From positions 1 through 57,522 of the IMG/VR virus record IMGVR_UViG_3300042325_000111: DNA of 57,522 nucleotides. One strand, 5' to 3'. The stretch is from a virus. Positions 1 to 57,522 of the stretch are shown here, piece after piece; the first letter of the stretch is position 1; each line of letters starts with the position of its first letter. Below the pieces are notes generated by a model. It searched no databases. It had not been told where the DNA came from and saw nothing but the letters and a program-made list of their open reading frames with translations. The position numbers and the translations under genes were made by a program.

Positions 1-2
1 AT

Positions 3-1658
3 CAAGGCGGCGACGATGCAGGATCTAGAAATGGTACAGGCAAGACGACTATCGTAAACGCATTGAGTTATGCGCTTTACGGTACTGCTCTTACTAACAT
101 TAAAAAAGACAATTTAATCAACAAAATTAATAATAAGAACATGTTAGTTACACTATCTTTTGAAAAGGATGGTAACACATATCGCATCGAACGTGGTCGT
201 AAACCAACTGTTCTTAAGTTTTTTGTTAATGAAGAATCACAAGTTTTAGCAGACGATGCACAAGGCGATATGCGTGAAACACAGAAAGACTTACATCATT
301 TGTTTGGTATGAGTCATGATATGTTCAAACATATTGTTGCATTAAACACTTATACAGAACCGTTCTTATCAATGAGAGCAAATGATCAACGAGAGATCAT
401 CGAACAATTGCTAGGTATTACATTACTCAGTGAAAAAGCCGAAGCACTTAAAGAGCAAGTTAGGCAAACCAAAGATACGATTTATCAAGAAACTGCTAAT
501 ATTGAAGCTGCTAAAAAGTCAAATGAGAAGATTCAACAGAGCATCGATACATTACTTTTAAAACAAAAAGCATGGTATAATCAACAAGAAACTGATCTTG
601 AAAAACTCGCGCGTGCTATCGTAGAAATGGAAGGTGTAGATATTAAAGCTGAAATTGCCAATCATGCATTGTTAAAAGAGTACTTAGAACAACGTGCAAC
701 AATGGCAAGTCTTAACAAAGAAAAAGCAACTTTAGAGTCTGCATCATCACAAGCTCTTAAAACAAGAGACAAGTATGTTAAAGAAATTGATTCATTAGAT
801 AACAAGAAATGTCATGCTTGCGATCAAGAATTACACGATCATAAACATGAAGAACTATTAGAAACTGCATCTAAACACTTGATTGAAGCACAGAAATATT
901 ATGATAAAGTATTAGCCGATTACAATAAAATAGTTAACGAGTTAAGTAGTTTTACAGTAATTGAACAACGTCCTGCAACTTATTATGAAACACTTGAAGA
1001 TGCATTAAAACATCAAACTAACTTTAGATCATTAGAACAACAGTTAGAAATTAAAGCAGTAGATACTGATCCGTATCAAGAACAGATTGACGAAATGCGC
1101 AATGCTGCACTACAAGATATTAGTTGGGATATTATCAATGAAGCAAATACACTTAAAGATCATCAAGAGTTTTTGCTTAAACTGCTCACAAATAAAGACA
1201 GTTTTATCCGTAAAAAGATTATAGATCAAAACTTAGCGTACTTAAACAACCGATTAACTTACTACTTAGATAAGATGGGGTTACCACATAATGTAGTATT
1301 CCAAAACGATTTAACTGTTGAAATTACACAACTTGGACAAGATTTAGATTTTGACAATTTATCCCGTGGAGAACGTAATAGACTTATTTTAGGTATGTCT
1401 TGGGCGTTTAGAGATGTATGGGAAAGTTTATATCAAGGTATTAACTTACTGTTTGTAGACGAACTTATTGACAACGGATTAGATGCAAATGGTATTGAAA
1501 GTGCGCTAACTGTGCTAAAAGGTATGGCAAGAGAACGTCATAAAAACGTGTTCTTAATTAGTCATAAAGAAGAACTAATTGGTCGTGTTAACAATGTACT
1601 TAGAGTTGTAAAAGAGAATAGTTTTACGTCGTACGATACAGATTTAGAAATCCGATAA
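3..1658 (+). CDS. 46: gp46-like recombination endonuclease subunit (SbcC/Rad50 family), 5'-partial
   Basis: ATPase subunit of the phage Mre11/Rad50-type complex (gp46/gp47) that resects DNA ends for recombination-dependent replication. The frame is open to the window edge, so the start lies upstream; a TTG at 63 is not the real start because the Walker A motif (GSRNGTGKTT) is encoded before it, at about 24-53. Then come long coiled-coil arms with a CxxC zinc hook (CHAC, codons from 810), an ABC signature (LSRGERNR, about 1357-1380) and Walker B (LLFVDE, about 1447-1464) followed by a D-loop-like NGLD. The visible 551 residues are about the usual size of T4 gp46 (560 aa), so only a few N-terminal residues are missing. 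gp47 is not in the window and presumably lies upstream. Confidence 0.93.
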   Translation, partial: QGGDDAGSRNGTGKTTIVNALSYALYGTALTNIKKDNLINKINNKNMLVTLSFEKDGNTYRIERGRKPTVLKFFVNEESQVLADDAQGDMRETQKDLHHLFGMSHDMFKHIVALNTYTEPFLSMRANDQREIIEQLLGITLLSEKAEALKEQVRQTKDTIYQETANIEAAKKSNEKIQQSIDTLLLKQKAWYNQQETDLEKLARAIVEMEGVDIKAEIANHALLKEYLEQRATMASLNKEKATLESASSQALKTRDKYVKEIDSLDNKKCHACDQELHDHKHEELLETASKHLIEAQKYYDKVLADYNKIVNELSSFTVIEQRPATYYETLEDALKHQTNFRSLEQQLEIKAVDTDPYQEQIDEMRNAALQDISWDIINEANTLKDHQEFLLKLLTNKDSFIRKKIIDQNLAYLNNRLTYYLDKMGLPHNVVFQNDLTVEITQLGQDLDFDNLSRGERNRLILGMSWAFRDVWESLYQGINLLFVDELIDNGLDANGIESALTVLKGMARERHKNVFLISHKEELIGRVNNVLRVVKENSFTSYDTDLEIR

Positions 1659-1662
1659 ATGT

Positions 1663-1688
1663 ATGCCACTTTATTTTTAGAGTGGCAT
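1663..1688 (+). terminator. hairpin after gp46, possible weak terminator or mRNA 3' end
   Basis: ATGCCACT (1663-1670) and AGTGGCAT (1681-1688) form a perfect 8-bp stem with a 10-nt loop, five bases after the gp46 stop codon. No T-run follows, so it may be an mRNA-stability or processing structure rather than a Rho-independent terminator. Confidence 0.4.
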
Positions 1689-1698
1689 TCTCACGACT

Positions 1699-1706
1699 AA
1701 TAAATA
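1699..1706 (+). promoter_or_regulatory. T4-late-type promoter box AATAAATA
   Basis: AATAAATA matches the T4-like late box (TATAAATA; NATAAATA in cyanophages) and lies 20 bp before the 99-aa gene. The match is short and the genome AT-rich. Confidence 0.35.
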
Positions 1707-1725
1707 GTTATTATATGGAATAGTT

Positions 1726-2025
1726 ATGTCACCAAATGAAGAATTACACGAAGAAATAATGAAAGCATTTGACGAATACTTTCGCGCAAACCAACGTTGG
1801 GTTACAAAGCAATCCGAAGCCAGTGGCACGCAAGTACGTAAATGTTTGCAAGAACTTAAACGAGTTAGTCTTAAACTAAGACAACTCTGTGATCAGCAAC
1901 GCATTGTTGTTCAGGATTGGAGATATGCAAACTTTTCACCTAAACAACCTAGCAGACGTGCAATTGCTATGATAGCAGAACGTAATCAAAAGGCGCTAGA
2001 TGCTAACAAAGATCAGGATAATTAA
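1726..2025 (+). CDS. hypothetical protein, 99 aa
   Basis: I do not recognise this protein. It is small, charged and probably all-helical: an acidic N-terminal helix (residues 1-20), a basic middle rich in Arg/Lys/Gln, and a basic C-terminal region (PKQPSRRA) that could contact nucleic acid. There are no membrane segments or cysteine clusters beyond two isolated Cys. It lies between gp46 and a nuclease gene, 15 bp upstream of the latter, so it is probably co-transcribed with recombination/replication functions. The upstream hairpin and late-type box suggest its own transcript start. The ATG at 1726 has no strong Shine-Dalgarno sequence. Confidence 0.7.
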   Translation: MSPNEELHEEIMKAFDEYFRANQRWVTKQSEASGTQVRKCLQELKRVSLKLRQLCDQQRIVVQDWRYANFSPKQPSRRAIAMIAERNQKALDANKDQDN

Positions 2026-2040
2026 AGTAAAGAGGACTTT

Positions 2041-2562
2041 ATGCCAAGTAAAAGCAAAACAAAAGGAAACAGTTGGGAAAACACGGTATCAAAACATTTA
2101 AGCTCACTGTATAGTGCATCTTTCATTCGTGTTCCGGGAAGTGGTGCATACATTGGAGGTAAGAATGCAGTGCGCAAAGACTTCTTACACGAAGGACAAA
2201 TTCGTTCTATGAAAGGTGATATTGTACCGCCATTAAACTGGAAACACTTTAATGCTGAATGTAAATCGTATGCTGATTTTCCATTTCATCAATTGTTTAC
2301 TGCAGGTGAAATTAAGATTTTAGATACTTGGATTGAGCAAACTTTAGAAGTTGCTGATACAGATGACTTTAATATTATCATGATGAAGTTTAATCGCAAA
2401 GGCTCCTATATTGCGTTTGAACATAAGCATATCAAAAAATTCAAACTACAAAAAAGTGTAGACTATTACTCTAAAAAGAACGGTAAATGGGTATTTACTG
2501 ATTACGATTCTTTTTGGAATGCAAATCACGAAGTTGTTAAAACGTTGTGTTTGGCTAAATGA
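2041..2562 (+). CDS. putative PD-(D/E)XK-fold nuclease (Holliday-junction-resolvase-like)
   Basis: 173 aa. Residues fit a PD-(D/E)XK active site: an N-terminal helix with GNSWE (Glu13), a conserved-looking RVPGSGAY turn (30-37), then GD60-IV and AE73-CK75, i.e. the D...ExK triad. This arrangement is typical of archaeal-type Holliday junction resolvases and related phage nucleases. The basic C-terminal third has aromatic residues (YY, W) that could bind DNA. A Shine-Dalgarno-like AGAGGA sits 6-7 bp before the ATG. Neighbours (gp46, RNase HI) support a role in recombination or DNA processing. The exact substrate cannot be read from sequence; a restriction-like or DNA-repair nuclease is the alternative. 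Confidence 0.65.
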   Translation: MPSKSKTKGNSWENTVSKHLSSLYSASFIRVPGSGAYIGGKNAVRKDFLHEGQIRSMKGDIVPPLNWKHFNAECKSYADFPFHQLFTAGEIKILDTWIEQTLEVADTDDFNIIMMKFNRKGSYIAFEHKHIKKFKLQKSVDYYSKKNGKWVFTDYDSFWNANHEVVKTLCLAK

Positions 2563-2566
2563 TTAG

Positions 2567-2595
2567 TTGACTTTCCTTTCCTAATACTGTATAAT
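2567..2595 (+). promoter_or_regulatory. sigma70-type promoter TTGACT-17-TATAAT before RNase HI
   Basis: TTGACT (2567-2572), a 17-bp spacer and perfect TATAAT (2590-2595). Predicted transcription start is near 2602, just before a strong Shine-Dalgarno (AAGGTGGAG, 2605-2613) and the GTG at 2620. It would be read by host RNA polymerase without the phage late factor, so early or constitutive expression is expected. Confidence 0.75.
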
Positions 2596-2619
2596 CGTTT
2601 CTAACAAGGTGGAGAAGAC

Positions 2620-3090
2620 GTGCAGATAAATATTTGTTTAAAACTAAACAACTATTATCTAACACAAAACACTATGGAAGAACTTGTAATAATTTATACA
2701 GACGGCGCATGTGTACCAAATCCAGGTAAAGGCGGATGGGGTGCTACTATGCAATACAGAGACGTCATTAAAGAATTCTCTGGCGCAGATCCACAAACAA
2801 CAAACAATCGCATGGAAATGCAAGCTGCTATCGAAGCACTTTCGCGTTTAAAAAGACCGTGCAATGTTAGAATATATTCTGATTCAAAATATCTTGTTGA
2901 CGGTTTTACTCAATGGTTTCCTAATTGGAAAAAGAATAAGAAAACCGGTTACTTAAATCAAGATTTATGGTTAAAATTAGAAATTGTTGCTGCTGCACAC
3001 ACTATAGATTGGCAATGGGTTAAAGCTCATTCAGGTATTCCTGGTAACGAACGTGCTAACGATTTAGCAGAAGCTGCTGCTCGTAAGTAA
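2620..3090 (+). CDS. rnhA: ribonuclease HI
   Basis: Cleaves the RNA strand of RNA-DNA hybrids, for example removing primers. All hallmark motifs are present: YTDGAC with PGxGGWG, TTNNRMEM, YSDSKYLV and WVKAHSGxxGNERAND. The four acidic catalytic residues are D28, E66, D88 and D148 from the GTG start, plus the mobile His (H137). Two starts are possible. GTG 2620 has a strong Shine-Dalgarno six bases upstream and sits just after the sigma70 promoter. ATG 2674 has no ribosome site but gives D10/E48/D70, exactly the E. coli RNase HI numbering, and lies 41 bp after a late-type GATAAATA box. The GTG form adds 18 residues without recognisable function. Unlike T4 RNase H (a FEN-like 5' nuclease), this is a cellular-type RNase HI. 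Confidence 0.93.
   Translation: MQINICLKLNNYYLTQNTMEELVIIYTDGACVPNPGKGGWGATMQYRDVIKEFSGADPQTTNNRMEMQAAIEALSRLKRPCNVRIYSDSKYLVDGFTQWFPNWKKNKKTGYLNQDLWLKLEIVAAAHTIDWQWVKAHSGIPGNERANDLAEAAARK
2625..2632 (+). promoter_or_regulatory. T4-late-type promoter box GATAAATA inside the RNase HI 5' end
   Basis: GATAAATA overlaps the first codons of the GTG-initiated form and precedes the internal ATG at 2674 by 41 bp, so a late transcript could encode only the shorter RNase HI form. This is a short motif in AT-rich DNA. Confidence 0.3.
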
Positions 3091-3129
3091 TCACTTTTAA
3101 TCCCTTGTTCAAAACATATTTGTAAATAC

Positions 3130-3159
3130 TAGACAAAACACACAAAACACTTTTATATT
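3130..3159 (+). promoter_or_regulatory. sigma70-like promoter TAGACA-18-TATATT for the putative ncRNA
   Basis: TAGACA (3130-3135) matches TTGACA at 5/6 and TATATT (3154-3159) matches TATAAT at 5/6, with an 18-bp spacer. Predicted start is about 3166, right where the hairpin-rich segment begins. Confidence 0.45.
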
Positions 3160-3299
3160 TCACACTAACATAAGGTTGGCAGGCCGGATTGTAATACTGC
3201 TGGGTCAAGTTCTGGAAACGAGAACCGCTGCTCAAATCGTTGATTGTGCAACGACTTTTAAACACTACCCTCACGCGAGAGGATGCCAAAAGCAACGTC

Positions 3300-3313
3300 C
3301 ATTGACGTCAATG
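3300..3313. repeat. perfect 14-bp palindrome CATTGACGTCAATG
   Basis: Perfect dyad symmetry in DNA. In RNA the same bases are part of a longer hairpin (3289-3317). It could be a dimeric-protein site or simply part of the RNA fold. Confidence 0.5.
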
Positions 3314-3684
3314 CTTTGTTTAATCGGAATGGTGGACTAGCTGTATTTGAAACAGAATACATAGTTCTTAAATCTGTAGAATACTAGTAATAGTAACAAT
3401 TTCATAATGATATACATAGCACCTGAAAGTTATATCTTAAAAATACCTGTAAGTAGTGGTCCGGAGGTAGCCAATATGAGAGTCTACAGTCACGTAAAAT
3501 CTTACTGCGATTCCATGGCGATGGGGTGAAATCATGCATCCAAGTTTATTAGGGTGCATCTGACTTCAAAAGTGATATCTATTATCTTTCATAATTAAAA
3601 TATAAATTATTATTTCATATATAATTTAATTTTTTTCTTTCTTAAGTTTCTTTAGATAACAGTATTGAGCGATAGCGAAAATAC

Positions 3685-3707
3685 AGATGAACGTTAGTTC
3701 ATCTTTT
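3685..3707 (+). terminator. Rho-independent-type terminator
   Basis: AGATGAAC (3685-3692), GTTA loop, GTTCATCT (3697-3704), then TTTT. The perfect 8-bp stem and short T-run would end a + strand transcript upstream of the gene at 3785. Confidence 0.6.
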
Positions 3708-3726
3708 AATATGAGAATTAATTTTT

Positions 3727-3734
3727 AATAAATA
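3727..3734 (+). promoter_or_regulatory. T4-late-type promoter box AATAAATA
   Basis: Late-type box 50 bp before the gene at 3785 and just after the terminator at 3685-3707, so the downstream gene would have its own late transcript. Confidence 0.4.
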
Positions 3735-3784
3735 TTCATATTATATAAGGGATATTACGAAAGGAAGTATCTATAAGGAATATT

Positions 3785-4621
3785 ATGAAAATTCGAGAAA
3801 TCACAACAAATCTTTATGAAGCACCTACATTTGGTCAATCACTTGATAGTGCAGTAACTGCAGGAGCAAATCGGTTAAGAAATGCAGTAGGCGGTCCTTC
3901 TACACCTAACAAGTTTGATGTAATTATTAAAAAATTAAAAAACACAACATATTGTGTAATTTTTATTAAACCAATTGCTGACTATTTTATGAATATGAAT
4001 CATTGGGAAGAAGTTTTAAAAGATAAGCCTGCAGATCTTGAGCAACGAAGACAAATAGAGCGCGGTTATTTAATTACCGAGTTAGCTACAATTGCAGGTA
4101 CATTAACCATGGGTGATGTTGGTATATTTCTCTTGTCTGAATTATTTGGATTTATACCAATTATAGGACCACTCCTAGGCAGAATATTTAAAACATTAGG
4201 TCCTGCTGTTCAAGCAGCTGCTATGTTATGGTTGTCGTCAGATGCAGGAAGAATTGCAATTAGTAATTTATTAGCTACATTAGTAGACGTAAAAATTGAA
4301 GATGTTCCTGGTTACGGATCAGATATCATTGATATGTTTAAGAAAGGGTTTGAATGGGCAAAGCAACATGTAGAACAAGGGTATCACGATATAACTACAC
4401 CTGCCGATCCAAATGCACCAAAGCCAGACGCAGGAAAAACAGATACCCCAGCAGATCCAAACAGCCCATGGGCAATTAAACCAGATACACCTCCACCGCC
4501 TAAAAAACAGCGTCTTGATCCATCTCAAATGAAACAAATTGTAGCACCAACAGACGACAGTGCATACAGAACATGGGATAGAGTTACTAGAGATGCAAAT
4601 GGTAAACTACAATTAAAGTAA
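3785..4621 (+). CDS. hypothetical membrane-associated protein with proline-rich tail, 278 aa
   Basis: I do not recognise this protein. A short N-terminal region (MKIREITTNLYE) is followed by a soluble helical part. A hydrophobic central block (about residues 100-168) contains a stretch like FGFIPIIGPLLG and a second hydrophobic helix, suggesting membrane insertion. The C-terminal 80 residues are Pro/Asp/Lys-rich (repeats of PADPN) and probably disordered. There is no signal-peptide signature. A good ribosome site (AAGGAA) lies 5 bp before the ATG. It stands alone between the putative ncRNA and the convergent gp26 unit, overlapping the frameshift ORF by 9 bp tail to tail. It could be an internal virion or membrane-active protein; no family assignment is made. 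Confidence 0.75.
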   Translation: MKIREITTNLYEAPTFGQSLDSAVTAGANRLRNAVGGPSTPNKFDVIIKKLKNTTYCVIFIKPIADYFMNMNHWEEVLKDKPADLEQRRQIERGYLITELATIAGTLTMGDVGIFLLSELFGFIPIIGPLLGRIFKTLGPAVQAAAMLWLSSDAGRIAISNLLATLVDVKIEDVPGYGSDIIDMFKKGFEWAKQHVEQGYHDITTPADPNAPKPDAGKTDTPADPNSPWAIKPDTPPPPKKQRLDPSQMKQIVAPTDDSAYRTWDRVTRDANGKLQLK

Positions 4622-4849
4622 CGGCATTCGAGAAACTTTAGTTAATTCAATATTGTCTTTAACAATATCATACATAATATCGCGATCTTCAGGTCCTAGT
4701 GAATATAGAAGATCGTTGATATTTATACCTCCTCGCATATACCAACATAGTCTATAAAGTTCAAGTTTAAACCGTTTAACTTCATTATCGAGCCTAATTA
4801 GATATTTTATAATATCATTGCGAGAAAGTCTAATTAGGCGGCTGCGAAA
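4613..4849 (-). CDS. start-less -1-frame extension of gp26, probable frameshift-expressed tail assembly protein domain
   Basis: From the slippery site at the end of gp26 the -1 frame stays open for 78 codons, from 4849 down to a TAA at 4615-4613. It encodes a protein-like, helical sequence rich in Arg/Leu/Asp (includes LIRLSRNDIIKYL, LELYRLCWYMRGG and GPEDRDIMYDIV). There is no ATG, GTG or TTG near its beginning; the first ATG falls mid-domain. Expression would come from a -1 ribosomal shift, giving a gp26 fusion of about 348 residues (270+78). This mirrors lambda gpG/gpGT, where a -1 shift appends the T domain to a tail chaperone next to the tape measure gene. Initiation at an ATT codon overlapping the gp26 stop is the less likely alternative. 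Confidence 0.7.
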   Translation of the reverse strand, partial: FRSRLIRLSRNDIIKYLIRLDNEVKRFKLELYRLCWYMRGGININDLLYSLGPEDRDIMYDIVKDNIELTKVSRMPLL

Positions 4850-4855
4850 AAATTT
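4792..4855 (-). promoter_or_regulatory. programmed -1 ribosomal frameshift signal in gp26 mRNA
   Basis: On the - strand the gp26 frame reads GCA AAT TTT TTC, so A-AAT-TTT (4855-4849) is a canonical X-XXY-YYZ slippery heptamer in the correct phase. Nine bases later an 11-bp perfect stem begins: GCCTAATTAGA (4839-4829) pairs with TCTAATTAGGC (4802-4792) around a 26-nt loop. The gp26 stop codon (4836-4834) lies inside the stem. Heptamer, spacer length and downstream structure all fit known -1 frameshift sites. Confidence 0.75.
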
Positions 4856-5658
4856 GCTTGATCTAAATCAATTGATAAACTTATTGCATGTCCGCATGCG
4901 GCACATTTAACGTTAACATCAGGAACTTTCCAAACTTCTTTATTTTTATTAAATTGATCACGTATTTTGTCAAATACGTCTTTATCACAATTAGTTAACC
5001 ATTCAAAAATAAAATTAGGTTCAGTAACTACCACTGTTCCGGTGTCAACTGATTCAATACTAGCAGAATATATATCATTTTGCAAATTACCTAAATCCTT
5101 AAACAGATCAGCAATAATTTGTTTTTGTTCTTCGTCTGATTTACCTGCAGTTGCACCTAATTGTTGTTGTAATCTCATATTACGAATAGAAAAATCAGTT
5201 GTTTGCTTGTACGTTAGTGGTTGCAATTTAATTGTTAACGTGTTATAACTAATTTCGTTATCATACTTGCATTTTGCAAAATGATCAACTACTGTAGTTA
5301 AATTAACGTCATAGTCGTTTTCTTCTCCGCATTTGTCGCATACGTTTGTAATTTCTAAAACGTTTCCAAACGTTGCAATTCGAATTGCAACTAATAACAA
5401 ATCAGAATCTAATGAAGTTACTTCCCAACCATTTTTAACAGATGGGCAACAACTTTCAATAATTGAAACCGTGCTCTTACCAGATATTAATGCATCTGGA
5501 GTTTTAATAATTATTTCATCCATGCCTGTCATGCTATAAATTGGCATATGAGATACATCGCCTGATAATGTTCCTAATTTATTGTAAATGCCACCTGACG
5601 GTAATGAAATAAACACTTTTGGTTGTCTGTAATATTGTTGTAAAGGATTTTGAGCCAT
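4834..5658 (-). CDS. 26: gp26-like baseplate hub / tail assembly protein
   Basis: 274 aa of the T4 gp26 baseplate protein family. The N-terminal FISLPSGGxYN motif is characteristic, followed by the region with MTGMDEIIIKTPDALISG and the later LTIKLQPLTYKQTTDF core. Two CxxC pairs (CDKCG in the middle, CAACG near the C-terminus) could bind zinc. It starts at an ATG with a ribosome site (GGAG) on the - strand and a perfect TATAAATA box upstream. The last codons contain a -1 slippery site feeding a start-less downstream ORF, so two products are predicted: gp26 (274 aa) and a fusion of about 348 aa. It is divergent from the tape-measure-like gene. In T4, gp26 is assigned to baseplate hub assembly; a chaperone role here is inference. 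Confidence 0.85.
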   Translation of the reverse strand: MAQNPLQQYYRQPKVFISLPSGGIYNKLGTLSGDVSHMPIYSMTGMDEIIIKTPDALISGKSTVSIIESCCPSVKNGWEVTSLDSDLLLVAIRIATFGNVLEITNVCDKCGEENDYDVNLTTVVDHFAKCKYDNEISYNTLTIKLQPLTYKQTTDFSIRNMRLQQQLGATAGKSDEEQKQIIADLFKDLGNLQNDIYSASIESVDTGTVVVTEPNFIFEWLTNCDKDVFDKIRDQFNKNKEVWKVPDVNVKCAACGHAISLSIDLDQANFFAAA

Positions 5659-5669
5659 TTTTATCTCCG

Positions 5670-5677
5670 GATAAATA
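5670..5677 (+). promoter_or_regulatory. T4-late-type promoter box GATAAATA (for the 1395-aa gene)
   Basis: GATAAATA 45 bp before the ATG at 5723, in the divergent intergenic region. Confidence 0.4.
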
Positions 5678-5689
5678 TATAATTAACCG

Positions 5690-5697
5690 TATTTATA
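5690..5697 (-). promoter_or_regulatory. perfect T4 late promoter TATAAATA (for gp26)
   Basis: Read on the - strand the sequence is TATAAATA followed by C, the exact T4 late consensus, 31 bp before the gp26 start at 5658. Together with the + strand box at 5670 it makes a compact divergent late promoter pair. Confidence 0.6.
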
Positions 5698-5722
5698 TAC
5701 TCAAAATTTTAGGAATTTTAAA

Positions 5723-8700
5723 ATGGCTCAAACAGAAACAGAACGCCTTACCGAAGCAATAGAAACACTCAATAGAAATCTTAACAGAGGCGGAGGCAGC
5801 GTTGCTCCTAGCAGTAGACCAATTTCTCAAGGTTCAAACTCTGGATCCGGAGTAACTGATCGATTTGTAGATATGGTAGGTGCTACTACCGGCGCTCTTA
5901 AACGTGTTTGGGAAGGTAGTTCAAAAGTAGCAGATGGATTTCATGTGCTAACTGGTGCATTGCAAAATAATGGGGGCTTGCTTGGTAAAACACTTGGTGA
6001 TTTAGCTAATAAAGTTGGTGACTCTGTACTTGATGCACATAAAAAGAATACTGAATTTGGCGAATACGGTGCCAACTTTAACAATAACTTAGGAGAAATG
6101 GATCGGTTAGTTAAAGGTGCAAGATTAACACATGAAGAATACGGTGATATTCTTAAAAGAAACGCAACTGAACTAAATGGATTAGGTTCTACAATGAACC
6201 GGTCACAAGTTAACTTCTTAGAATTTACAAAAGGGTTACAAGAATCAGATGTAGTTAGCAAATTAAAAGAATTTGGACTACAAACTGAGGATGTTACCGA
6301 AGTAGCTAAAGCAGCAATGGCTAGTCAACGCGGTATTGACATGTCAGATATCGAAACTAAGAATGCTGCAATTGATTCTGCTATTCGACTAACTGCGTCA
6401 ATGGATGAAACTACTCGTGTAACTGGTTTAAGTAGAAAAGCACAAGAGGATGACCTAAGAAAACGTAACGAAGATGCAGTTGTTCAAGTTGCATTATCTA
6501 GATTAGACAAAGATGCACGTAATAGATTTAACGAATCCATGGGAGAGATGGCAGGAATGCCAGAAGCTGCTAAACGTGTATTCCAAGAAACATTTACAGG
6601 CGGATTACGCACCAAAGAAGGTGCAGAATCTATGGCTGCAATGGGTAGTGCTGGTCCAGAATTGCAAAAAGCTGCAGAAGCAATGAAGAATGCAAGAACC
6701 GACGAAGAAAAAACTGCAGCTAAAGTTCAAATGCAGAAAGCTGTTGAAGCAGTCGATAAATGGCAAAATTCTGATGGCTTTAAAGACATGGTGCAATATG
6801 GTCAAGGCGGTGTTACTAATCGAGCCATTGAAGCACAAACAAATAATAAAGAATTGCCTCAGATTCAAACAAAGATAGACGAAGAAAGAAATAAAGGTAA
6901 TAATATTGATGAAGCTACTGCTAGACGAATGATTCGCGCAGAAGTTCATAACAATCAAAAAGGTGAAGACGAAAAAGGTGAAAAGTTTAAAGGTTCAGAA
7001 GTTGATACTACTCTAAACAAAGCTGATCGTACATTAAAAGACATGTCAGCCGGTGCATCTAAGGTGTTTGGTGACTTAGTTGAATCAGGAAATAAACTAG
7101 TTAACACATTTAGTGGCATTAACGATGCACTTAAACCTAGAACACAAGAACAAGCAACACCCGGAAACATGGCTAAAGAGATTACTGATGGGTTTAAATC
7201 AGCTATACCGTTAAGTGATGCTCATAAAAAAGCTCAAGAAGCTAGTAACAATGCAACAAAATTAACTCCAGAACAATCAGGTGCATCACCTAAATGGCAT
7301 TTTGCCGATGGTACTCCTCAATTTGAAAAATTCTTATCAGGAGGTGGCGGTTTTAAAGACATGTTTACACCTTTTGATCCTAAAGGTGAGCTTGCAGAGC
7401 TACACGGTAATGAAATTGTAGCTAATGAAGATCAAATGAAACGATTCATTCAGCAAATGATGCCACCTGCATCTCCGTCGGCTGAACAAAAACAATCAAA
7501 AGCATCTGCACCGTCTACTACAGATGTTAAAGATACTGCAAAACCAACAGATCAAACTGCAGCTACACCACAACTAACAGATCTAGGCAAAACGTTTACA
7601 GATATTAATACTGAAATGAAAGGTGTTGCTAAACAGTTTGGTGAAATTGCTGAGAAATTTAAAAACATTACATTTGCTCCTCAAGCAAAAGAAATGCATG
7701 AAACAGTTACTAAAGCAATTGAAAAAGCTACTCCGCAAACTAAAACTGCAGTAGTTAAACCAGTTGAACCACCTAAAGCTGAAGTTAAACCAGAAGTTAA
7801 ACCAGTTGAACCACCTAAAGCTGAAGTTAAACCAGAAGTTAAACCAGTTGAACCACCTAAAGCTGAAGTTAAACCAGAAGTTAAACCAGTTGAATCTAAA
7901 CAATCAGAAATAGCAAAAGCTGAAATGAAACAACTAGCTACTACTATTAAAGCTGGTATTACTAAAGAAGAAAAAACAGAACAAAAATCTGCAGATAATC
8001 CTTTTAAATTAGTAGAACAGCAATCTATTGCACAGTTAGGTGAACATTTTAACAAAATTATTGGCACTCAATCAACTCCAAAAGCCAAGACTCCTGAAGA
8101 ATTAAAAACACTTGAAGAAGGAACTGATTTACCAAAAGGTAGTTTTAAACAAACTAAGTGGGATGTTGATACTAGTTGGGCAAAAGACAAATTAAAAGAA
8201 CTTAGTACGCGAACCGATGAAGATGCAAAGCATGATCGTCCAATTATTGAATCACAACTTGCAGATTTATTAAAACAAGGACGTCCTGCAGACGACCCTG
8301 CAGTTACTGCTGTTGCTAAACATATGGAAGATTTAGGTAAATCAGTTACTGGTTCGCTAACTGAAGTTAAGTCAGCATCAGCTGAAAAATCTAAAACTAC
8401 AGTTGCTCCTCCGCCTAAACCTAAAGCGCCTGATGTTTCTAAGTTAGACGAAAGCCTAATTAACTTAGCTAAGTTTAAACAATCAATGAATTCTGGCGAT
8501 ATATCTAAAATTGGTATGTCGCAAATGGATCTTAGTGACTCTGGTAAAGCTGCAGAAGACAAATTAGGACCGTCCGCAGCTCGTGCAGCATTACAAAAGA
8601 AACGTGAAGCATTAGAAAACGCATCTTTTGACTATGAGCAAATGAAAGCAGACAATACTAAGCCAAATGCCGAATCTGCAGAGAAATTAGCTAAGAAAAA

Positions 8701-9910
8701 AGAAGAAGTTGCAAAATTAGCACTTACATATGAAGACGATCTAATCAAAACTAAAGGTAAGTTAAAACTTCATGCTGAAGAAGAAGCTAAACATGCCGAA
8801 GTTAAAAATAAAACTGCTAAAGAAGCACAAGCAAAACAAGTTGCACAAGCATTAGAAGCTGAAAAGACCTTTATGAAAGAGCATGGTGCAACTGCAAAGT
8901 CATTAGCTGAAAAACCTAAAGTAACTGATAAGCCTATTAAGGAAATGACCGATGCTGAAAAGAATTTTGCAATGTATAGTAGTGGTAATAAACCACCACC
9001 ATTAAAACCTGAAGGTATAAAACCAGTTACTGATCCTAAATTTGATCAGTTGCGTGAACAGCTTGGAAGTTCTTTTAAATCATTAGATGCAACTATTAAA
9101 CCTGCAGGATTACCAAAATTAGAAGATATTACTACTAAATATGAACCACCTAAAGAAGAACCAAAAGAAAAAGGGTTCTTTGATTCGATATCAGATACAT
9201 TTAGTGATGTAGGTTCGTCTATTTCTGGAATATTTAAAGGAGATAATAAACCTGGATTTGCCAAAGGCAATGTAAAATACGAAGAAATTCCACAAGCAGA
9301 AATAGATGCTAAAAATAAACGCATGCAAGAAAGCATCGGAACAATAGATAATAGTCCAGAAGCAATTGCAGCGCAAAAAGCAGAGCTTGATAGACAGCAT
9401 TCAAGTTATTATAAACAAAAACCTGATATTAAAGATGATAAATCTAAAGAACCTGCTAAAATTGATGATAAACCTAAAGTTGAACCATCTAAAGCTGACA
9501 TTAAGAAGCCGCCTGAAACAAAAGAGCAGGCACATGTTAAGGAAATGTACAAAAAGTTTGGATTAGAAACATTTAATGACTACAATACTAGAGTTTCGGC
9601 TGAAGTAAAACAATCACATGCGTCAATTAAAGATGTAAAACCGGATCATGCAGCGTTATCAAAGAAAGACATTGAACAACCTAAACCTACAGAAAAACCT
9701 AAACCGATAGAGCCACCTAAACCAGTACAACCACCACCTGTAGCTCCTGCTATAGTATCAAAAGAAACAACATTAAAAGATCTACACGAAGCGTTAATAC
9801 AGTTAAATAAGACTATGGCACAAATGGCCCAACATACCGATACTATTAGCAGTAATAGTCATAAACAAGTCAAAGCAACTAAAGGATTATCAGGTAACTT
9901 GTTGGGATAA
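5723..9910 (+). CDS. tape-measure-like large structural protein, 1395 aa
   Basis: A very long, Lys/Glu/Ala/Pro-rich, mostly helical protein with coiled-coil-forming stretches. The N-terminal half (about 30-470) looks like a tape-measure helical domain with Gly-rich hydrophobic pieces. Around 525-575 comes a FADGTPQFEKFLSGGG region followed by ELHGNEIVANEDQ, resembling the Gly-rich 'GE(A)GxE' region of phage tape measures. Then come disordered Pro-Lys-Glu segments with 14-residue VKPVEPPKAEVKPE repeats (about 678-720). The C-terminus (HKQVKATKGLSGNLLG) resembles the tail end of large structural proteins in T4-like marine phages. It sits divergent from gp26 and 23 bp before the portal gene. T4 gp29 is only 590 aa, so assignment as the actual ruler is tentative; a giant hub or internal protein is the alternative. 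Confidence 0.6.
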   Translation: MAQTETERLTEAIETLNRNLNRGGGSVAPSSRPISQGSNSGSGVTDRFVDMVGATTGALKRVWEGSSKVADGFHVLTGALQNNGGLLGKTLGDLANKVGDSVLDAHKKNTEFGEYGANFNNNLGEMDRLVKGARLTHEEYGDILKRNATELNGLGSTMNRSQVNFLEFTKGLQESDVVSKLKEFGLQTEDVTEVAKAAMASQRGIDMSDIETKNAAIDSAIRLTASMDETTRVTGLSRKAQEDDLRKRNEDAVVQVALSRLDKDARNRFNESMGEMAGMPEAAKRVFQETFTGGLRTKEGAESMAAMGSAGPELQKAAEAMKNARTDEEKTAAKVQMQKAVEAVDKWQNSDGFKDMVQYGQGGVTNRAIEAQTNNKELPQIQTKIDEERNKGNNIDEATARRMIRAEVHNNQKGEDEKGEKFKGSEVDTTLNKADRTLKDMSAGASKVFGDLVESGNKLVNTFSGINDALKPRTQEQATPGNMAKEITDGFKSAIPLSDAHKKAQEASNNATKLTPEQSGASPKWHFADGTPQFEKFLSGGGGFKDMFTPFDPKGELAELHGNEIVANEDQMKRFIQQMMPPASPSAEQKQSKASAPSTTDVKDTAKPTDQTAATPQLTDLGKTFTDINTEMKGVAKQFGEIAEKFKNITFAPQAKEMHETVTKAIEKATPQTKTAVVKPVEPPKAEVKPEVKPVEPPKAEVKPEVKPVEPPKAEVKPEVKPVESKQSEIAKAEMKQLATTIKAGITKEEKTEQKSADNPFKLVEQQSIAQLGEHFNKIIGTQSTPKAKTPEELKTLEEGTDLPKGSFKQTKWDVDTSWAKDKLKELSTRTDEDAKHDRPIIESQLADLLKQGRPADDPAVTAVAKHMEDLGKSVTGSLTEVKSASAEKSKTTVAPPPKPKAPDVSKLDESLINLAKFKQSMNSGDISKIGMSQMDLSDSGKAAEDKLGPSAARAALQKKREALENASFDYEQMKADNTKPNAESAEKLAKKKEEVAKLALTYEDDLIKTKGKLKLHAEEEAKHAEVKNKTAKEAQAKQVAQALEAEKTFMKEHGATAKSLAEKPKVTDKPIKEMTDAEKNFAMYSSGNKPPPLKPEGIKPVTDPKFDQLREQLGSSFKSLDATIKPAGLPKLEDITTKYEPPKEEPKEKGFFDSISDTFSDVGSSISGIFKGDNKPGFAKGNVKYEEIPQAEIDAKNKRMQESIGTIDNSPEAIAAQKAELDRQHSSYYKQKPDIKDDKSKEPAKIDDKPKVEPSKADIKKPPETKEQAHVKEMYKKFGLETFNDYNTRVSAEVKQSHASIKDVKPDHAALSKKDIEQPKPTEKPKPIEPPKPVQPPPVAPAIVSKETTLKDLHEALIQLNKTMAQMAQHTDTISSNSHKQVKATKGLSGNLLG
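7754..7895 (+). repeat. 42-bp in-frame tandem repeat, about 3.4 copies
   Basis: Units at 7754-7795, 7796-7837 and 7838-7879 look identical; a partial fourth starts at 7880. Each encodes VKPVEPPKAEVKPE. Near-identity at DNA level implies recent slippage or unequal recombination. Confidence 0.9.
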
Positions 9911-9933
9911 GATAAAAACAAAGGAAATTATAT

Positions 9934-11682
9934 ATGACATGGCGAAAACACTTTTCACCAGTTGATATTGACTACGAATATAATCGTTCTTCAAATACAA
10001 CTCAAAATTCTAAAGCAGGACCAGCTAGGACCAACTATTCTAGCTACTTGCCGGACGTTTATACCGGTAGTCCTAACCGTATTGACCGTTATCAACAATA
10101 CGAAGTAATGGATAGCGACCCAGAGATTAATGCTGCATTGGATATTCTTGCTGAATTTTGCACACAAAAGCTAAAAGACGGTAAAAGTCCATTTACAGTA
10201 CGATGGAATAGCAAAGGTACTAACTCTGAAATACGAATTTTAGGTGAATATTTGCAACAATGGAATAAACTGCAACAATTTGATACTAAAATCTTCCGTA
10301 TTGTGCGCAACGTGTTCAAATATGGAGATGCTTTCTTTATTAGAGACCCTGAAAATCAAAAATGGAATTGGGTTGACCCTAGTAAAATTGTAACAGTTAT
10401 TGTAAATGAAAGCGACGGAAAGAAACCTGTACAATATATTATTAAAGATCTAGCTCCTAACTTTGAAAATCTTGTTGCAACTCGCATCACACCTAACATT
10501 AATCCTAGACAATCAGGCGGCGGCATGACATCCGGAGCAGGCTATATGGGTGCACCTGGTGCTCAAAAAGGTGCTAGCGGTCCGTATCCTAGCTCAAGTA
10601 GTGGTTCTAGATTTGGTTTAGCTGAAACAGAACATGCAGTTGACGCAGAACATGTTGTTCATTTGTCACTTTCTGAAGGATTAGATAACAATTATCCATT
10701 TGGTAACAGCTTGTTGGAGAATATTTTTAAAGTTTATAAGCAAAAAGAACTTTTAGAAGATGCTATTTTAATATATCGTATACAAAGAGCTCCAGAAAGA
10801 CGTGTATTTCACATTGACGTAGGTAATATGCCTAGCCATTTAGCTATGGCATTTGTAGAAAGAGTTAAAAATGAGATACATCAACGTAGAATTCCTAGTC
10901 AAAGTGGCGGCGGACAGAACGTAATCGACAGTGCATACAATCCATTAAGTATAAACGAAGACTATTTCTTCCCTCAAACTGCAGAAGGACGTGGTTCTAA
11001 AGTTGAAACATTGCCAGGCGGTACTAATTTAGGCGAAATTGATGACTTAAAATTCTTTACAAACAAATTATTCCGTGGTTTACGTATACCAAGTAGCTAC
11101 TTACCAACTGGCGCAGACGATTCGCAAGCAAGTTTTAATGACGGTCGTGTAGGTACAGCATACATTCAAGAGTTAAGATTTAACAAATACTGTGAAAGAT
11201 TGCAAAGTTTAATCACAGAAGCGTTTACAAATGAATTTAAGATGTATATGTATGGTCGTGGCGTTAATATTGATGCAAACTTGTTTGAATTAGCGTTTAA
11301 TCCCCCAATGAACTTTGCTAGTGCTCGTCAAGCAGGACTAGATTCGGAAAGAATTAATACATTTAATACAATTCAAGCAGTGCCTTACATGAGTAAACGC
11401 TTTGCATTGAAAAGATTTTTAGGATTATCAGAAGATGAAATGGCAGAAAACGAAAGATTATGGGGTGAAGAACAAGGTAAAGGTCAGCCTACACATACAG
11501 ATGCCGCAGGAGAACTACGCAGTGCAGGTTTATCCGCAGCAGGTATGGAGGGAGATATGGGAATGGCAGGAAATTTATCTGCTCCTGCTGATATGGACCT
11601 GGGTATGGATCAAGGAATGGGCGGTATGGGTCAAGGCATGCCACCAGCAGCGCCAATGGGCGGCGCTGCACCACCAATGTGA
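9934..11682 (+). CDS. 20: portal vertex protein gp20
   Basis: The dodecameric portal through which DNA is packaged and to which the neck attaches. The 582-aa sequence matches the T4 gp20 family: the N-terminal SSYLPDVYTGSPNRIDRYQQYEVMDSDPEINAALDI-type region (quoted in part: YTGSPNRIDRY, MDSDPEINAALDI), the WNWVDPSKI and HLSLSEG segments, the clip/stem region with IYRIQRAPERRVFHIDVGNM, and the PGGTNLGEIDDL motif. Typical length for the family is 520-560. The extra C-terminal Met/Gly/Pro/Ala-rich tail (about residues 535-582) is low-complexity and probably disordered. It follows the tape-measure-like gene by 23 bp with AAGGAA before the ATG and leads the head gene operon. Confidence 0.97.
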   Translation: MTWRKHFSPVDIDYEYNRSSNTTQNSKAGPARTNYSSYLPDVYTGSPNRIDRYQQYEVMDSDPEINAALDILAEFCTQKLKDGKSPFTVRWNSKGTNSEIRILGEYLQQWNKLQQFDTKIFRIVRNVFKYGDAFFIRDPENQKWNWVDPSKIVTVIVNESDGKKPVQYIIKDLAPNFENLVATRITPNINPRQSGGGMTSGAGYMGAPGAQKGASGPYPSSSSGSRFGLAETEHAVDAEHVVHLSLSEGLDNNYPFGNSLLENIFKVYKQKELLEDAILIYRIQRAPERRVFHIDVGNMPSHLAMAFVERVKNEIHQRRIPSQSGGGQNVIDSAYNPLSINEDYFFPQTAEGRGSKVETLPGGTNLGEIDDLKFFTNKLFRGLRIPSSYLPTGADDSQASFNDGRVGTAYIQELRFNKYCERLQSLITEAFTNEFKMYMYGRGVNIDANLFELAFNPPMNFASARQAGLDSERINTFNTIQAVPYMSKRFALKRFLGLSEDEMAENERLWGEEQGKGQPTHTDAAGELRSAGLSAAGMEGDMGMAGNLSAPADMDLGMDQGMGGMGQGMPPAAPMGGAAPPM

Positions 11683-11688
11683 TAAATA
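11681..11688 (+). promoter_or_regulatory. T4-late-type promoter box GATAAATA
   Basis: Overlaps the gp20 stop codon. It is too close to the ATG at 11694 to serve it with a leader, so it would mainly supply downstream head genes. Confidence 0.3.
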
Positions 11689-11693
11689 GATAT

Positions 11694-11930
11694 ATGATAT
11701 TAAGAGAACTTTTTTATATTGACCCTAACACTCGGCATGTTGCAAGTGAGTTACGGTATGATTCTGAAAACGATAGCGGAAGTTTACATCGTTCAGATAC
11801 ACGTAAGACTAGACTGTCACTTAGACAAATAAACGAATTACGTAAGAGCAGTGAAGCTCATATTTTAGAACAAGAGGTTGAATTACAATTTATTAACACA
11901 ATGTATTCAACACCTGCACCCGCTGCATAA
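11694..11930 (+). CDS. small prohead-core-position protein (gp67-like locus), 78 aa
   Basis: A small charged helical protein directly after the portal gene, the position of the core protein gp67 in T4. Its sequence (MILRELFYIDP, then a block with SDTRKTRLSLRQINELRK and a C-terminal FINTMY) looks like the conserved small protein found after gp20 in T4-like marine phages, so a prohead-core role is inferred from synteny. The start is uncertain. ATG 11694 gives the natural-looking N-terminus, while GTG 11679 overlaps the portal stop as GTGA, typical of translational coupling, and adds five residues. Neither has a clear ribosome site. Confidence 0.65.
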   Translation: MILRELFYIDPNTRHVASELRYDSENDSGSLHRSDTRKTRLSLRQINELRKSSEAHILEQEVELQFINTMYSTPAPAA

Positions 11931-11933
11931 ATA
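11926..11933 (+). promoter_or_regulatory. T4-late-type promoter box CATAAATA
   Basis: Overlaps the stop codon of the preceding small gene. A second partial box (GTAAATA, 11998-12004) lies closer to the acidic core gene at 12048. Confidence 0.3.
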
Positions 11934-12047
11934 AAATCTAAAATGTTTAAAAAAACACCGGTTTGACCCTATTTTTGCATTCTTTTTAATAAGTAGTGTA
12001 AATATAAGACAGCCTTGTAGAAAACGAAACTATCACAGGAGATTAAC

Positions 12048-12929
12048 ATGACTGACCGCAAAAAATTTGAAGCCATGCTTGAGGCATTGATCAATGAAGA
12101 TCATGAAGCAGCAAAAGATATATTTCACAATATTGTTGTAGCAAAATCACGCGAAATTTATGAAAATTTATTAGAAAACGAATTTACAGATGAAGAAGAA
12201 GTTGGCGAAGCATTTGGCGATGATGACGAAGAAGGCGAAGACGACTCAGAAGACGACTCAGAAGACGATACAGAAGACGACGGAGAGTTTGGCGGATTCG
12301 GAGATGACGATGCAGAAGACGACGGTGAGTTTGGTGATGAAGAAGGCGACGACGAATTTGGTTCTGATGACGAATTTGGTTCTGATGACGAATTTGGCGA
12401 CGAAGAAGGCGGCGATTTAGCCGGACTACAAGACGAAGTTCATGATTTAAAAGATTCATTAGACGATCTAAGAGCAGAATTTGAACAATTAATGGCTGGT
12501 GAAGATGATGAACCAGAACACGCTGATATGTTTGGTGGCGATGACGAATTAGGCATGGGCGATGACGAATTAGGCATGGGCGATGACGAAGAAGTTGACG
12601 AATTCCAAAGTATGTTTGAATATGTTAACAAAGTTGCATTACCAAAACACGGTGACAACGGCATTAACAACAAAAGCATTTTTAACAAACCAAAATACAA
12701 TGACATGGGCGGCGTAGCTCCTAAATTTGGTGGCACAGCTACTGGTGAAGGTACACAAGGCGGATTGTTAAAACCTACTACATCTAAAATGGATGGCGGT
12801 AATCAAAATGTTCCTGGTAATGCAAAAGCTCCTAAATTAAAACCAGTTCCAAAAGGCCACGGTGCAGAGAAAAAATCTTCAGGTGATAATGGAACTAACA
12901 AAAGAAGTTTAATCCCAGGCAGAAAGTAA
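12048..12929 (+). CDS. 68: acidic prohead core protein (gp68-like position)
   Basis: 293 aa. The N-terminal 45 residues form a helix (FEAMLEALINEDHEAAKDI, then VAKSREIYENLL), a conserved-looking motif of T4-like prohead core proteins. Residues about 46-200 are an extreme Asp/Glu/Gly run with DDEFGS and DDELGMG repeats, and residues 205-293 are basic and low-complexity, ending in KKSSGDNGTNKRSLIPGRK. The charge polarity suits a scaffold component that interacts with gp22 and is degraded by gp21. It has a strong ribosome site (AGGAG, 6 bp spacing) and ends 3 bp before gp21. The gp68 name rests on gene order plus the N-terminal motif. Confidence 0.7.
   Translation: MTDRKKFEAMLEALINEDHEAAKDIFHNIVVAKSREIYENLLENEFTDEEEVGEAFGDDDEEGEDDSEDDSEDDTEDDGEFGGFGDDDAEDDGEFGDEEGDDEFGSDDEFGSDDEFGDEEGGDLAGLQDEVHDLKDSLDDLRAEFEQLMAGEDDEPEHADMFGGDDELGMGDDELGMGDDEEVDEFQSMFEYVNKVALPKHGDNGINNKSIFNKPKYNDMGGVAPKFGGTATGEGTQGGLLKPTTSKMDGGNQNVPGNAKAPKLKPVPKGHGAEKKSSGDNGTNKRSLIPGRK
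12351..12401 (+). repeat. 18-bp tandem repeat encoding DEFGSD
   Basis: Units at 12351-12368 and 12369-12386 are identical, with a partial third copy, inside the acidic core gene. Confidence 0.8.
12540..12590 (+). repeat. 21-bp tandem repeat encoding DDELGMG
   Basis: Units at 12540-12560 and 12561-12581 are identical, with a partial third copy, again in the acidic core gene. Confidence 0.8.
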
Positions 12930-12932
12930 TAT

Positions 12933-13559
12933 ATGTTACATCTCCGAGAAAACCTTAGCTTCAACGAAGCACAAATGATCGTTGAATCTGACGAACGGGA
13001 CGGTAAAAGTTTGCATATGAGTGGTATTTGCATTCAAGGTGGCATTCGTAATGCTAACCAACGTGTTTATCCTGTAAGTGAGATTAGCAAGGCTGTTAAA
13101 ACCCTTAACGATCAGATTCAAAATGGTTATTCTGTGCTTGGAGAAGTAGATCACCCGGATGATCTAAAAATAAATTTAGACCGAGTTTCACATATGATAA
13201 CTAACATGTGGATGGAAGGACCGAATGGGTATGGTAAACTTAAAATTTTACCAACCCCAATGGGACAACTTATCCGTACTATGTTAGAGAGCGGAGTGAA
13301 GCTAGGCGTAAGTTCACGCGGATCCGGCAACGTTAGTGATAGCGGTAACGGTGAAGTATCAGATTTTGAGATTATCACAGTTGATATGGTTGCACAGCCG
13401 TCGGCACCGGGAGCATATCCTACACCTATCTATGAACACCTTATGAATTCAAAAGGCGGGCTTAGTTCACTCCGATTAGCGGAAGAGGTGAAAGGAGATG
13501 CAAAGGCACAACGGTATCTTAAAGAATCATTAATGAATATTATTAATGGATTAAAATGA
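12933..13559 (+). CDS. 21: prohead protease gp21
   Basis: Serine protease of the T4 gp21 (S77) family that cleaves scaffold and capsid proteins during head maturation, usually after (L/I/V)xE. The family landmarks are present: the SGICIQGGxxNANxRxYP opening (split here as SGICIQGGI and NANQRVYP), catalytic His in GEVDHP (H74), Ser in GVSSRGSG (about S127-S128), and the following DMVAQPSAPGA segment. 208 aa is normal for the family. It starts 3 bp after the acidic core gene and its stop overlaps the next ATG (ATGA), so the inserted homing endonuclease is translationally coupled to it. Confidence 0.95.
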   Translation: MLHLRENLSFNEAQMIVESDERDGKSLHMSGICIQGGIRNANQRVYPVSEISKAVKTLNDQIQNGYSVLGEVDHPDDLKINLDRVSHMITNMWMEGPNGYGKLKILPTPMGQLIRTMLESGVKLGVSSRGSGNVSDSGNGEVSDFEIITVDMVAQPSAPGAYPTPIYEHLMNSKGGLSSLRLAEEVKGDAKAQRYLKESLMNIINGLK

Positions 13560-14215
13560 GAACACACGCATATCTTTATAAATGGACACATATACCATCT
13601 AACAAATGGTATATAGGGTCTAGAACTAAGCAAGGATGTTTTCCAAATGACGGATATATTTGCTCTAGTAAAGTTGTTAAGCCTATGATTTTAGAAAATC
13701 AAAATGATTGGAAGCATACAATTTTAGTTATTAGTAACCCTCAATATATTAGAGAATTAGAAACTAGTATATTAGTATTGTTAGATGCAGCAAATGATCC
13801 AATGAGTTTTAATCGTCATAACAGTAATGGTAAATTTTCAACTGCTGGGTTAACACCGCATAATAAAGGCAAAGCGATGCTAGTGTCTCAAAAAGAAAAA
13901 ATTTCAAAAGCTAAATTAGGTAAACCCGGAGTTAGCCCATCAATTGCAACGCGACAAAAATTAAGCATCTGCAAGACAGGAAATAATAATCCAATGTTTG
14001 GAAAAATAGCATGGAATAAAGGGGTAACTGGATATGTGCAGACTAACGAATCAAATAAAAAACGTAGTAATGCGTTAAAAGGTATTCCTCGTTCAATTGA
14101 AACAAAAGAAAAAATAAGAAATACTAAATTAGCTAAAAAAGCTAAAAAACTAAACAATCTATCAGGTACTCTAATAGATAACACAGAATGTCTAAATTTA
14201 GACATACTCCAATAG
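13556..14215 (+). CDS. free-standing GIY-YIG homing endonuclease
   Basis: 219 aa. The GIY-YIG domain occupies residues 1-95: AYLYKW and WYIGSR are the two signature strands (with the catalytic Arg in IGSR) and the essential Glu is in IRELETSI. Downstream are NUMOD3-type DNA-binding repeats (KISKAKLGKPG, NNPMFGKIAWNKG, EKIRNTKLAKK). Such seg/mob-type endonucleases spread themselves by cutting related phage genomes that lack the insertion. It lies between gp21 and gp22, normally adjacent in T4-like phages, and overlaps the gp21 stop by 4 bp, so it does not break either gene. No intron signals are evident at its edges. It is a mobile gene. Confidence 0.93.
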   Translation: MRTHAYLYKWTHIPSNKWYIGSRTKQGCFPNDGYICSSKVVKPMILENQNDWKHTILVISNPQYIRELETSILVLLDAANDPMSFNRHNSNGKFSTAGLTPHNKGKAMLVSQKEKISKAKLGKPGVSPSIATRQKLSICKTGNNNPMFGKIAWNKGVTGYVQTNESNKKRSNALKGIPRSIETKEKIRNTKLAKKAKKLNNLSGTLIDNTECLNLDILQ

Positions 14216-14230
14216 AAAGGAGAATCACAT

Positions 14231-15325
14231 ATGTTGGATGCATTAAAAACGTTATTTGAAAACAATGTGGTTTCGGCAGAAATCAAAGAGTCAATTGAGC
14301 AAGCATGGGAACAACGTATCGTTGAAAACCGTGAAATTGTTGCTCATCAACTCCGCGAAGAGTTTGCTCAGAAGTACGAACATGATAAGAACACAATGGT
14401 TGAAGCAGTTGATCGTATGATCTCTGAACAACTATCTAGTGAACTTAGCGAGTTTGTTGATGATCGCAGACAGCTAGCAGAAATGAAAGTTAAATTTGCT
14501 AGAAAAATGTCCGAAAGTGCAACAGTTATGAATAAATTCGTAACCCGCCAATTGGCTTCTGAAGTTAAAGAACTCCACGAAGATCAAATGTCTATGGCCA
14601 ATAAATTTGGTACATTAGAACACTTTGTCGTCGAGGCTTTGGCTCAAGAAATTACAGAATTTTATAAAGACAAACAGGACTTAGCCGAATCAAAAGTTCG
14701 TCTAATTCGTGAAGGTCGTCAAGAAATCAAACGAGTAAAACAAGAATTTGTTAAACGCGCAGCTACAATGGTAGAAAGTGTTGTAGGTCAAACCTTAAAC
14801 GCTGAAATTACTTCATTAAAAGAAGACATTGAATCAGCACGTCGTACAGACTTTGGTCGTAAGCTATTCGAAGCGTTTGCTGCTGAATACCAATCGAGTT
14901 ACTTGAATGAGAAATCCGAAACTGCAAAGTTGCTCAAAGTCATAGACATGAAAGATTTAGCCATCAATGAAGCTGCACACGCAGTTGTCAAAGCTGAAAA
15001 AATATTAGAAAGCAAACAAGCAGAAATTCGTGCGCTGAAAGAGTCGCAAGAAAGAAAAGCAATCATGAGCGAATTGTTAGCTCCACTGAGCGCAGAACAA
15101 CGTTCTATCATGGGTGAATTGATGACGAGTGTGAAAACTTCAAAGCTTAATGAAAGTTTTGAAAGATATTTACCAGCAGTTGTATCTGGTAAAGCAGCAC
15201 CACAAAAAAGACAAGCTCTTGTAGAAGCTAAAGAAATAACCGGAAATAAACAAATTTCCAACACCACCCGTAGCAGCGAAGATGAATCGAATATCATCGA
15301 TATCCGCCGCCTCGCTGGACTATAA
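14231..15325 (+). CDS. 22: prohead scaffold protein gp22
   Basis: The main internal scaffold on which the capsid assembles, later cut up by gp21. The 364-aa sequence is highly helical and charged, with long coiled-coil segments. The start (MLDALKTLFENNVVSAEIKE) is like T4-type gp22 and several (L/I/V)xE-like motifs offer cleavage sites for gp21. An AAGGAG ribosome site lies 7 bp before the ATG. Gene order 21-[endonuclease]-22-23 confirms the assignment. The C-terminal 40 residues are polar and end in IIDIRRLAGL. Confidence 0.92.
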   Translation: MLDALKTLFENNVVSAEIKESIEQAWEQRIVENREIVAHQLREEFAQKYEHDKNTMVEAVDRMISEQLSSELSEFVDDRRQLAEMKVKFARKMSESATVMNKFVTRQLASEVKELHEDQMSMANKFGTLEHFVVEALAQEITEFYKDKQDLAESKVRLIREGRQEIKRVKQEFVKRAATMVESVVGQTLNAEITSLKEDIESARRTDFGRKLFEAFAAEYQSSYLNEKSETAKLLKVIDMKDLAINEAAHAVVKAEKILESKQAEIRALKESQERKAIMSELLAPLSAEQRSIMGELMTSVKTSKLNESFERYLPAVVSGKAAPQKRQALVEAKEITGNKQISNTTRSSEDESNIIDIRRLAGL

Positions 15326-15343
15326 AAATTTAGGAGAATTTAA

Positions 15344-16519
15344 ATGTCAGAACTACTTAATGGCCGTTGGGCAGAAACAAAACAAGCACTTTTAGAAGGC
15401 TTGTCAGGTACAAAAAAATCAGTAATGGGCGTAACACTTGAAAATACACGCAAGTATTTAATGGAATCTCCTACTGCTGGTGCTACCTCTGCTGGCAACG
15501 TTGCAACTTTAAACCGCGTGATTTTACCAGTAATCCGTCGTGTAATGCCAACCGTTATTGCTAACGAATTAGTTGGCGTACAACCAATGACTGGTCCAGT
15601 TGGACAAATTCATACATTGCGTGTGCGTTATGCAGATAATTCAAACAGCACAGTAGCTGGTGAAGAAGCATTAAGTCCATTCAAAATTGCAGAAAGCTAT
15701 TCAGGTAACGATGTAGCCTTATCGTCAGCTGCTAAAGCTGCTTCAACTGCAACTTTAGAAGGACAAGCAGGCAAAAAAATGAGCATTCAAATCTTGAAAC
15801 AAACAGTTGAAGCTAAAACACGTAAGTTGTCAGCTCGCTGGACATTCGAATCTGCTCAAGACGCTCAAGCACAACAAGGTATTGACGTAGAAGCAGAAAT
15901 TATGGCTGCTTTAGCTCAAGAAATTACTGCTGAGATTGATCAAGAAATTATTGCTTCATTGTTAACTTTAGCTGGTTCAGACGTTGAAACTTATAACCAA
16001 GCTAACGTTTCTGGTACAGCTACATTTGTAGGTGACGAACATGCTGCATTGGCTGTTCAAATCAACCGCGTAAGTAACTTAATTGCACAACGTACACGTC
16101 GTGGCGCTGGTAACTATGCTGTTGTATCTCCATTTGCATTAACAATTTTACAATCAGCTACTACTTCAGCGTTTGCTCGTACAACTGAAGGTACTTTTGA
16201 AGCTCCAACTAACACAAAATTTGTTGGTACATTAAACAATTCATTGAAAGTGTATGTTAACAGCTATGCACAAGACAGCACTTCAATCTTAATTGGTTAC
16301 AAAGGTGGTTCAGAATCAGACGCTCCTGCGTTTTATTGCCCTTACATTCCTTTGATGTCTTCAGGTGTTGTTTTAGATCCATCAACATTTGAACCAGTTG
16401 TATCGTTTATGACACGTTATGGTTATGTTGAACTTTCTAACACTGCGTCATCTTTAGGTAATGCTGCTGACTATTTAGGTCGTGTTGGTATCACTAACGG
16501 TAACGTTAAATTTAGCTAA
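15344..16519 (+). CDS. 23: major capsid protein gp23
   Basis: Forms the hexamers of the head shell (HK97-like fold). T4-family landmarks include the N-terminal delta-region, VILPVIRRVMPTVIANELVGVQPM-type segment (NELVGVQPMTGP), the SARWTFESAQDAQAQ segment and the RRGAGNYAVVSP motif. A gp21 cleavage site is likely at LME|SP (after E41), giving a mature protein of 350 aa. At 391 aa it is shorter than T4 gp23 (521 aa), so some insertion-domain sequence is absent. The ribosome site is AGGAG 8 bp upstream. A strong terminator follows, making this the end of the head operon. Confidence 0.97.
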   Translation: MSELLNGRWAETKQALLEGLSGTKKSVMGVTLENTRKYLMESPTAGATSAGNVATLNRVILPVIRRVMPTVIANELVGVQPMTGPVGQIHTLRVRYADNSNSTVAGEEALSPFKIAESYSGNDVALSSAAKAASTATLEGQAGKKMSIQILKQTVEAKTRKLSARWTFESAQDAQAQQGIDVEAEIMAALAQEITAEIDQEIIASLLTLAGSDVETYNQANVSGTATFVGDEHAALAVQINRVSNLIAQRTRRGAGNYAVVSPFALTILQSATTSAFARTTEGTFEAPTNTKFVGTLNNSLKVYVNSYAQDSTSILIGYKGGSESDAPAFYCPYIPLMSSGVVLDPSTFEPVVSFMTRYGYVELSNTASSLGNAADYLGRVGITNGNVKFS

Positions 16520-16543
16520 GGTTTACTTAACTTTATTTTACAC

Positions 16544-16569
16544 AAAGGGCTCTTAGGAGCCCTTTTTTT
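16544..16569 (+). terminator. strong Rho-independent terminator after gp23
   Basis: GGGCTC (16547-16552), TTAG loop, GAGCCC (16557-16562), then seven T. The flanking AAA and TTT extend the stem to 9 bp. Confidence 0.95.
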
Positions 16570-16583
16570 ATGGTAAATACAAT

Positions 16584-17156
16584 ATGACTACACAATTTTA
16601 TTATCCTAACGACGTAACAGAATATGGCGAACAACACGATTTAATTCAACCTTTAATAGAATGGAATATCAATGGTACAGTATCTCCAGATAATTGTATT
16701 ACTAGTAAGCAACCGTTGTACACTATTAGTGGTCTGTGGATGGAAAAATTCCTCAGTAATACTAACGAGTTATGGTGTTCTAGATTCAATATTCCAGATA
16801 CAGGATTACCTGTAACAGGAATAGAATTATATTTAGATATGAAAAGATTTTCAAGAACTGAAGATCTACGTATACAACTTAGATTAAATGACGAATACAT
16901 TGGAGACAACATAGCTAGTCCTGTTAATCCAGTACAAAGTAACATGTATACAGGTGAGAATAGTCCGTTGCTACCGATAATTGGCAATACAAATGTATAC
17001 GGCAGTCCTGTAGAACTTTGGGGAACTACTTTAACTAGCACAGATGTTTCAAACGAGTCGTTTGGAGTTGCTATTAGTTTTAGAAGTAATCAAGTATATC
17101 CACATCGCGATCTAGTTATTGTAAATCAGATAGGAGTAGGTATCACCTACGGATAA
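16584..17156 (+). CDS. putative virion structural protein, 190 aa
   Basis: Not assigned to a family. The composition is beta-rich (many aromatic and Asn/Thr residues, few charged helices), suggesting a compact beta-sandwich. The C-terminal NQIGVGITYG ends in hydrophobic alternation typical of structural domains. It follows the gp23 terminator and opens the surface-protein block, so a head decoration, neck or fibre-attachment role is likely by position. The ATG is 7 bp after a GTAAATA box and has no ribosome site, so the mRNA would have little or no leader if that box is a promoter. Confidence 0.75.
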   Translation: MTTQFYYPNDVTEYGEQHDLIQPLIEWNINGTVSPDNCITSKQPLYTISGLWMEKFLSNTNELWCSRFNIPDTGLPVTGIELYLDMKRFSRTEDLRIQLRLNDEYIGDNIASPVNPVQSNMYTGENSPLLPIIGNTNVYGSPVELWGTTLTSTDVSNESFGVAISFRSNQVYPHRDLVIVNQIGVGITYG

Positions 17157-17159
17157 ATA
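17152..17159 (+). promoter_or_regulatory. T4-late-type promoter box GATAAATA
   Basis: Overlaps the stop of the 190-aa gene and lies 79 bp before the ATG at 17239, giving a normal leader with a strong AAAGGAG ribosome site. Confidence 0.45.
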
Positions 17160-17238
17160 CTTTGTCAAATAAGTGTTGCACTTGCAAACTTATGCAGTAC
17201 CCACTGCGTATGACATAAAACGTCAAAGGAGAAATCAA

Positions 17239-18180
17239 ATGGGACGTCCATTAAATAAAAAATATTTCGGTAACCGTAACACCGGTTCAACAATCACAGC
17301 TGCAGATGATGGCATCGGCGGTAAAGGACTAGCTAGCGTACCAGTAACAACTGTTGGTGCATATACTACTCGTCCTACAATTTCATTTACAGGTACACCT
17401 AATTTATTAAGCGGTCAATCACCAACTGCAACTATTACATCTGAAGCAGCATCTGCTGCAGTAAGTGGCACACAAACTGGTACTTACGTTGTTGGTGATT
17501 TACTTACTATAACAACTTCAGGAGGTTCTGCAGTTGCTCGAGTTGCTACATTATCAGGTAGTGCAGTAGCATCTGTAAGTTTTACAGGTACCGGAGCATC
17601 ACGTGGTAGTTTTCAAGCGTTAACATCAGCTACTACTACAGGCGGCAGTGGTGCAGGTGTAGTATTAACACTTACATATCAAGCTAAAGAAGTTTTAGTA
17701 ACTGATTCAGGTTCTGGTTATACAACAACTGTTCCTGTAGCAACTGCATCAGGCGGTGGCGTAGTACTCGGAACATCAGTTATGACAAGTCCAGTTGCTA
17801 ATACAGCACCTGCTGGTTCAGGGTTTAACCCAGAAGCTGCAATTATTGCTCAAGCATATACTGGTTCAAGTGTTAAACAAGCTGATATTGTTAAACAAGT
17901 TTCAAAAAATCGTTATAAAATTAACACATCTGATACAGCCGGGACACCTATTGTTGCAACACTGAAATCTAGTATTGCTACACAGGTTGGCGACATGACT
18001 ATTACTGCTACTGATTTTACAGGAAGTACATATTATGTTACTAAATTAACAGGACATAAAGCTACATTATCGCGTAACGCATCAGCTGGTGCAGGTTATG
18101 AATTTGCAGAAGGATCACAAATTCAATGGACATTTGGTGCTGCAGCAACAGGTGTTTCTGTAACAATCGATAACGGTTAA
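17239..18180 (+). CDS. Gly/Thr/Ser-rich virion surface protein (MGRPLNKKYFG type), 313 aa
   Basis: The opening MGRPLNKKYFGN recalls small structural proteins of T4-like marine phages, where such sequences are abundant virion components. I chose ATG 17239 because it has AAAGGAG 8 bp upstream; the TTG 66 bp earlier lacks one and adds an unlikely N-terminus. The middle (about 40-200) is made of short beta-repeats of the form 'TTRPTISFTGTP', 'GGSGAGVVLTLTY', 'DSGSGYTTTVP', like those at the ends of the giant fibres. The C-terminal 110 residues (from about KQADIVKQVSKNRYKI) form a separate domain. A strong terminator follows, so it is a single-gene unit, as expected of a highly expressed decoration or structural protein. 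No enzymatic motif is seen. Confidence 0.75.
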   Translation: MGRPLNKKYFGNRNTGSTITAADDGIGGKGLASVPVTTVGAYTTRPTISFTGTPNLLSGQSPTATITSEAASAAVSGTQTGTYVVGDLLTITTSGGSAVARVATLSGSAVASVSFTGTGASRGSFQALTSATTTGGSGAGVVLTLTYQAKEVLVTDSGSGYTTTVPVATASGGGVVLGTSVMTSPVANTAPAGSGFNPEAAIIAQAYTGSSVKQADIVKQVSKNRYKINTSDTAGTPIVATLKSSIATQVGDMTITATDFTGSTYYVTKLTGHKATLSRNASAGAGYEFAEGSQIQWTFGAAATGVSVTIDNG

Positions 18181-18195
18181 TATAATCAACATAAT

Positions 18196-18217
18196 GAGGG
18201 CCGCAAGGCCCTCTTTT
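18196..18217 (+). terminator. Rho-independent terminator
   Basis: GAGGGCC (18196-18202), GCAA tetraloop, GGCCCTC (18207-18213), TTTT. Confidence 0.93.
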
Positions 18218-18228
18218 AAGGAATATAA

Positions 18229-19335
18229 ATGTCAAAAATATTAAAAGTTAGCGAAGGTGATTATAGAGTAACAGTGCCAGCCGGTAACTCTATTGTTTTA
18301 GATACTGGTGCATTATCAGGGTCAGTAATTATTACAGGCGATCTTGATGTACAAGGCCTAACTACTACTATTGAATCAATTAATGCTACTGTTAAAGACA
18401 ATATAATAGTTCTAAATAACGGAGACCCTGGGTTATCTGGAATTTCCCCTCGCACTGTTAACAGTGTTATTACAAGAACATCAGGAATTGAAATTGATAG
18501 AGGACGAATTAATACTCAAGTAGCATCGGCATCGATTTTATTTGACGAAGAGGTTCCTCATTATAACACAACATCAACTAATTATGATAATGGAACATTT
18601 GCATTAAGAACAAAATATAATACTACTGTTGCGTTATCAAGTTTGCAATTAGCCGGTATTGAAGTTACTTCTATTTCAAATAACGGAATTGTTGATATTC
18701 AATTTAATTTGCATAATTCTAATACGTATTTGTCTCTTGTTAATTCAACACATGGCGGATTAAGTTACGAAGATCGATTAATTGCAGGTAATTCTAATCC
18801 AATACATGCAACTAATAACAGTCTTACTACTAAAAAATACGTTAACACATATGTCCGCGCAGGTAATCTAAAAGCAGGAATGGCAGATGTTGATACCATT
18901 TATTCAACATTAGCCGGTGACATAGTTTCAATGGTTGAGACAACTAATGCATCGATAATAAACTTTAAAATTAATACAAACCAGCGGGCAACTATAACAA
19001 CTTCCGGGTTAAGTGTTGACACTATTAACTTATTTGGTAACATTATTAAAAATGTTGGATCGGGCTCTCCAGTAGTTCAATCTCCTTTAATTTTACAATC
19101 AGATGCTAATTTAGTTGAAATAAATGCCATACTAACATTAAACGATCAAACACCTAACAATACAATTGAAACAACATCAATACCAAATAAAACTAAGATA
19201 TATTCAAAGGATACTGAAGGTCCTGGACGAACAGGAATATATTTTACAAATAACAATACCTACGGTTCAAACTTGTATAATAACGATGAATTAGTAAGTA
19301 AAAATCGAGCAGTACTTTTAAGTATGCTTTTTTAA
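18229..19335 (+). CDS. fibre-type structural protein, 368 aa
   Basis: Beta-rich, Asn/Thr/Ser/Ile-rich protein. Residues 20-55 (SIVLDTGALSGSVIITGDLDVQG) have the alternating pattern of the stacked beta repeats found at the N-termini of trimeric phage fibres and recurring in the larger fibres downstream. Around 195-205 is LTTKKYVNTYV, resembling the '(T)KKYVD' helix-turn segment common before fibre coiled coils. The C-terminal region (TSIPNKTKIYSKDTEGPG and on) could be a small knob. It lacks a pectin-lyase-like domain. It is 9 bp upstream of a small beta-protein gene, in a dense operon with the other fibre genes. AAGGAA precedes the ATG. Confidence 0.75.
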   Translation: MSKILKVSEGDYRVTVPAGNSIVLDTGALSGSVIITGDLDVQGLTTTIESINATVKDNIIVLNNGDPGLSGISPRTVNSVITRTSGIEIDRGRINTQVASASILFDEEVPHYNTTSTNYDNGTFALRTKYNTTVALSSLQLAGIEVTSISNNGIVDIQFNLHNSNTYLSLVNSTHGGLSYEDRLIAGNSNPIHATNNSLTTKKYVNTYVRAGNLKAGMADVDTIYSTLAGDIVSMVETTNASIINFKINTNQRATITTSGLSVDTINLFGNIIKNVGSGSPVVQSPLILQSDANLVEINAILTLNDQTPNNTIETTSIPNKTKIYSKDTEGPGRTGIYFTNNNTYGSNLYNNDELVSKNRAVLLSMLF

Positions 19336-19344
19336 GGATAACAC

Positions 19345-19686
19345 ATGGCAATTTCAAATATAGAAATTAACGCAACAACGCCAGCAGCAATTTATACTAG
19401 TTCTGGTAATAATGCTATTACTACTATTATTGTATGTAATAAAGTTACATTTAATCCAGCTGATCCATTAAATGGACAAACAAATTTATACTTGTATGCA
19501 ATACCTGCAGCCGACGGAACTACTATACAAGATAAACATTTAATAGTCAATGGTTTACCTATTCCAGCTGGTGAAACTGTATCGTTTGATCAAGAAAAAA
19601 TGGTACTAGCAAACAATGATAAACTTTATGCAAAAAGCGATAGTCCAGCCAATTTAGTAGTAACATTAAGCACATTGGTGGTATAA
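19345..19686 (+). CDS. small beta-sandwich structural protein, 113 aa
   Basis: Unrecognised by name but one of three similar-sized proteins interspersed among the fibre genes (others at 28231 and 46187). All three have a start of about 15 residues, then a Thr/Val-rich strand (AIYTSSGNNAITTIIVCN), a middle 'L..G..IPAGETVSFD'-type turn, and an ending in hydrophobic strands. Identity between them is low, so the relation is judged from pattern and context. It may be a fibre cap, adaptor or accessory virion subunit. AAGGAT lies upstream; the next gene begins 1 bp after its stop. Confidence 0.7.
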   Translation: MAISNIEINATTPAAIYTSSGNNAITTIIVCNKVTFNPADPLNGQTNLYLYAIPAADGTTIQDKHLIVNGLPIPAGETVSFDQEKMVLANNDKLYAKSDSPANLVVTLSTLVV

Positions 19687-19687
19687 C

Positions 19688-20719
19688 ATGAGATATTTAC
19701 GTAAACAAGTAATTAATCGCAGAGCACCATATGATCAACGACTCTCTGTTGACATTAATAATGCGGTAGTTATGACTACTACAAATAACTTAACGTTACC
19801 GAGTGGTACTACTGCACAACGTCCAGTTGCTGCAATTACAGTAAACGGAATGATAAGGTATAATACTACGCTTGATGAGATTGAAGTTTATCAAGCTAAT
19901 AACTGGCGTAGTTTAAGATTTAAAGAACCTGCGTTAATTACTCAACAAAGTTTAGGTGCAGGCGATAGTACTAATGTATACTTTGGACCATTAAATCCTG
20001 CACCTGTATTACTTGCACAAAGCGGCGGCACTTGGGATTTACCTCAAATTGCTAAAAATATTACAGTTGTAGTTGAAAATGTTCTTCAACTTGCAATAAC
20101 AAATTATACAGTTGTACAAGATCCTCCAGCTCCTACTGAAACATATACTTCGACTACGAGTTACATATCACCCGAAGGAACATCGACTATATATTTTAAT
20201 AGTCATCTATTAGGAACAAGTGCAAGTTGGTCAGCTAACACAGCAACATTAACGTTTTCATCAACTCCGACATTAGCTCAAACTCCATTTGCAGTTGGCA
20301 CAACTATTGTAGTAACTGGGTTTATGCCAACTGCGTATAATGGAACATGGACAGTAACTGCATCGTCTAATAGTTCAGTTAGTTTTACATTAGGGTCTGA
20401 TCCGGGCGTGTCAACAGTAGCAGGACAAATTAAAAGTTCTAATGCAGTTTATACATCAATAGACATTATTGGAGCATCTATTAGCGGTCATGCTAATATT
20501 CAAAACGGTAGTACAATTATATCAGCAATATCTGAACCAACTACTGATGCATTGATAAGCGTTGTAATTAGTTTACCGATACAAAACGGTACGTTACCTT
20601 CACCGCAACAACTTGCAATTTCGAACAGTGTGCAACCGCCGTCGGGATATTATGTAAAATTTAGTTCGCCTGTGCCATTAGGCAAAGTAGTCACAGTCTT
20701 ACACGGCTTTGACAAGTAA
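19688..20719 (+). CDS. fibre/structural protein with 'RP..NGMIRYNT..E.Y..NNW' module, 343 aa
   Basis: The N-terminal 80 residues contain LPSGTTAQRPVAAITV and NGMIRYNTTLDEIEVY..NNWRSL, a module that recurs near the C-termini of the two large beta-helix fibres (RYNSTLSRYEGWNGTYW; RYNTEQHLYEVYDGIQW) and is widespread in phage fibres. A middle Ser/Thr-rich beta domain (about 140-250) includes WSANTATLTFSSTP and TAYNGTWTVTASSNSSVSFTL, an Ig-like or carbohydrate-binding-like pattern. No catalytic motif. It sits between a small beta protein and the first beta-helix fibre in one operon. Confidence 0.75.
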   Translation: MRYLRKQVINRRAPYDQRLSVDINNAVVMTTTNNLTLPSGTTAQRPVAAITVNGMIRYNTTLDEIEVYQANNWRSLRFKEPALITQQSLGAGDSTNVYFGPLNPAPVLLAQSGGTWDLPQIAKNITVVVENVLQLAITNYTVVQDPPAPTETYTSTTSYISPEGTSTIYFNSHLLGTSASWSANTATLTFSSTPTLAQTPFAVGTTIVVTGFMPTAYNGTWTVTASSNSSVSFTLGSDPGVSTVAGQIKSSNAVYTSIDIIGASISGHANIQNGSTIISAISEPTTDALISVVISLPIQNGTLPSPQQLAISNSVQPPSGYYVKFSSPVPLGKVVTVLHGFDK

Positions 20720-20732
20720 TTAAGGAACTGTT

Positions 20733-23700
20733 ATGGGTATTGAAATGGGTAGAGTTAGTGGTCCGTTACTCTCTGAAAATTTATTAAGAAACGGTGAAGA
20801 TTTAGCATTTGAAACTGATTTATTATACTTAGATGTAATAACCGGCAAAGTCGGCATACGAAATTCTGCTCCTCAATTTGATTTATTTGTTAACAATTTT
20901 ATCAAATCAACAAATTTAATTGTCGATACGCAACTTAGTTTTTCGTCAAATTATGTTGTTAATACAGATAAAATCCAAAATATACTTGGCTCTATTATTT
21001 TTACTCCTGATCAATCTTCTGACCCTAAAGTCGTTGCTGCAGGTTTAGGAATTGCAAATTTAACAATATCTGCAGGAAAAAATATTACAAATATTGTCTC
21101 CGATGATGTTATTAATTTAAATCCAAACGGAACTGGTATTGTTCATTTTACTACTGATACTGTTAATGTTAATGGTAATTTACATTCTACCGGAACAATT
21201 ACTGCTGATGGAAATATCATTATCGGTAATGAAACAACAGACAGTGTTATTTTTAATGCGTTAGTTGATACTACCTTAGTACCTATATTACATAATACAC
21301 ATAATTTAGGATCACTTAGTAAACGCTGGAAAACAATATACACTTCGGATATTAAAGGTACTAGTACATTATTAGCACTAAATGATATTATTTTAGATAA
21401 CACTAGATTAGCAACTACAACCGGTAATATGATCTATGTTTCTATAAATGGAGTTGATACTAACCTCGGTTATCATAAACGTTCTCCATTTAAAACACTT
21501 AAACATGCGTTAAGTGTTGCTACTACCGGATGTCAAATTTTTATTAACTCTGGAACTTATGTTGAAGATTTTCCATTATTAATACCTCAAGGTGTTAATG
21601 TTACAGGGGAAAGTATTCGTTCGGTAACTATTAAACCATCTATTGCAACTAATACTAATGATGCATTTTTATTAAATGATGAAACATCAGTTTCTTCTTT
21701 AACTATTCAAGATTTCTTTTACAACAGTGCAACTAACACAGGTTATGCATTTAAATTTGCACCTGGATATAACTCAACTTATAAAAGCCCGTATATACAA
21801 AACATTACAGTTATTACAAAAGGATCTGTAACTTCATTAGCAGATCCATTAGGGTTCTTACAAGGAGACGCTGGAGCAGGTATTTACTTAGACGGCTCAG
21901 TTGCTGCGCCAACATCAAATACACCGTCTTGTTTATTTAATACAGTTACATTAATTACTCCTAATCAAAATGCCATAACTGCTACTAACGGTGTACGAGT
22001 AGAGTGGATAAACTCGTTTACATATTATGCAAAACGTGGTATATTTTTAATTAACGGTATTGAAGGGTTTGCAAGTATTGGTAATACAGCTGCAGGTTAT
22101 GATAGTATTGTTGGGTTTTATGGACAATCTGGAATTACTTTAACTGGACCTAACGCTAAAACAGTTACAGTTAATGTTTCAAATATCGGATTAATTACAA
22201 TCGTTAATATTTCATCTAATGCAGAATCCGGGATATACATTTCTCCCGGAGGAACACGATGGATTATTAATTTAGGAAAATTTGGTGCAGAATTCCGTGG
22301 TATTAATAGTGCTAACATCTATGGTACGTATGGTATTATTGCAGACGGCCCTGACACACTAGCATATATTTGTGGACATAACTTTGGTTATATTGGTTCT
22401 GGGGCAAACTCGTTAAATGATCCTAGCACTACGGACAGTACTAATGAGGTAATATCGTTAAACTACGGTGTTATATATTACGATAGTGTCGATCATAACG
22501 GCAACTATCAAATTGGTGATGTTTTATATATTAATCAAAAAACCGGACAAGTATTGTTTGATGCACGTAGCATGCATTTTAACGAAGACGGTAATATAAC
22601 ACTTCAATCAGATAGCCACCTTACTGTTGTTGATTTTTTTAAAATACAAACTGGTAACATTAAGATATTTAACAATACAATATCATCGATTGTAGGCGAG
22701 ATTTCTCTTCATGCAGTTTCAGATATTAGATTAAATACGAATATTTTTGTTACTGGATCTTTAGGAATTTCAGATGATTTAACAGTTGCAGGTAATGTAT
22801 ATGTTGGAAACGAATTAGTCGACACTACTGCTATATCGGCAAACTTTGTTTCATCTATTATACCTAATACTAACAACACTTATACATTAGGTACAAATTT
22901 ACTTAGATGGGACGTGTTACGTTCTCAAATAATACATATTGATAGTATTCTTATTACAGATAACACAGTAACTACTAGTGTACCAGGTACTGATTTAGAA
23001 CTATTTGCGTCTAATACTGGTCGTATATATGTACCGTTAAACGATGTACAAATTGATAATAACTTAACAGTTGAAAATAACACTACAGTTACCGGTAATA
23101 CTTCATTACAAGATGTTGAAATTACCGGAACTACTACGTTAACTGGGAATATTACTCAAACCGGCAATATTGATATTACCGGTAACCTTATAAATCAAGA
23201 TAATATTATTCAAGATGGTGTAGGTTTATTTTTAGATATTCCTAATATAACAATACAAGATAACCTAATTACACCGATTACTTCAGGATCAGATTTAGTT
23301 ATTTACGGCGGAGTTTTACAAGGCGCAATTTTAGAAAATTTAAAAATTACTAATAGCATACTTGAAAATATATGGCAAAATGCATCTACTGATTATGAAA
23401 AAAGTATTGTGTTTACTCCAATTGGAACAGGTAATGTTGTTATCAATTCAAACAAATCAATAATACTTCCAATTGGCACTAATTCTACACAACCGCTATC
23501 AAACGCTGGTGAAATACGATTTAACTCCGATACAACGTTGTTTGACGGTTATCTTCCGTCCGGTATGGTTAGTTTTTATAGCTTATTTGATACTGATCGA
23601 AACACTTATATCACACCTGAATTAACGCCAGGAACTAATGACAACATATTTAGGTTTGCAACTAACGGAACAGTTAAAGCAAAAATTACTGCAACTGAAT

Positions 23701-24095
23701 TGTATAGTAACTCATTTCATATTTCTAATGTTAAAATATTAGGAAACACAATTGGCACAGTTAACACTAGCAATGATTTATTAATTCAACCTACCTCGGG
23801 TATACTAACAGTTAACGATATTCATTTTTCATCAAATTACATTACTAATACATTAAATGATGTAATTCACTTACCTACAATTAAATTTACTGGAGGAGCA
23901 ACCGGCATGTTAGTTCCACAAGGTACTGATTCTCAACGTCGTAACGTTCCAAATGTTGCTGAGTTTCGATATAATACTGAACAACATTTATACGAAGTAT
24001 ATGACGGCATACAATGGATTCCACAAGGCGACAACCCATTATTAATGTCAACAGTAGACGAAGAAATTACTCTTTGGGCTATTCTGCTTGGATAA
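20733..24095 (+). CDS. large tail fibre/tailspike-like protein with right-handed beta-helix, 1120 aa
   Basis: Probable receptor-interacting fibre. The N-terminus (MGIEMGRVSGPLLSENLLR, then DLAFETDLLYLDVITGKVGIRN) is shared with the 1339-aa paralogue. From about 230 it reads YVSINGVDTNLGYHKRSPFKTLKHAL, the start of a pectin-lyase-type beta-helix (DUF1565-like) extending to about 580 and ending in the shared 'D(H/N)xGN(Y/F)xxGD...NQKTG' motif. A second half of repeating beta segments (ITGTTTLTGNITQTGNIDITGN) resembles stacked fibre repeats. It ends with the QRRNVPNVAEFRYNT..YDGIQWIP module. I see no hydrolase residues I could name, so enzymatic activity is not claimed. Its paralogue lies 112 bp downstream. 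Confidence 0.85.
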   Translation: MGIEMGRVSGPLLSENLLRNGEDLAFETDLLYLDVITGKVGIRNSAPQFDLFVNNFIKSTNLIVDTQLSFSSNYVVNTDKIQNILGSIIFTPDQSSDPKVVAAGLGIANLTISAGKNITNIVSDDVINLNPNGTGIVHFTTDTVNVNGNLHSTGTITADGNIIIGNETTDSVIFNALVDTTLVPILHNTHNLGSLSKRWKTIYTSDIKGTSTLLALNDIILDNTRLATTTGNMIYVSINGVDTNLGYHKRSPFKTLKHALSVATTGCQIFINSGTYVEDFPLLIPQGVNVTGESIRSVTIKPSIATNTNDAFLLNDETSVSSLTIQDFFYNSATNTGYAFKFAPGYNSTYKSPYIQNITVITKGSVTSLADPLGFLQGDAGAGIYLDGSVAAPTSNTPSCLFNTVTLITPNQNAITATNGVRVEWINSFTYYAKRGIFLINGIEGFASIGNTAAGYDSIVGFYGQSGITLTGPNAKTVTVNVSNIGLITIVNISSNAESGIYISPGGTRWIINLGKFGAEFRGINSANIYGTYGIIADGPDTLAYICGHNFGYIGSGANSLNDPSTTDSTNEVISLNYGVIYYDSVDHNGNYQIGDVLYINQKTGQVLFDARSMHFNEDGNITLQSDSHLTVVDFFKIQTGNIKIFNNTISSIVGEISLHAVSDIRLNTNIFVTGSLGISDDLTVAGNVYVGNELVDTTAISANFVSSIIPNTNNTYTLGTNLLRWDVLRSQIIHIDSILITDNTVTTSVPGTDLELFASNTGRIYVPLNDVQIDNNLTVENNTTVTGNTSLQDVEITGTTTLTGNITQTGNIDITGNLINQDNIIQDGVGLFLDIPNITIQDNLITPITSGSDLVIYGGVLQGAILENLKITNSILENIWQNASTDYEKSIVFTPIGTGNVVINSNKSIILPIGTNSTQPLSNAGEIRFNSDTTLFDGYLPSGMVSFYSLFDTDRNTYITPELTPGTNDNIFRFATNGTVKAKITATELYSNSFHISNVKILGNTIGTVNTSNDLLIQPTSGILTVNDIHFSSNYITNTLNDVIHLPTIKFTGGATGMLVPQGTDSQRRNVPNVAEFRYNTEQHLYEVYDGIQWIPQGDNPLLMSTVDEEITLWAILLG

Positions 24096-24096
24096 A

Positions 24097-24104
24097 GATA
24101 AATA
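24097..24104 (+). promoter_or_regulatory. T4-late-type promoter box GATAAATA before the structured leader
   Basis: Starts 2 bp after the stop of the 1120-aa fibre gene; the transcript would begin with the structured leader that precedes the 1339-aa fibre. Confidence 0.5.
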
Positions 24105-24107
24105 CAT

Positions 24108-24202
24108 ATACTGCTGGGAGTAGACCAAAAAATCCCACGAGACGAAACTGTGGTAAACCCGCAATGTAAGGTGGTTAGCCGTGAAACACGGTGGTTAAGG
24201 AG
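24108..24202 (+). promoter_or_regulatory. structured 5' leader of the 1339-aa fibre gene
   Basis: The 112-bp gap is unusually long and GC-rich for this fibre block. Possible stems, in order: GGGA/TCCC (24116-24136), CCAC/GTGG (24135-24153), AACC/GGTT (24156-24176) and a strong CCGTG-AAA-CACGG hairpin (24179-24191). GTGGTTA occurs twice (24171-24177, 24191-24197), so AACC could pair with either copy; the second abuts the AAGGAG ribosome site (24197-24202). This allows two exclusive folds, one of which would occlude translation. The first 11 bases (ATACTGCTGGG) also occur in the putative ncRNA at 3194-3204. A regulatory role is inference. Confidence 0.45.
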
Positions 24203-24207
24203 AGAGT

Positions 24208-27200
24208 ATGGCAATTGGTCGAATTTCAGGTCCACTCTTAAAGGCAAACCTTCTTCGCGACGGTGTGAATTTAGCTTTTGAGACTGACTTATTATATTTA
24301 GATGTTATAAATGGCCGAGTTGGTATCAAAACCGCCAATCCAACTCATGACTTAACTGTTGCTGGTACTACACGTACTACTAATCTTGAAGTTACAACTC
24401 AAATTGATTTAGCAACGTTTTCAATTAATAACAACACAATCTCAAGTTCATCGTCTACAATTAACTTAGTACCATCCGGTTCTAACCCAATTGTTTATCA
24501 ATCTAAATTAATTGTTGACAATTTACAACTTTCAACAAACACAATTCAAGTTACTGAAACTAATAGTAACTTAAACATTACTACAACCGGATCCGGTCAA
24601 GTTAATGTTAATTCTAATATGCTCGTTAGTGGTAACTTACACGCAACTGGTAACATTACAGCAGATGGTGATATTTTATTAGGAAATGCACCAACTGATA
24701 GTGTAACCTTCAACGCTGATATTGCTAGTAATATTGTTCCGGATGTAACAAATACATATACGTTAGGTACTGATCCAGCAGCTGGCGGCAACGCATGGGC
24801 TACTGCGTACATACACGATATTACTACCGATACTATTACATTAGATACTGCATCTATCAATAACATAAATCTTGTATTACCACAAGGTAACGTCATTTAT
24901 GTTGCTACGACAGGGTTAGATACTAACGGCGGTGTTCATGAACACAACCCATTCTTAACTATTAAACACGCATTGAGTGCTGCAACATCGGGCACTACTG
25001 TATACATTTATCCAGGTACATATTCTGAAATATTTCCGTTAACTATTCCTACAGGAGTAACAGTTAAAGGCGTTGGACTTAGATCAGTTATAGTTCAACC
25101 AACTATCGGCACAATAGATAAAGACGCATTTTTAGTAAATGGTGAAACTACACTTGAAGATTTAACCATTACTGGATTTAGATTTAATAGTACAAGTGAT
25201 ACAGGTTATGGTATTCGGTTAGCAACTAACTTTACAGTTACTTCTAGAAGTCCTTATATTAGAAATGTAACAATCATTACTAAAGGATCTACAGTAAGTG
25301 CTAGCGACCCATACGGGTTTGATAGTAATGATGCTGGTAAAGGGGTATTTGCAGACGGTAGTGTTGCTAATATATCAAGTAACGAAGTTACTATTTTAAT
25401 GCACACTGTTACATTTATTACACCAAATCAAGAAGCAATAACTGCAACTAATGGTGTTAGAATTGAGTTAATTAACTCGTTTACATACTTTGCTGATAAA
25501 GGCATGCATGTATATTCCGGTACTTCTGGGTTTGCAGGTTCAGGTTTAACACGATTAAAGATACCTAATAGAACTGGAACCTGGGAAGTAGGTAACACTG
25601 TTAATTATTATGGAACAAACGGAACCACCATACTTGCTAGTGGTACAATTGCTAGTGTAGATGCTAACTATGTAAACATTACAGGAAAGCAACTTGGCTT
25701 TGAATCAATTGGCGATCGTTTAAAAAAAATAATTTATGCTAACGGCAATGCTAAGATTTCAACAACCCAATCGAAATTTAGTGGTTCAAGTTTATATTTA
25801 GATGGTACAACTGACTTTTTACACATTGTTACTCAACCTGATTTTAACTTTGGCACGGCTGATTTTACTATTGAACTATGGGTGTATCGTGTAGGAAATC
25901 CAGGGACACTTCAAATATTAGTTGATATGCGTACTTCAACACCTGCAGTTTCACCAGTTTTATATCTTAACACAGGCAATCAAATAAGTTATGTCGTTAA
26001 TGGTGCAACTGTCATTACTGGCGCAATTATACAACCTACTACATGGACACATATTGCACTAGTTAAACATAATAATATTACTAAAATTTATTATGACGGT
26101 AATCAAACCGGTGCATCATATGCAGATACAAATAATTATATACAAGGTCCTGTTAGAATTGGCGCAAGATTTGATGCAACGACTGGATTTAACGGTTATA
26201 TTGATGATGTAAGGATTTGCAAAGGCGTTGCAAAATACACATCTACACCATTTCAGATTCCTACAGTTGCATTAACGAGCGATGCATCAACTGTATTGTT
26301 GTTAAATTTTGCCGGAACTAATAATTCTCAAATTATTTTAGACAACGGGTTAACTTTACAGGATCTTAGATCATCAGCAGGCGGTACTGCAAACAGTATT
26401 ACCTTTACTAACTATTCTGACTTTGGCGTAGAAGTTCGAGTAATTGGTTCTGCAAACGTATATGGTAATTATGGAATATATGGAGACGGTGATGGGATTA
26501 ATGTTGTATTAATTAGTCACAACTTTTCATACATCGGATCTGGAAAAAACGGTACAAATGATCCAACCTTACGTATAGACGAAAATGAAGTTGTAGAATT
26601 AAATCGTGCATTAATTAATTTTACCTATATTGATAACGAAGGTAATTTTAATGTAGGTGATTACTTTTCAGTTAATCAAAAAACAGGTGCAGTAACATTT
26701 AATGGTACTACTGCTAATTTTGCGTTAACAAATGGTATAACATTTACTGATGGTGTCTATACTACACTAATAAATGCAGCTGATATTATAACTGGTAATA
26801 TTAAAATTTATGACAATAATATTGATTCGTTAACTGGCGATATTAATATTTCGGCTGCAAGTGGCTCAATTAATCTACAAAACAATACACTTATTACCGG
26901 CAATTTAGATGTTACTGGAGATGTAACGATTGGCGGCAACATTACTATCGGTAATCAACCATCAGATACTATTAGCTTTGTTGCAAAAGTTGATAGTGAT
27001 ATTGTACCAACTACAAATATAACATACGATTTAGGTACTGCTGCATTAACTTGGAAAAATACCTATTTAAATCGTATTGAGATTGATAAGTTAGTAATTG
27101 ATAATAACACTATTAGCACAACTAATGCAAATAATGATTTAATTTTAACAGCAAGTACAACTGGTAGAATTTATATTCCATCAAACAACGTACAGATTAA

Positions 27201-28227
27201 TAATAATTTAACTGTAACAAATAATTTTACAGTTACAACCGGTACTTCCTATTTAAAGAATACTACAATCGTTGGTGATATTACACAAACTGGTAATATT
27301 AACCAAACTGGTACATTAACTACTATCGGTGATACTACAGTTATTGGTAACATTACAACTACCGGCTATATTCAATTACCTAATATTTTATTATCCGGAA
27401 ATACAATATCAACACATACTACTAATACAGATTTAAGTATTCAAAGTAATGGCACTGGTAACGTTATTGTAGAAGATTTACAATTTAAAGATAACAACAT
27501 TACAAGTGTTGGAACAAATACGAACATTATTTTAACACCGCAGAGTACCGGTAGCGTTATTATCAACTCTACACAAAGTTTGCAAATTCCAGTTGGTACT
27601 ACATTAGAACGCCCGACTGGTGCAAATGGTATGATACGTTACAACAGTACGTTAAGTAGATATGAAGGGTGGAACGGTACCTACTGGTTAAAGTTGAGCG
27701 GCATACAAGATTTAGATGGCACTACGTATATAACTGCTGAAAATACTCCAGGGGCTAATGATAACGTATTAAGATTTTATGTTGATAATGCATTAAGAGT
27801 TACTATCGACAGCACTAAGTTATATACACCTACTGTACAAACAGATTATATTACAATTACTAATAACACAATTAGCCCAATTAGTGCAAATAGTAATCTT
27901 AATTTTACAACTACCGGTACCGGTGGTGTTCAATTTGGCAATTTAAAAATTAGAAACAACACAATCACAAACATAGTACCAAATGCAATTACTGAAATTG
28001 TACAAACAGGTACAGGATATGTAAAAATTAATGGCACCGAGGGTGTAGTTATACCATACGGTACAACGAGTAACCGACCAGGAAATGCAACGTTAGGCAT
28101 GATGCGATTTAACACAGACCTAGATGCAATAGAGATTTACAATGGTTCACTATGGATATCTGGTGCAGGTATAACATTTTTAAATGCGTCTGATATTGGT
28201 ATCAGTTCAGCATTATTATTTGGATAA
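24208..28227 (+). CDS. large tail fibre with beta-helix and inserted LamG/concanavalin-like domain, 1339 aa
   Basis: Paralogue of the 1120-aa fibre: same N-terminus (GRISGPLLKANLLRDG, FETDLLYLDVINGRVGIK), same beta-helix opening (YVATTGLDTNGGVHEHNPFLTIKHAL, about 230), same 'DNEGNFNVGDYFSVNQKTG' element and the same final RPTGANGMIRYN..Y..WNGTYW and RPGNATLGMMRFN modules. Unlike its paralogue it carries an extra 190-residue block (about 516-706) with a LamG/concanavalin-A-like signature: SSLYLDGTTDFLHI, FTIELWVYR, WTHIALVKHNNITKIYYDGN and GYIDDVRICKGVAKYT. Such domains bind glycans, so the insertion may have changed receptor specificity. The leader upstream is structured. Confidence 0.87.
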   Translation: MAIGRISGPLLKANLLRDGVNLAFETDLLYLDVINGRVGIKTANPTHDLTVAGTTRTTNLEVTTQIDLATFSINNNTISSSSSTINLVPSGSNPIVYQSKLIVDNLQLSTNTIQVTETNSNLNITTTGSGQVNVNSNMLVSGNLHATGNITADGDILLGNAPTDSVTFNADIASNIVPDVTNTYTLGTDPAAGGNAWATAYIHDITTDTITLDTASINNINLVLPQGNVIYVATTGLDTNGGVHEHNPFLTIKHALSAATSGTTVYIYPGTYSEIFPLTIPTGVTVKGVGLRSVIVQPTIGTIDKDAFLVNGETTLEDLTITGFRFNSTSDTGYGIRLATNFTVTSRSPYIRNVTIITKGSTVSASDPYGFDSNDAGKGVFADGSVANISSNEVTILMHTVTFITPNQEAITATNGVRIELINSFTYFADKGMHVYSGTSGFAGSGLTRLKIPNRTGTWEVGNTVNYYGTNGTTILASGTIASVDANYVNITGKQLGFESIGDRLKKIIYANGNAKISTTQSKFSGSSLYLDGTTDFLHIVTQPDFNFGTADFTIELWVYRVGNPGTLQILVDMRTSTPAVSPVLYLNTGNQISYVVNGATVITGAIIQPTTWTHIALVKHNNITKIYYDGNQTGASYADTNNYIQGPVRIGARFDATTGFNGYIDDVRICKGVAKYTSTPFQIPTVALTSDASTVLLLNFAGTNNSQIILDNGLTLQDLRSSAGGTANSITFTNYSDFGVEVRVIGSANVYGNYGIYGDGDGINVVLISHNFSYIGSGKNGTNDPTLRIDENEVVELNRALINFTYIDNEGNFNVGDYFSVNQKTGAVTFNGTTANFALTNGITFTDGVYTTLINAADIITGNIKIYDNNIDSLTGDINISAASGSINLQNNTLITGNLDVTGDVTIGGNITIGNQPSDTISFVAKVDSDIVPTTNITYDLGTAALTWKNTYLNRIEIDKLVIDNNTISTTNANNDLILTASTTGRIYIPSNNVQINNNLTVTNNFTVTTGTSYLKNTTIVGDITQTGNINQTGTLTTIGDTTVIGNITTTGYIQLPNILLSGNTISTHTTNTDLSIQSNGTGNVIVEDLQFKDNNITSVGTNTNIILTPQSTGSVIINSTQSLQIPVGTTLERPTGANGMIRYNSTLSRYEGWNGTYWLKLSGIQDLDGTTYITAENTPGANDNVLRFYVDNALRVTIDSTKLYTPTVQTDYITITNNTISPISANSNLNFTTTGTGGVQFGNLKIRNNTITNIVPNAITEIVQTGTGYVKINGTEGVVIPYGTTSNRPGNATLGMMRFNTDLDAIEIYNGSLWISGAGITFLNASDIGISSALLFG

Positions 28228-28230
28228 AAT

Positions 28231-28563
28231 ATGGCTACATTATTTAGAAACGTATTACAAACAGGTATTGGTACAACTGAAACATTAGTACTGACTACTT
28301 CATCAAACGCACATAGTACAGTAATTGGATTTAGTTTATCAAATTTAACCAATAGTATAGTGCTGGCATCTGTTAGAATTTCAGATACTCAATCATTAAC
28401 TAGTGCTTTTTTTTTAAAAAACGTAATTTTACCACCTAATCAAAGTTTACGAGTAGTTAACGGTGGTGAAAAATTGGTTTTAGGACCATCAACAGAAATT
28501 TACATACAATCAAATACAGACGATAGCTTAGATTTAGTTATGAGCTATATTGACGTAATATAA
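28231..28563 (+). CDS. small beta-sandwich structural protein, 110 aa
   Basis: Second of the three small proteins dispersed in the fibre cluster. It starts MATLFRNVLQTGIGTTET, has alternating hydrophobic strands (STVIGFSLSNLTNSIVLASVRIS) and a NVILPPNQSLRVVNGGEKLVLG turn comparable to 'VNGLPIPAGETVSFD..KMVLA' in the first copy. No known domain is named. It starts 3 bp after the 1339-aa fibre stop and is therefore translationally coupled, which suggests it is made in step with that fibre, perhaps as an attachment or capping subunit. Confidence 0.7.
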   Translation: MATLFRNVLQTGIGTTETLVLTTSSNAHSTVIGFSLSNLTNSIVLASVRISDTQSLTSAFFLKNVILPPNQSLRVVNGGEKLVLGPSTEIYIQSNTDDSLDLVMSYIDVI

Positions 28564-28573
28564 GGAAACAACA

Positions 28574-28948
28574 ATGACATATTATGTAGGCAGCGATGTT
28601 AATCAAACAGACTTATTAGGTGCAAATAATCCTCGCTATTTCTTAGCATTACGTAGAACAGATGACGGTACTTTATACTTTGCAAAAATAGATCAAATTA
28701 CAGATACCGATTCAGTTGTAATTAATGAACCTGGATTAGCTAATCAAGATTATCAAGAATTTGATTACGGTGTTGATTTCTTTGATGGTCGCGATGAAAT
28801 AACCCATGCAAGAAATTATAAAAATTTAAAATGGGATCAATATAGATGGGATACTAAAAATATTTTTTATTATATTGACGAACAAGGCAACTTTGTAGTT
28901 CGCATTAATCAAGAATATTCGTATCCGGCTGGATCTCAAATAGGATAA
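28574..28948 (+). CDS. hypothetical virion protein, 124 aa
   Basis: Unrecognised. Acidic, aromatic-rich and without membrane segments: MTYYVGSDVNQTDLLGANNPRYF is followed by FALR-like strands, a DYGVDFFDGRDEITHARNYKN segment and a WDQYRWDTKNIFYYID region, ending RINQEYSYPAGSQIG. The compact sequence suggests a single globular domain. It has AAGGAA 8 bp before the ATG, lies between the small beta protein and the 2523-aa giant fibre, and is probably a virion component or fibre chaperone by position only. Confidence 0.65.
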   Translation: MTYYVGSDVNQTDLLGANNPRYFLALRRTDDGTLYFAKIDQITDTDSVVINEPGLANQDYQEFDYGVDFFDGRDEITHARNYKNLKWDQYRWDTKNIFYYIDEQGNFVVRINQEYSYPAGSQIG

Positions 28949-28980
28949 GTACAACAATATGAATTTAATAGGATTAAAAA

Positions 28981-31900
28981 ATGGCAGAATTTAAAATTGG
29001 CAGGTTCAAATTTGCATGGTCGGGCGCATGGCAAACTAATTATACCTATATCCGAGATATGGTTGTACAATTTAATGGTAAAACATATGTTTGTATAGTT
29101 CCACATACATCGGACGACTTTAACCAAGATATAGTACATTACACACCTGACGGAGAGTTTACTCCATATTGGTCGTTAATGATTAACGGTAATACCTGGG
29201 TAGGCCCATGGGAACCAACTACTAGTTACGGCACTGGTAACATTGTAATCTTTGGCGGGTATGTTTACTTGTGTAATACACCTCACACATCTAATAGTAC
29301 TTTTAGTGATGACAATTGGGATATTTTTGGTCAGTTTACTGTATGGAAAGGCAACTGGGCGGTTAGTACATTATACGGTATTGGTGACATTGTTAAGTAT
29401 GGCGGTATGAACTATATATGTTCTGTTACACATACCTCTGCATCAACTATTGATATTGGATTAGAAGCTAATATCGCATCATGGGCAATTTTTAATAAAA
29501 GTGTTCAATATAAAGGATCTTGGACAGCAGCATATAGATACAAATTAAATGACGTTGTTAAAGTTGGTTCTAATTTGTGGATTAGTACCGGTGGACATAG
29601 TTCAGGTTCTTCATTTTCTGAAACTAATTGGACCTTATGGTTAGCTGGGTTAGAGTATAACTCTGTATGGGATAATGTAACTACGTATGATAAAAATGAT
29701 ACTGTTAGATATGGTGGATACTTATATGTTAATAAAACATCAAACAACATTGGAAATGCACCATCGATTGAATCAGCTAATTGGACATTATTAACGACTA
29801 GTTATGAAATTAAAGATGATTGGAGTACTGCTGTTTCCTACAAAATTGGTGCAGTTGTACGATATCATGGTCGCGTATATTCAGCTATTGCCAATAGCAC
29901 TGCGCAAAATCCAGTTGCATTTGCAATATCAACAACATATACTGCTAGTGGAAGTTTAGGTACAACTCTTAAAGTTAATAGTTCTGCAGGTATTACAATT
30001 GGCATGAACGTCATCGGTGCAGGGTTTACCCGTGGTCAGACTGTAGTTTCAATTATAGATAATGTTACTGTACAACTCAATGAAGAACCAGATGATGCAG
30101 TTGTTAATGCACAACCATTAACATTTAGTGGTGTTAATTACATTTTTTGGAAACTAATAATACCAGGTATTAATTGGACTAATAGATGGATTAGCAATAC
30201 CGAGTATGCAGTTGATGATCTAGTACGATGGAACCAAGGCGTATTCCGTTGTATTTCAAATCATAGTTCTACTATTTTAAATTCTCCAAATTTAGATACA
30301 TCAAATGCATTATGGGTGTTGTATATACAAGATGATATTTACAACGGTACAAATAATCCTGGTGAATTTTTAACACGTAATAACGGAGTAAACGTTGCAT
30401 TACCAATTGGTGCGTCTACAAATGTATTAAAAACTGTAGATTCTACACCAACGTGGTCAAACATCTTTACTACACCAAATGTATTTTATGTAGCAACTAA
30501 TGGCGAAGATTTACCAACTAGAGGTACTACATGGGACATTCCATGGAAAACCGTTGCATATGCATGCCAACAAGTAGGCCTAGGAACATTAAATCCAACT
30601 GCAAGAGCATTATTATTAAGTAATGTTGAATTTTTAGTTACAGATACATATCAATGGATGTTATTTCAAAAATATAATAATTATGCTCCGTTTTCATCAT
30701 CTACTGTCATTGACCAAACTAAAACACTACGTGATGCTAGGTTTATTGTAGCCGCATTTATATATGATATTTCTCGAGGTGCAAATAGTCAAACAGTTGC
30801 AGCAACATTTACATTTTTTTCAAAAGAAAAAAATAATGCGTTTGTTACTGCTGGTGTTGCAGCTAATATGCCAATATTCATTGAAGCATTATCAAGATTA
30901 TTTACAGTAATTAATTTAGTAATGTCTAATACTGCGTTACCGACTAATAACAACTACCAATTAATTAATGCTGTTCCGGCACCGATTACTCAAACAATTT
31001 TTCCAAATCAATTAATTGAAACGACTGCAGTTTCTAAATTAATAACATTGCAAACTATTATTTCTACTGCATTGTTAAATCAAGATACTTCATTAGTGCC
31101 GTCGCCTAACCAAGGGTTAGCAGCTACTATTTTTGTAAAATCTGGAACGTATTCTGAATTGTTACCAATTACTATATCTGCAAATGTTACACTAATGGGA
31201 GAAGAACTTAGGAGTACAGTTGTGCAACCTATAGATGCCATTAACACCTTGTGTACGCATACTGATGATGACCAGAATTTATTTACAGTTGGCACTACAG
31301 TTCATATGGCAGATGGTACTCCTATACAGTTTGTATCAATAAATCCAGTAGGTGAATTAAGTACTATATTAGGCGGAGTAACTCCTGGGCAAACATATTA
31401 TGTAATTGGCAATTCTATTACAGAAACATCGTTTGCAGTAAGTTTAACAGCAGGCAGTGTTACTCGAGTTACACTTACAAGAAATACAGGATTTATGAAT
31501 GTATATGGTGGCAACGCATTAAACGATATGTTTTATGTAAGAAATGGCACTAGTATACGAAATATGACACTTACCGGGTTGTTAGGAACGTTAACTGCTC
31601 AAAATCAATATTTAACACGTAGACCAACAGGCGGCTCGTATGTTAGTTTAGATCCCGGTGCAGGTCCTGATGATGTAAGTGCGTGGATTTTTAGAAAATC
31701 GCCATATGTGCAAAATGTTACTACTTTTGGAACAGGTGTTACTGGTTTAAAAATTGATTCAACCTTGCACAATGGCGGAAATCGATCAGTAGTATGTAAT
31801 GATTTTACACAAATTATTTCAGATGGTATTGGCATATGGTGTTATGGCGGTAATGCACTTGTCGAAGCAGTATCAGTGTTTTCGTATTATGGATACGCAG

Positions 31901-34900
31901 GATACATGGCAGAAAATGGTGGTAAAATCCGTGCAACAAATGGTAATAGTTCTTACGGTACTTATGGTGTTATATCAGAAGGTTATGATAATTCTGAATC
32001 TCCAATAATTGGAACAGTTAATAATCGTGCTACTCAAGCAACTGCTAGTGTAGTAAGTTCATTAGGAGCAAATTCTAATATTTTAAAAATTCAATACGAT
32101 CATGCAGGCAGCAATTACAATAATCCTGTAACTAATCTTATTAAGAACAGCAATAACTTCCTTACCAATTGGAATATTGATAATTTTGTATCTATTGCGC
32201 AAAATACTATTTCACCTTCCGGATTATCAGATGGGTGGATGTTAACTACTACATCATCTGCATACGATGCAGGACAAGTAGCACAGCAAATTTCAATTCC
32301 ACCATCAGGAAAGGTGTTTACAAATATTAGCGGAACAAATATTAGCGGTTCGGGGATTGGTGCAACGTTTAATGTTACAGTTACTTCTGCAGAATACGTA
32401 GTATCTGTAAATTTACCAGGTTCGGGCTATGTTGTAAATAACACTATTTCTATTCCTGGCAATTTAGTAGGCGGCAATGCTGGTACAAATGATATTACCA
32501 TAACTGTTCAATCATTAACAGGAACTGGTATTCAAACTGTAATGTTATCAGGAATTATACCATCTAATACAATAGTACCATATACTTTAAGTATATATTG
32601 CAAAAAAGGTAATGCAGCAGCAATTTCACTATATGCATTTTTCTTAGGTTCATCTACAAAAGGTAGTCAACTTACATATAATTTTAATTCTAACACAGCA
32701 ACTGTTAGTAGCGAAGATGGCGGCGGCGTAGTTCCTACACAATACTCAGTTATTCCAATAACAAATGGGTGGTATCGTATTTCATTTACTGTATATGATA
32801 TATTAGCACTAAACACAACTTTAGAATTTAGAATTTACCCAAGATCTCGAGCAGGTGGTACTACTGGATATACATATGTATACGGTGCGCAAGTTGAACG
32901 AGCATCAACTGCGTCATTCTATTTAGAAACGTCAACTCAACGATATTGCAGTTATGCTAATTATAGAATTACTGGAGCAGGAACCGGAGTTGTAGTTGAA
33001 GGTAACGAAATTAGATCTAATGCAGTATTTCAAGCACGCATTTTTGATACCGGATTAGGGTTAGGAGGATCTGGTTATATAAATTCATCTAATAATGCCC
33101 AAGGTGGCACATCAACATATATTACATTAGCACAATCTGATGTTAACGTTGCTAATAACTATGTTGGTATGCGATTATTTGTTAATAGCGGTACGGGAGC
33201 CGGCCAATATGGTTACATTGCAGCATATGATACAGTAAGTAAAAATGCGTATGTATTAAAAGAATCTATTACACCGTTAGCTATTACAAATACTACAAGT
33301 GGAACTAATTTAATAACACTAAATTCGTCTGCAGATGTTACAACCTTATATGTAAATCAGCCAATTCAATTTATTCCGGCAACGTTTACTACATCAATAA
33401 CTTCTGTTGGACAAGATCAAATAACTGTAAGCGTAGCAATTGGTGGACTTATAAACACATTAACTGTTAGTTCTACTGCTAAATTACGAGTTGGTATGGC
33501 TATAACGTTTACCGGTACTACATTTAGTAATATAACACCTAATTTCTCTTATTATATTGTTAGTATTATTGATACTGCAACAATTAATATTTCGACTTCA
33601 AATGGCGGTGTTGTATTAGGATTAGTTTCTGCAATTGGATTAATGACATTAAATTATCCAAATTCTACAAGTTATATAATTGGTCCAACAACCAACATGG
33701 TTGTAAACTATGCAATCCAGTATACTGGTGCTACAATGGCCGGTATAAAAGTTGGTACCACATATTATATACAAGATGTTATTGATTCTACTAATTTTAC
33801 AATGGCATCGTCATTAGTAAGTATAATTGCAAATGCTACTAGTAGTATTGATAATTCGTTAACAATTGATACATCAGTAAATTTAAAACCATTTACACCA
33901 ATTATATTTACAGGTACTACATTTGGCGGAATCGTTGTACATACAAAATATTATATACACAAAATTCCTACCGTAACTAGCATTACATTAACTAGCTCAT
34001 TACTTTTAAGAACTGCAACTGCAACAACCGAAGTAAGCAATCTAATTACAGTTGATTCAACTGCTGGATTTGTAGTAGGCAATCCGATTATATTTGTTGG
34101 GCCAGCATTTGGCGGAATTACTAGTGAACAAATATATTATATTCAAGTAGTAAATGATGCAGTATCATTTACTATTTCAACTACTACATCCGGAGCAGCA
34201 TATAATCTATCTAGTGCAACTGGCTCACTAATTGTTAAAACTGCTAATGGAACAGTGTCATTATCTACAGCAAGTGGTACAATGGTTGGCACAAGTACAT
34301 CGCCTAAATTAACATTATCGGCAGCATCTGGCAGCATGGTTGGCACATTTAGTGCTCCGTTATTTGGTGGAGTTACTTCAGGTACTATATATTATGTAAA
34401 AACAATTAATGTTGGATCACCCAACACTATTACAATAACTGCTACATCAAATGGATCAACTGCAGTGTCAGTAACTACTGCAGTAGGTCTAATGCAAATT
34501 GGTGAAGTTGGTTGGGATCATATTAATGCAGGTACTCCGATAGTTACTAATTTTGATTCATCTAGTGTATACTTTATAGAACCTAAAATTACAAGTTCTT
34601 TACCTAATTTTGAAATTGCATTATCAGTTGCACCATTTGCTAGTGCAATAGGAATTGCGTATGGTAACAACACATTTATTGCAATTCAAACATCTAGTCA
34701 GACTGCATATGCATCTACTAATGGCGAAGTATGGACTAATTTAACTTTACCAGTAGTTGCAACATGGACTGATATTGCATATGGTAACACATATTGGGTA
34801 ATTATTTCAAGTGCAGGCACAGGAAGTGGGTCAACTGTATTAGTATCTACAACTAATGGAGACTCATGGAAAACTGCATATTTACCATCAATTAGTACGT

Positions 34901-36552
34901 GGTCTGATCTAGTATACGGTAATGGAACATTTGTTGCTATTACTAGTTCAACAGCAAATGTTGCATATTCTACAGATTTTGGATCAACATGGGTATCAGG
35001 ATCAGGGTTATCAAGTACTACATGGTCAGATATTGCATATGGCGCTGGTATCTTTGTTGCAGTTGCAACAGGTGGTACTACTGCGGCGTATAGCACAACC
35101 AATGGAGCAACATGGACAGTAGTAGTGTTACCAGTATCCGGAAATTGGTCATCTATTGCGTTTGGTAATGGTCGATTTGTTATAGTGTCGAGTACGTCTG
35201 CAACACCATTATACAGTTTTAATGGGTCAACTTGGTATGCATCACCTTACGCAATTGCATCATCAATTCTTAGATACGGTGACGGTGTTTTTGTTGCAGT
35301 AAGAGAATCATTATCTAGTTACACAAGCGAAAGTGGTATTATATGGTCATCAAAATACCCGTTACCAACTGCTGGAATACGTACCGATATGGCATTTGGC
35401 TATAATAGTGCTAACGCTGGGAAATTTATATGTATTTCGGCTAATTCATATGTTAGCATAATTTCTGCAGGGTGCTGCATGCAAGCACGGGCTATTACAA
35501 AAGATGGTGCAATTTCCAAATTAAGTATATGGGAGCCAGGATCAAATTATATAAATGCTCCAACAATCGTAGTTGCTGATCCGAATAATACAAATGAAGT
35601 ATCAATAACATTACGTACTGGTTCAGGAGTACTAGCTAGCCCAACATTTGTTAATCGAGGTTCTGGTTATAATACATCATCTACGTTAATATCAGTAGTT
35701 GGTAACGGATATGCTGATGATTATCAACTTGGTATATCGTTATATTGTACTAATTTAACATCATTACCTGCACCTGGCGATAATTTAACAATTAATGGAA
35801 ACTCACAAACGTACAAAGTGGCATCATCGACTATATTAAACGGCACAACAGCTCCAAATCTTAGTGCATTGTTAACAGTGTCACCTGGATTTACAATAAC
35901 TACTTCTCCTAACCATGGAGCATCGTTTATAATTCGAGAAAAATATAGTCAAGTACGATTAACAAATCATGACTTTTTAAATATAGGGTACGGCAATACA
36001 TACCAATCGAGTTACCCAGGATTACCAAGTGAAACCGGATTAATGCCGCAAAACCAAACAGTTGAAACAAATAATGGTAGGGTGTTTTATTCGTCAACTG
36101 ACCAAGATGGTAACTTTAAAGTTGGTGAATTGTTTGCAGTAGAGCAAGCAACTGGTATTGTTACATTAAGTGCATCGCAATTTGGATTGCAAGGATTATC
36201 ACAATTGAAAATAGGTGGTGTTGCTGTTGGTGCATCTGCGGTAGTAATTGAACAATTTAGTACTGATCCGACATTCTTAGCTAATTCAAATTCAATTCTT
36301 CCTACGCAACGAGCAATTAAAAGTTATCTAACAGCAAGATTGTCACAAGGTGGATCAAATACATTTACTGGACAATTAATAGCAGGTACTGTAGTTGTCG
36401 GTGGCGCTAATAAAATTGGAAGTACACTCGGTGAAGGAAATAGCGGATGGCTAGTTAAAATGACAAATAAAGTAAACATACAAGGCCAATTTGGCGGTGT
36501 GGATGGAGATTTAGCAGCACTAAGTTTCTTTATAAAATCATGGAAACGTTAA
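28981..36552 (+). CDS. giant multidomain tail fibre, 2523 aa
   Basis: Modular adhesin. Residues 1-300 hold about six repeats of roughly 45 aa with the pattern W-x-G-x-W...Y...D-x-V-x-Y-x-G-x-x-Y-x-C...H-T-S, like carbohydrate-binding (CBM5/12) modules; another copy follows near 400 (WTNRWISNTEYAVDDLVRW). A pectin-lyase-like beta-helix begins near 503 (FYVATNGEDLPTRGTTW) and contains one 'LRDARFIVAAFIYDISRGAN' helical unit. After Ser/Thr-rich Ig-like beta repeats, residues about 1886-2150 carry at least five 'AYGN..FVA.....AYST(D/N)G.TW' repeats resembling a BNR-like beta-propeller. The end has the DQDGNFKVGELFAVEQATG and SILPTQRAIKSYL modules shared with the 3188-aa paralogue. It starts 32 bp after the 124-aa gene. 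Confidence 0.88.
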   Translation: MAEFKIGRFKFAWSGAWQTNYTYIRDMVVQFNGKTYVCIVPHTSDDFNQDIVHYTPDGEFTPYWSLMINGNTWVGPWEPTTSYGTGNIVIFGGYVYLCNTPHTSNSTFSDDNWDIFGQFTVWKGNWAVSTLYGIGDIVKYGGMNYICSVTHTSASTIDIGLEANIASWAIFNKSVQYKGSWTAAYRYKLNDVVKVGSNLWISTGGHSSGSSFSETNWTLWLAGLEYNSVWDNVTTYDKNDTVRYGGYLYVNKTSNNIGNAPSIESANWTLLTTSYEIKDDWSTAVSYKIGAVVRYHGRVYSAIANSTAQNPVAFAISTTYTASGSLGTTLKVNSSAGITIGMNVIGAGFTRGQTVVSIIDNVTVQLNEEPDDAVVNAQPLTFSGVNYIFWKLIIPGINWTNRWISNTEYAVDDLVRWNQGVFRCISNHSSTILNSPNLDTSNALWVLYIQDDIYNGTNNPGEFLTRNNGVNVALPIGASTNVLKTVDSTPTWSNIFTTPNVFYVATNGEDLPTRGTTWDIPWKTVAYACQQVGLGTLNPTARALLLSNVEFLVTDTYQWMLFQKYNNYAPFSSSTVIDQTKTLRDARFIVAAFIYDISRGANSQTVAATFTFFSKEKNNAFVTAGVAANMPIFIEALSRLFTVINLVMSNTALPTNNNYQLINAVPAPITQTIFPNQLIETTAVSKLITLQTIISTALLNQDTSLVPSPNQGLAATIFVKSGTYSELLPITISANVTLMGEELRSTVVQPIDAINTLCTHTDDDQNLFTVGTTVHMADGTPIQFVSINPVGELSTILGGVTPGQTYYVIGNSITETSFAVSLTAGSVTRVTLTRNTGFMNVYGGNALNDMFYVRNGTSIRNMTLTGLLGTLTAQNQYLTRRPTGGSYVSLDPGAGPDDVSAWIFRKSPYVQNVTTFGTGVTGLKIDSTLHNGGNRSVVCNDFTQIISDGIGIWCYGGNALVEAVSVFSYYGYAGYMAENGGKIRATNGNSSYGTYGVISEGYDNSESPIIGTVNNRATQATASVVSSLGANSNILKIQYDHAGSNYNNPVTNLIKNSNNFLTNWNIDNFVSIAQNTISPSGLSDGWMLTTTSSAYDAGQVAQQISIPPSGKVFTNISGTNISGSGIGATFNVTVTSAEYVVSVNLPGSGYVVNNTISIPGNLVGGNAGTNDITITVQSLTGTGIQTVMLSGIIPSNTIVPYTLSIYCKKGNAAAISLYAFFLGSSTKGSQLTYNFNSNTATVSSEDGGGVVPTQYSVIPITNGWYRISFTVYDILALNTTLEFRIYPRSRAGGTTGYTYVYGAQVERASTASFYLETSTQRYCSYANYRITGAGTGVVVEGNEIRSNAVFQARIFDTGLGLGGSGYINSSNNAQGGTSTYITLAQSDVNVANNYVGMRLFVNSGTGAGQYGYIAAYDTVSKNAYVLKESITPLAITNTTSGTNLITLNSSADVTTLYVNQPIQFIPATFTTSITSVGQDQITVSVAIGGLINTLTVSSTAKLRVGMAITFTGTTFSNITPNFSYYIVSIIDTATINISTSNGGVVLGLVSAIGLMTLNYPNSTSYIIGPTTNMVVNYAIQYTGATMAGIKVGTTYYIQDVIDSTNFTMASSLVSIIANATSSIDNSLTIDTSVNLKPFTPIIFTGTTFGGIVVHTKYYIHKIPTVTSITLTSSLLLRTATATTEVSNLITVDSTAGFVVGNPIIFVGPAFGGITSEQIYYIQVVNDAVSFTISTTTSGAAYNLSSATGSLIVKTANGTVSLSTASGTMVGTSTSPKLTLSAASGSMVGTFSAPLFGGVTSGTIYYVKTINVGSPNTITITATSNGSTAVSVTTAVGLMQIGEVGWDHINAGTPIVTNFDSSSVYFIEPKITSSLPNFEIALSVAPFASAIGIAYGNNTFIAIQTSSQTAYASTNGEVWTNLTLPVVATWTDIAYGNTYWVIISSAGTGSGSTVLVSTTNGDSWKTAYLPSISTWSDLVYGNGTFVAITSSTANVAYSTDFGSTWVSGSGLSSTTWSDIAYGAGIFVAVATGGTTAAYSTTNGATWTVVVLPVSGNWSSIAFGNGRFVIVSSTSATPLYSFNGSTWYASPYAIASSILRYGDGVFVAVRESLSSYTSESGIIWSSKYPLPTAGIRTDMAFGYNSANAGKFICISANSYVSIISAGCCMQARAITKDGAISKLSIWEPGSNYINAPTIVVADPNNTNEVSITLRTGSGVLASPTFVNRGSGYNTSSTLISVVGNGYADDYQLGISLYCTNLTSLPAPGDNLTINGNSQTYKVASSTILNGTTAPNLSALLTVSPGFTITTSPNHGASFIIREKYSQVRLTNHDFLNIGYGNTYQSSYPGLPSETGLMPQNQTVETNNGRVFYSSTDQDGNFKVGELFAVEQATGIVTLSASQFGLQGLSQLKIGGVAVGASAVVIEQFSTDPTFLANSNSILPTQRAIKSYLTARLSQGGSNTFTGQLIAGTVVVGGANKIGSTLGEGNSGWLVKMTNKVNIQGQFGGVDGDLAALSFFIKSWKR

Positions 36553-36567
36553 ACGTGAGTAATGCGG

Positions 36568-36575
36568 GATAAATA
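36568..36575 (+). promoter_or_regulatory. T4-late-type promoter box GATAAATA before the 3188-aa fibre
   Basis: 29 bp before the ATG at 36605, with TTGGAG as a possible ribosome site 6 bp before the start. It separates expression of the second giant fibre from the first. Confidence 0.5.
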
Positions 36576-36604
36576 TATGATAATATACATAGTTGGAGTA
36601 TTAA

Positions 36605-39600
36605 ATGGCTGAATTTAAGTTAGGTAGAATTAGATTTGTATGGCAAGGTCCTTGGACTACCGGAACATCTTACATAGTTGACGACGTGGTAAACAGGGGT
36701 GGTAAAAGTTATATTTGTGTAGTAAATCATACGGCTGCGGCTAGCTTTACTACTGATATTTCTACAATACCGAGTAAATGGAATTTAGTTGCAGATGGCA
36801 CAAGTTGGAGGGGCGATTGGCTTCCATCTACAGCGTATGAAGCAGGCGATCAAGTAAAAAATGGCGGTATTGTATATATTTGTTCAACAGGTCACACTTC
36901 TGCAACTTATGTAACTCCTACATATTTAGGGTTAGAATATGATTTTTCAAAATGGACTGTATTTGCATCTTCATTTAATTGGACAGGCGAATGGGCACCT
37001 AATAGTAGATACAAATTAAATGATTTAATAAAATATAGTGGTATTACATATATTTGTAATTTAAATCATATTAGTAGTGCCAGTACAACACTTGGATTAG
37101 AACCTGATTTATCAAAATGGTCTGTGTTTAGTGATGGTATTTCATATGTTGGAATGTGGACTACATCTACAAGATATAAATTAAATGATGTAGTAAAATA
37201 TGGTGCAGATTTATGGATCTGTACATTGTTTCATACATCATCTACTTTTATTGATGATTCAAGCAATTGGAGTATATTTGTTGCAGGTATTCAATTTGAA
37301 AACTCATGGAACAATGGAACAACGTATCAAGTAGGTGACATTGTTACTTATGGTGGTTATACGTATGTTGCAAAAACAGTTCATGAAAACAAAGCACCGA
37401 TAGCTAATCCTAACGATTGGGATGTATTTACTACTGGTTTTAATTTTAGAAGTGATTGGGATAGTACAACTGCATATAAGATCGGTGATGTAGTAAGATT
37501 GCATGGATATACATATGTAGCACTATTTGATAGCACTAATGATTTACCTCCTAGTATAGTATGGAGTAAATTAAATTCTGGTATTTCATGGACAAACAAT
37601 GCACAAACGTATACATCAGTATCTGGTACTAACGTAACAGGTTCTGGTACCGGGGCACAATTTAACATTGTACGTTCTAAAACTGTATATACAATAACTG
37701 TAACTTCAGGTTATGCAGGTACTAGTTATGTTACTGGTAATACTATTAAGATATTAGGTTCAGCAGTAGGCGGTCTATCACCAGTAAACGATATTCTTAT
37801 TACAGTTACTGCTACATCTGGTGAAATAACAGATATTACATGGACTGGTAAATCAGTAACTTGGACATTGGGTATTTCTTATTCTCTAGGTGATGTTGTA
37901 ACGTTTGGTGCAAACAGTTACATTTGTTCACTTACTCATACTGCAGTACCTAGTAATAGACCGGATAACGACACCTCTGGCACAAATTGGAATGCATTAG
38001 CATTAGGATCTGATGTTAACGCATTGACAACTCAAGGCGATATGTTATATTATGGCCAAACTGGTCCTACTAGATTGCCAGTCGGTATTGAAGGCCAAAT
38101 TCTGCGTGTTACTAATGGTTATCCAACATGGTCAAATTATGGATTAATTAATAATTTAGTGTATGTAGGGCCATTAGGATCTGATGTTGCTGCTCCTCAG
38201 GCAGGATTAACTATTGATAAACCGTGGAAATCAGTTAGGTTTGCATGTCATCAGATTGAACATGGATATCAAAATCCAAATGCTAAATCATTAATACTAA
38301 GAAACAAGCAATTTATTATTAAAGAAGTTAATAATTTTTTATCGTATACATATAAAGTTTCAATTACTGGTACATCAGGCGGCGCGTTAACCTCACCTAA
38401 TACAGCAATGCTATCTGTAAATATGCCAATTCGTTTTGCAAATACAACTGGTAACGTGTCAATATCTACGACGTATTATGTTAAACAGATTCTTAGTTCA
38501 ACATTATTTACTATTTCGACAGCAGTTGGTGGAACTGCATTTACTGCAAGTGGTTCGGGAACAAATACCGGTACATTTTATTACGATCAAACAAAAGCTG
38601 AACGTGATGCAGGTATTATCGTTGAAGCAGTTGCACATGATTTAAGTAGATTGGGTACACAAAAAACTACTGCTGCTGCATTAGCATATTTTAATACCGC
38701 CGGTACAACTTATATTACTACAACTACTGGATATGAAGTATTACAATTTACCAGTGCTGTAAATTATTTGTCAACATTATTAGGAAATGTATTAACCAAT
38801 ACTATTCCAACTTTTAATTATCAAATATTAAATGGTGCAAGCGTTACTGCTGCACAAATTACTGATTTAACAATTACTGCAGAAACTGGAGTTGTTAGTA
38901 CTGCACAGAATTTAGTTTCAATTGTTACTACTGGTCTTACTTCAGGATCTGCAGCTGCAGTACCAACTGCAATTGTTCCAAATACAACAATATCAGTTAA
39001 GACTGGAACATATACTGAAATTTTACCAATCGTGCTACCTGCAAATACTGCAATCGTAGGCGATGAATTACGTAATACTGTAATACAACCTGCACTTGCT
39101 AATCCTAATATAGCAACATCTGCATTAAAAACACAATTAGCACTAACACGGTTTAAAACAGTAATTCCAAATTTAATTGCAAATACTACAATTACACCTA
39201 CTAGTGGAAATACTACTGCACAAGTTACAACATTACCTGCAGGTAGCACAGGGTCGTTGACTGCAATTAGTAATTTAAAAACTAGTTTTGATATTGTATA
39301 CGGCTTAGTAGCAAACGGTTTGGGTGGAGAATCAAGTATTGTCCGTCCATTGCCGACTGGCTATAATACCACATTAATAAATGTTGCGTATAGCGCAAGT
39401 GGAAATTTAACAGGTAACACTACCGGTTACGGAGATGCAATTACACAAATTCAACAAAACTATGCGTTTATTGCAGCTGAGATTTCAGCAGTTATCGTTG
39501 GTCAAGGAACTGTTACATCTGCATTTGATGCAAAAGGATATCGAGATACTTCTTATATTTTAGATTCATTAATTTATGATTTAACATATGGTGGTAATTC

Positions 39601-42600
39601 TCAAAGTAACATTGCAGGTAGTTCGTATTATTCGTTGTATGTATTAAGCATTTTATCAGTTGACAAAACACCATTTGTTACTGCAATTACTCGATTAAAA
39701 ACTATCATTTCGCCAATCATACAACAAACAGTACTTTCTACTGCACAATTTATTATTACACAAAATGTATCAGGAACTGCAGGTTCTGTAAATGCTGGAA
39801 AATTTGCAGAAGAAAGATTACAAAATATTATTAATTGGATTAATAACGGAACTAGTGATACAGGAGTTGCACCATATACTGGTTGGACTAGTTCTGAATT
39901 ACAAACTGCTTATAATGCGTTAATTAGCCAATCTAGCAATATCCAATCAGATGCAGTATCTTGGTGCCAGAAATATTTTCAATCTATACCATTTAGTACT
40001 ACATTGGCATATCGTGATGCTGGTTTAATAATTAATAATTTAGCATATGATATGATTTTTGGTACAAACTTTAATGCAATCCAAACAGGTCGTTTATATA
40101 ATAGAGCAACTACACGTGAAATTGCATTAAGATCTACTAATGAATTAAAATTAACACTTGGTTCAATTAACTTTATGTATTATAAAGCTAAACAAATTGC
40201 TGCAAGTGGTGCATCTGTTCAACTACAAACAACAATTGATGATATTAGTAATTTCTTAACAGGTGGTGCGTCACCTCCAAACATTACAATGCCACAACCG
40301 GCATTACCTGCATCATCATATACTGGTGTACCAGGTACTGTAATATCAGGAGGTGGTGATGGATTCGCTGCATTTACTATAAACAGAATTACTAATACCA
40401 ATGGATATTATGCATACACGGTTACACCAACATCTGCTGGGGCAAATTATACTACTTCTAGTAAAATAAAAATATTAGGCACTAGTATTGGTGGCGCAAC
40501 TCCGGTAAATGATATTGTTCTTAATGTAACACGAGTTACAACAGGCGGCGTAGTTGCGGCTACGTATTCTGATGCAATTGCAGCAGCTGGTTTAATTGAA
40601 TCAAATAGACAATTTGTATTAGCTGAAATTATTGCATATATTGATACAAACTATTCATCAATTACTACCGATTCTACATATTCTGTTACAAAAACACAAC
40701 GAGATGCTAGCTATATATTAGATGCAATTAAATTTGATTTAATGTATGGAGGTAATTGGGCGTCTCAGAACGCAGGAATGTCATACTATTCGGCACTATA
40801 TGGTACACAAATAACATCAGGGTTTACTACTGCATTTGTTAATACTGTTGGGTATATTAGTACACTATTACAATTGATTGTAATAGGTAACACCGTTAGT
40901 AGTCCGCTGCAAGTTGTTATACCGCAAGTTGTTCCGCCTATTACACAAATAGTAGGAGCACTAAAAGATGCTACTCAAATTGCTGCATTAACTACGATAA
41001 TTACTAACTTTATCACTAATGGTTTAACTAACGGTGCTCCTGTAGTTACAGTAACTACTATTGCAACACTTGATACATTTACATCAAACGGACACGGTTT
41101 AAATAATGGCGACATTGTTATACCACAAGCAACTTCAAACGGATTAGTTTCAACTGTTATTGGATATGGTACACAATATTTTGTAGTTTCGTCTAATACA
41201 AATACATTTAAATTATCAGCAAGTTACAATGGCGCTGCATTAACTACATTTACAAATGGTACTGGATTATCGATTAAACTTCAAAAAATTGTTATGCCAA
41301 GTTTAACATGGGTTAACTCGACTGGTATTGCTGCGTATACTGCAGTTACTTCTCTAATATCAACATATCAAACATCAGTTGTTACATATTTAACTACTAA
41401 TTTTTCAGCGTTGCAATACCTTTCATTATACGTATCGCGCGATGTGAATAGTGTAGTAATTGCAACACTGTTAGATATGCTGTTAGGTAGTAATTATGCA
41501 GGAATACACACAGGCCGTGCATATAACAGACTACAAGATTACAAAGTACAAGGATATGAAAAAACTGCAACGATTGCATCATTAAATTATTTAGAAACAT
41601 TACTTTCTAGTACATTATCTAGTTCAGTTTATTCGTCTCAGTTGTCTAGAATAGATACTTCAATTTATTTAATTATTAAAATGTTAGAATTTGGTTCAGG
41701 AATTTTACCTGAAATCAACGGAACTGTAACATATAATAATAATTTAGGTATAATTAAAGGTTCAGAGATTTTACGTGCAAATATTCCATTTCTTACAGCA
41801 GAAGCAGTTGCGTTGTATAAAACTAGATTTGGTGGTAATGTTACTACAACTACTACCGGGTCTAATGAAATTACAACAAGTGCAGCTCATAATTTTGTAG
41901 TTAACGATCCGGTAGTATTTTCCGGTGTAAGTACAAGTGGACTAGTTGTTAACACTACCTACTATGTATTAACTGTTACGTCGCCTACTACATTTACTGT
42001 TACTGCAGTTGCAGGGTATTTAAACAGTAATCAAGGTACAGTATATCCTCCAGTATCTGTAACTAGCTCATCTCCTACGGGATTTACAGTTGCATACTCA
42101 TTTAGTCCTAATAAAGTTATTACTGATCTTACATATTTGTTAAATGGTATTGTATATGATTTACAATATACAGGTAACTATAAAAGTTTAAGATATGTCG
42201 AATTGTTTAAAAATGAAATTAATGGATCACAAGCAAGCAACATGCTTTTAGTACGGAATGGTACTGGTTTAAGAAATTTAACAACTAGTGGTTTAGTTGG
42301 AACATTAACTAATCCAAATGCATACGGCACTAAACGTCCAACTGCAGGTGCATATGTGTCACTTGATCCAGGGTTTGGACCAAATGATTCAAATAGCTGG
42401 ATCATAACTAGATCACCATATGTACAAAACGTTACTACGTTTGGTACAGGATGCGTAGGTTTAAAAATTGATGGCGCGTTACATAATGGTGGTAATAGAT
42501 CTGTAGTTGCTAATGATTATACACAAGTGTTATCAGATGGTATTGGTGTATGGTGTACAGGTAATAATTCACTTACTGAATTAGTATCAGTGTTCTCATA

Positions 42601-45600
42601 TTACGGGTATTCTGGTTATTTGGCAGAATTAGGTGGACGGATTCGTGCAACAAATGGTAATAGTTCATACGGTACTTGGGGTGTTATTGCCGAAGGAACT
42701 GATGTAACTGAATTGCCAATCACTTGTATTTTAGATAATCATTCACAACAAGCACAAATTTCCAATGTATTTACAGATGGAACAAATAAAGTGTTACGTC
42801 TTGAATATAGTAATGCTGGTAGCAATTATACAAATACTGTAATGACAATTAGTGGTTCTGGATATAATATTGCAGCAACAGCTGACGAATTCCGTGATGC
42901 TGCTGTATTTGAAACTAGAATTATTGATTTAAATGATGGTAACGGGTATGGTGGTACTAATTATGGTACTGCAATCAACGCTGCTCAAAATGGTACATCT
43001 ACCTATATTACTATTGCAGCTACTGATATTGCGTTGAGCACTGCATATACAGGTATGAGAATACAACTTACAGCAGGTTCAGGTGTTGGCCAATATGGTA
43101 ATATTTTATCATATAATAATGGTACAAAAATTGCATTAGTATATAAAGATAGCTTTACTAATTTAACAGTAACCGCAACTGCAATTACAAATAATTTGTT
43201 AACTGTTGCTAGCACTGCTAAGATGTATGTAGGAATGCCAATTTATTTAAACACTACTGGTAATGGGTTAACTGCTAATACGTTATATTATGTTATTGCT
43301 GCAAACTTTTCAAGTACACAATTTGCAGTAAGCACTGTATTAGGTGGATCTGCAGTTACTATTACAGCAACTGGATCAGGATTAACCGTTACATTATATG
43401 CTGCAGGATGGGATCATGTAGTTGCAGGAACTGCTATTGTATCTACGTTAGATTTAACTACTCAATATAGTATTGAGCCAAGAATTAGTTATACTGATCC
43501 GGGGTATGCTGCAACGGCAAGAACCTTATCAACAACCGGTACTTGGGGTGCTGCAACTTACGGTAATAGTCGTTATATTTCTATTGCTACTGCTACTAGT
43601 AATTTAACACAGTATTCAAATGATGGCAAAACATGGGCTGCAGGAGGAACATTACCGTCATCTGCTAACTGGGCTAATGTAGTATATGGCGGCGGACAAG
43701 GTGCTACTGCGTATGCAGTTATTGGTGGTCTAGGCGGTTCTGGCGCAATTCTTACAGCAGTATTAGGTAGTGCAAACAGTGTTGGTGCACCGGGTGCAGA
43801 TCAAGTATTAAGCGTAACTATTGTTAATGGCGGTGTTGGGTATTACACAGCGCCAACTATTGTCTTTACTCCAGTAAGTGGTGGAACTGGTGCAATTGCA
43901 ACTTGCGCAGTATTAAATGGTTCAATTACTAGTGTAACAATTATAAGCAACGGTACTGCATATGCAGTAGCTCCTACTATATCTGCTGCAACTGATAGAG
44001 TTACAAAACTTGTAGTTACTGCATGGGGTACTGGTTATACATCAGCACCGACTGTAACATTATCAGGTGGCGGCTCTAGTAATCAAGCAACTGGTACTGC
44101 AGTGTTAACTAATAATGGTGTTAGTAGTATTACAATAGGAAATAATGGCGGAAGCGGTTATACATCTACTCCGACTGTATCTTTTGTTGATCCTACTGCA
44201 AAATATGTTACTATTGCGTCTAATGTAGCAGCTGCAGCGTTTTTATCTGCATCATCGACTGCAACTACTAACTGGACTGCTAGTACAACAGTTCCTCAAG
44301 CGTATGCAGATATTGCATATGGTAATGGGGTGTACGTTGCAGTTGGAGGCACATCGGGTGCAGCATCAACCACTGATGCAGTTACATGGGTTTCGCGTAC
44401 AATTCCAACATTAGGCGCAGGTACATATTCTGCTGTTGCATATGGTAATGGATACTTTGTTGCAATTTCGACAGGAAACTTAGTTACTGCAATTTCAACA
44501 AATGGCTTATCGTGGAGTGCAGGCGGTAGTTTACTATCGAATACAACATGGACAAGTGTTACATACGGTAATGGTAGATTTGTTGCAGTTGCAAGCGGCG
44601 CAAGAGTTACTGCATTTAGTATTGATAACGGTACTACTTGGACAACTTCGGCCAGCTTACCACCTGGTGGTAATGCTTGGTCAACTATTAGATATGGACA
44701 AGGTGTGTTCTTTGTAATTGCACAATCATCTACATCTGCAGCTACTAGCCCAGACGGTATTAACTGGACTTTAAGAACAATGCCAGGTACAAGTACAAAT
44801 TGGAAAGGTTTAGCATTTGGTAGCATTTCAAGAAATCCGTTATGGGTTGCAACGTCAGCTACTTCAGGTACAACTGCAGCTTCGATTCGTACTGGTGCGC
44901 AAACACTAGGCAGAATGAAAGCATTATCAGGCATATTAAGCGAAATACGAATAATTGAACCTGGTTCAGGTTATCCAAAGGGTACAGTAACTGCATCAAC
45001 AATAACTACAAACTTAATTACTGTTGATAATACAGAGAACTTAATAGATAGGCAACCTGTAGTATTTACAGAGACTGGTGCTAGTGGATTAACTGCAGGT
45101 GTTACATACTATGTAATTGGATCAACTATTACAAGTACACAATTTAAAGTTAGTGCAACTGCAGGTAGTGCAACTGCGATAACATTAATTAATTCTACGT
45201 TAACTGGTACATATAGAGCAGGACCTATATTAACACAAACTGATCCTAATAAAGTAATTACTGCAGCGTTAACTGTTAGGACAGGCGACGGTGCATTAGG
45301 TAATCCATCGTTTAGTAATAGAGGTACTAGCAACACAACAGCAACTGCAATTACATTAGGTGACGGATATGCTGATTTATATCAACCGAGCACATATATT
45401 ACAGTTAACAATTTGTTTTCAGTACCACAAGCTGGATCAAATATATCGTTCGCGTCAATACCTAACACATGGTATAAATTAGTATCTGTTGGTAATGTAT
45501 TAGGAAACGCTGGAGAATACAGTGCAACGTTCCAGATTAGTCCAGGACTTAGTGTATTACTTGCACCGGCATACGGTGATACGATTACAACAACGAATAA

Positions 45601-46171
45601 ATATAGTCAAGTACGGTTAACAGGACATGATTTCTTGTATATCGGAACAGGTAACCAATCAACTACTAACTTCCCATATGTAATTCCAACAACTGCAGAT
45701 ATTGCAAAACAAGAATTAGCAAGTGGCGGTGGTCGTGTGTTCTTTACGAGTACAGATCAAGATGGTAACTTTAATGTAGGTAACTTGTTTGGCGTGCAAC
45801 AATCAACAGGTACTGCAACATTAAATGCTAGTGCATTTAATTTATCAGGACTACAAAGTTTGCAATTAGGTTCAGTATCATTAGGAATTGGAAGTGCAGT
45901 AATTACGCAGTTCTCAACAGATCCGTATTTTACTGCAAATAGTGATAGTATTTTACCTACACAACGAGCAATTAAATCATATATTACATCACAAATTGGT
46001 GGCGGTTTAAGTTCATTAAACGTAAATACATTAACAGCTGGTGTTGTGTATATTGCGAATAATACAATATCGACTACTAATGGTGGTCAAATAAACGTAA
46101 CAGCTAAGATGAATTTCACAGGCGGCATTGACGGCGCGCCAGTTGCACTTTCATTCTTTATGCAACGATAA
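36605..46171 (+). CDS. giant multidomain tail fibre, 3188 aa (paralogue of the 2523-aa fibre)
   Basis: At 9.6 kb this gene takes one sixth of the window. Six N-terminal CBM5/12-like repeats (e.g. WQGPWTTGTSYIVDDVV, YKLNDVVKYGADLWIC), then a seventh after an inserted Gly-rich segment (WTLGISYSLGDVVTFG). A beta-helix starts near 520 (VYVGPLGSDVAAPQ). It is interrupted by several copies of a helical unit of the form (R)DxxYILDxxxYDLxYGGNxxS...Y (RDTSYILDSLIYDLTYGGN, RDASYILDAIKFDLMYGGN, RDAGLIINNLAYDMIFGTN), which the 2523-aa paralogue has once. It ends with a BNR-like propeller region (about 2308-2750), Gly-rich 'GGSGYTSTPTVSF' strands and the shared DQDGNFNVGNLFGVQQSTG/SILPTQRAIKSYI module. 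Long-range host recognition is the likely role. Confidence 0.88.
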   Translation: MAEFKLGRIRFVWQGPWTTGTSYIVDDVVNRGGKSYICVVNHTAAASFTTDISTIPSKWNLVADGTSWRGDWLPSTAYEAGDQVKNGGIVYICSTGHTSATYVTPTYLGLEYDFSKWTVFASSFNWTGEWAPNSRYKLNDLIKYSGITYICNLNHISSASTTLGLEPDLSKWSVFSDGISYVGMWTTSTRYKLNDVVKYGADLWICTLFHTSSTFIDDSSNWSIFVAGIQFENSWNNGTTYQVGDIVTYGGYTYVAKTVHENKAPIANPNDWDVFTTGFNFRSDWDSTTAYKIGDVVRLHGYTYVALFDSTNDLPPSIVWSKLNSGISWTNNAQTYTSVSGTNVTGSGTGAQFNIVRSKTVYTITVTSGYAGTSYVTGNTIKILGSAVGGLSPVNDILITVTATSGEITDITWTGKSVTWTLGISYSLGDVVTFGANSYICSLTHTAVPSNRPDNDTSGTNWNALALGSDVNALTTQGDMLYYGQTGPTRLPVGIEGQILRVTNGYPTWSNYGLINNLVYVGPLGSDVAAPQAGLTIDKPWKSVRFACHQIEHGYQNPNAKSLILRNKQFIIKEVNNFLSYTYKVSITGTSGGALTSPNTAMLSVNMPIRFANTTGNVSISTTYYVKQILSSTLFTISTAVGGTAFTASGSGTNTGTFYYDQTKAERDAGIIVEAVAHDLSRLGTQKTTAAALAYFNTAGTTYITTTTGYEVLQFTSAVNYLSTLLGNVLTNTIPTFNYQILNGASVTAAQITDLTITAETGVVSTAQNLVSIVTTGLTSGSAAAVPTAIVPNTTISVKTGTYTEILPIVLPANTAIVGDELRNTVIQPALANPNIATSALKTQLALTRFKTVIPNLIANTTITPTSGNTTAQVTTLPAGSTGSLTAISNLKTSFDIVYGLVANGLGGESSIVRPLPTGYNTTLINVAYSASGNLTGNTTGYGDAITQIQQNYAFIAAEISAVIVGQGTVTSAFDAKGYRDTSYILDSLIYDLTYGGNSQSNIAGSSYYSLYVLSILSVDKTPFVTAITRLKTIISPIIQQTVLSTAQFIITQNVSGTAGSVNAGKFAEERLQNIINWINNGTSDTGVAPYTGWTSSELQTAYNALISQSSNIQSDAVSWCQKYFQSIPFSTTLAYRDAGLIINNLAYDMIFGTNFNAIQTGRLYNRATTREIALRSTNELKLTLGSINFMYYKAKQIAASGASVQLQTTIDDISNFLTGGASPPNITMPQPALPASSYTGVPGTVISGGGDGFAAFTINRITNTNGYYAYTVTPTSAGANYTTSSKIKILGTSIGGATPVNDIVLNVTRVTTGGVVAATYSDAIAAAGLIESNRQFVLAEIIAYIDTNYSSITTDSTYSVTKTQRDASYILDAIKFDLMYGGNWASQNAGMSYYSALYGTQITSGFTTAFVNTVGYISTLLQLIVIGNTVSSPLQVVIPQVVPPITQIVGALKDATQIAALTTIITNFITNGLTNGAPVVTVTTIATLDTFTSNGHGLNNGDIVIPQATSNGLVSTVIGYGTQYFVVSSNTNTFKLSASYNGAALTTFTNGTGLSIKLQKIVMPSLTWVNSTGIAAYTAVTSLISTYQTSVVTYLTTNFSALQYLSLYVSRDVNSVVIATLLDMLLGSNYAGIHTGRAYNRLQDYKVQGYEKTATIASLNYLETLLSSTLSSSVYSSQLSRIDTSIYLIIKMLEFGSGILPEINGTVTYNNNLGIIKGSEILRANIPFLTAEAVALYKTRFGGNVTTTTTGSNEITTSAAHNFVVNDPVVFSGVSTSGLVVNTTYYVLTVTSPTTFTVTAVAGYLNSNQGTVYPPVSVTSSSPTGFTVAYSFSPNKVITDLTYLLNGIVYDLQYTGNYKSLRYVELFKNEINGSQASNMLLVRNGTGLRNLTTSGLVGTLTNPNAYGTKRPTAGAYVSLDPGFGPNDSNSWIITRSPYVQNVTTFGTGCVGLKIDGALHNGGNRSVVANDYTQVLSDGIGVWCTGNNSLTELVSVFSYYGYSGYLAELGGRIRATNGNSSYGTWGVIAEGTDVTELPITCILDNHSQQAQISNVFTDGTNKVLRLEYSNAGSNYTNTVMTISGSGYNIAATADEFRDAAVFETRIIDLNDGNGYGGTNYGTAINAAQNGTSTYITIAATDIALSTAYTGMRIQLTAGSGVGQYGNILSYNNGTKIALVYKDSFTNLTVTATAITNNLLTVASTAKMYVGMPIYLNTTGNGLTANTLYYVIAANFSSTQFAVSTVLGGSAVTITATGSGLTVTLYAAGWDHVVAGTAIVSTLDLTTQYSIEPRISYTDPGYAATARTLSTTGTWGAATYGNSRYISIATATSNLTQYSNDGKTWAAGGTLPSSANWANVVYGGGQGATAYAVIGGLGGSGAILTAVLGSANSVGAPGADQVLSVTIVNGGVGYYTAPTIVFTPVSGGTGAIATCAVLNGSITSVTIISNGTAYAVAPTISAATDRVTKLVVTAWGTGYTSAPTVTLSGGGSSNQATGTAVLTNNGVSSITIGNNGGSGYTSTPTVSFVDPTAKYVTIASNVAAAAFLSASSTATTNWTASTTVPQAYADIAYGNGVYVAVGGTSGAASTTDAVTWVSRTIPTLGAGTYSAVAYGNGYFVAISTGNLVTAISTNGLSWSAGGSLLSNTTWTSVTYGNGRFVAVASGARVTAFSIDNGTTWTTSASLPPGGNAWSTIRYGQGVFFVIAQSSTSAATSPDGINWTLRTMPGTSTNWKGLAFGSISRNPLWVATSATSGTTAASIRTGAQTLGRMKALSGILSEIRIIEPGSGYPKGTVTASTITTNLITVDNTENLIDRQPVVFTETGASGLTAGVTYYVIGSTITSTQFKVSATAGSATAITLINSTLTGTYRAGPILTQTDPNKVITAALTVRTGDGALGNPSFSNRGTSNTTATAITLGDGYADLYQPSTYITVNNLFSVPQAGSNISFASIPNTWYKLVSVGNVLGNAGEYSATFQISPGLSVLLAPAYGDTITTTNKYSQVRLTGHDFLYIGTGNQSTTNFPYVIPTTADIAKQELASGGGRVFFTSTDQDGNFNVGNLFGVQQSTGTATLNASAFNLSGLQSLQLGSVSLGIGSAVITQFSTDPYFTANSDSILPTQRAIKSYITSQIGGGLSSLNVNTLTAGVVYIANNTISTTNGGQINVTAKMNFTGGIDGAPVALSFFMQR

Positions 46172-46186
46172 TGGAGAAATAAATTA

Positions 46187-46507
46187 ATGGCAACAGGAAG
46201 ACTTAGCAATTTTGCAATTGCTGCAACAACTAATACAACAGTGTATACCGTACCAACCGGATATTACACTGTTTGTAATGTATCGTTAACAAACAGAAAT
46301 GCAACTGCAATTAAAATAAGAGTAGCAATTGCATCAATTGCTACTCCTAACGTACAAGAATGGATTGAATATGACACAGTAGTTGTTCCTAATGGTGTGT
46401 TTGAAAGAACAGGTTTAGTGCTAAATGCTGGACTAAATATAGTAGTATATTCAGATACCGCAGGTGTTGGTTGTACAGTATACGGTATTGAAACATCAAC
46501 TACGTAA
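46187..46507 (+). CDS. small beta-sandwich structural protein, 106 aa
   Basis: Third small protein of the fibre cluster: MATGRLSNFAIAATTNTTVY, a VCNVSLTNRNATAIKIRVAI strand pair and a VVPNGVFERTGLVLNAGLNIVVYSD ending. It looks like a single beta-sandwich with the same strand/turn order as the proteins at 19345 and 28231. It follows the 3188-aa fibre by 15 bp and probably assembles with it. A GGAG ribosome site precedes the ATG. Confidence 0.7.
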   Translation: MATGRLSNFAIAATTNTTVYTVPTGYYTVCNVSLTNRNATAIKIRVAIASIATPNVQEWIEYDTVVVPNGVFERTGLVLNAGLNIVVYSDTAGVGCTVYGIETSTT

Positions 46508-46526
46508 ATATTAGAGAGATAAAGAT

Positions 46527-47849
46527 ATGGCAAGATTTAATACAGCAGCACCGTCGTTAAGTGTTACTGGTGCAATTGTTTTCACATATGCATTCACATC
46601 TGGGTTAATAACACTAAGCGGAACTTCTGGTTATACTGTAACACTCGCTAGCCCTGTAGCAGTCCCAGGAACAGTGCAGACATTTTACAACGCAACGGGT
46701 GGTAACGTAACAATTTCTACCCCAAATGGCAATATTATTGGTAATGGGTTAACTGCTGCAACTTCGCAAACATTGCCAAATGTTTCTACTTTTGGCTTGC
46801 AATCGGATGGTACAAATTATGTATTAACTGATAACCAAGGCGGTCCAGTGGCAGTAACTACGTTTACTGCTAGTGGTAACATTAGTGCAATTACTAGTAA
46901 TCAAACAGTTACATTAAGTCCAACTGGAACAGGCACTGTTACAATTAGTCCAGCAGGTGCAACTACATTAGGTACCGCTAGCATTACTACTAATTTATAT
47001 GGTAACATTAGTGCAATTACTAGTAATCAAACAGTTACATTAAGTCCAACTGGAACAGGTACTGTTACAATTAGTCCAGCAGGTGCAGTTACTATAGCAC
47101 CTACTACTGTTGGTAGCATCAATAATATAAATATTGGTGCTAGTACACGAGGTTCTGGAGCATTTTCAACATTAGGTGCAAACAGTACTGTTACATTTAC
47201 TGGTGCAATTTCTGCAGATACTGGAACTAATAATCAAAGTATTACTACAACTGGCGCCGGTACTATAACAATTACATCAGGTACAACCGGTAATATTAAT
47301 AATATGAATATCGGTGCTACTACTGCAGGTACAGGTAGATTTAGTACAGTAACATCGACAATTGCTACTGGTACTGCTCCATTTACTGTTACATCAACAA
47401 CTAATGTTGCTAATTTAAATGCTAGTTCGTTAAATGGAGCAACATTTGCTGCACCTGGATCAATCGGTTCAACTACTGCAAGTTCTGGAGCATTTTCATC
47501 ATTATCTGCTAACAACGGGTTAACTGTTTCTGCTGGAACATCAACATTTTCTGCAGCAGTATCTGTTCCTACTCCTACAGCCGGCGGCCATGCAGCAAAT
47601 AAAACATATGTAGATGCTGCAAATCCAACCCCAACTAAAGCTATCTCGTCATATGTTACGTTTTATACAACTGGTGTATATACCGGATTAGTATCAACAG
47701 AAGTTGATGGTGCAGTTAGTAGATCAAATTTTACATATGATACACAAAAAAGAGTAACTAGTTACAGTGAATTATATAACAGTGTAACTAAAACAGTAAC
47801 TATAACGTATGCAGCAGCAGGCGGTATTTCAACAGTAACTGCAGTATAA
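46527..47849 (+). CDS. repeat-rich fibre protein, 440 aa
   Basis: Thr/Ser/Gly/Asn-rich stacked-beta fibre. The N-terminus (VTGAIVFTYAFTSGLITLSG) is followed by two near-identical 29-residue repeats (GNISAITSNQTVTLSP, then TGTGTVTISPAGA), then NNINIGASTRGSGAFSTL and NNMNIGATTAGTGRFSTV repeats of about 50 residues, the pattern of trimeric phage fibre shafts. The C-terminal 90 residues (from HAANKTYVDAANPTPTKAISSYVTF) contain the 'NKTYVD' element that usually precedes the fibre tip and a final YDTQKRVTSYSELYNSVTKTVTITY domain. It lies upstream of the Cys-rich adhesin gene and may be the shaft carrying it (inference). AGAGAG lies before the ATG. Confidence 0.82.
   Translation: MARFNTAAPSLSVTGAIVFTYAFTSGLITLSGTSGYTVTLASPVAVPGTVQTFYNATGGNVTISTPNGNIIGNGLTAATSQTLPNVSTFGLQSDGTNYVLTDNQGGPVAVTTFTASGNISAITSNQTVTLSPTGTGTVTISPAGATTLGTASITTNLYGNISAITSNQTVTLSPTGTGTVTISPAGAVTIAPTTVGSINNINIGASTRGSGAFSTLGANSTVTFTGAISADTGTNNQSITTTGAGTITITSGTTGNINNMNIGATTAGTGRFSTVTSTIATGTAPFTVTSTTNVANLNASSLNGATFAAPGSIGSTTASSGAFSSLSANNGLTVSAGTSTFSAAVSVPTPTAGGHAANKTYVDAANPTPTKAISSYVTFYTTGVYTGLVSTEVDGAVSRSNFTYDTQKRVTSYSELYNSVTKTVTITYAAAGGISTVTAV
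46875..47087 (+). repeat. 87-bp direct duplication inside the fibre gene
   Basis: 46875-46961 and 47001-47087 appear identical except one C/T difference, with 39 bp between them. This is a recent in-frame duplication of one shaft repeat. Confidence 0.9.
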
Positions 47850-47861
47850 GGATAACAACAA

Positions 47862-48941
47862 ATGACAATTGACGTTTTAACATTAAATGCGTATTTAGAA
47901 GAAAATCAAACATTATTAAATTCAGGCGAGTACACAGCTGCATACTCAGCTGCGTATGCAACTGCATACTCAAGTGGTTGTATAGCTGCAGCCAGTTCGT
48001 TCCTTCAATCGCAAATTAATCAAACACCGTGTAATGTATCATTATGGTGTTCTATTCCGATGATGACCGGTGGCGTGACGGGAACCGTATTAGTTTGCGA
48101 TACAAGTGGCTATTTTCGATGTGGTGCATCGTGTTCGTGGACAGTACCAAACGGGATAACCTGCGCACAATTTCAAATGTGGGGTGCAGGCGGCGGCAGC
48201 AATGCCGGATGCTGTTGTGGTGGCGCAAACAATGGCGGAACAGGTGCGTATGTATCTGTTATTATGCCAGTTACTGCTGGTACTGTATATACATTATGTG
48301 CAGGGTGTGCGACTTGCTGTTACCCAACACCCGGCAGTAGCTATTGCGGCCGCGGATGTGCATCCTATGTAACCGGTACTGGAATGTGTAATGTATGTGC
48401 CGAAGGTGGCGCCAATTTTCACTGGCAATCAATATTAGATCAAGGGTGTTACGGATCAGCTGGTGGCGGTTATTGGTGTACTATTGAATACTATCCAAAT
48501 AGTGGTACTACTGCCGGCCCATGTGTTTGTGGTAGTAATAATTATTGCAGTAACTCATGCGCTACATGCGGCGAAGTCGTAGTTCATAGAAACTCACTAG
48601 TTAATTTTTATGGATGTGCAACAAACGGAAAACTTATGGGCATTCCGGGACTACATGGTGGGTTATGTCTGGACACTAACCAATATGGACATTTTACGAA
48701 TCCGCCAGTAATTAATACAACGCATACCGGGGCATTTGACAGCGCGAGCAATTGCGGCTGTCGAGTATGTTTTACTAGTGAAAATAATTTAGGAGGCTGT
48801 CTATGCAGTGGCGGAATAAATGGTACGTCAGTTCAACAATTTCCCGGAGCAGGCGGTTTTGCGCATCATGCAATGGGCGGAAATACTACCGGCTGTGGCG
48901 ATGCAGGGCGTATGGGTATGGTACGTGTTACTTACAGATAA
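47862..48941 (+). CDS. cysteine- and glycine-rich putative receptor-binding protein, 359 aa
   Basis: Contains 33 Cys (about 9%), many as CC, CCC, CxC or CxxC, plus abundant Gly. The core from about residue 85 (SGYFRCGASCSWTVPNGITC, then FQMWGAGGG) is the glycine-rich fibre-tip motif 'f..sgt(W)tVPaGVt...v.lwGaGGGG' of many phages, with Cys substituted at numerous positions. The ending GCGDAGRMGMVRVTY is also typical. The N-terminal 60 residues are Ala/Tyr/Ser-rich (YTAAYSAAYATAYS) and may pack onto a shaft. There is no signal peptide. It is paralogous to the protein at 49613, with one unrelated gene between. The Cys may stabilise the tip by disulphides formed outside the reducing cytoplasm or bind metal; both ideas are inference. 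Confidence 0.82.
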   Translation: MTIDVLTLNAYLEENQTLLNSGEYTAAYSAAYATAYSSGCIAAASSFLQSQINQTPCNVSLWCSIPMMTGGVTGTVLVCDTSGYFRCGASCSWTVPNGITCAQFQMWGAGGGSNAGCCCGGANNGGTGAYVSVIMPVTAGTVYTLCAGCATCCYPTPGSSYCGRGCASYVTGTGMCNVCAEGGANFHWQSILDQGCYGSAGGGYWCTIEYYPNSGTTAGPCVCGSNNYCSNSCATCGEVVVHRNSLVNFYGCATNGKLMGIPGLHGGLCLDTNQYGHFTNPPVINTTHTGAFDSASNCGCRVCFTSENNLGGCLCSGGINGTSVQQFPGAGGFAHHAMGGNTTGCGDAGRMGMVRVTYR

Positions 48942-48956
48942 AATATAGGAATAATA

Positions 48957-49613
48957 ATGAAACAGAAATTTACACAAAAAATACCAAACGAAATTTATAT
49001 CGATGACTTTTCAGATAATAAAGTTATGGAATTAGAATACAATGGACCAGATACACTGTTATTAGAAGTTGACGGTAATGGGACTGCATTTAAAATTGTT
49101 GAAGAAGCAAGACCGATGCTTGAACCGACATCATATATGTATCATATTGAATTAAATGCTGCAGATGCAATTGAAGCAGCACATTATATTTACACGCATG
49201 CTGATGAGCATATTTATGAGAATATTGATATTCCAAATCCAGATGGGTCAATTTATATTGCAGTTTCAAATCCAAGAATTCAAGATTACTATCGATTAAC
49301 TTATCAACCGGCTGGGTTAGATATGCCAGGAATTTGGCATTTTAATCTAATTACTAGAAGTATGCATTCAACTATCGAATTAAAAGTAATAAATGATTAT
49401 AACAATGCTAAGAAAAAATTATCACCGATTTTATTAACTGCCGAAACACAGACTGCGTTTGATGATTATACTGCAAAGGTAGAAGCATGGATTGCAGATA
49501 CAGCAGATTTATGTCCATGGAAATATATTGAATTTCCTGCAGGAGACATACCAAAATTACCATTAGTTCTTATTAGGTTAATTGCAGAATTAGATTCGTA
49601 CGGGGTTGTATAA
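48957..49613 (+). CDS. hypothetical protein between the Cys-rich adhesins, 218 aa
   Basis: Unrecognised. It has only one Cys, in sharp contrast to its neighbours. The N-terminal half is beta-like and acidic (NEIYIDDFSDNKVMELEYNGPDTLLLEVDG); the middle (NAADAIEAAHYIYTHADEHIYENIDIPNPDGS) and the C-terminus (FDDYTAKVEAWIADTADL, then FPAGDIPKLPLVLIRLIAEL) are helical. Its stop overlaps the next start by one base (TAATG), so it is coupled to the second adhesin. Being single-copy between two paralogous tip proteins, it could be an adhesin chaperone or adaptor, similar in placement to fibre assembly factors such as T4 gp38; this is inference from position. Confidence 0.7.
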   Translation: MKQKFTQKIPNEIYIDDFSDNKVMELEYNGPDTLLLEVDGNGTAFKIVEEARPMLEPTSYMYHIELNAADAIEAAHYIYTHADEHIYENIDIPNPDGSIYIAVSNPRIQDYYRLTYQPAGLDMPGIWHFNLITRSMHSTIELKVINDYNNAKKKLSPILLTAETQTAFDDYTAKVEAWIADTADLCPWKYIEFPAGDIPKLPLVLIRLIAELDSYGVV

Positions 49614-50689
49614 TGTCTAGTGTATTAATATACAATGCAATCAAACAAAATTTTGCGTATAATCGATCAGCATCAACAGCTGCAATTACTACAATTGCAC
49701 AATCTGCAGGTACTGCTGCAGGTATTGCTGCCGGCGGTGGTCCGTCAACATGCTTAACAGCAGCGAATGTGGGTAATCAAATTGGTTTCTCACCATCTAC
49801 TAGTATAGAAACTTGGAAAACTATTCCACGGTTAGCTGGATATACTGGAAGCATAGCAGTATGTGATACAAGTGGCTATTTTCGATGTGGTGCATCATGC
49901 ACATGGACAGTACCTACAGGAGTAACATGTGCTGACTTTCAACTATGGGGACCTGGTAGTGGTACTGGTACTAATTGCTGTTGTGGCGGTGCACCGCATG
50001 GCCCAACTGGCGCGTTTGCATCGGTTGTTATGCCAGTTACTGCTGGTTCTGTATATACAATATGTGCAGGGTGTGCGTATTGCTGTTATGCATCACAAAC
50101 AACTCCAGGATTGTGTGGTGGACCATCATATGTAACTGGTCCAGGCCTAAATAATTTCTGCGCAGATTCCGGTATAAGTTGTGTATGTAATTGGCGGGCA
50201 AGTTTACCCGGTCCAGCTAGCGGAACACTAGGATGGGGATTAACATATCCAGGTGGCAGCGGTTGTCAATTCCCAAGTGGTAATAATTGTGGACCTGAAT
50301 CATGCAGTGGATGGAATTTTTGTTGGGATAGTTTAAACGATTCAGTAACAATACAAGATTTTTCATTTAGTTGTGTAACAAGATTCTATGGTACTGCTAC
50401 CGGTAGTTGTGTATACGGTTTAGCCGGAATGTATCCTAAGTTCATGATTAGTGAAACTATGTGCGGTATTTCAGTTGCAGCACCGGTCTATGGATTTGAA
50501 AATTCAACACAGTGTATATATTGTTGGAATGGAAACACTTGTGCAGGTTGTATGGCTGCTCCAATGTGCGGTTCTGGATTTCTAAGAAATCCAGGAAGTG
50601 GTGGTTATGCTAGTTCAGTATATGGCGGGTGTAATGCATGTTACGGTGATTCGGGGCGAATGGGAATGGTTTGCGTTAGATTCAAATAA
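49613..50689 (+). CDS. cysteine- and glycine-rich putative receptor-binding protein, 358 aa
   Basis: Paralogue of the 47862 gene with 31 Cys. Shared blocks: VCDTSGYFRCGASC-WTVP-GVTC, CCCGGA..GPTGA, VMPVTAG-VYT-CAGCA-CCY, SYVTG and the ending GDSGRMGMV. The N-terminal 45 residues differ (Ala/Ile/Thr-rich helix, AGTAAGIAAGGGPSTC) and so does the variable middle (about 160-330), while framework Cys are kept; such divergence fits two receptor specificities on a common scaffold. Its start overlaps the upstream stop (TAATG). About 57 bp of AT-rich sequence and a CTAAATA box follow before the sugar-modification genes. Confidence 0.82.
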   Translation: MSSVLIYNAIKQNFAYNRSASTAAITTIAQSAGTAAGIAAGGGPSTCLTAANVGNQIGFSPSTSIETWKTIPRLAGYTGSIAVCDTSGYFRCGASCTWTVPTGVTCADFQLWGPGSGTGTNCCCGGAPHGPTGAFASVVMPVTAGSVYTICAGCAYCCYASQTTPGLCGGPSYVTGPGLNNFCADSGISCVCNWRASLPGPASGTLGWGLTYPGGSGCQFPSGNNCGPESCSGWNFCWDSLNDSVTIQDFSFSCVTRFYGTATGSCVYGLAGMYPKFMISETMCGISVAAPVYGFENSTQCIYCWNGNTCAGCMAAPMCGSGFLRNPGSGGYASSVYGGCNACYGDSGRMGMVCVRFK

Positions 50690-50713
50690 TTTTTTGAGGG
50701 ATATACTTCACAA

Positions 50714-50720
50714 CTAAATA
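50714..50720 (+). promoter_or_regulatory. late-type promoter box CTAAATA
   Basis: CTAAATA, a variant of the late box, 26 bp before the glycosyltransferase ATG. Confidence 0.3.
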
Positions 50721-50746
50721 ACAGAAACATTTAATGTAGGTATATT

Positions 50747-51739
50747 ATGAAAAAAGCATTTTTTATTAGCGGCGGAGCCGGAAGAGTATTATGTGCAATC
50801 CCAGCACTTGAAAAGTTTGCAAAAACTAACCCAGAATTTATTATTGTTGCAGAAGGATGGCCTGAATGCTTTTCAGGCCATCCATTATTGCAAGACAAAG
50901 TTTTTAATGTTTCTCACAAAAATTTATTTGAACAACATCTAAAAGATTGTGAACTTATCACCCCTGAACCATATCGGTTAAATCAATATTTCACACAGCA
51001 ATGTGATCTTATTCAGGCATTTGACATTTTAATAAATGGCGAATCATCAGATCCAACAACTTATAATATTACTATTGATCTAAGTAAAAAAGAACAGATC
51101 ACAGGTTATAATATTGTTGACGAGGTACGATCAGTTAAGAAAAAAGAAAAAGTCATTGTATTACAGCCATTTGGCAGTACTGCGCATCAACAAGGAAAAT
51201 TTATTTTTGATACATCTGGTAGAAGTTTTGAATTATCAGACATTTATAAATTAATTGAATCATTAACAAAGAGCTATGCTGTTATTCTCATGTCCCCAAT
51301 TGACATTCCGTCGACTACTGACTTAGGGATAGCACATCCTAAAAATTTAGATTTACGATCATGGATGGGCATTATTAATGCCGCTGATTATTTTATTGGT
51401 TGTGACAGTGTTGGTCAACACATTGCTTATGCATTAAAAAAACCAAGTACTATTGTTATCGGGGCTACATTTCCAGAAAACATTTCGTATCCTAAATGTC
51501 CATATTTTACAATTGTTGATAATGGCATAAACAAAAGAAAATATTCTCCTATTAGGATTACAATGGATGAGTCAGGTGATCGTATAAATGAGAATCTAAT
51601 GATTTTAGATAACGCAGTGTTTAGTAAAATTATCGATTCAGTAAACAAGAAATTATCTGTAAACAAAAAACCAAGTAATGTACAAGAGTTGCCTAGACAA
51701 ATAAACCCACCGTTTACAAAAAAAAAGTTGACAGCATAA
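50747..51739 (+). CDS. glycosyltransferase family 9-like (ADP-heptosyltransferase-like) protein
   Basis: 330 aa with a GT-B pattern. The N-terminal Rossmann half (KKAFFISGGAGRVLCAIPALEKF) resembles the 'GDxvl..Pal..L' opening of heptosyltransferases. The C-terminal half has VIVLQPFGS at the inter-domain strand, then MGIINAADYFIGCDSVGQHIAYALKKPSTIVIGATFPENISYP, the nucleotide-sugar binding region equivalent to 'ad.fvg.DsG..HlAaAlg.p.v.lfG.t.p' (quoted pieces: AADYFIGCDSVGQHIAYAL, TIVIGATFPENISYP). The last 25 residues are polar. The sugar and acceptor cannot be told. It is followed within 41 bp by a carbamoyltransferase; together they could modify a glycan on the virion or host envelope. Its 3' end contains the -35 box of the next gene's promoter. 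Confidence 0.75.
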   Translation: MKKAFFISGGAGRVLCAIPALEKFAKTNPEFIIVAEGWPECFSGHPLLQDKVFNVSHKNLFEQHLKDCELITPEPYRLNQYFTQQCDLIQAFDILINGESSDPTTYNITIDLSKKEQITGYNIVDEVRSVKKKEKVIVLQPFGSTAHQQGKFIFDTSGRSFELSDIYKLIESLTKSYAVILMSPIDIPSTTDLGIAHPKNLDLRSWMGIINAADYFIGCDSVGQHIAYALKKPSTIVIGATFPENISYPKCPYFTIVDNGINKRKYSPIRITMDESGDRINENLMILDNAVFSKIIDSVNKKLSVNKKPSNVQELPRQINPPFTKKKLTA

Positions 51740-51756
51740 GATAATAACTGTATAAT
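51728..51756 (+). promoter_or_regulatory. perfect consensus sigma70 promoter TTGACA-17-TATAAT
   Basis: TTGACA (51728-51733), exactly 17 bp, TATAAT (51751-51756). The -35 lies in the last codons of the glycosyltransferase gene. Predicted start is near 51763 and the ATG of the carbamoyltransferase is 51781, with AAGGAT as ribosome site. This is the best host-type promoter in the window. Confidence 0.85.
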
Positions 51757-51767
51757 AACAGTTTTTT
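51746..51767 (+). terminator. inverted repeat plus T-run overlapping the -10 box (terminator or operator)
   Basis: AACTGT (51746-51751), ATAATA loop, ACAGTT (51758-51763), with six T at 51762-51767. It could end the upstream fibre/glycosyltransferase transcript or be a dyad operator over the promoter's -10. The stem is short and AT-rich. Confidence 0.4.
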
Positions 51768-51780
51768 ACAAGGATAAAAT

Positions 51781-53574
51781 ATGAATACAGGATACATAGC
51801 TGGAATTTCCAGAGGACACAATAGCGGAGTATGTTTACTACATAATGGTAAAATCGTGTTTTCAATAGAAGAAGAACGATTATCACGCGTTAAATACGAC
51901 GGTAGTCCATTAGCTGCACTAACACTTATTAAACAATATACAGATACAATTGATTTTTTAGTAGTTGCACATACGTCATCGTTAGCGTCATCTTCGCCAC
52001 AAATTGAATTTCAAAATGATGACATATATTCTGGATTAGCTAGAAAATTAGGATTAATTAGCCGCAATGTTTTTCCACCCGGCCAGCATCCTCAGGTAAT
52101 TGATGTATCATCATTGCATCATAAAATGCATGCAGCCTGTTCATTTTATCGATCTGGATGGGATGATGCAGTTGCATTAGTAGTAGACGGTGCAGGTACA
52201 TCGTTTCCGTTTAAACTAGCTAATGGGGAGCCGACATGGTTTTGGGAAGTAGAATCAATTATAGACTGTTCATATCCGTTTGGATTTAAAACATTATATA
52301 AACATTATGCTACTCGAGAATCAGTTATTGGTGGTATTTCTCAAATACCATCTGATATGCTACATGAGTCAGGATCAACGCATACTGCATTAATTTCAGA
52401 TACTGCAGGTATTACTAAAGTGTATGAAGCAGTTACTGAATACTGCGGCTTTGACGGAATTGATGCTGGTAAAACTATGGGATTGTTCCCGTATGGTAAA
52501 CCTAATGAGTCAATACCTCCACTATTCAGTGACGCTACTGACGAACCATTATCAAACAGAAGTTTATTTATTCCTAAATATCCAGGAACTGCAACTGTTA
52601 ATCAAAATATGTATAGTTTTTTAACAACTGACAATTCTGTAACTGAATTTACTACATTAGAAAATCGAAGAGATTTTGCATATGCATGTCAACTTGAAAC
52701 ACAACAACAAGTGTTACGATTAATTCGAAAAGCATGTGAGATGTCTGGTAAAAAACAAGTTGTTATTTCTGGCGGATATGGATTAAATTGCGTTGCAAAT
52801 TATTTTTATTTAGATCAATTACGTGATGAAGGTATTGAAATATATGTAGAACCTATATCAAATGATGGCGGAACTGCGATCGGTGCTGCATTAATGCACT
52901 GGTATCAAACTTCAGCTAGTATGGAAAAACAAGATCAATCAATATATCTCGGTCCGCATTATAATTATAGCACGGATGATATTAACGAGTTAGCTGTAAG
53001 TAATAATGGTACTATTATTGATGCAACCTACCGTGACATTGTTAAATTATTACGTGATAAACATATTGTAAGTATGTTTCAAGGTAGGTCAGAAAATGGC
53101 CCGCGTGCATTAGGTAACCGATCTATATTGTTTGATCCAACATTTGAAGATGGTAAAGATTTTGTTAATAGCATTAAAAATAGAGAATACTTTAGACCGT
53201 TTGCTGGCACAATCTTAAAAGAACATGTACATAAATGGTTTGATTTACGAGGTAAAGATGAGTCTCCACACATGATGTATGCAGTAAATTGCCAACCTGG
53301 AATAGCAGAAAAAATACCAAGTATTATTCATGTCGATGGCACTTGCAGAATACAAACAGTAACCGCTGACCAAAATACACACTTTTACAATCTAATTAAT
53401 GAATTTTATAAAGAAACAGGTGTTCCTATTTTGTTTAATACGTCATTTAATCTTGGTGGCGATCCTTTGGTTGAAACCTTAGAAGATGCTATTGATACAT
53501 TAGTAAAAAGCAAAATTGAATATTTATATTTGCCTGAATATAACAAATTACTAACATTTAAAAATAATAATTAA
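51781..53574 (+). CDS. carbamoyltransferase (NodU/CmcH family)
   Basis: 597 aa. Transfers a carbamoyl group from carbamoyl phosphate to a hydroxyl, often on a sugar. Conserved motifs run the full length: GISRGHNSGVCLLHNGKI at the start of the ASKHA-type N-domain, FSIEEERLSRVKYDG, the histidines of SSLHHKMHAACSFY, VVDGAGTSFP, GKTMGLFPYG, VISGGYGLNCVAN and ISNDGGTAIGAAL. In the C-terminal domain are FQGRSENGPRALGNRSIL, NREYFRPFAGTIL and PILFNTSFNLGGDPLV. Length is normal and no key motif is missing, so it is likely active. It follows a glycosyltransferase, supporting glycan carbamoylation, and its strong sigma70 promoter suggests expression early or in parallel with host genes. It ends 33 bp from the convergent methyltransferase gene. 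Confidence 0.93.
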   Translation: MNTGYIAGISRGHNSGVCLLHNGKIVFSIEEERLSRVKYDGSPLAALTLIKQYTDTIDFLVVAHTSSLASSSPQIEFQNDDIYSGLARKLGLISRNVFPPGQHPQVIDVSSLHHKMHAACSFYRSGWDDAVALVVDGAGTSFPFKLANGEPTWFWEVESIIDCSYPFGFKTLYKHYATRESVIGGISQIPSDMLHESGSTHTALISDTAGITKVYEAVTEYCGFDGIDAGKTMGLFPYGKPNESIPPLFSDATDEPLSNRSLFIPKYPGTATVNQNMYSFLTTDNSVTEFTTLENRRDFAYACQLETQQQVLRLIRKACEMSGKKQVVISGGYGLNCVANYFYLDQLRDEGIEIYVEPISNDGGTAIGAALMHWYQTSASMEKQDQSIYLGPHYNYSTDDINELAVSNNGTIIDATYRDIVKLLRDKHIVSMFQGRSENGPRALGNRSILFDPTFEDGKDFVNSIKNREYFRPFAGTILKEHVHKWFDLRGKDESPHMMYAVNCQPGIAEKIPSIIHVDGTCRIQTVTADQNTHFYNLINEFYKETGVPILFNTSFNLGGDPLVETLEDAIDTLVKSKIEYLYLPEYNKLLTFKNNN

Positions 53575-53607
53575 TTATGGTTTATATCAAAACATAACGG
53601 CTTTTAA

Positions 53608-54231
53608 TTACATATGAGAAACTTCTAAATACCAAATATCGTATTGAAATCTTTTACTTAATAAATGATTGCTGATTTTAAGATTATTATCAGCAATCAT
53701 CTTTTCAAATGTCGTTACTCCTGATCCCCAAATATTTTCAACTAATAATATTTTTCCATCATCTGCTAAAAACGGTTTTACATTATTAAAAAAATCATGA
53801 TGAGTTGCCCAGTCTGTATCTTTATAACGACGTTGATCTGTTAATAATGGAGCATACGGATCGCAGTTAAAATGCGGTGGATTTGCGATAATTAGATCAA
53901 ATTTTGTGCCAGTTGGAATTGATTTAAAATTATCTGAAACATAAAATTTCACACAGTCTTCTAAGTTATTATCTTGTATAGTTTTGTTAACTATTTCTTT
54001 AGCTGGTTCATATATATCAGATAGATGCAATGTGTTGCACAACTGATTGCCTAGCACTGCAAACCCTAAAAATCCTGGTCCAGAACACCACTCTAAACAA
54101 TTATTAAATACCCTATTTGGATACAATGTTTGTATTACTTCTACTAATTCTTTATTTAAGATATCTCCGGAGCCATTTAGCTCGTGTGTAAATGATATCG
54201 AAATTCCGGGTACATTATGTGTTAAAATCAT
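53608..54231 (-). CDS. class I SAM-dependent methyltransferase
   Basis: 207 aa. Motif I is LEWCSGPGFLGFAVLG (46-61), followed by an acidic residue that would bind the SAM ribose (SDIYEP, D72) and the catalytic-loop motif IIANPPHF (114-121), an NPP(Y/H) motif typical of N-methyltransferases acting on adenine, guanine or glutamine (HemK/RsmC-like). There is no obvious separate target-recognition domain, so the substrate (DNA, rRNA or protein such as a release factor) is undecided. AAAGAGG lies 5 bp before the ATG. It is the last gene of the - strand gp14-gp15-Nudix-methyltransferase unit. Confidence 0.82.
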   Translation of the reverse strand: MILTHNVPGISISFTHELNGSGDILNKELVEVIQTLYPNRVFNNCLEWCSGPGFLGFAVLGNQLCNTLHLSDIYEPAKEIVNKTIQDNNLEDCVKFYVSDNFKSIPTGTKFDLIIANPPHFNCDPYAPLLTDQRRYKDTDWATHHDFFNNVKPFLADDGKILLVENIWGSGVTTFEKMIADNNLKISNHLLSKRFQYDIWYLEVSHM

Positions 54232-54240
54232 TTAGCCTCT

Positions 54241-54690
54241 TTAAATTAAATCAATTATGTCAATAACAGTTTGAATCTTAGTTTGAATAACTTTATTACG
54301 CAAGCTAAGATTTAACCCGCGATGTATAGGTTTTGGAAGTGCAATTAGACTAAACCAACCCCAAGCAATGTGTTCATCACTTAAGGTTGGTACAAATTCA
54401 TTTTCCACTAAACAAAAATATGTATGAAAATTAAAGACACTATCGTTAGATACAAATTTTTCTAACGGTAGTGTTTTTTTAATGACTGGAAGAAATCCAA
54501 TTTCTTCTTCTATTTCTCTAGTAAGACCTTGCCACGGGTTTTCGTTAGCTAAGTTAGTACCGCCAACTAATCCCCAAGTGCCTTGATGTTTACCTGAGGA
54601 TTTTTGGATTAATAGAAATCTATGCGTAGATTGTGAATAGATTAATGCACCGCTACAAATTACTTGTTCTGTTATAGCTCTAGTCGCCAT
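54241..54690 (-). CDS. Nudix hydrolase
   Basis: 149 aa with a complete Nudix box: G44-x5-E50-x7-R58-E59-I60-x-E62-E63-x-G65-F66, which binds the metal for hydrolysing nucleoside diphosphates linked to another moiety. The preceding strands (ICSGALIYSQSTHRFLLIQKSS, then GTWGLVGG) are typical of MutT-like members. The substrate could be an oxidised dNTP, NAD-type cofactor, nucleotide-sugar or RNA cap. Its ATG overlaps the end of gp15 by 19 bp, so translation is coupled to late structural genes. The methyltransferase starts 9 bp downstream. Confidence 0.92.
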   Translation of the reverse strand: MATRAITEQVICSGALIYSQSTHRFLLIQKSSGKHQGTWGLVGGTNLANENPWQGLTREIEEEIGFLPVIKKTLPLEKFVSNDSVFNFHTYFCLVENEFVPTLSDEHIAWGWFSLIALPKPIHRGLNLSLRNKVIQTKIQTVIDIIDLI

Positions 54691-56147
54691 TTGCCAACCT
54701 TATATATTCCTTCGAAACTTTTAACCCAATTTACGCCATTCCACATATATTGAATTCCAGAATCTGTATATGTGTTAGTTTGCCAAACAATTACGTCAGT
54801 TGTGTTTACTGAACTAAAAATTACATTCCATTTAGATCCATCCCATTCAACAATGTCATTCGCATGCGCAATTAAATCTTGTCCGCTAGTCCCTTTCCAA
54901 CCAAGTGGGCCGTCTGTGTTAGTAACATCACCAATATCTTCTGTTAATAAATATCGTAAACCTTGAAAAACTGTATGATCTTTTGGATTAAATGTTTGCG
55001 GATTAATAACTGCATCAAATGTTCCTGGTGAATTAAGTATATTACTAATTCTATAATTTGGACCTGCATTGTAATTTGGATCATAATCAAAAAGACCTAC
55101 ACTATTAATACCAGTATTAGGATTAATAGTATCCCTGTCCCATACAACATTTAGTACTGCTTCATTTATTGGATCTCTTGATAAGATGCCATTAACTTCT
55201 GTGCCATCAATTTGCATTAAAAATATTCTTGCAATACCTGAGATAAACTTATTTGGGAACATGTCTAACAATAAATCCCATGACAATTCCTTGTTTACTC
55301 GATCTGGCATGTTAAATGACAAATCATTTGATACTGCACCATTATGCGAATCTAACAACGTTATTTGATTATTAAACACTTCAATTACATAATCTTCTGT
55401 AACTGAAATAATCTCGGTCATTAGTGACGACGGAATACCATCAGGTATAAATGCATCATTGCCAAACCCAGAAATTAACGGTGAATATGCATCATGCAAA
55501 CTTGTAATAATTTTTCTAATAATGCCTAATTGTTTAACTTTTACTGGCGGGCTAATCCATATCGGAGTAACTAGTGTTAGTGTTCCAATGTCAATAGGCG
55601 TGTCGTTACCTACTGGTATTGCTCTACTTGACCAGTTAACTGCATCTAGATACAACACAGAAATACTAGTCCAATCAACGTAGTTGTCGGTGGTTTGTAT
55701 TTCTAAACTAGGATTAAAAATCATAAAGATCTGTTCCATAAGTTGTAACTTTTGATCAGTACTAGCAGTCCAAATGTCAACTTTCATAGTTAACTTAAAT
55801 GGAGTTGGCATAATTTTTTCTACTGTATAATTTCTACCTAAGTTACTTGTGTATTGTCCATCGACAATTTCACGTTCTCTATACTGTTTTTTATTAACAA
55901 ATGTGGGATCTTGAATACGGTCACGATCTAATTCAATTGCGTGAATGTATACACTTATTTTTGGAATAGAGTTTACTGTATTTTCTGAATTTTGTCTTAC
56001 AATAGTTGCAGCTTGTCTATCACTGTCACCATAAGATACCGGAACACGATGTAACGTTCCGTCACTATATCTAACAGTAAAGTTACTAAAGACTCTAATT
56101 GTTTGGGTAACGTACCGTCTAATGGCTCCGTCATAAAAATGTTGCAT
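54672..56147 (-). CDS. 15: gp15-like proximal tail sheath stabilisation/completion protein
   Basis: The N-terminal 210 residues align by eye with T4 gp15: (Q)HFYDGAIRRYVTQTIRVFSNF, RVPVSYGD, IPKISVYIHAIELDRDR and MPTPFKLTMKVDIWTASTDQKLQLMEQI, then IDIGTLTLVTPIWISPPVKVK. gp15 caps the finished tail and joins it to the neck. At 491 aa it is much longer than T4 gp15 (272 aa). The extra C-terminal half (about 215-491) contains SFNMPDRVNKELSWDLLL and repeated W-G-N-W/'WNG.NWVK'-like pieces near the end (IQYMWNGVNWVKSFEGI), a domain extension seen by length alone. It follows gp14 on the same strand; a late box and GGAG precede it. Confidence 0.87.
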   Translation of the reverse strand: MQHFYDGAIRRYVTQTIRVFSNFTVRYSDGTLHRVPVSYGDSDRQAATIVRQNSENTVNSIPKISVYIHAIELDRDRIQDPTFVNKKQYREREIVDGQYTSNLGRNYTVEKIMPTPFKLTMKVDIWTASTDQKLQLMEQIFMIFNPSLEIQTTDNYVDWTSISVLYLDAVNWSSRAIPVGNDTPIDIGTLTLVTPIWISPPVKVKQLGIIRKIITSLHDAYSPLISGFGNDAFIPDGIPSSLMTEIISVTEDYVIEVFNNQITLLDSHNGAVSNDLSFNMPDRVNKELSWDLLLDMFPNKFISGIARIFLMQIDGTEVNGILSRDPINEAVLNVVWDRDTINPNTGINSVGLFDYDPNYNAGPNYRISNILNSPGTFDAVINPQTFNPKDHTVFQGLRYLLTEDIGDVTNTDGPLGWKGTSGQDLIAHANDIVEWDGSKWNVIFSSVNTTDVIVWQTNTYTDSGIQYMWNGVNWVKSFEGIYKVGKWRLEL

Positions 56148-56163
56148 ATAATCTCCTATCCGT

Positions 56164-56171
56164 TATTTATT
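56164..56171 (-). promoter_or_regulatory. T4-late-type promoter box AATAAATA (for gp15)
   Basis: On the - strand AATAAATA lies 16 bp before the gp15 start, in the 35-bp gap between gp14 and gp15. Confidence 0.4.
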
Positions 56172-56182
56172 GTAGTAAAAAT

Positions 56183-57520
56183 TTACAAATCTGCTTTTGG
56201 TTTAAGCACTTGTGATAAACTTTGACGTTCTGCTTCTCTATGATTAAACAACATAACTCTCCATGCTCCGGCATACGGGATAGTAACTTGTGAATCTTCT
56301 ACAATTGGTAATGTAACTTTAATTTTAGAAACTCCATCAACAGTATACGATTCAAATAGATCTGGATTATCAGCAACTACAAACTCTAAACGTGTAGTTG
56401 AGAATTTAATTACAAGGTATTTTGCAATAGTTGGATATGCAAATTCTGTATTAAACACAAAGTCTCCAACTGCTAATCTAACATAATCAACTGCAAGTTC
56501 TTCAGTGTACATAAATTTATTATTATTAATAAAGCTGGTTTTCAATGTTTGTCTATTATTAGTATTTGTCATAGTCATACGTATGTTATCTTCAACTTTT
56601 AGCCAACGTTGTCCGTTAAATTTAAATAATCGATTTGGTAAAAAATCAACTCTTAAATAAAAATCATTCTCTGCAGCGTTTTGCGGGAATCTAATTCCTG
56701 TTCCAAACACATATCCATTTGGCGGATATCCATCACCGAATAGGTAACCAGTATAACCAGTACGTAATGGTACTGCGTTAACACTGCTAACGTTAATATT
56801 TGATAATCCGTTAATAGATTGGCTACTGTAACTAGTATCAATTTCATCTGAATCGACTGTCATTAATATTTTATCACCTGTTTTTTCGTCAATTGCTAGT
56901 GTATAGAACTGTCTAGTTTCAAATCCGCTCATTGGCGAATCAAGTTCAGCTTGTCTTACAATTGCGTCAGTAATTTCAAGTTCTTTGTTGCGTGTACTTA
57001 ATAAATCACGAAGTGCATATGGTGCATCTTCTCCTGCAGGTTTGTCAAGTATATCAGAATATTGTTGTGTATCTGTTAATTTTTTAAGTTTTAATCTATA
57101 TAAATGTGGATACCATGTAGCACTATACCCTTCACTAGGACGATCTACTTCTTCAATAACAAAGAATCTAGGTACACTAAGATCTAAGTCGTTCAGTGCA
57201 AAATCATCTTTCAAATGAGGTAATTCCATAACGTCACCAGCAAGTGGTTTACGGCCTATTGTTGTGACTATGTCGTTAATGTGTACTGTCATAAACACAG
57301 TATCATTATCAATAAACAAACCAAACTGGCTTAAATTGAAATTAAGATTTTGAAGTTGATAATGCCCGCGAATACGGTAAATTTCTGGTTCGTATTTACG
57401 ATCACGGTTTTCTAAGAATAATAAATCTTGAATATTTGTTTCTTTTATTACATCATATATTGGTTGATCAGCAGTTCCTTCTAACGGATTTTTAGGTCCT
57501 AAATATTTATGAACGTGAAC
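56183..57520 (-). CDS. 14: gp14-like neck protein, 5'-partial
   Basis: Neck protein that with gp13 and gp15 connects head and tail. The frame is open to the window edge (first complete codon 57520-57518); a TTG at 57319 is internal. Visible N-terminal sequence YLGPKNPLEGTADQP, then IQDLLFLENRDRKYEPEIY and LSQFGLFIDNDTVFMTVHI is characteristic of gp14 in T4-like marine phages, continuing with GRKPLAGDVMELPHLKDDFAL, FFVIEEVDR and WYPHLYRLKLKKL. The later DGYPPNGYVFGTGIRFP segment and the C-terminal domain make it longer than T4 gp14 (256 aa): at least 445 residues are visible. It is the first gene of the - strand neck unit here; gp13 presumably lies upstream, outside the window. Confidence 0.9.
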   Translation of the reverse strand, partial: VHVHKYLGPKNPLEGTADQPIYDVIKETNIQDLLFLENRDRKYEPEIYRIRGHYQLQNLNFNLSQFGLFIDNDTVFMTVHINDIVTTIGRKPLAGDVMELPHLKDDFALNDLDLSVPRFFVIEEVDRPSEGYSATWYPHLYRLKLKKLTDTQQYSDILDKPAGEDAPYALRDLLSTRNKELEITDAIVRQAELDSPMSGFETRQFYTLAIDEKTGDKILMTVDSDEIDTSYSSQSINGLSNINVSSVNAVPLRTGYTGYLFGDGYPPNGYVFGTGIRFPQNAAENDFYLRVDFLPNRLFKFNGQRWLKVEDNIRMTMTNTNNRQTLKTSFINNNKFMYTEELAVDYVRLAVGDFVFNTEFAYPTIAKYLVIKFSTTRLEFVVADNPDLFESYTVDGVSKIKVTLPIVEDSQVTIPYAGAWRVMLFNHREAERQSLSQVLKPKADL

Positions 57521-57522
57521 AT

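Follow-up and report, generated by a model that had tools for sequence, protein, structure and literature searches.

A probable −1 frameshift joins a T4-type gp26-like tail assembly chaperone to a C-terminal domain in a viral lineage with a covarying stem

The DNA analysed here is a viral stretch of 57,522 nt (IMG/VR record IMGVR_UViG_3300042325_000111, hereafter the window). Near one end it carries a gp26-like gene of the T4 type on the minus strand, the 3′ end of which is overlapped by a second reading frame in the −1 phase, and a long divergent gene on the plus strand. The features discussed below are as follows.

5723–9910, plus strand: divergent 1,395-aa candidate tape measure protein (profile match to the equally placed protein of 121Q/RaK2-type phages)
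4834–5658, minus strand: gp26-like predicted tail assembly chaperone, short form (TAC-N), 274 aa (PF12322, PHROG_150 and BFVD matches)
4849–4855, minus strand: A-AAT-TTT heptamer, the slip site proposed by the first-pass annotation; overlaps T-TTT-TTC and is kept in 33/69 distinct relatives (sample including the best 80 of 556)
4846–4852, minus strand: slippery heptamer T-TTT-TTC, the corrected site, in phase in 70/70 distinct loci (sample including the best 80 of 556)
4613–4852, minus strand: −1 frame from the slip site, predicted C-terminal domain of the long form (TAC-C), 79 codons from the heptamer plus TAA (no stops; pN/pS)
4829–4839, minus strand: 5′ arm of a putative frameshift-stimulating stem, holding the gp26 stop codon at 4836–4834 (covariation, folds)
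4792–4802, minus strand: 3′ arm of the same stem (covariation across 69 relatives)

Direct reading bore out the coordinates first given to gp26 (5658–4834, minus strand, 274 aa). The protein matched PF12322 in a Pfam scan (E 1.1e-14) and PHROG_150, ‘baseplate hub', in a PHROGs scan (E 1.8e-15). Its AlphaFold2 model (pLDDT 87) was matched by Foldseek in BFVD to T4-type hub assembly proteins (best E 2.4e-22, TM 0.89). PDB searches with the models of gp26 and of the C-terminal domain gave no usable match; the VIA-align Z did not exceed 7.5 and came mainly from the helical part 131–228. A single PF12322 copy was found in each of seven records out of seven (121Q, Phosso and a 372-kb lineage contig near genome size, the rest being fragments). 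Elsewhere in the window, two nearby genes at 47862–48941 and 49613–50689 match PHROG_35878 near full length (E 3.3e-64 and 1.9e-63); they look like a duplication.

The junction was compared across a lineage sample of 109 loci, including that of the window; the sample contains the best 80 of 556 from a wider scan and thus leans to close relatives. A 160-nt key reduced it to 70 distinct loci (39 duplicates), of which all 70 served for the slip site, 69 for the stem (one being too short) and 68 for coding in the −1 frame. Near the end of gp26 the zero frame reads GCA AAT TTT TTC GCA GCC GCC TAA. The first-pass annotation had placed the slip on A-AAT-TTT (4855–4849), which is indeed present in the phase given, but the heptamer that is fixed is T-TTT-TTC, three bases downstream (4852–4846). 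The slip site, the −1 phase, the stem and the missing start are thus kept in the lineage, in favour of the first-pass reading, but A-AAT-TTT itself in only 33/69 relatives. The codon preceding TTT-TTC always ends in T (AAT in 53 loci, AGT in 11, GAT in 3, ACT in 2 and TCT in 1), and the heptamer lies 9 nt from the gp26 stop in 65 loci and 3 nt from it in 5 (70 loci, the best 80 of 556 included). Of 18 other Phe-Phe pairs, found in 34 long ORFs elsewhere in the window, none is spelled NNT-TTT-TTC; protein conservation alone therefore does not explain the fixed heptamer. The predicted size of the fusion (348 aa, against 274 aa for plain gp26) is unaffected by the correction, as either heptamer gives an identical product.

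From the slip site the −1 ORF extends for 77 codons and stays open to the TAA at 4615–4613. In the window its first ATG, GTG or TTG is reached only near the middle of the ORF, at the methionine of the conserved motif WYMRGG, so the earlier description of an ORF lacking a usable start was apt. The −1 frame crosses the gp26 stop in 28/28 IMG/VR relatives (46–100% identical) and is open through it in 70/70 distinct lineage loci, two of which run off the contig before the ORF ends (best 80 of 556 included). No stop interrupts it in any of the 68 full-length relatives of this sample, again with the best 80 of 556, over 79 codons; the other two frames of the same stretch average 6.4 and 10.3 stops. 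Pooled pN/pS in the −1 frame was 0.45 before WYMRGG and 0.35 after it, where the other two frames gave about 0.9 and 1.5 (raw values from pairs 60–97% identical, uncorrected for saturation). Ahead of WYMRGG, conservation extends from the slip site onward (FFR..L). The lineage shares no start: among the 70 loci, which include the best 80 of 556, the first ATG, GTG or TTG falls at WYM in 33 and is scattered in 37, 9 of these at +8, and an ATG beginning 8 nt after the first base of the gp26 stop codon occurs in 4 of the 70. These comparisons indicate that the −1 ORF is coding and under purifying selection in the lineage. The AlphaFold2 model of the domain that it encodes consists entirely of helices (pLDDT 86). 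One candidate identity, a counterpart of T4 gp26′ (ATT start), was rejected, gp26′ starting inside gp26 itself.

Downstream of the heptamer, the arms GCCTAATTAGA and TCTAATTAGGC pair perfectly over 11 bp around a 26-nt loop, with the gp26 stop codon inside the stem. The hairpin previously noted (4839–4829 with 4802–4792) was thus confirmed by direct reading, and its spacer, given as 9 nt, is 6 nt when counted from the conserved T-TTT-TTC. Across the 69 relatives (best 80 of 556 included), all 11 pairs form in 40, 10 in 25, 9 in one, 8 in two and 6 in one. Paired cells made up 95.0% of the total versus 89.1 ± 0.7% when the 3′ arms were shuffled among the 69 relatives, and cells with changes on both sides numbered 47 versus 18.5 ± 3.1; neither value was reached by any of 2,000 shuffles. 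Five pairs changed on both sides, a number also reached by 8 of the 2,000. Sliding the 3′ arm by 1–3 bases left at most 56% paired; as a control, a slide of −1 base still showed 4 pairs and 34 cells with double changes. Covariation is therefore better measured by the paired fraction and the cell count than by the number of double-changed pairs. None of the shuffle figures is a probability, because shuffling ignores relatedness. For 16 lineage members, z of the folding energy lay between −1.2 and −3.9 (window −1.3), and Rfam held no family at the frameshift site. The stem of the window lineage covaries.

Taken together, these observations suggest, with a probability that we put at about 0.9, that the gp26-like gene encodes the T4-type tail assembly chaperone of a giant phage of the T4 superfamily, made as a 274-aa short form and, by −1 frameshifting, as a 348-aa long form. 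From the sequences we infer slippage in the cell, its rate, both products and a chaperone role on the tape measure. Most ribosomes would terminate at the gp26 stop codon and release the short form. A minority would slip back one base on T-TTT-TTC, with tRNA-Phe re-pairing from UUU-UUC to UUU-UUU, a step that the stem, starting 6 nt downstream and enclosing the gp26 stop, would aid; these ribosomes would continue in the −1 frame and produce the long form with its helical C-terminal domain. Lambda gpG/gpGT offers a model for their roles: coating of the tape measure protein would fall to the short form, and recruitment of tail tube subunits to the long form, the rarer of the two.

The likeness to lambda, which the first-pass annotation had put forward, holds in substance as a matter of anatomy: each system pairs a short form with a −1 fusion that adds a second domain, and a long tail-type protein is encoded nearby. 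No likeness of sequence or fold was detected, as no lambda-type chaperone family was found for the window proteins in the Pfam and PHROGs scans and the PDB gave no usable match. Nor does the likeness extend to a one-strand gene order, the candidate tape measure of the window lying on the opposite strand. The lambda slip site is GGGAAAG, and that of the window T-TTT-TTC.

We then considered phages outside the lineage, using 26 annotated phages chosen for variety among the matches listed and not at random (T4 and RB43 not included). In all 26 the −1 frame runs past the position of the gp26 stop without interruption. T-TTT-TTN occurs in 23, as T-TTT-TTC in 20 of them, including 121Q, RaK2, GAP32, BF, CBB, Phosso, Atu_ph07, Paride, PA5oct, KVP40 and five cyanophages, and as T-TTT-TTT in RAS14, T-TTT-TTG in RHph_Y68 and T-TTT-TTA in XG4. 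A canonical heptamer is absent at the gp26 end of the other three, K447, Cygsa01 and SM5; these members of the Ackermannviridae retain the −1 ORF and have only CTT-TTC or ATT-TTC at the heptamer position. The missing start, a claim which stood within the lineage, does not hold for all phages outside it, since 11 of the 26 have a −1-frame ATG that overlaps the gp26 stop: as TAATG in eight (121Q, BF, Kaldavass, KVP40, Cygsa01, S-CRM01, XG4 and K447), as ATGA in Phosso and Atu_ph07, and as TGATG in RHph_Y68. Reinitiation could consequently add to slippage or replace it in those 11 phages.

The C-terminal domain of the window is homologous to those of Phosso and Atu_ph07 (hhalign 99.1%) and of 121Q-type phages (94.2%). 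The match to Paride was weak (44.9%), and the domain is not securely related to the T4/RB43 type (4.7%) or to the cyanophage type (0.9% alone, 31.8% with giant-phage sequences pooled). Cyanophages and KVP40 nevertheless have the same heptamer, −1 ORF and position as the window, in the form of gp26 and a short ‘gp51'. Cyanophage gp51 is described in a passage of PMC3037559 as only ~20% as long as others, as would be expected if gp26 slips into this short −1 ORF. The order gp26, short ORF, long protein runs on one strand in S-SM2, syn9 and KVP40, unlike in the window, and in RHph_Y68 with one small gene between; in S-RIM2, the gene after the short ORF encodes just 251 aa. By contrast, the 121Q/RaK2/GAP32-type giants and Phosso resemble the window in having gp26 with its −1 ORF and, as neighbours, a divergent long protein and the portal. 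Atu_ph07, unlike the window, is without the divergent long neighbour; its gp701, annotated as tape measure, was set aside as it has only 205 aa. Among the 16 non-lineage phages folded, only Phosso (z −4.7) and Atu_ph07 (z −7.9) have a strong downstream stem, as the window lineage does; the other 14, including all seven enterobacterial giants tested, showed no clear one. Its clearly covarying stem makes the window lineage a good test case for how a slip rate is set.

Several database genes, named ‘gp51 baseplate hub assembly catalyst' or labelled hypothetical, resemble the C-terminal parts of such fusions with shortened starts. At seven loci, small gp26-adjacent genes so named begin part-way into the −1 ORF. 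PHROG_18291 matches the 121Q −1 ORF from roughly the annotated start onward. PHROG_634, which also bears the name ‘gp51 baseplate hub assembly catalyst', matches residues 147–246 of T4 gp51.

T4 itself appears to have replaced the slip by two genes, 26 for the short form and 51 for the long form, where the window record has one copy, a slip site and a covarying stem. Both T4 proteins match PF12322 and PHROG_150 and each other (blastp E 1.7e-6). Of the 282 positions of the PHROG_150 model, gp26 covers 14–235 and gp51 13–280, the C-terminal end being covered by gp51 alone, and hhalign matched the gp51 C-terminus of T4/RB43 at 96.2% to −1 ORFs from cyanophages, vibriophages and related phages. 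At the end of T4 gene 26 there is no slip site, and the −1 frame there leads into gene 25. These matches indicate that gp26 and gp51 are paralogues and that gp51 is a gp26-like domain and the C-terminal piece in one frame. It would follow that T4 encodes the short and the long form in separate genes, whereas a single slipping gene serves for both in the others. KVP40, a member of the Straboviridae like T4, retains the slipping form, so the switch to two genes may have taken place inside that family or close to it.

Vladimirov, Gautam and Davidson (Virology 2022, 566:9-15) reportedly named the tail assembly chaperone genes of T4-like phages; frameshifting is said there to be kept in several T4-like groups, with T4 using genes 26 and 51. 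That the slip site occurs in cyanophages, KVP40 and several giant-phage groups, and that T4 gp51 looks like an in-frame long form, agrees with the 2022 report. A passage of PMC10885494 cites this paper for T4-like phages with one short gene and one long fused gene, and one of PMC12846349 credits it with the polyT slip site in the short-form gene of T4-like phages. The first-pass annotation was aware of no such description for gp26; with T4-like chaperones and polyT slip sites credited in these passages to the 2022 paper, novelty in kind falls away. The chaperones so credited share the PF12322/PHROG_150 family with the window protein, as tested on T4 gp26 and gp51, and the polyT slip site. A 2016 review had, in the passage concerned, named T4 as an exception to the G/GT frameshift rule (PMC5009743). 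A frameshifted T4-type chaperone is thus known in kind, and the additions made here are the window lineage, the corrected position of the slip site, the covariation of the stem and a broad survey. No paper describing the window lineage or its stem was found in full-text searches of open-licence papers.

The 1,395-aa neighbour lies between gp26 and the portal gene and is a likely candidate for the tape measure protein. The same position is held by proteins of 709–832 aa in RaK2, XaC1, 121Q, GAP32, BF, Phosso and Paride. Its profile matched the 121Q/RaK2-type protein at hhalign 95.7%, a figure weaker than it looks because the alignment is partly contaminated (the wrong gene was picked at four loci, L009, L012, L014 and L023, three of which were retained); values were 82.9% for Phosso and 31.4% for Paride. 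The divergent neighbour reported by the first-pass annotation is thus there, but its tape-measure character found no family match: no Pfam family was hit and the best PHROG had an E of 0.086. The PA5oct counterpart is marked ESI-MS/MS in its sequence record, and RaK2 gp088, the counterpart in that phage, is given in a passage of PMC3622015 as missed by virion mass spectrometry. Tandem KPVEPPKAEVKPEV-type repeats lie inside the protein, at about 7680–7900.

Other explanations of the junction would dispense with ribosomal slippage. The short ORF could encode a separate small protein, translated from an internal start (the WYMRGG ATG, or a rare ATC after AGGAGGT) or by stop-restart coupling. Separate starts are annotated in Phosso, 121Q, KVP40, Cygsa01, S-CRM01 and others, and the ATG over the gp26 stop in 11/26 phages outside the lineage, like that near the stop in 4/70 lineage loci, would permit such a protein there; in the window, an AGGAGGT lies about halfway into the −1 ORF. 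This AGGAGGT, however, is the spelling of the conserved RGG codons, and the window has no ATG at the junction. Purifying selection on the −1 frame already acts ahead of WYMRGG, in a stretch conserved from the slip site, and without a start shared by the lineage (WYM in just 33/70, best 80 of 556 included) a separate protein fits the window lineage poorly. It would also leave the fixed T-TTT-TTC unexplained, and we regard it as very improbable. Still less credible is transcriptional slippage on the T6 run, by which RNA polymerase and not the ribosome would make the fusion. A homopolymer run does exist and the same protein would result, but six T are short for polymerase slippage, which usually takes runs of 8–9 or more, and the single-phase NNT-TTT-TTC, followed after 6 nt by a covarying stem, is in keeping with a slip of the ribosome.

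A further alternative accepts the fusion and changes its role, the pair acting in baseplate hub assembly and not as a tape-measure chaperone. Passages of PMC3004832 list T4 gp26 and gp51 as hub assembly chaperones and cite genetic studies that place gp26 in the hub; they also state that assembly depends on gp51 and that the finished particle lacks it, as expected of a tail chaperone. RaK2 gp087 (gp26) is not listed, in the passage of PMC3622015 on the point, among the predicted virion proteins missed by mass spectrometry, which suggests that it was detected in virions, and the CBB record labels gp26 ‘structural protein'. Together with the T4 hub genetics, these count against a purely transient chaperone. 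On the other hand, a long tape-measure-like gene adjoins in several lineages, and the 2022 assignment, as cited elsewhere in the passages above, is to tail assembly chaperones. An exclusive hub role thus seems improbable, though less so than the two preceding alternatives, and the hub assembly and tail chaperone roles may overlap.

Beyond the tail chaperone reading, a wider and rather unlikely extension would have one ancestral slipping cassette behind all T4-superfamily tails and, by fold, also behind the phiKZ/RSL1-type gp26-like proteins, where the long form would now be a single in-frame protein; the stem of the window lineage would then raise the slip rate for an unusually long tape measure. 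If so, frameshift efficiency would be an evolvable setting of tail assembly. The gp26 fold was also seen by Foldseek in BFVD to resemble large unnamed proteins of giant phages (E about 3e-7 to 6e-5, TM about 0.5), namely those of Special G (539 aa), RSF1 (507 aa), Motura (438 aa), Eowyn (553 aa), phiEaH2 (686 aa) and phiRSL1 (384 aa), which, on these model comparisons, are possibly unrecognised tail chaperones.
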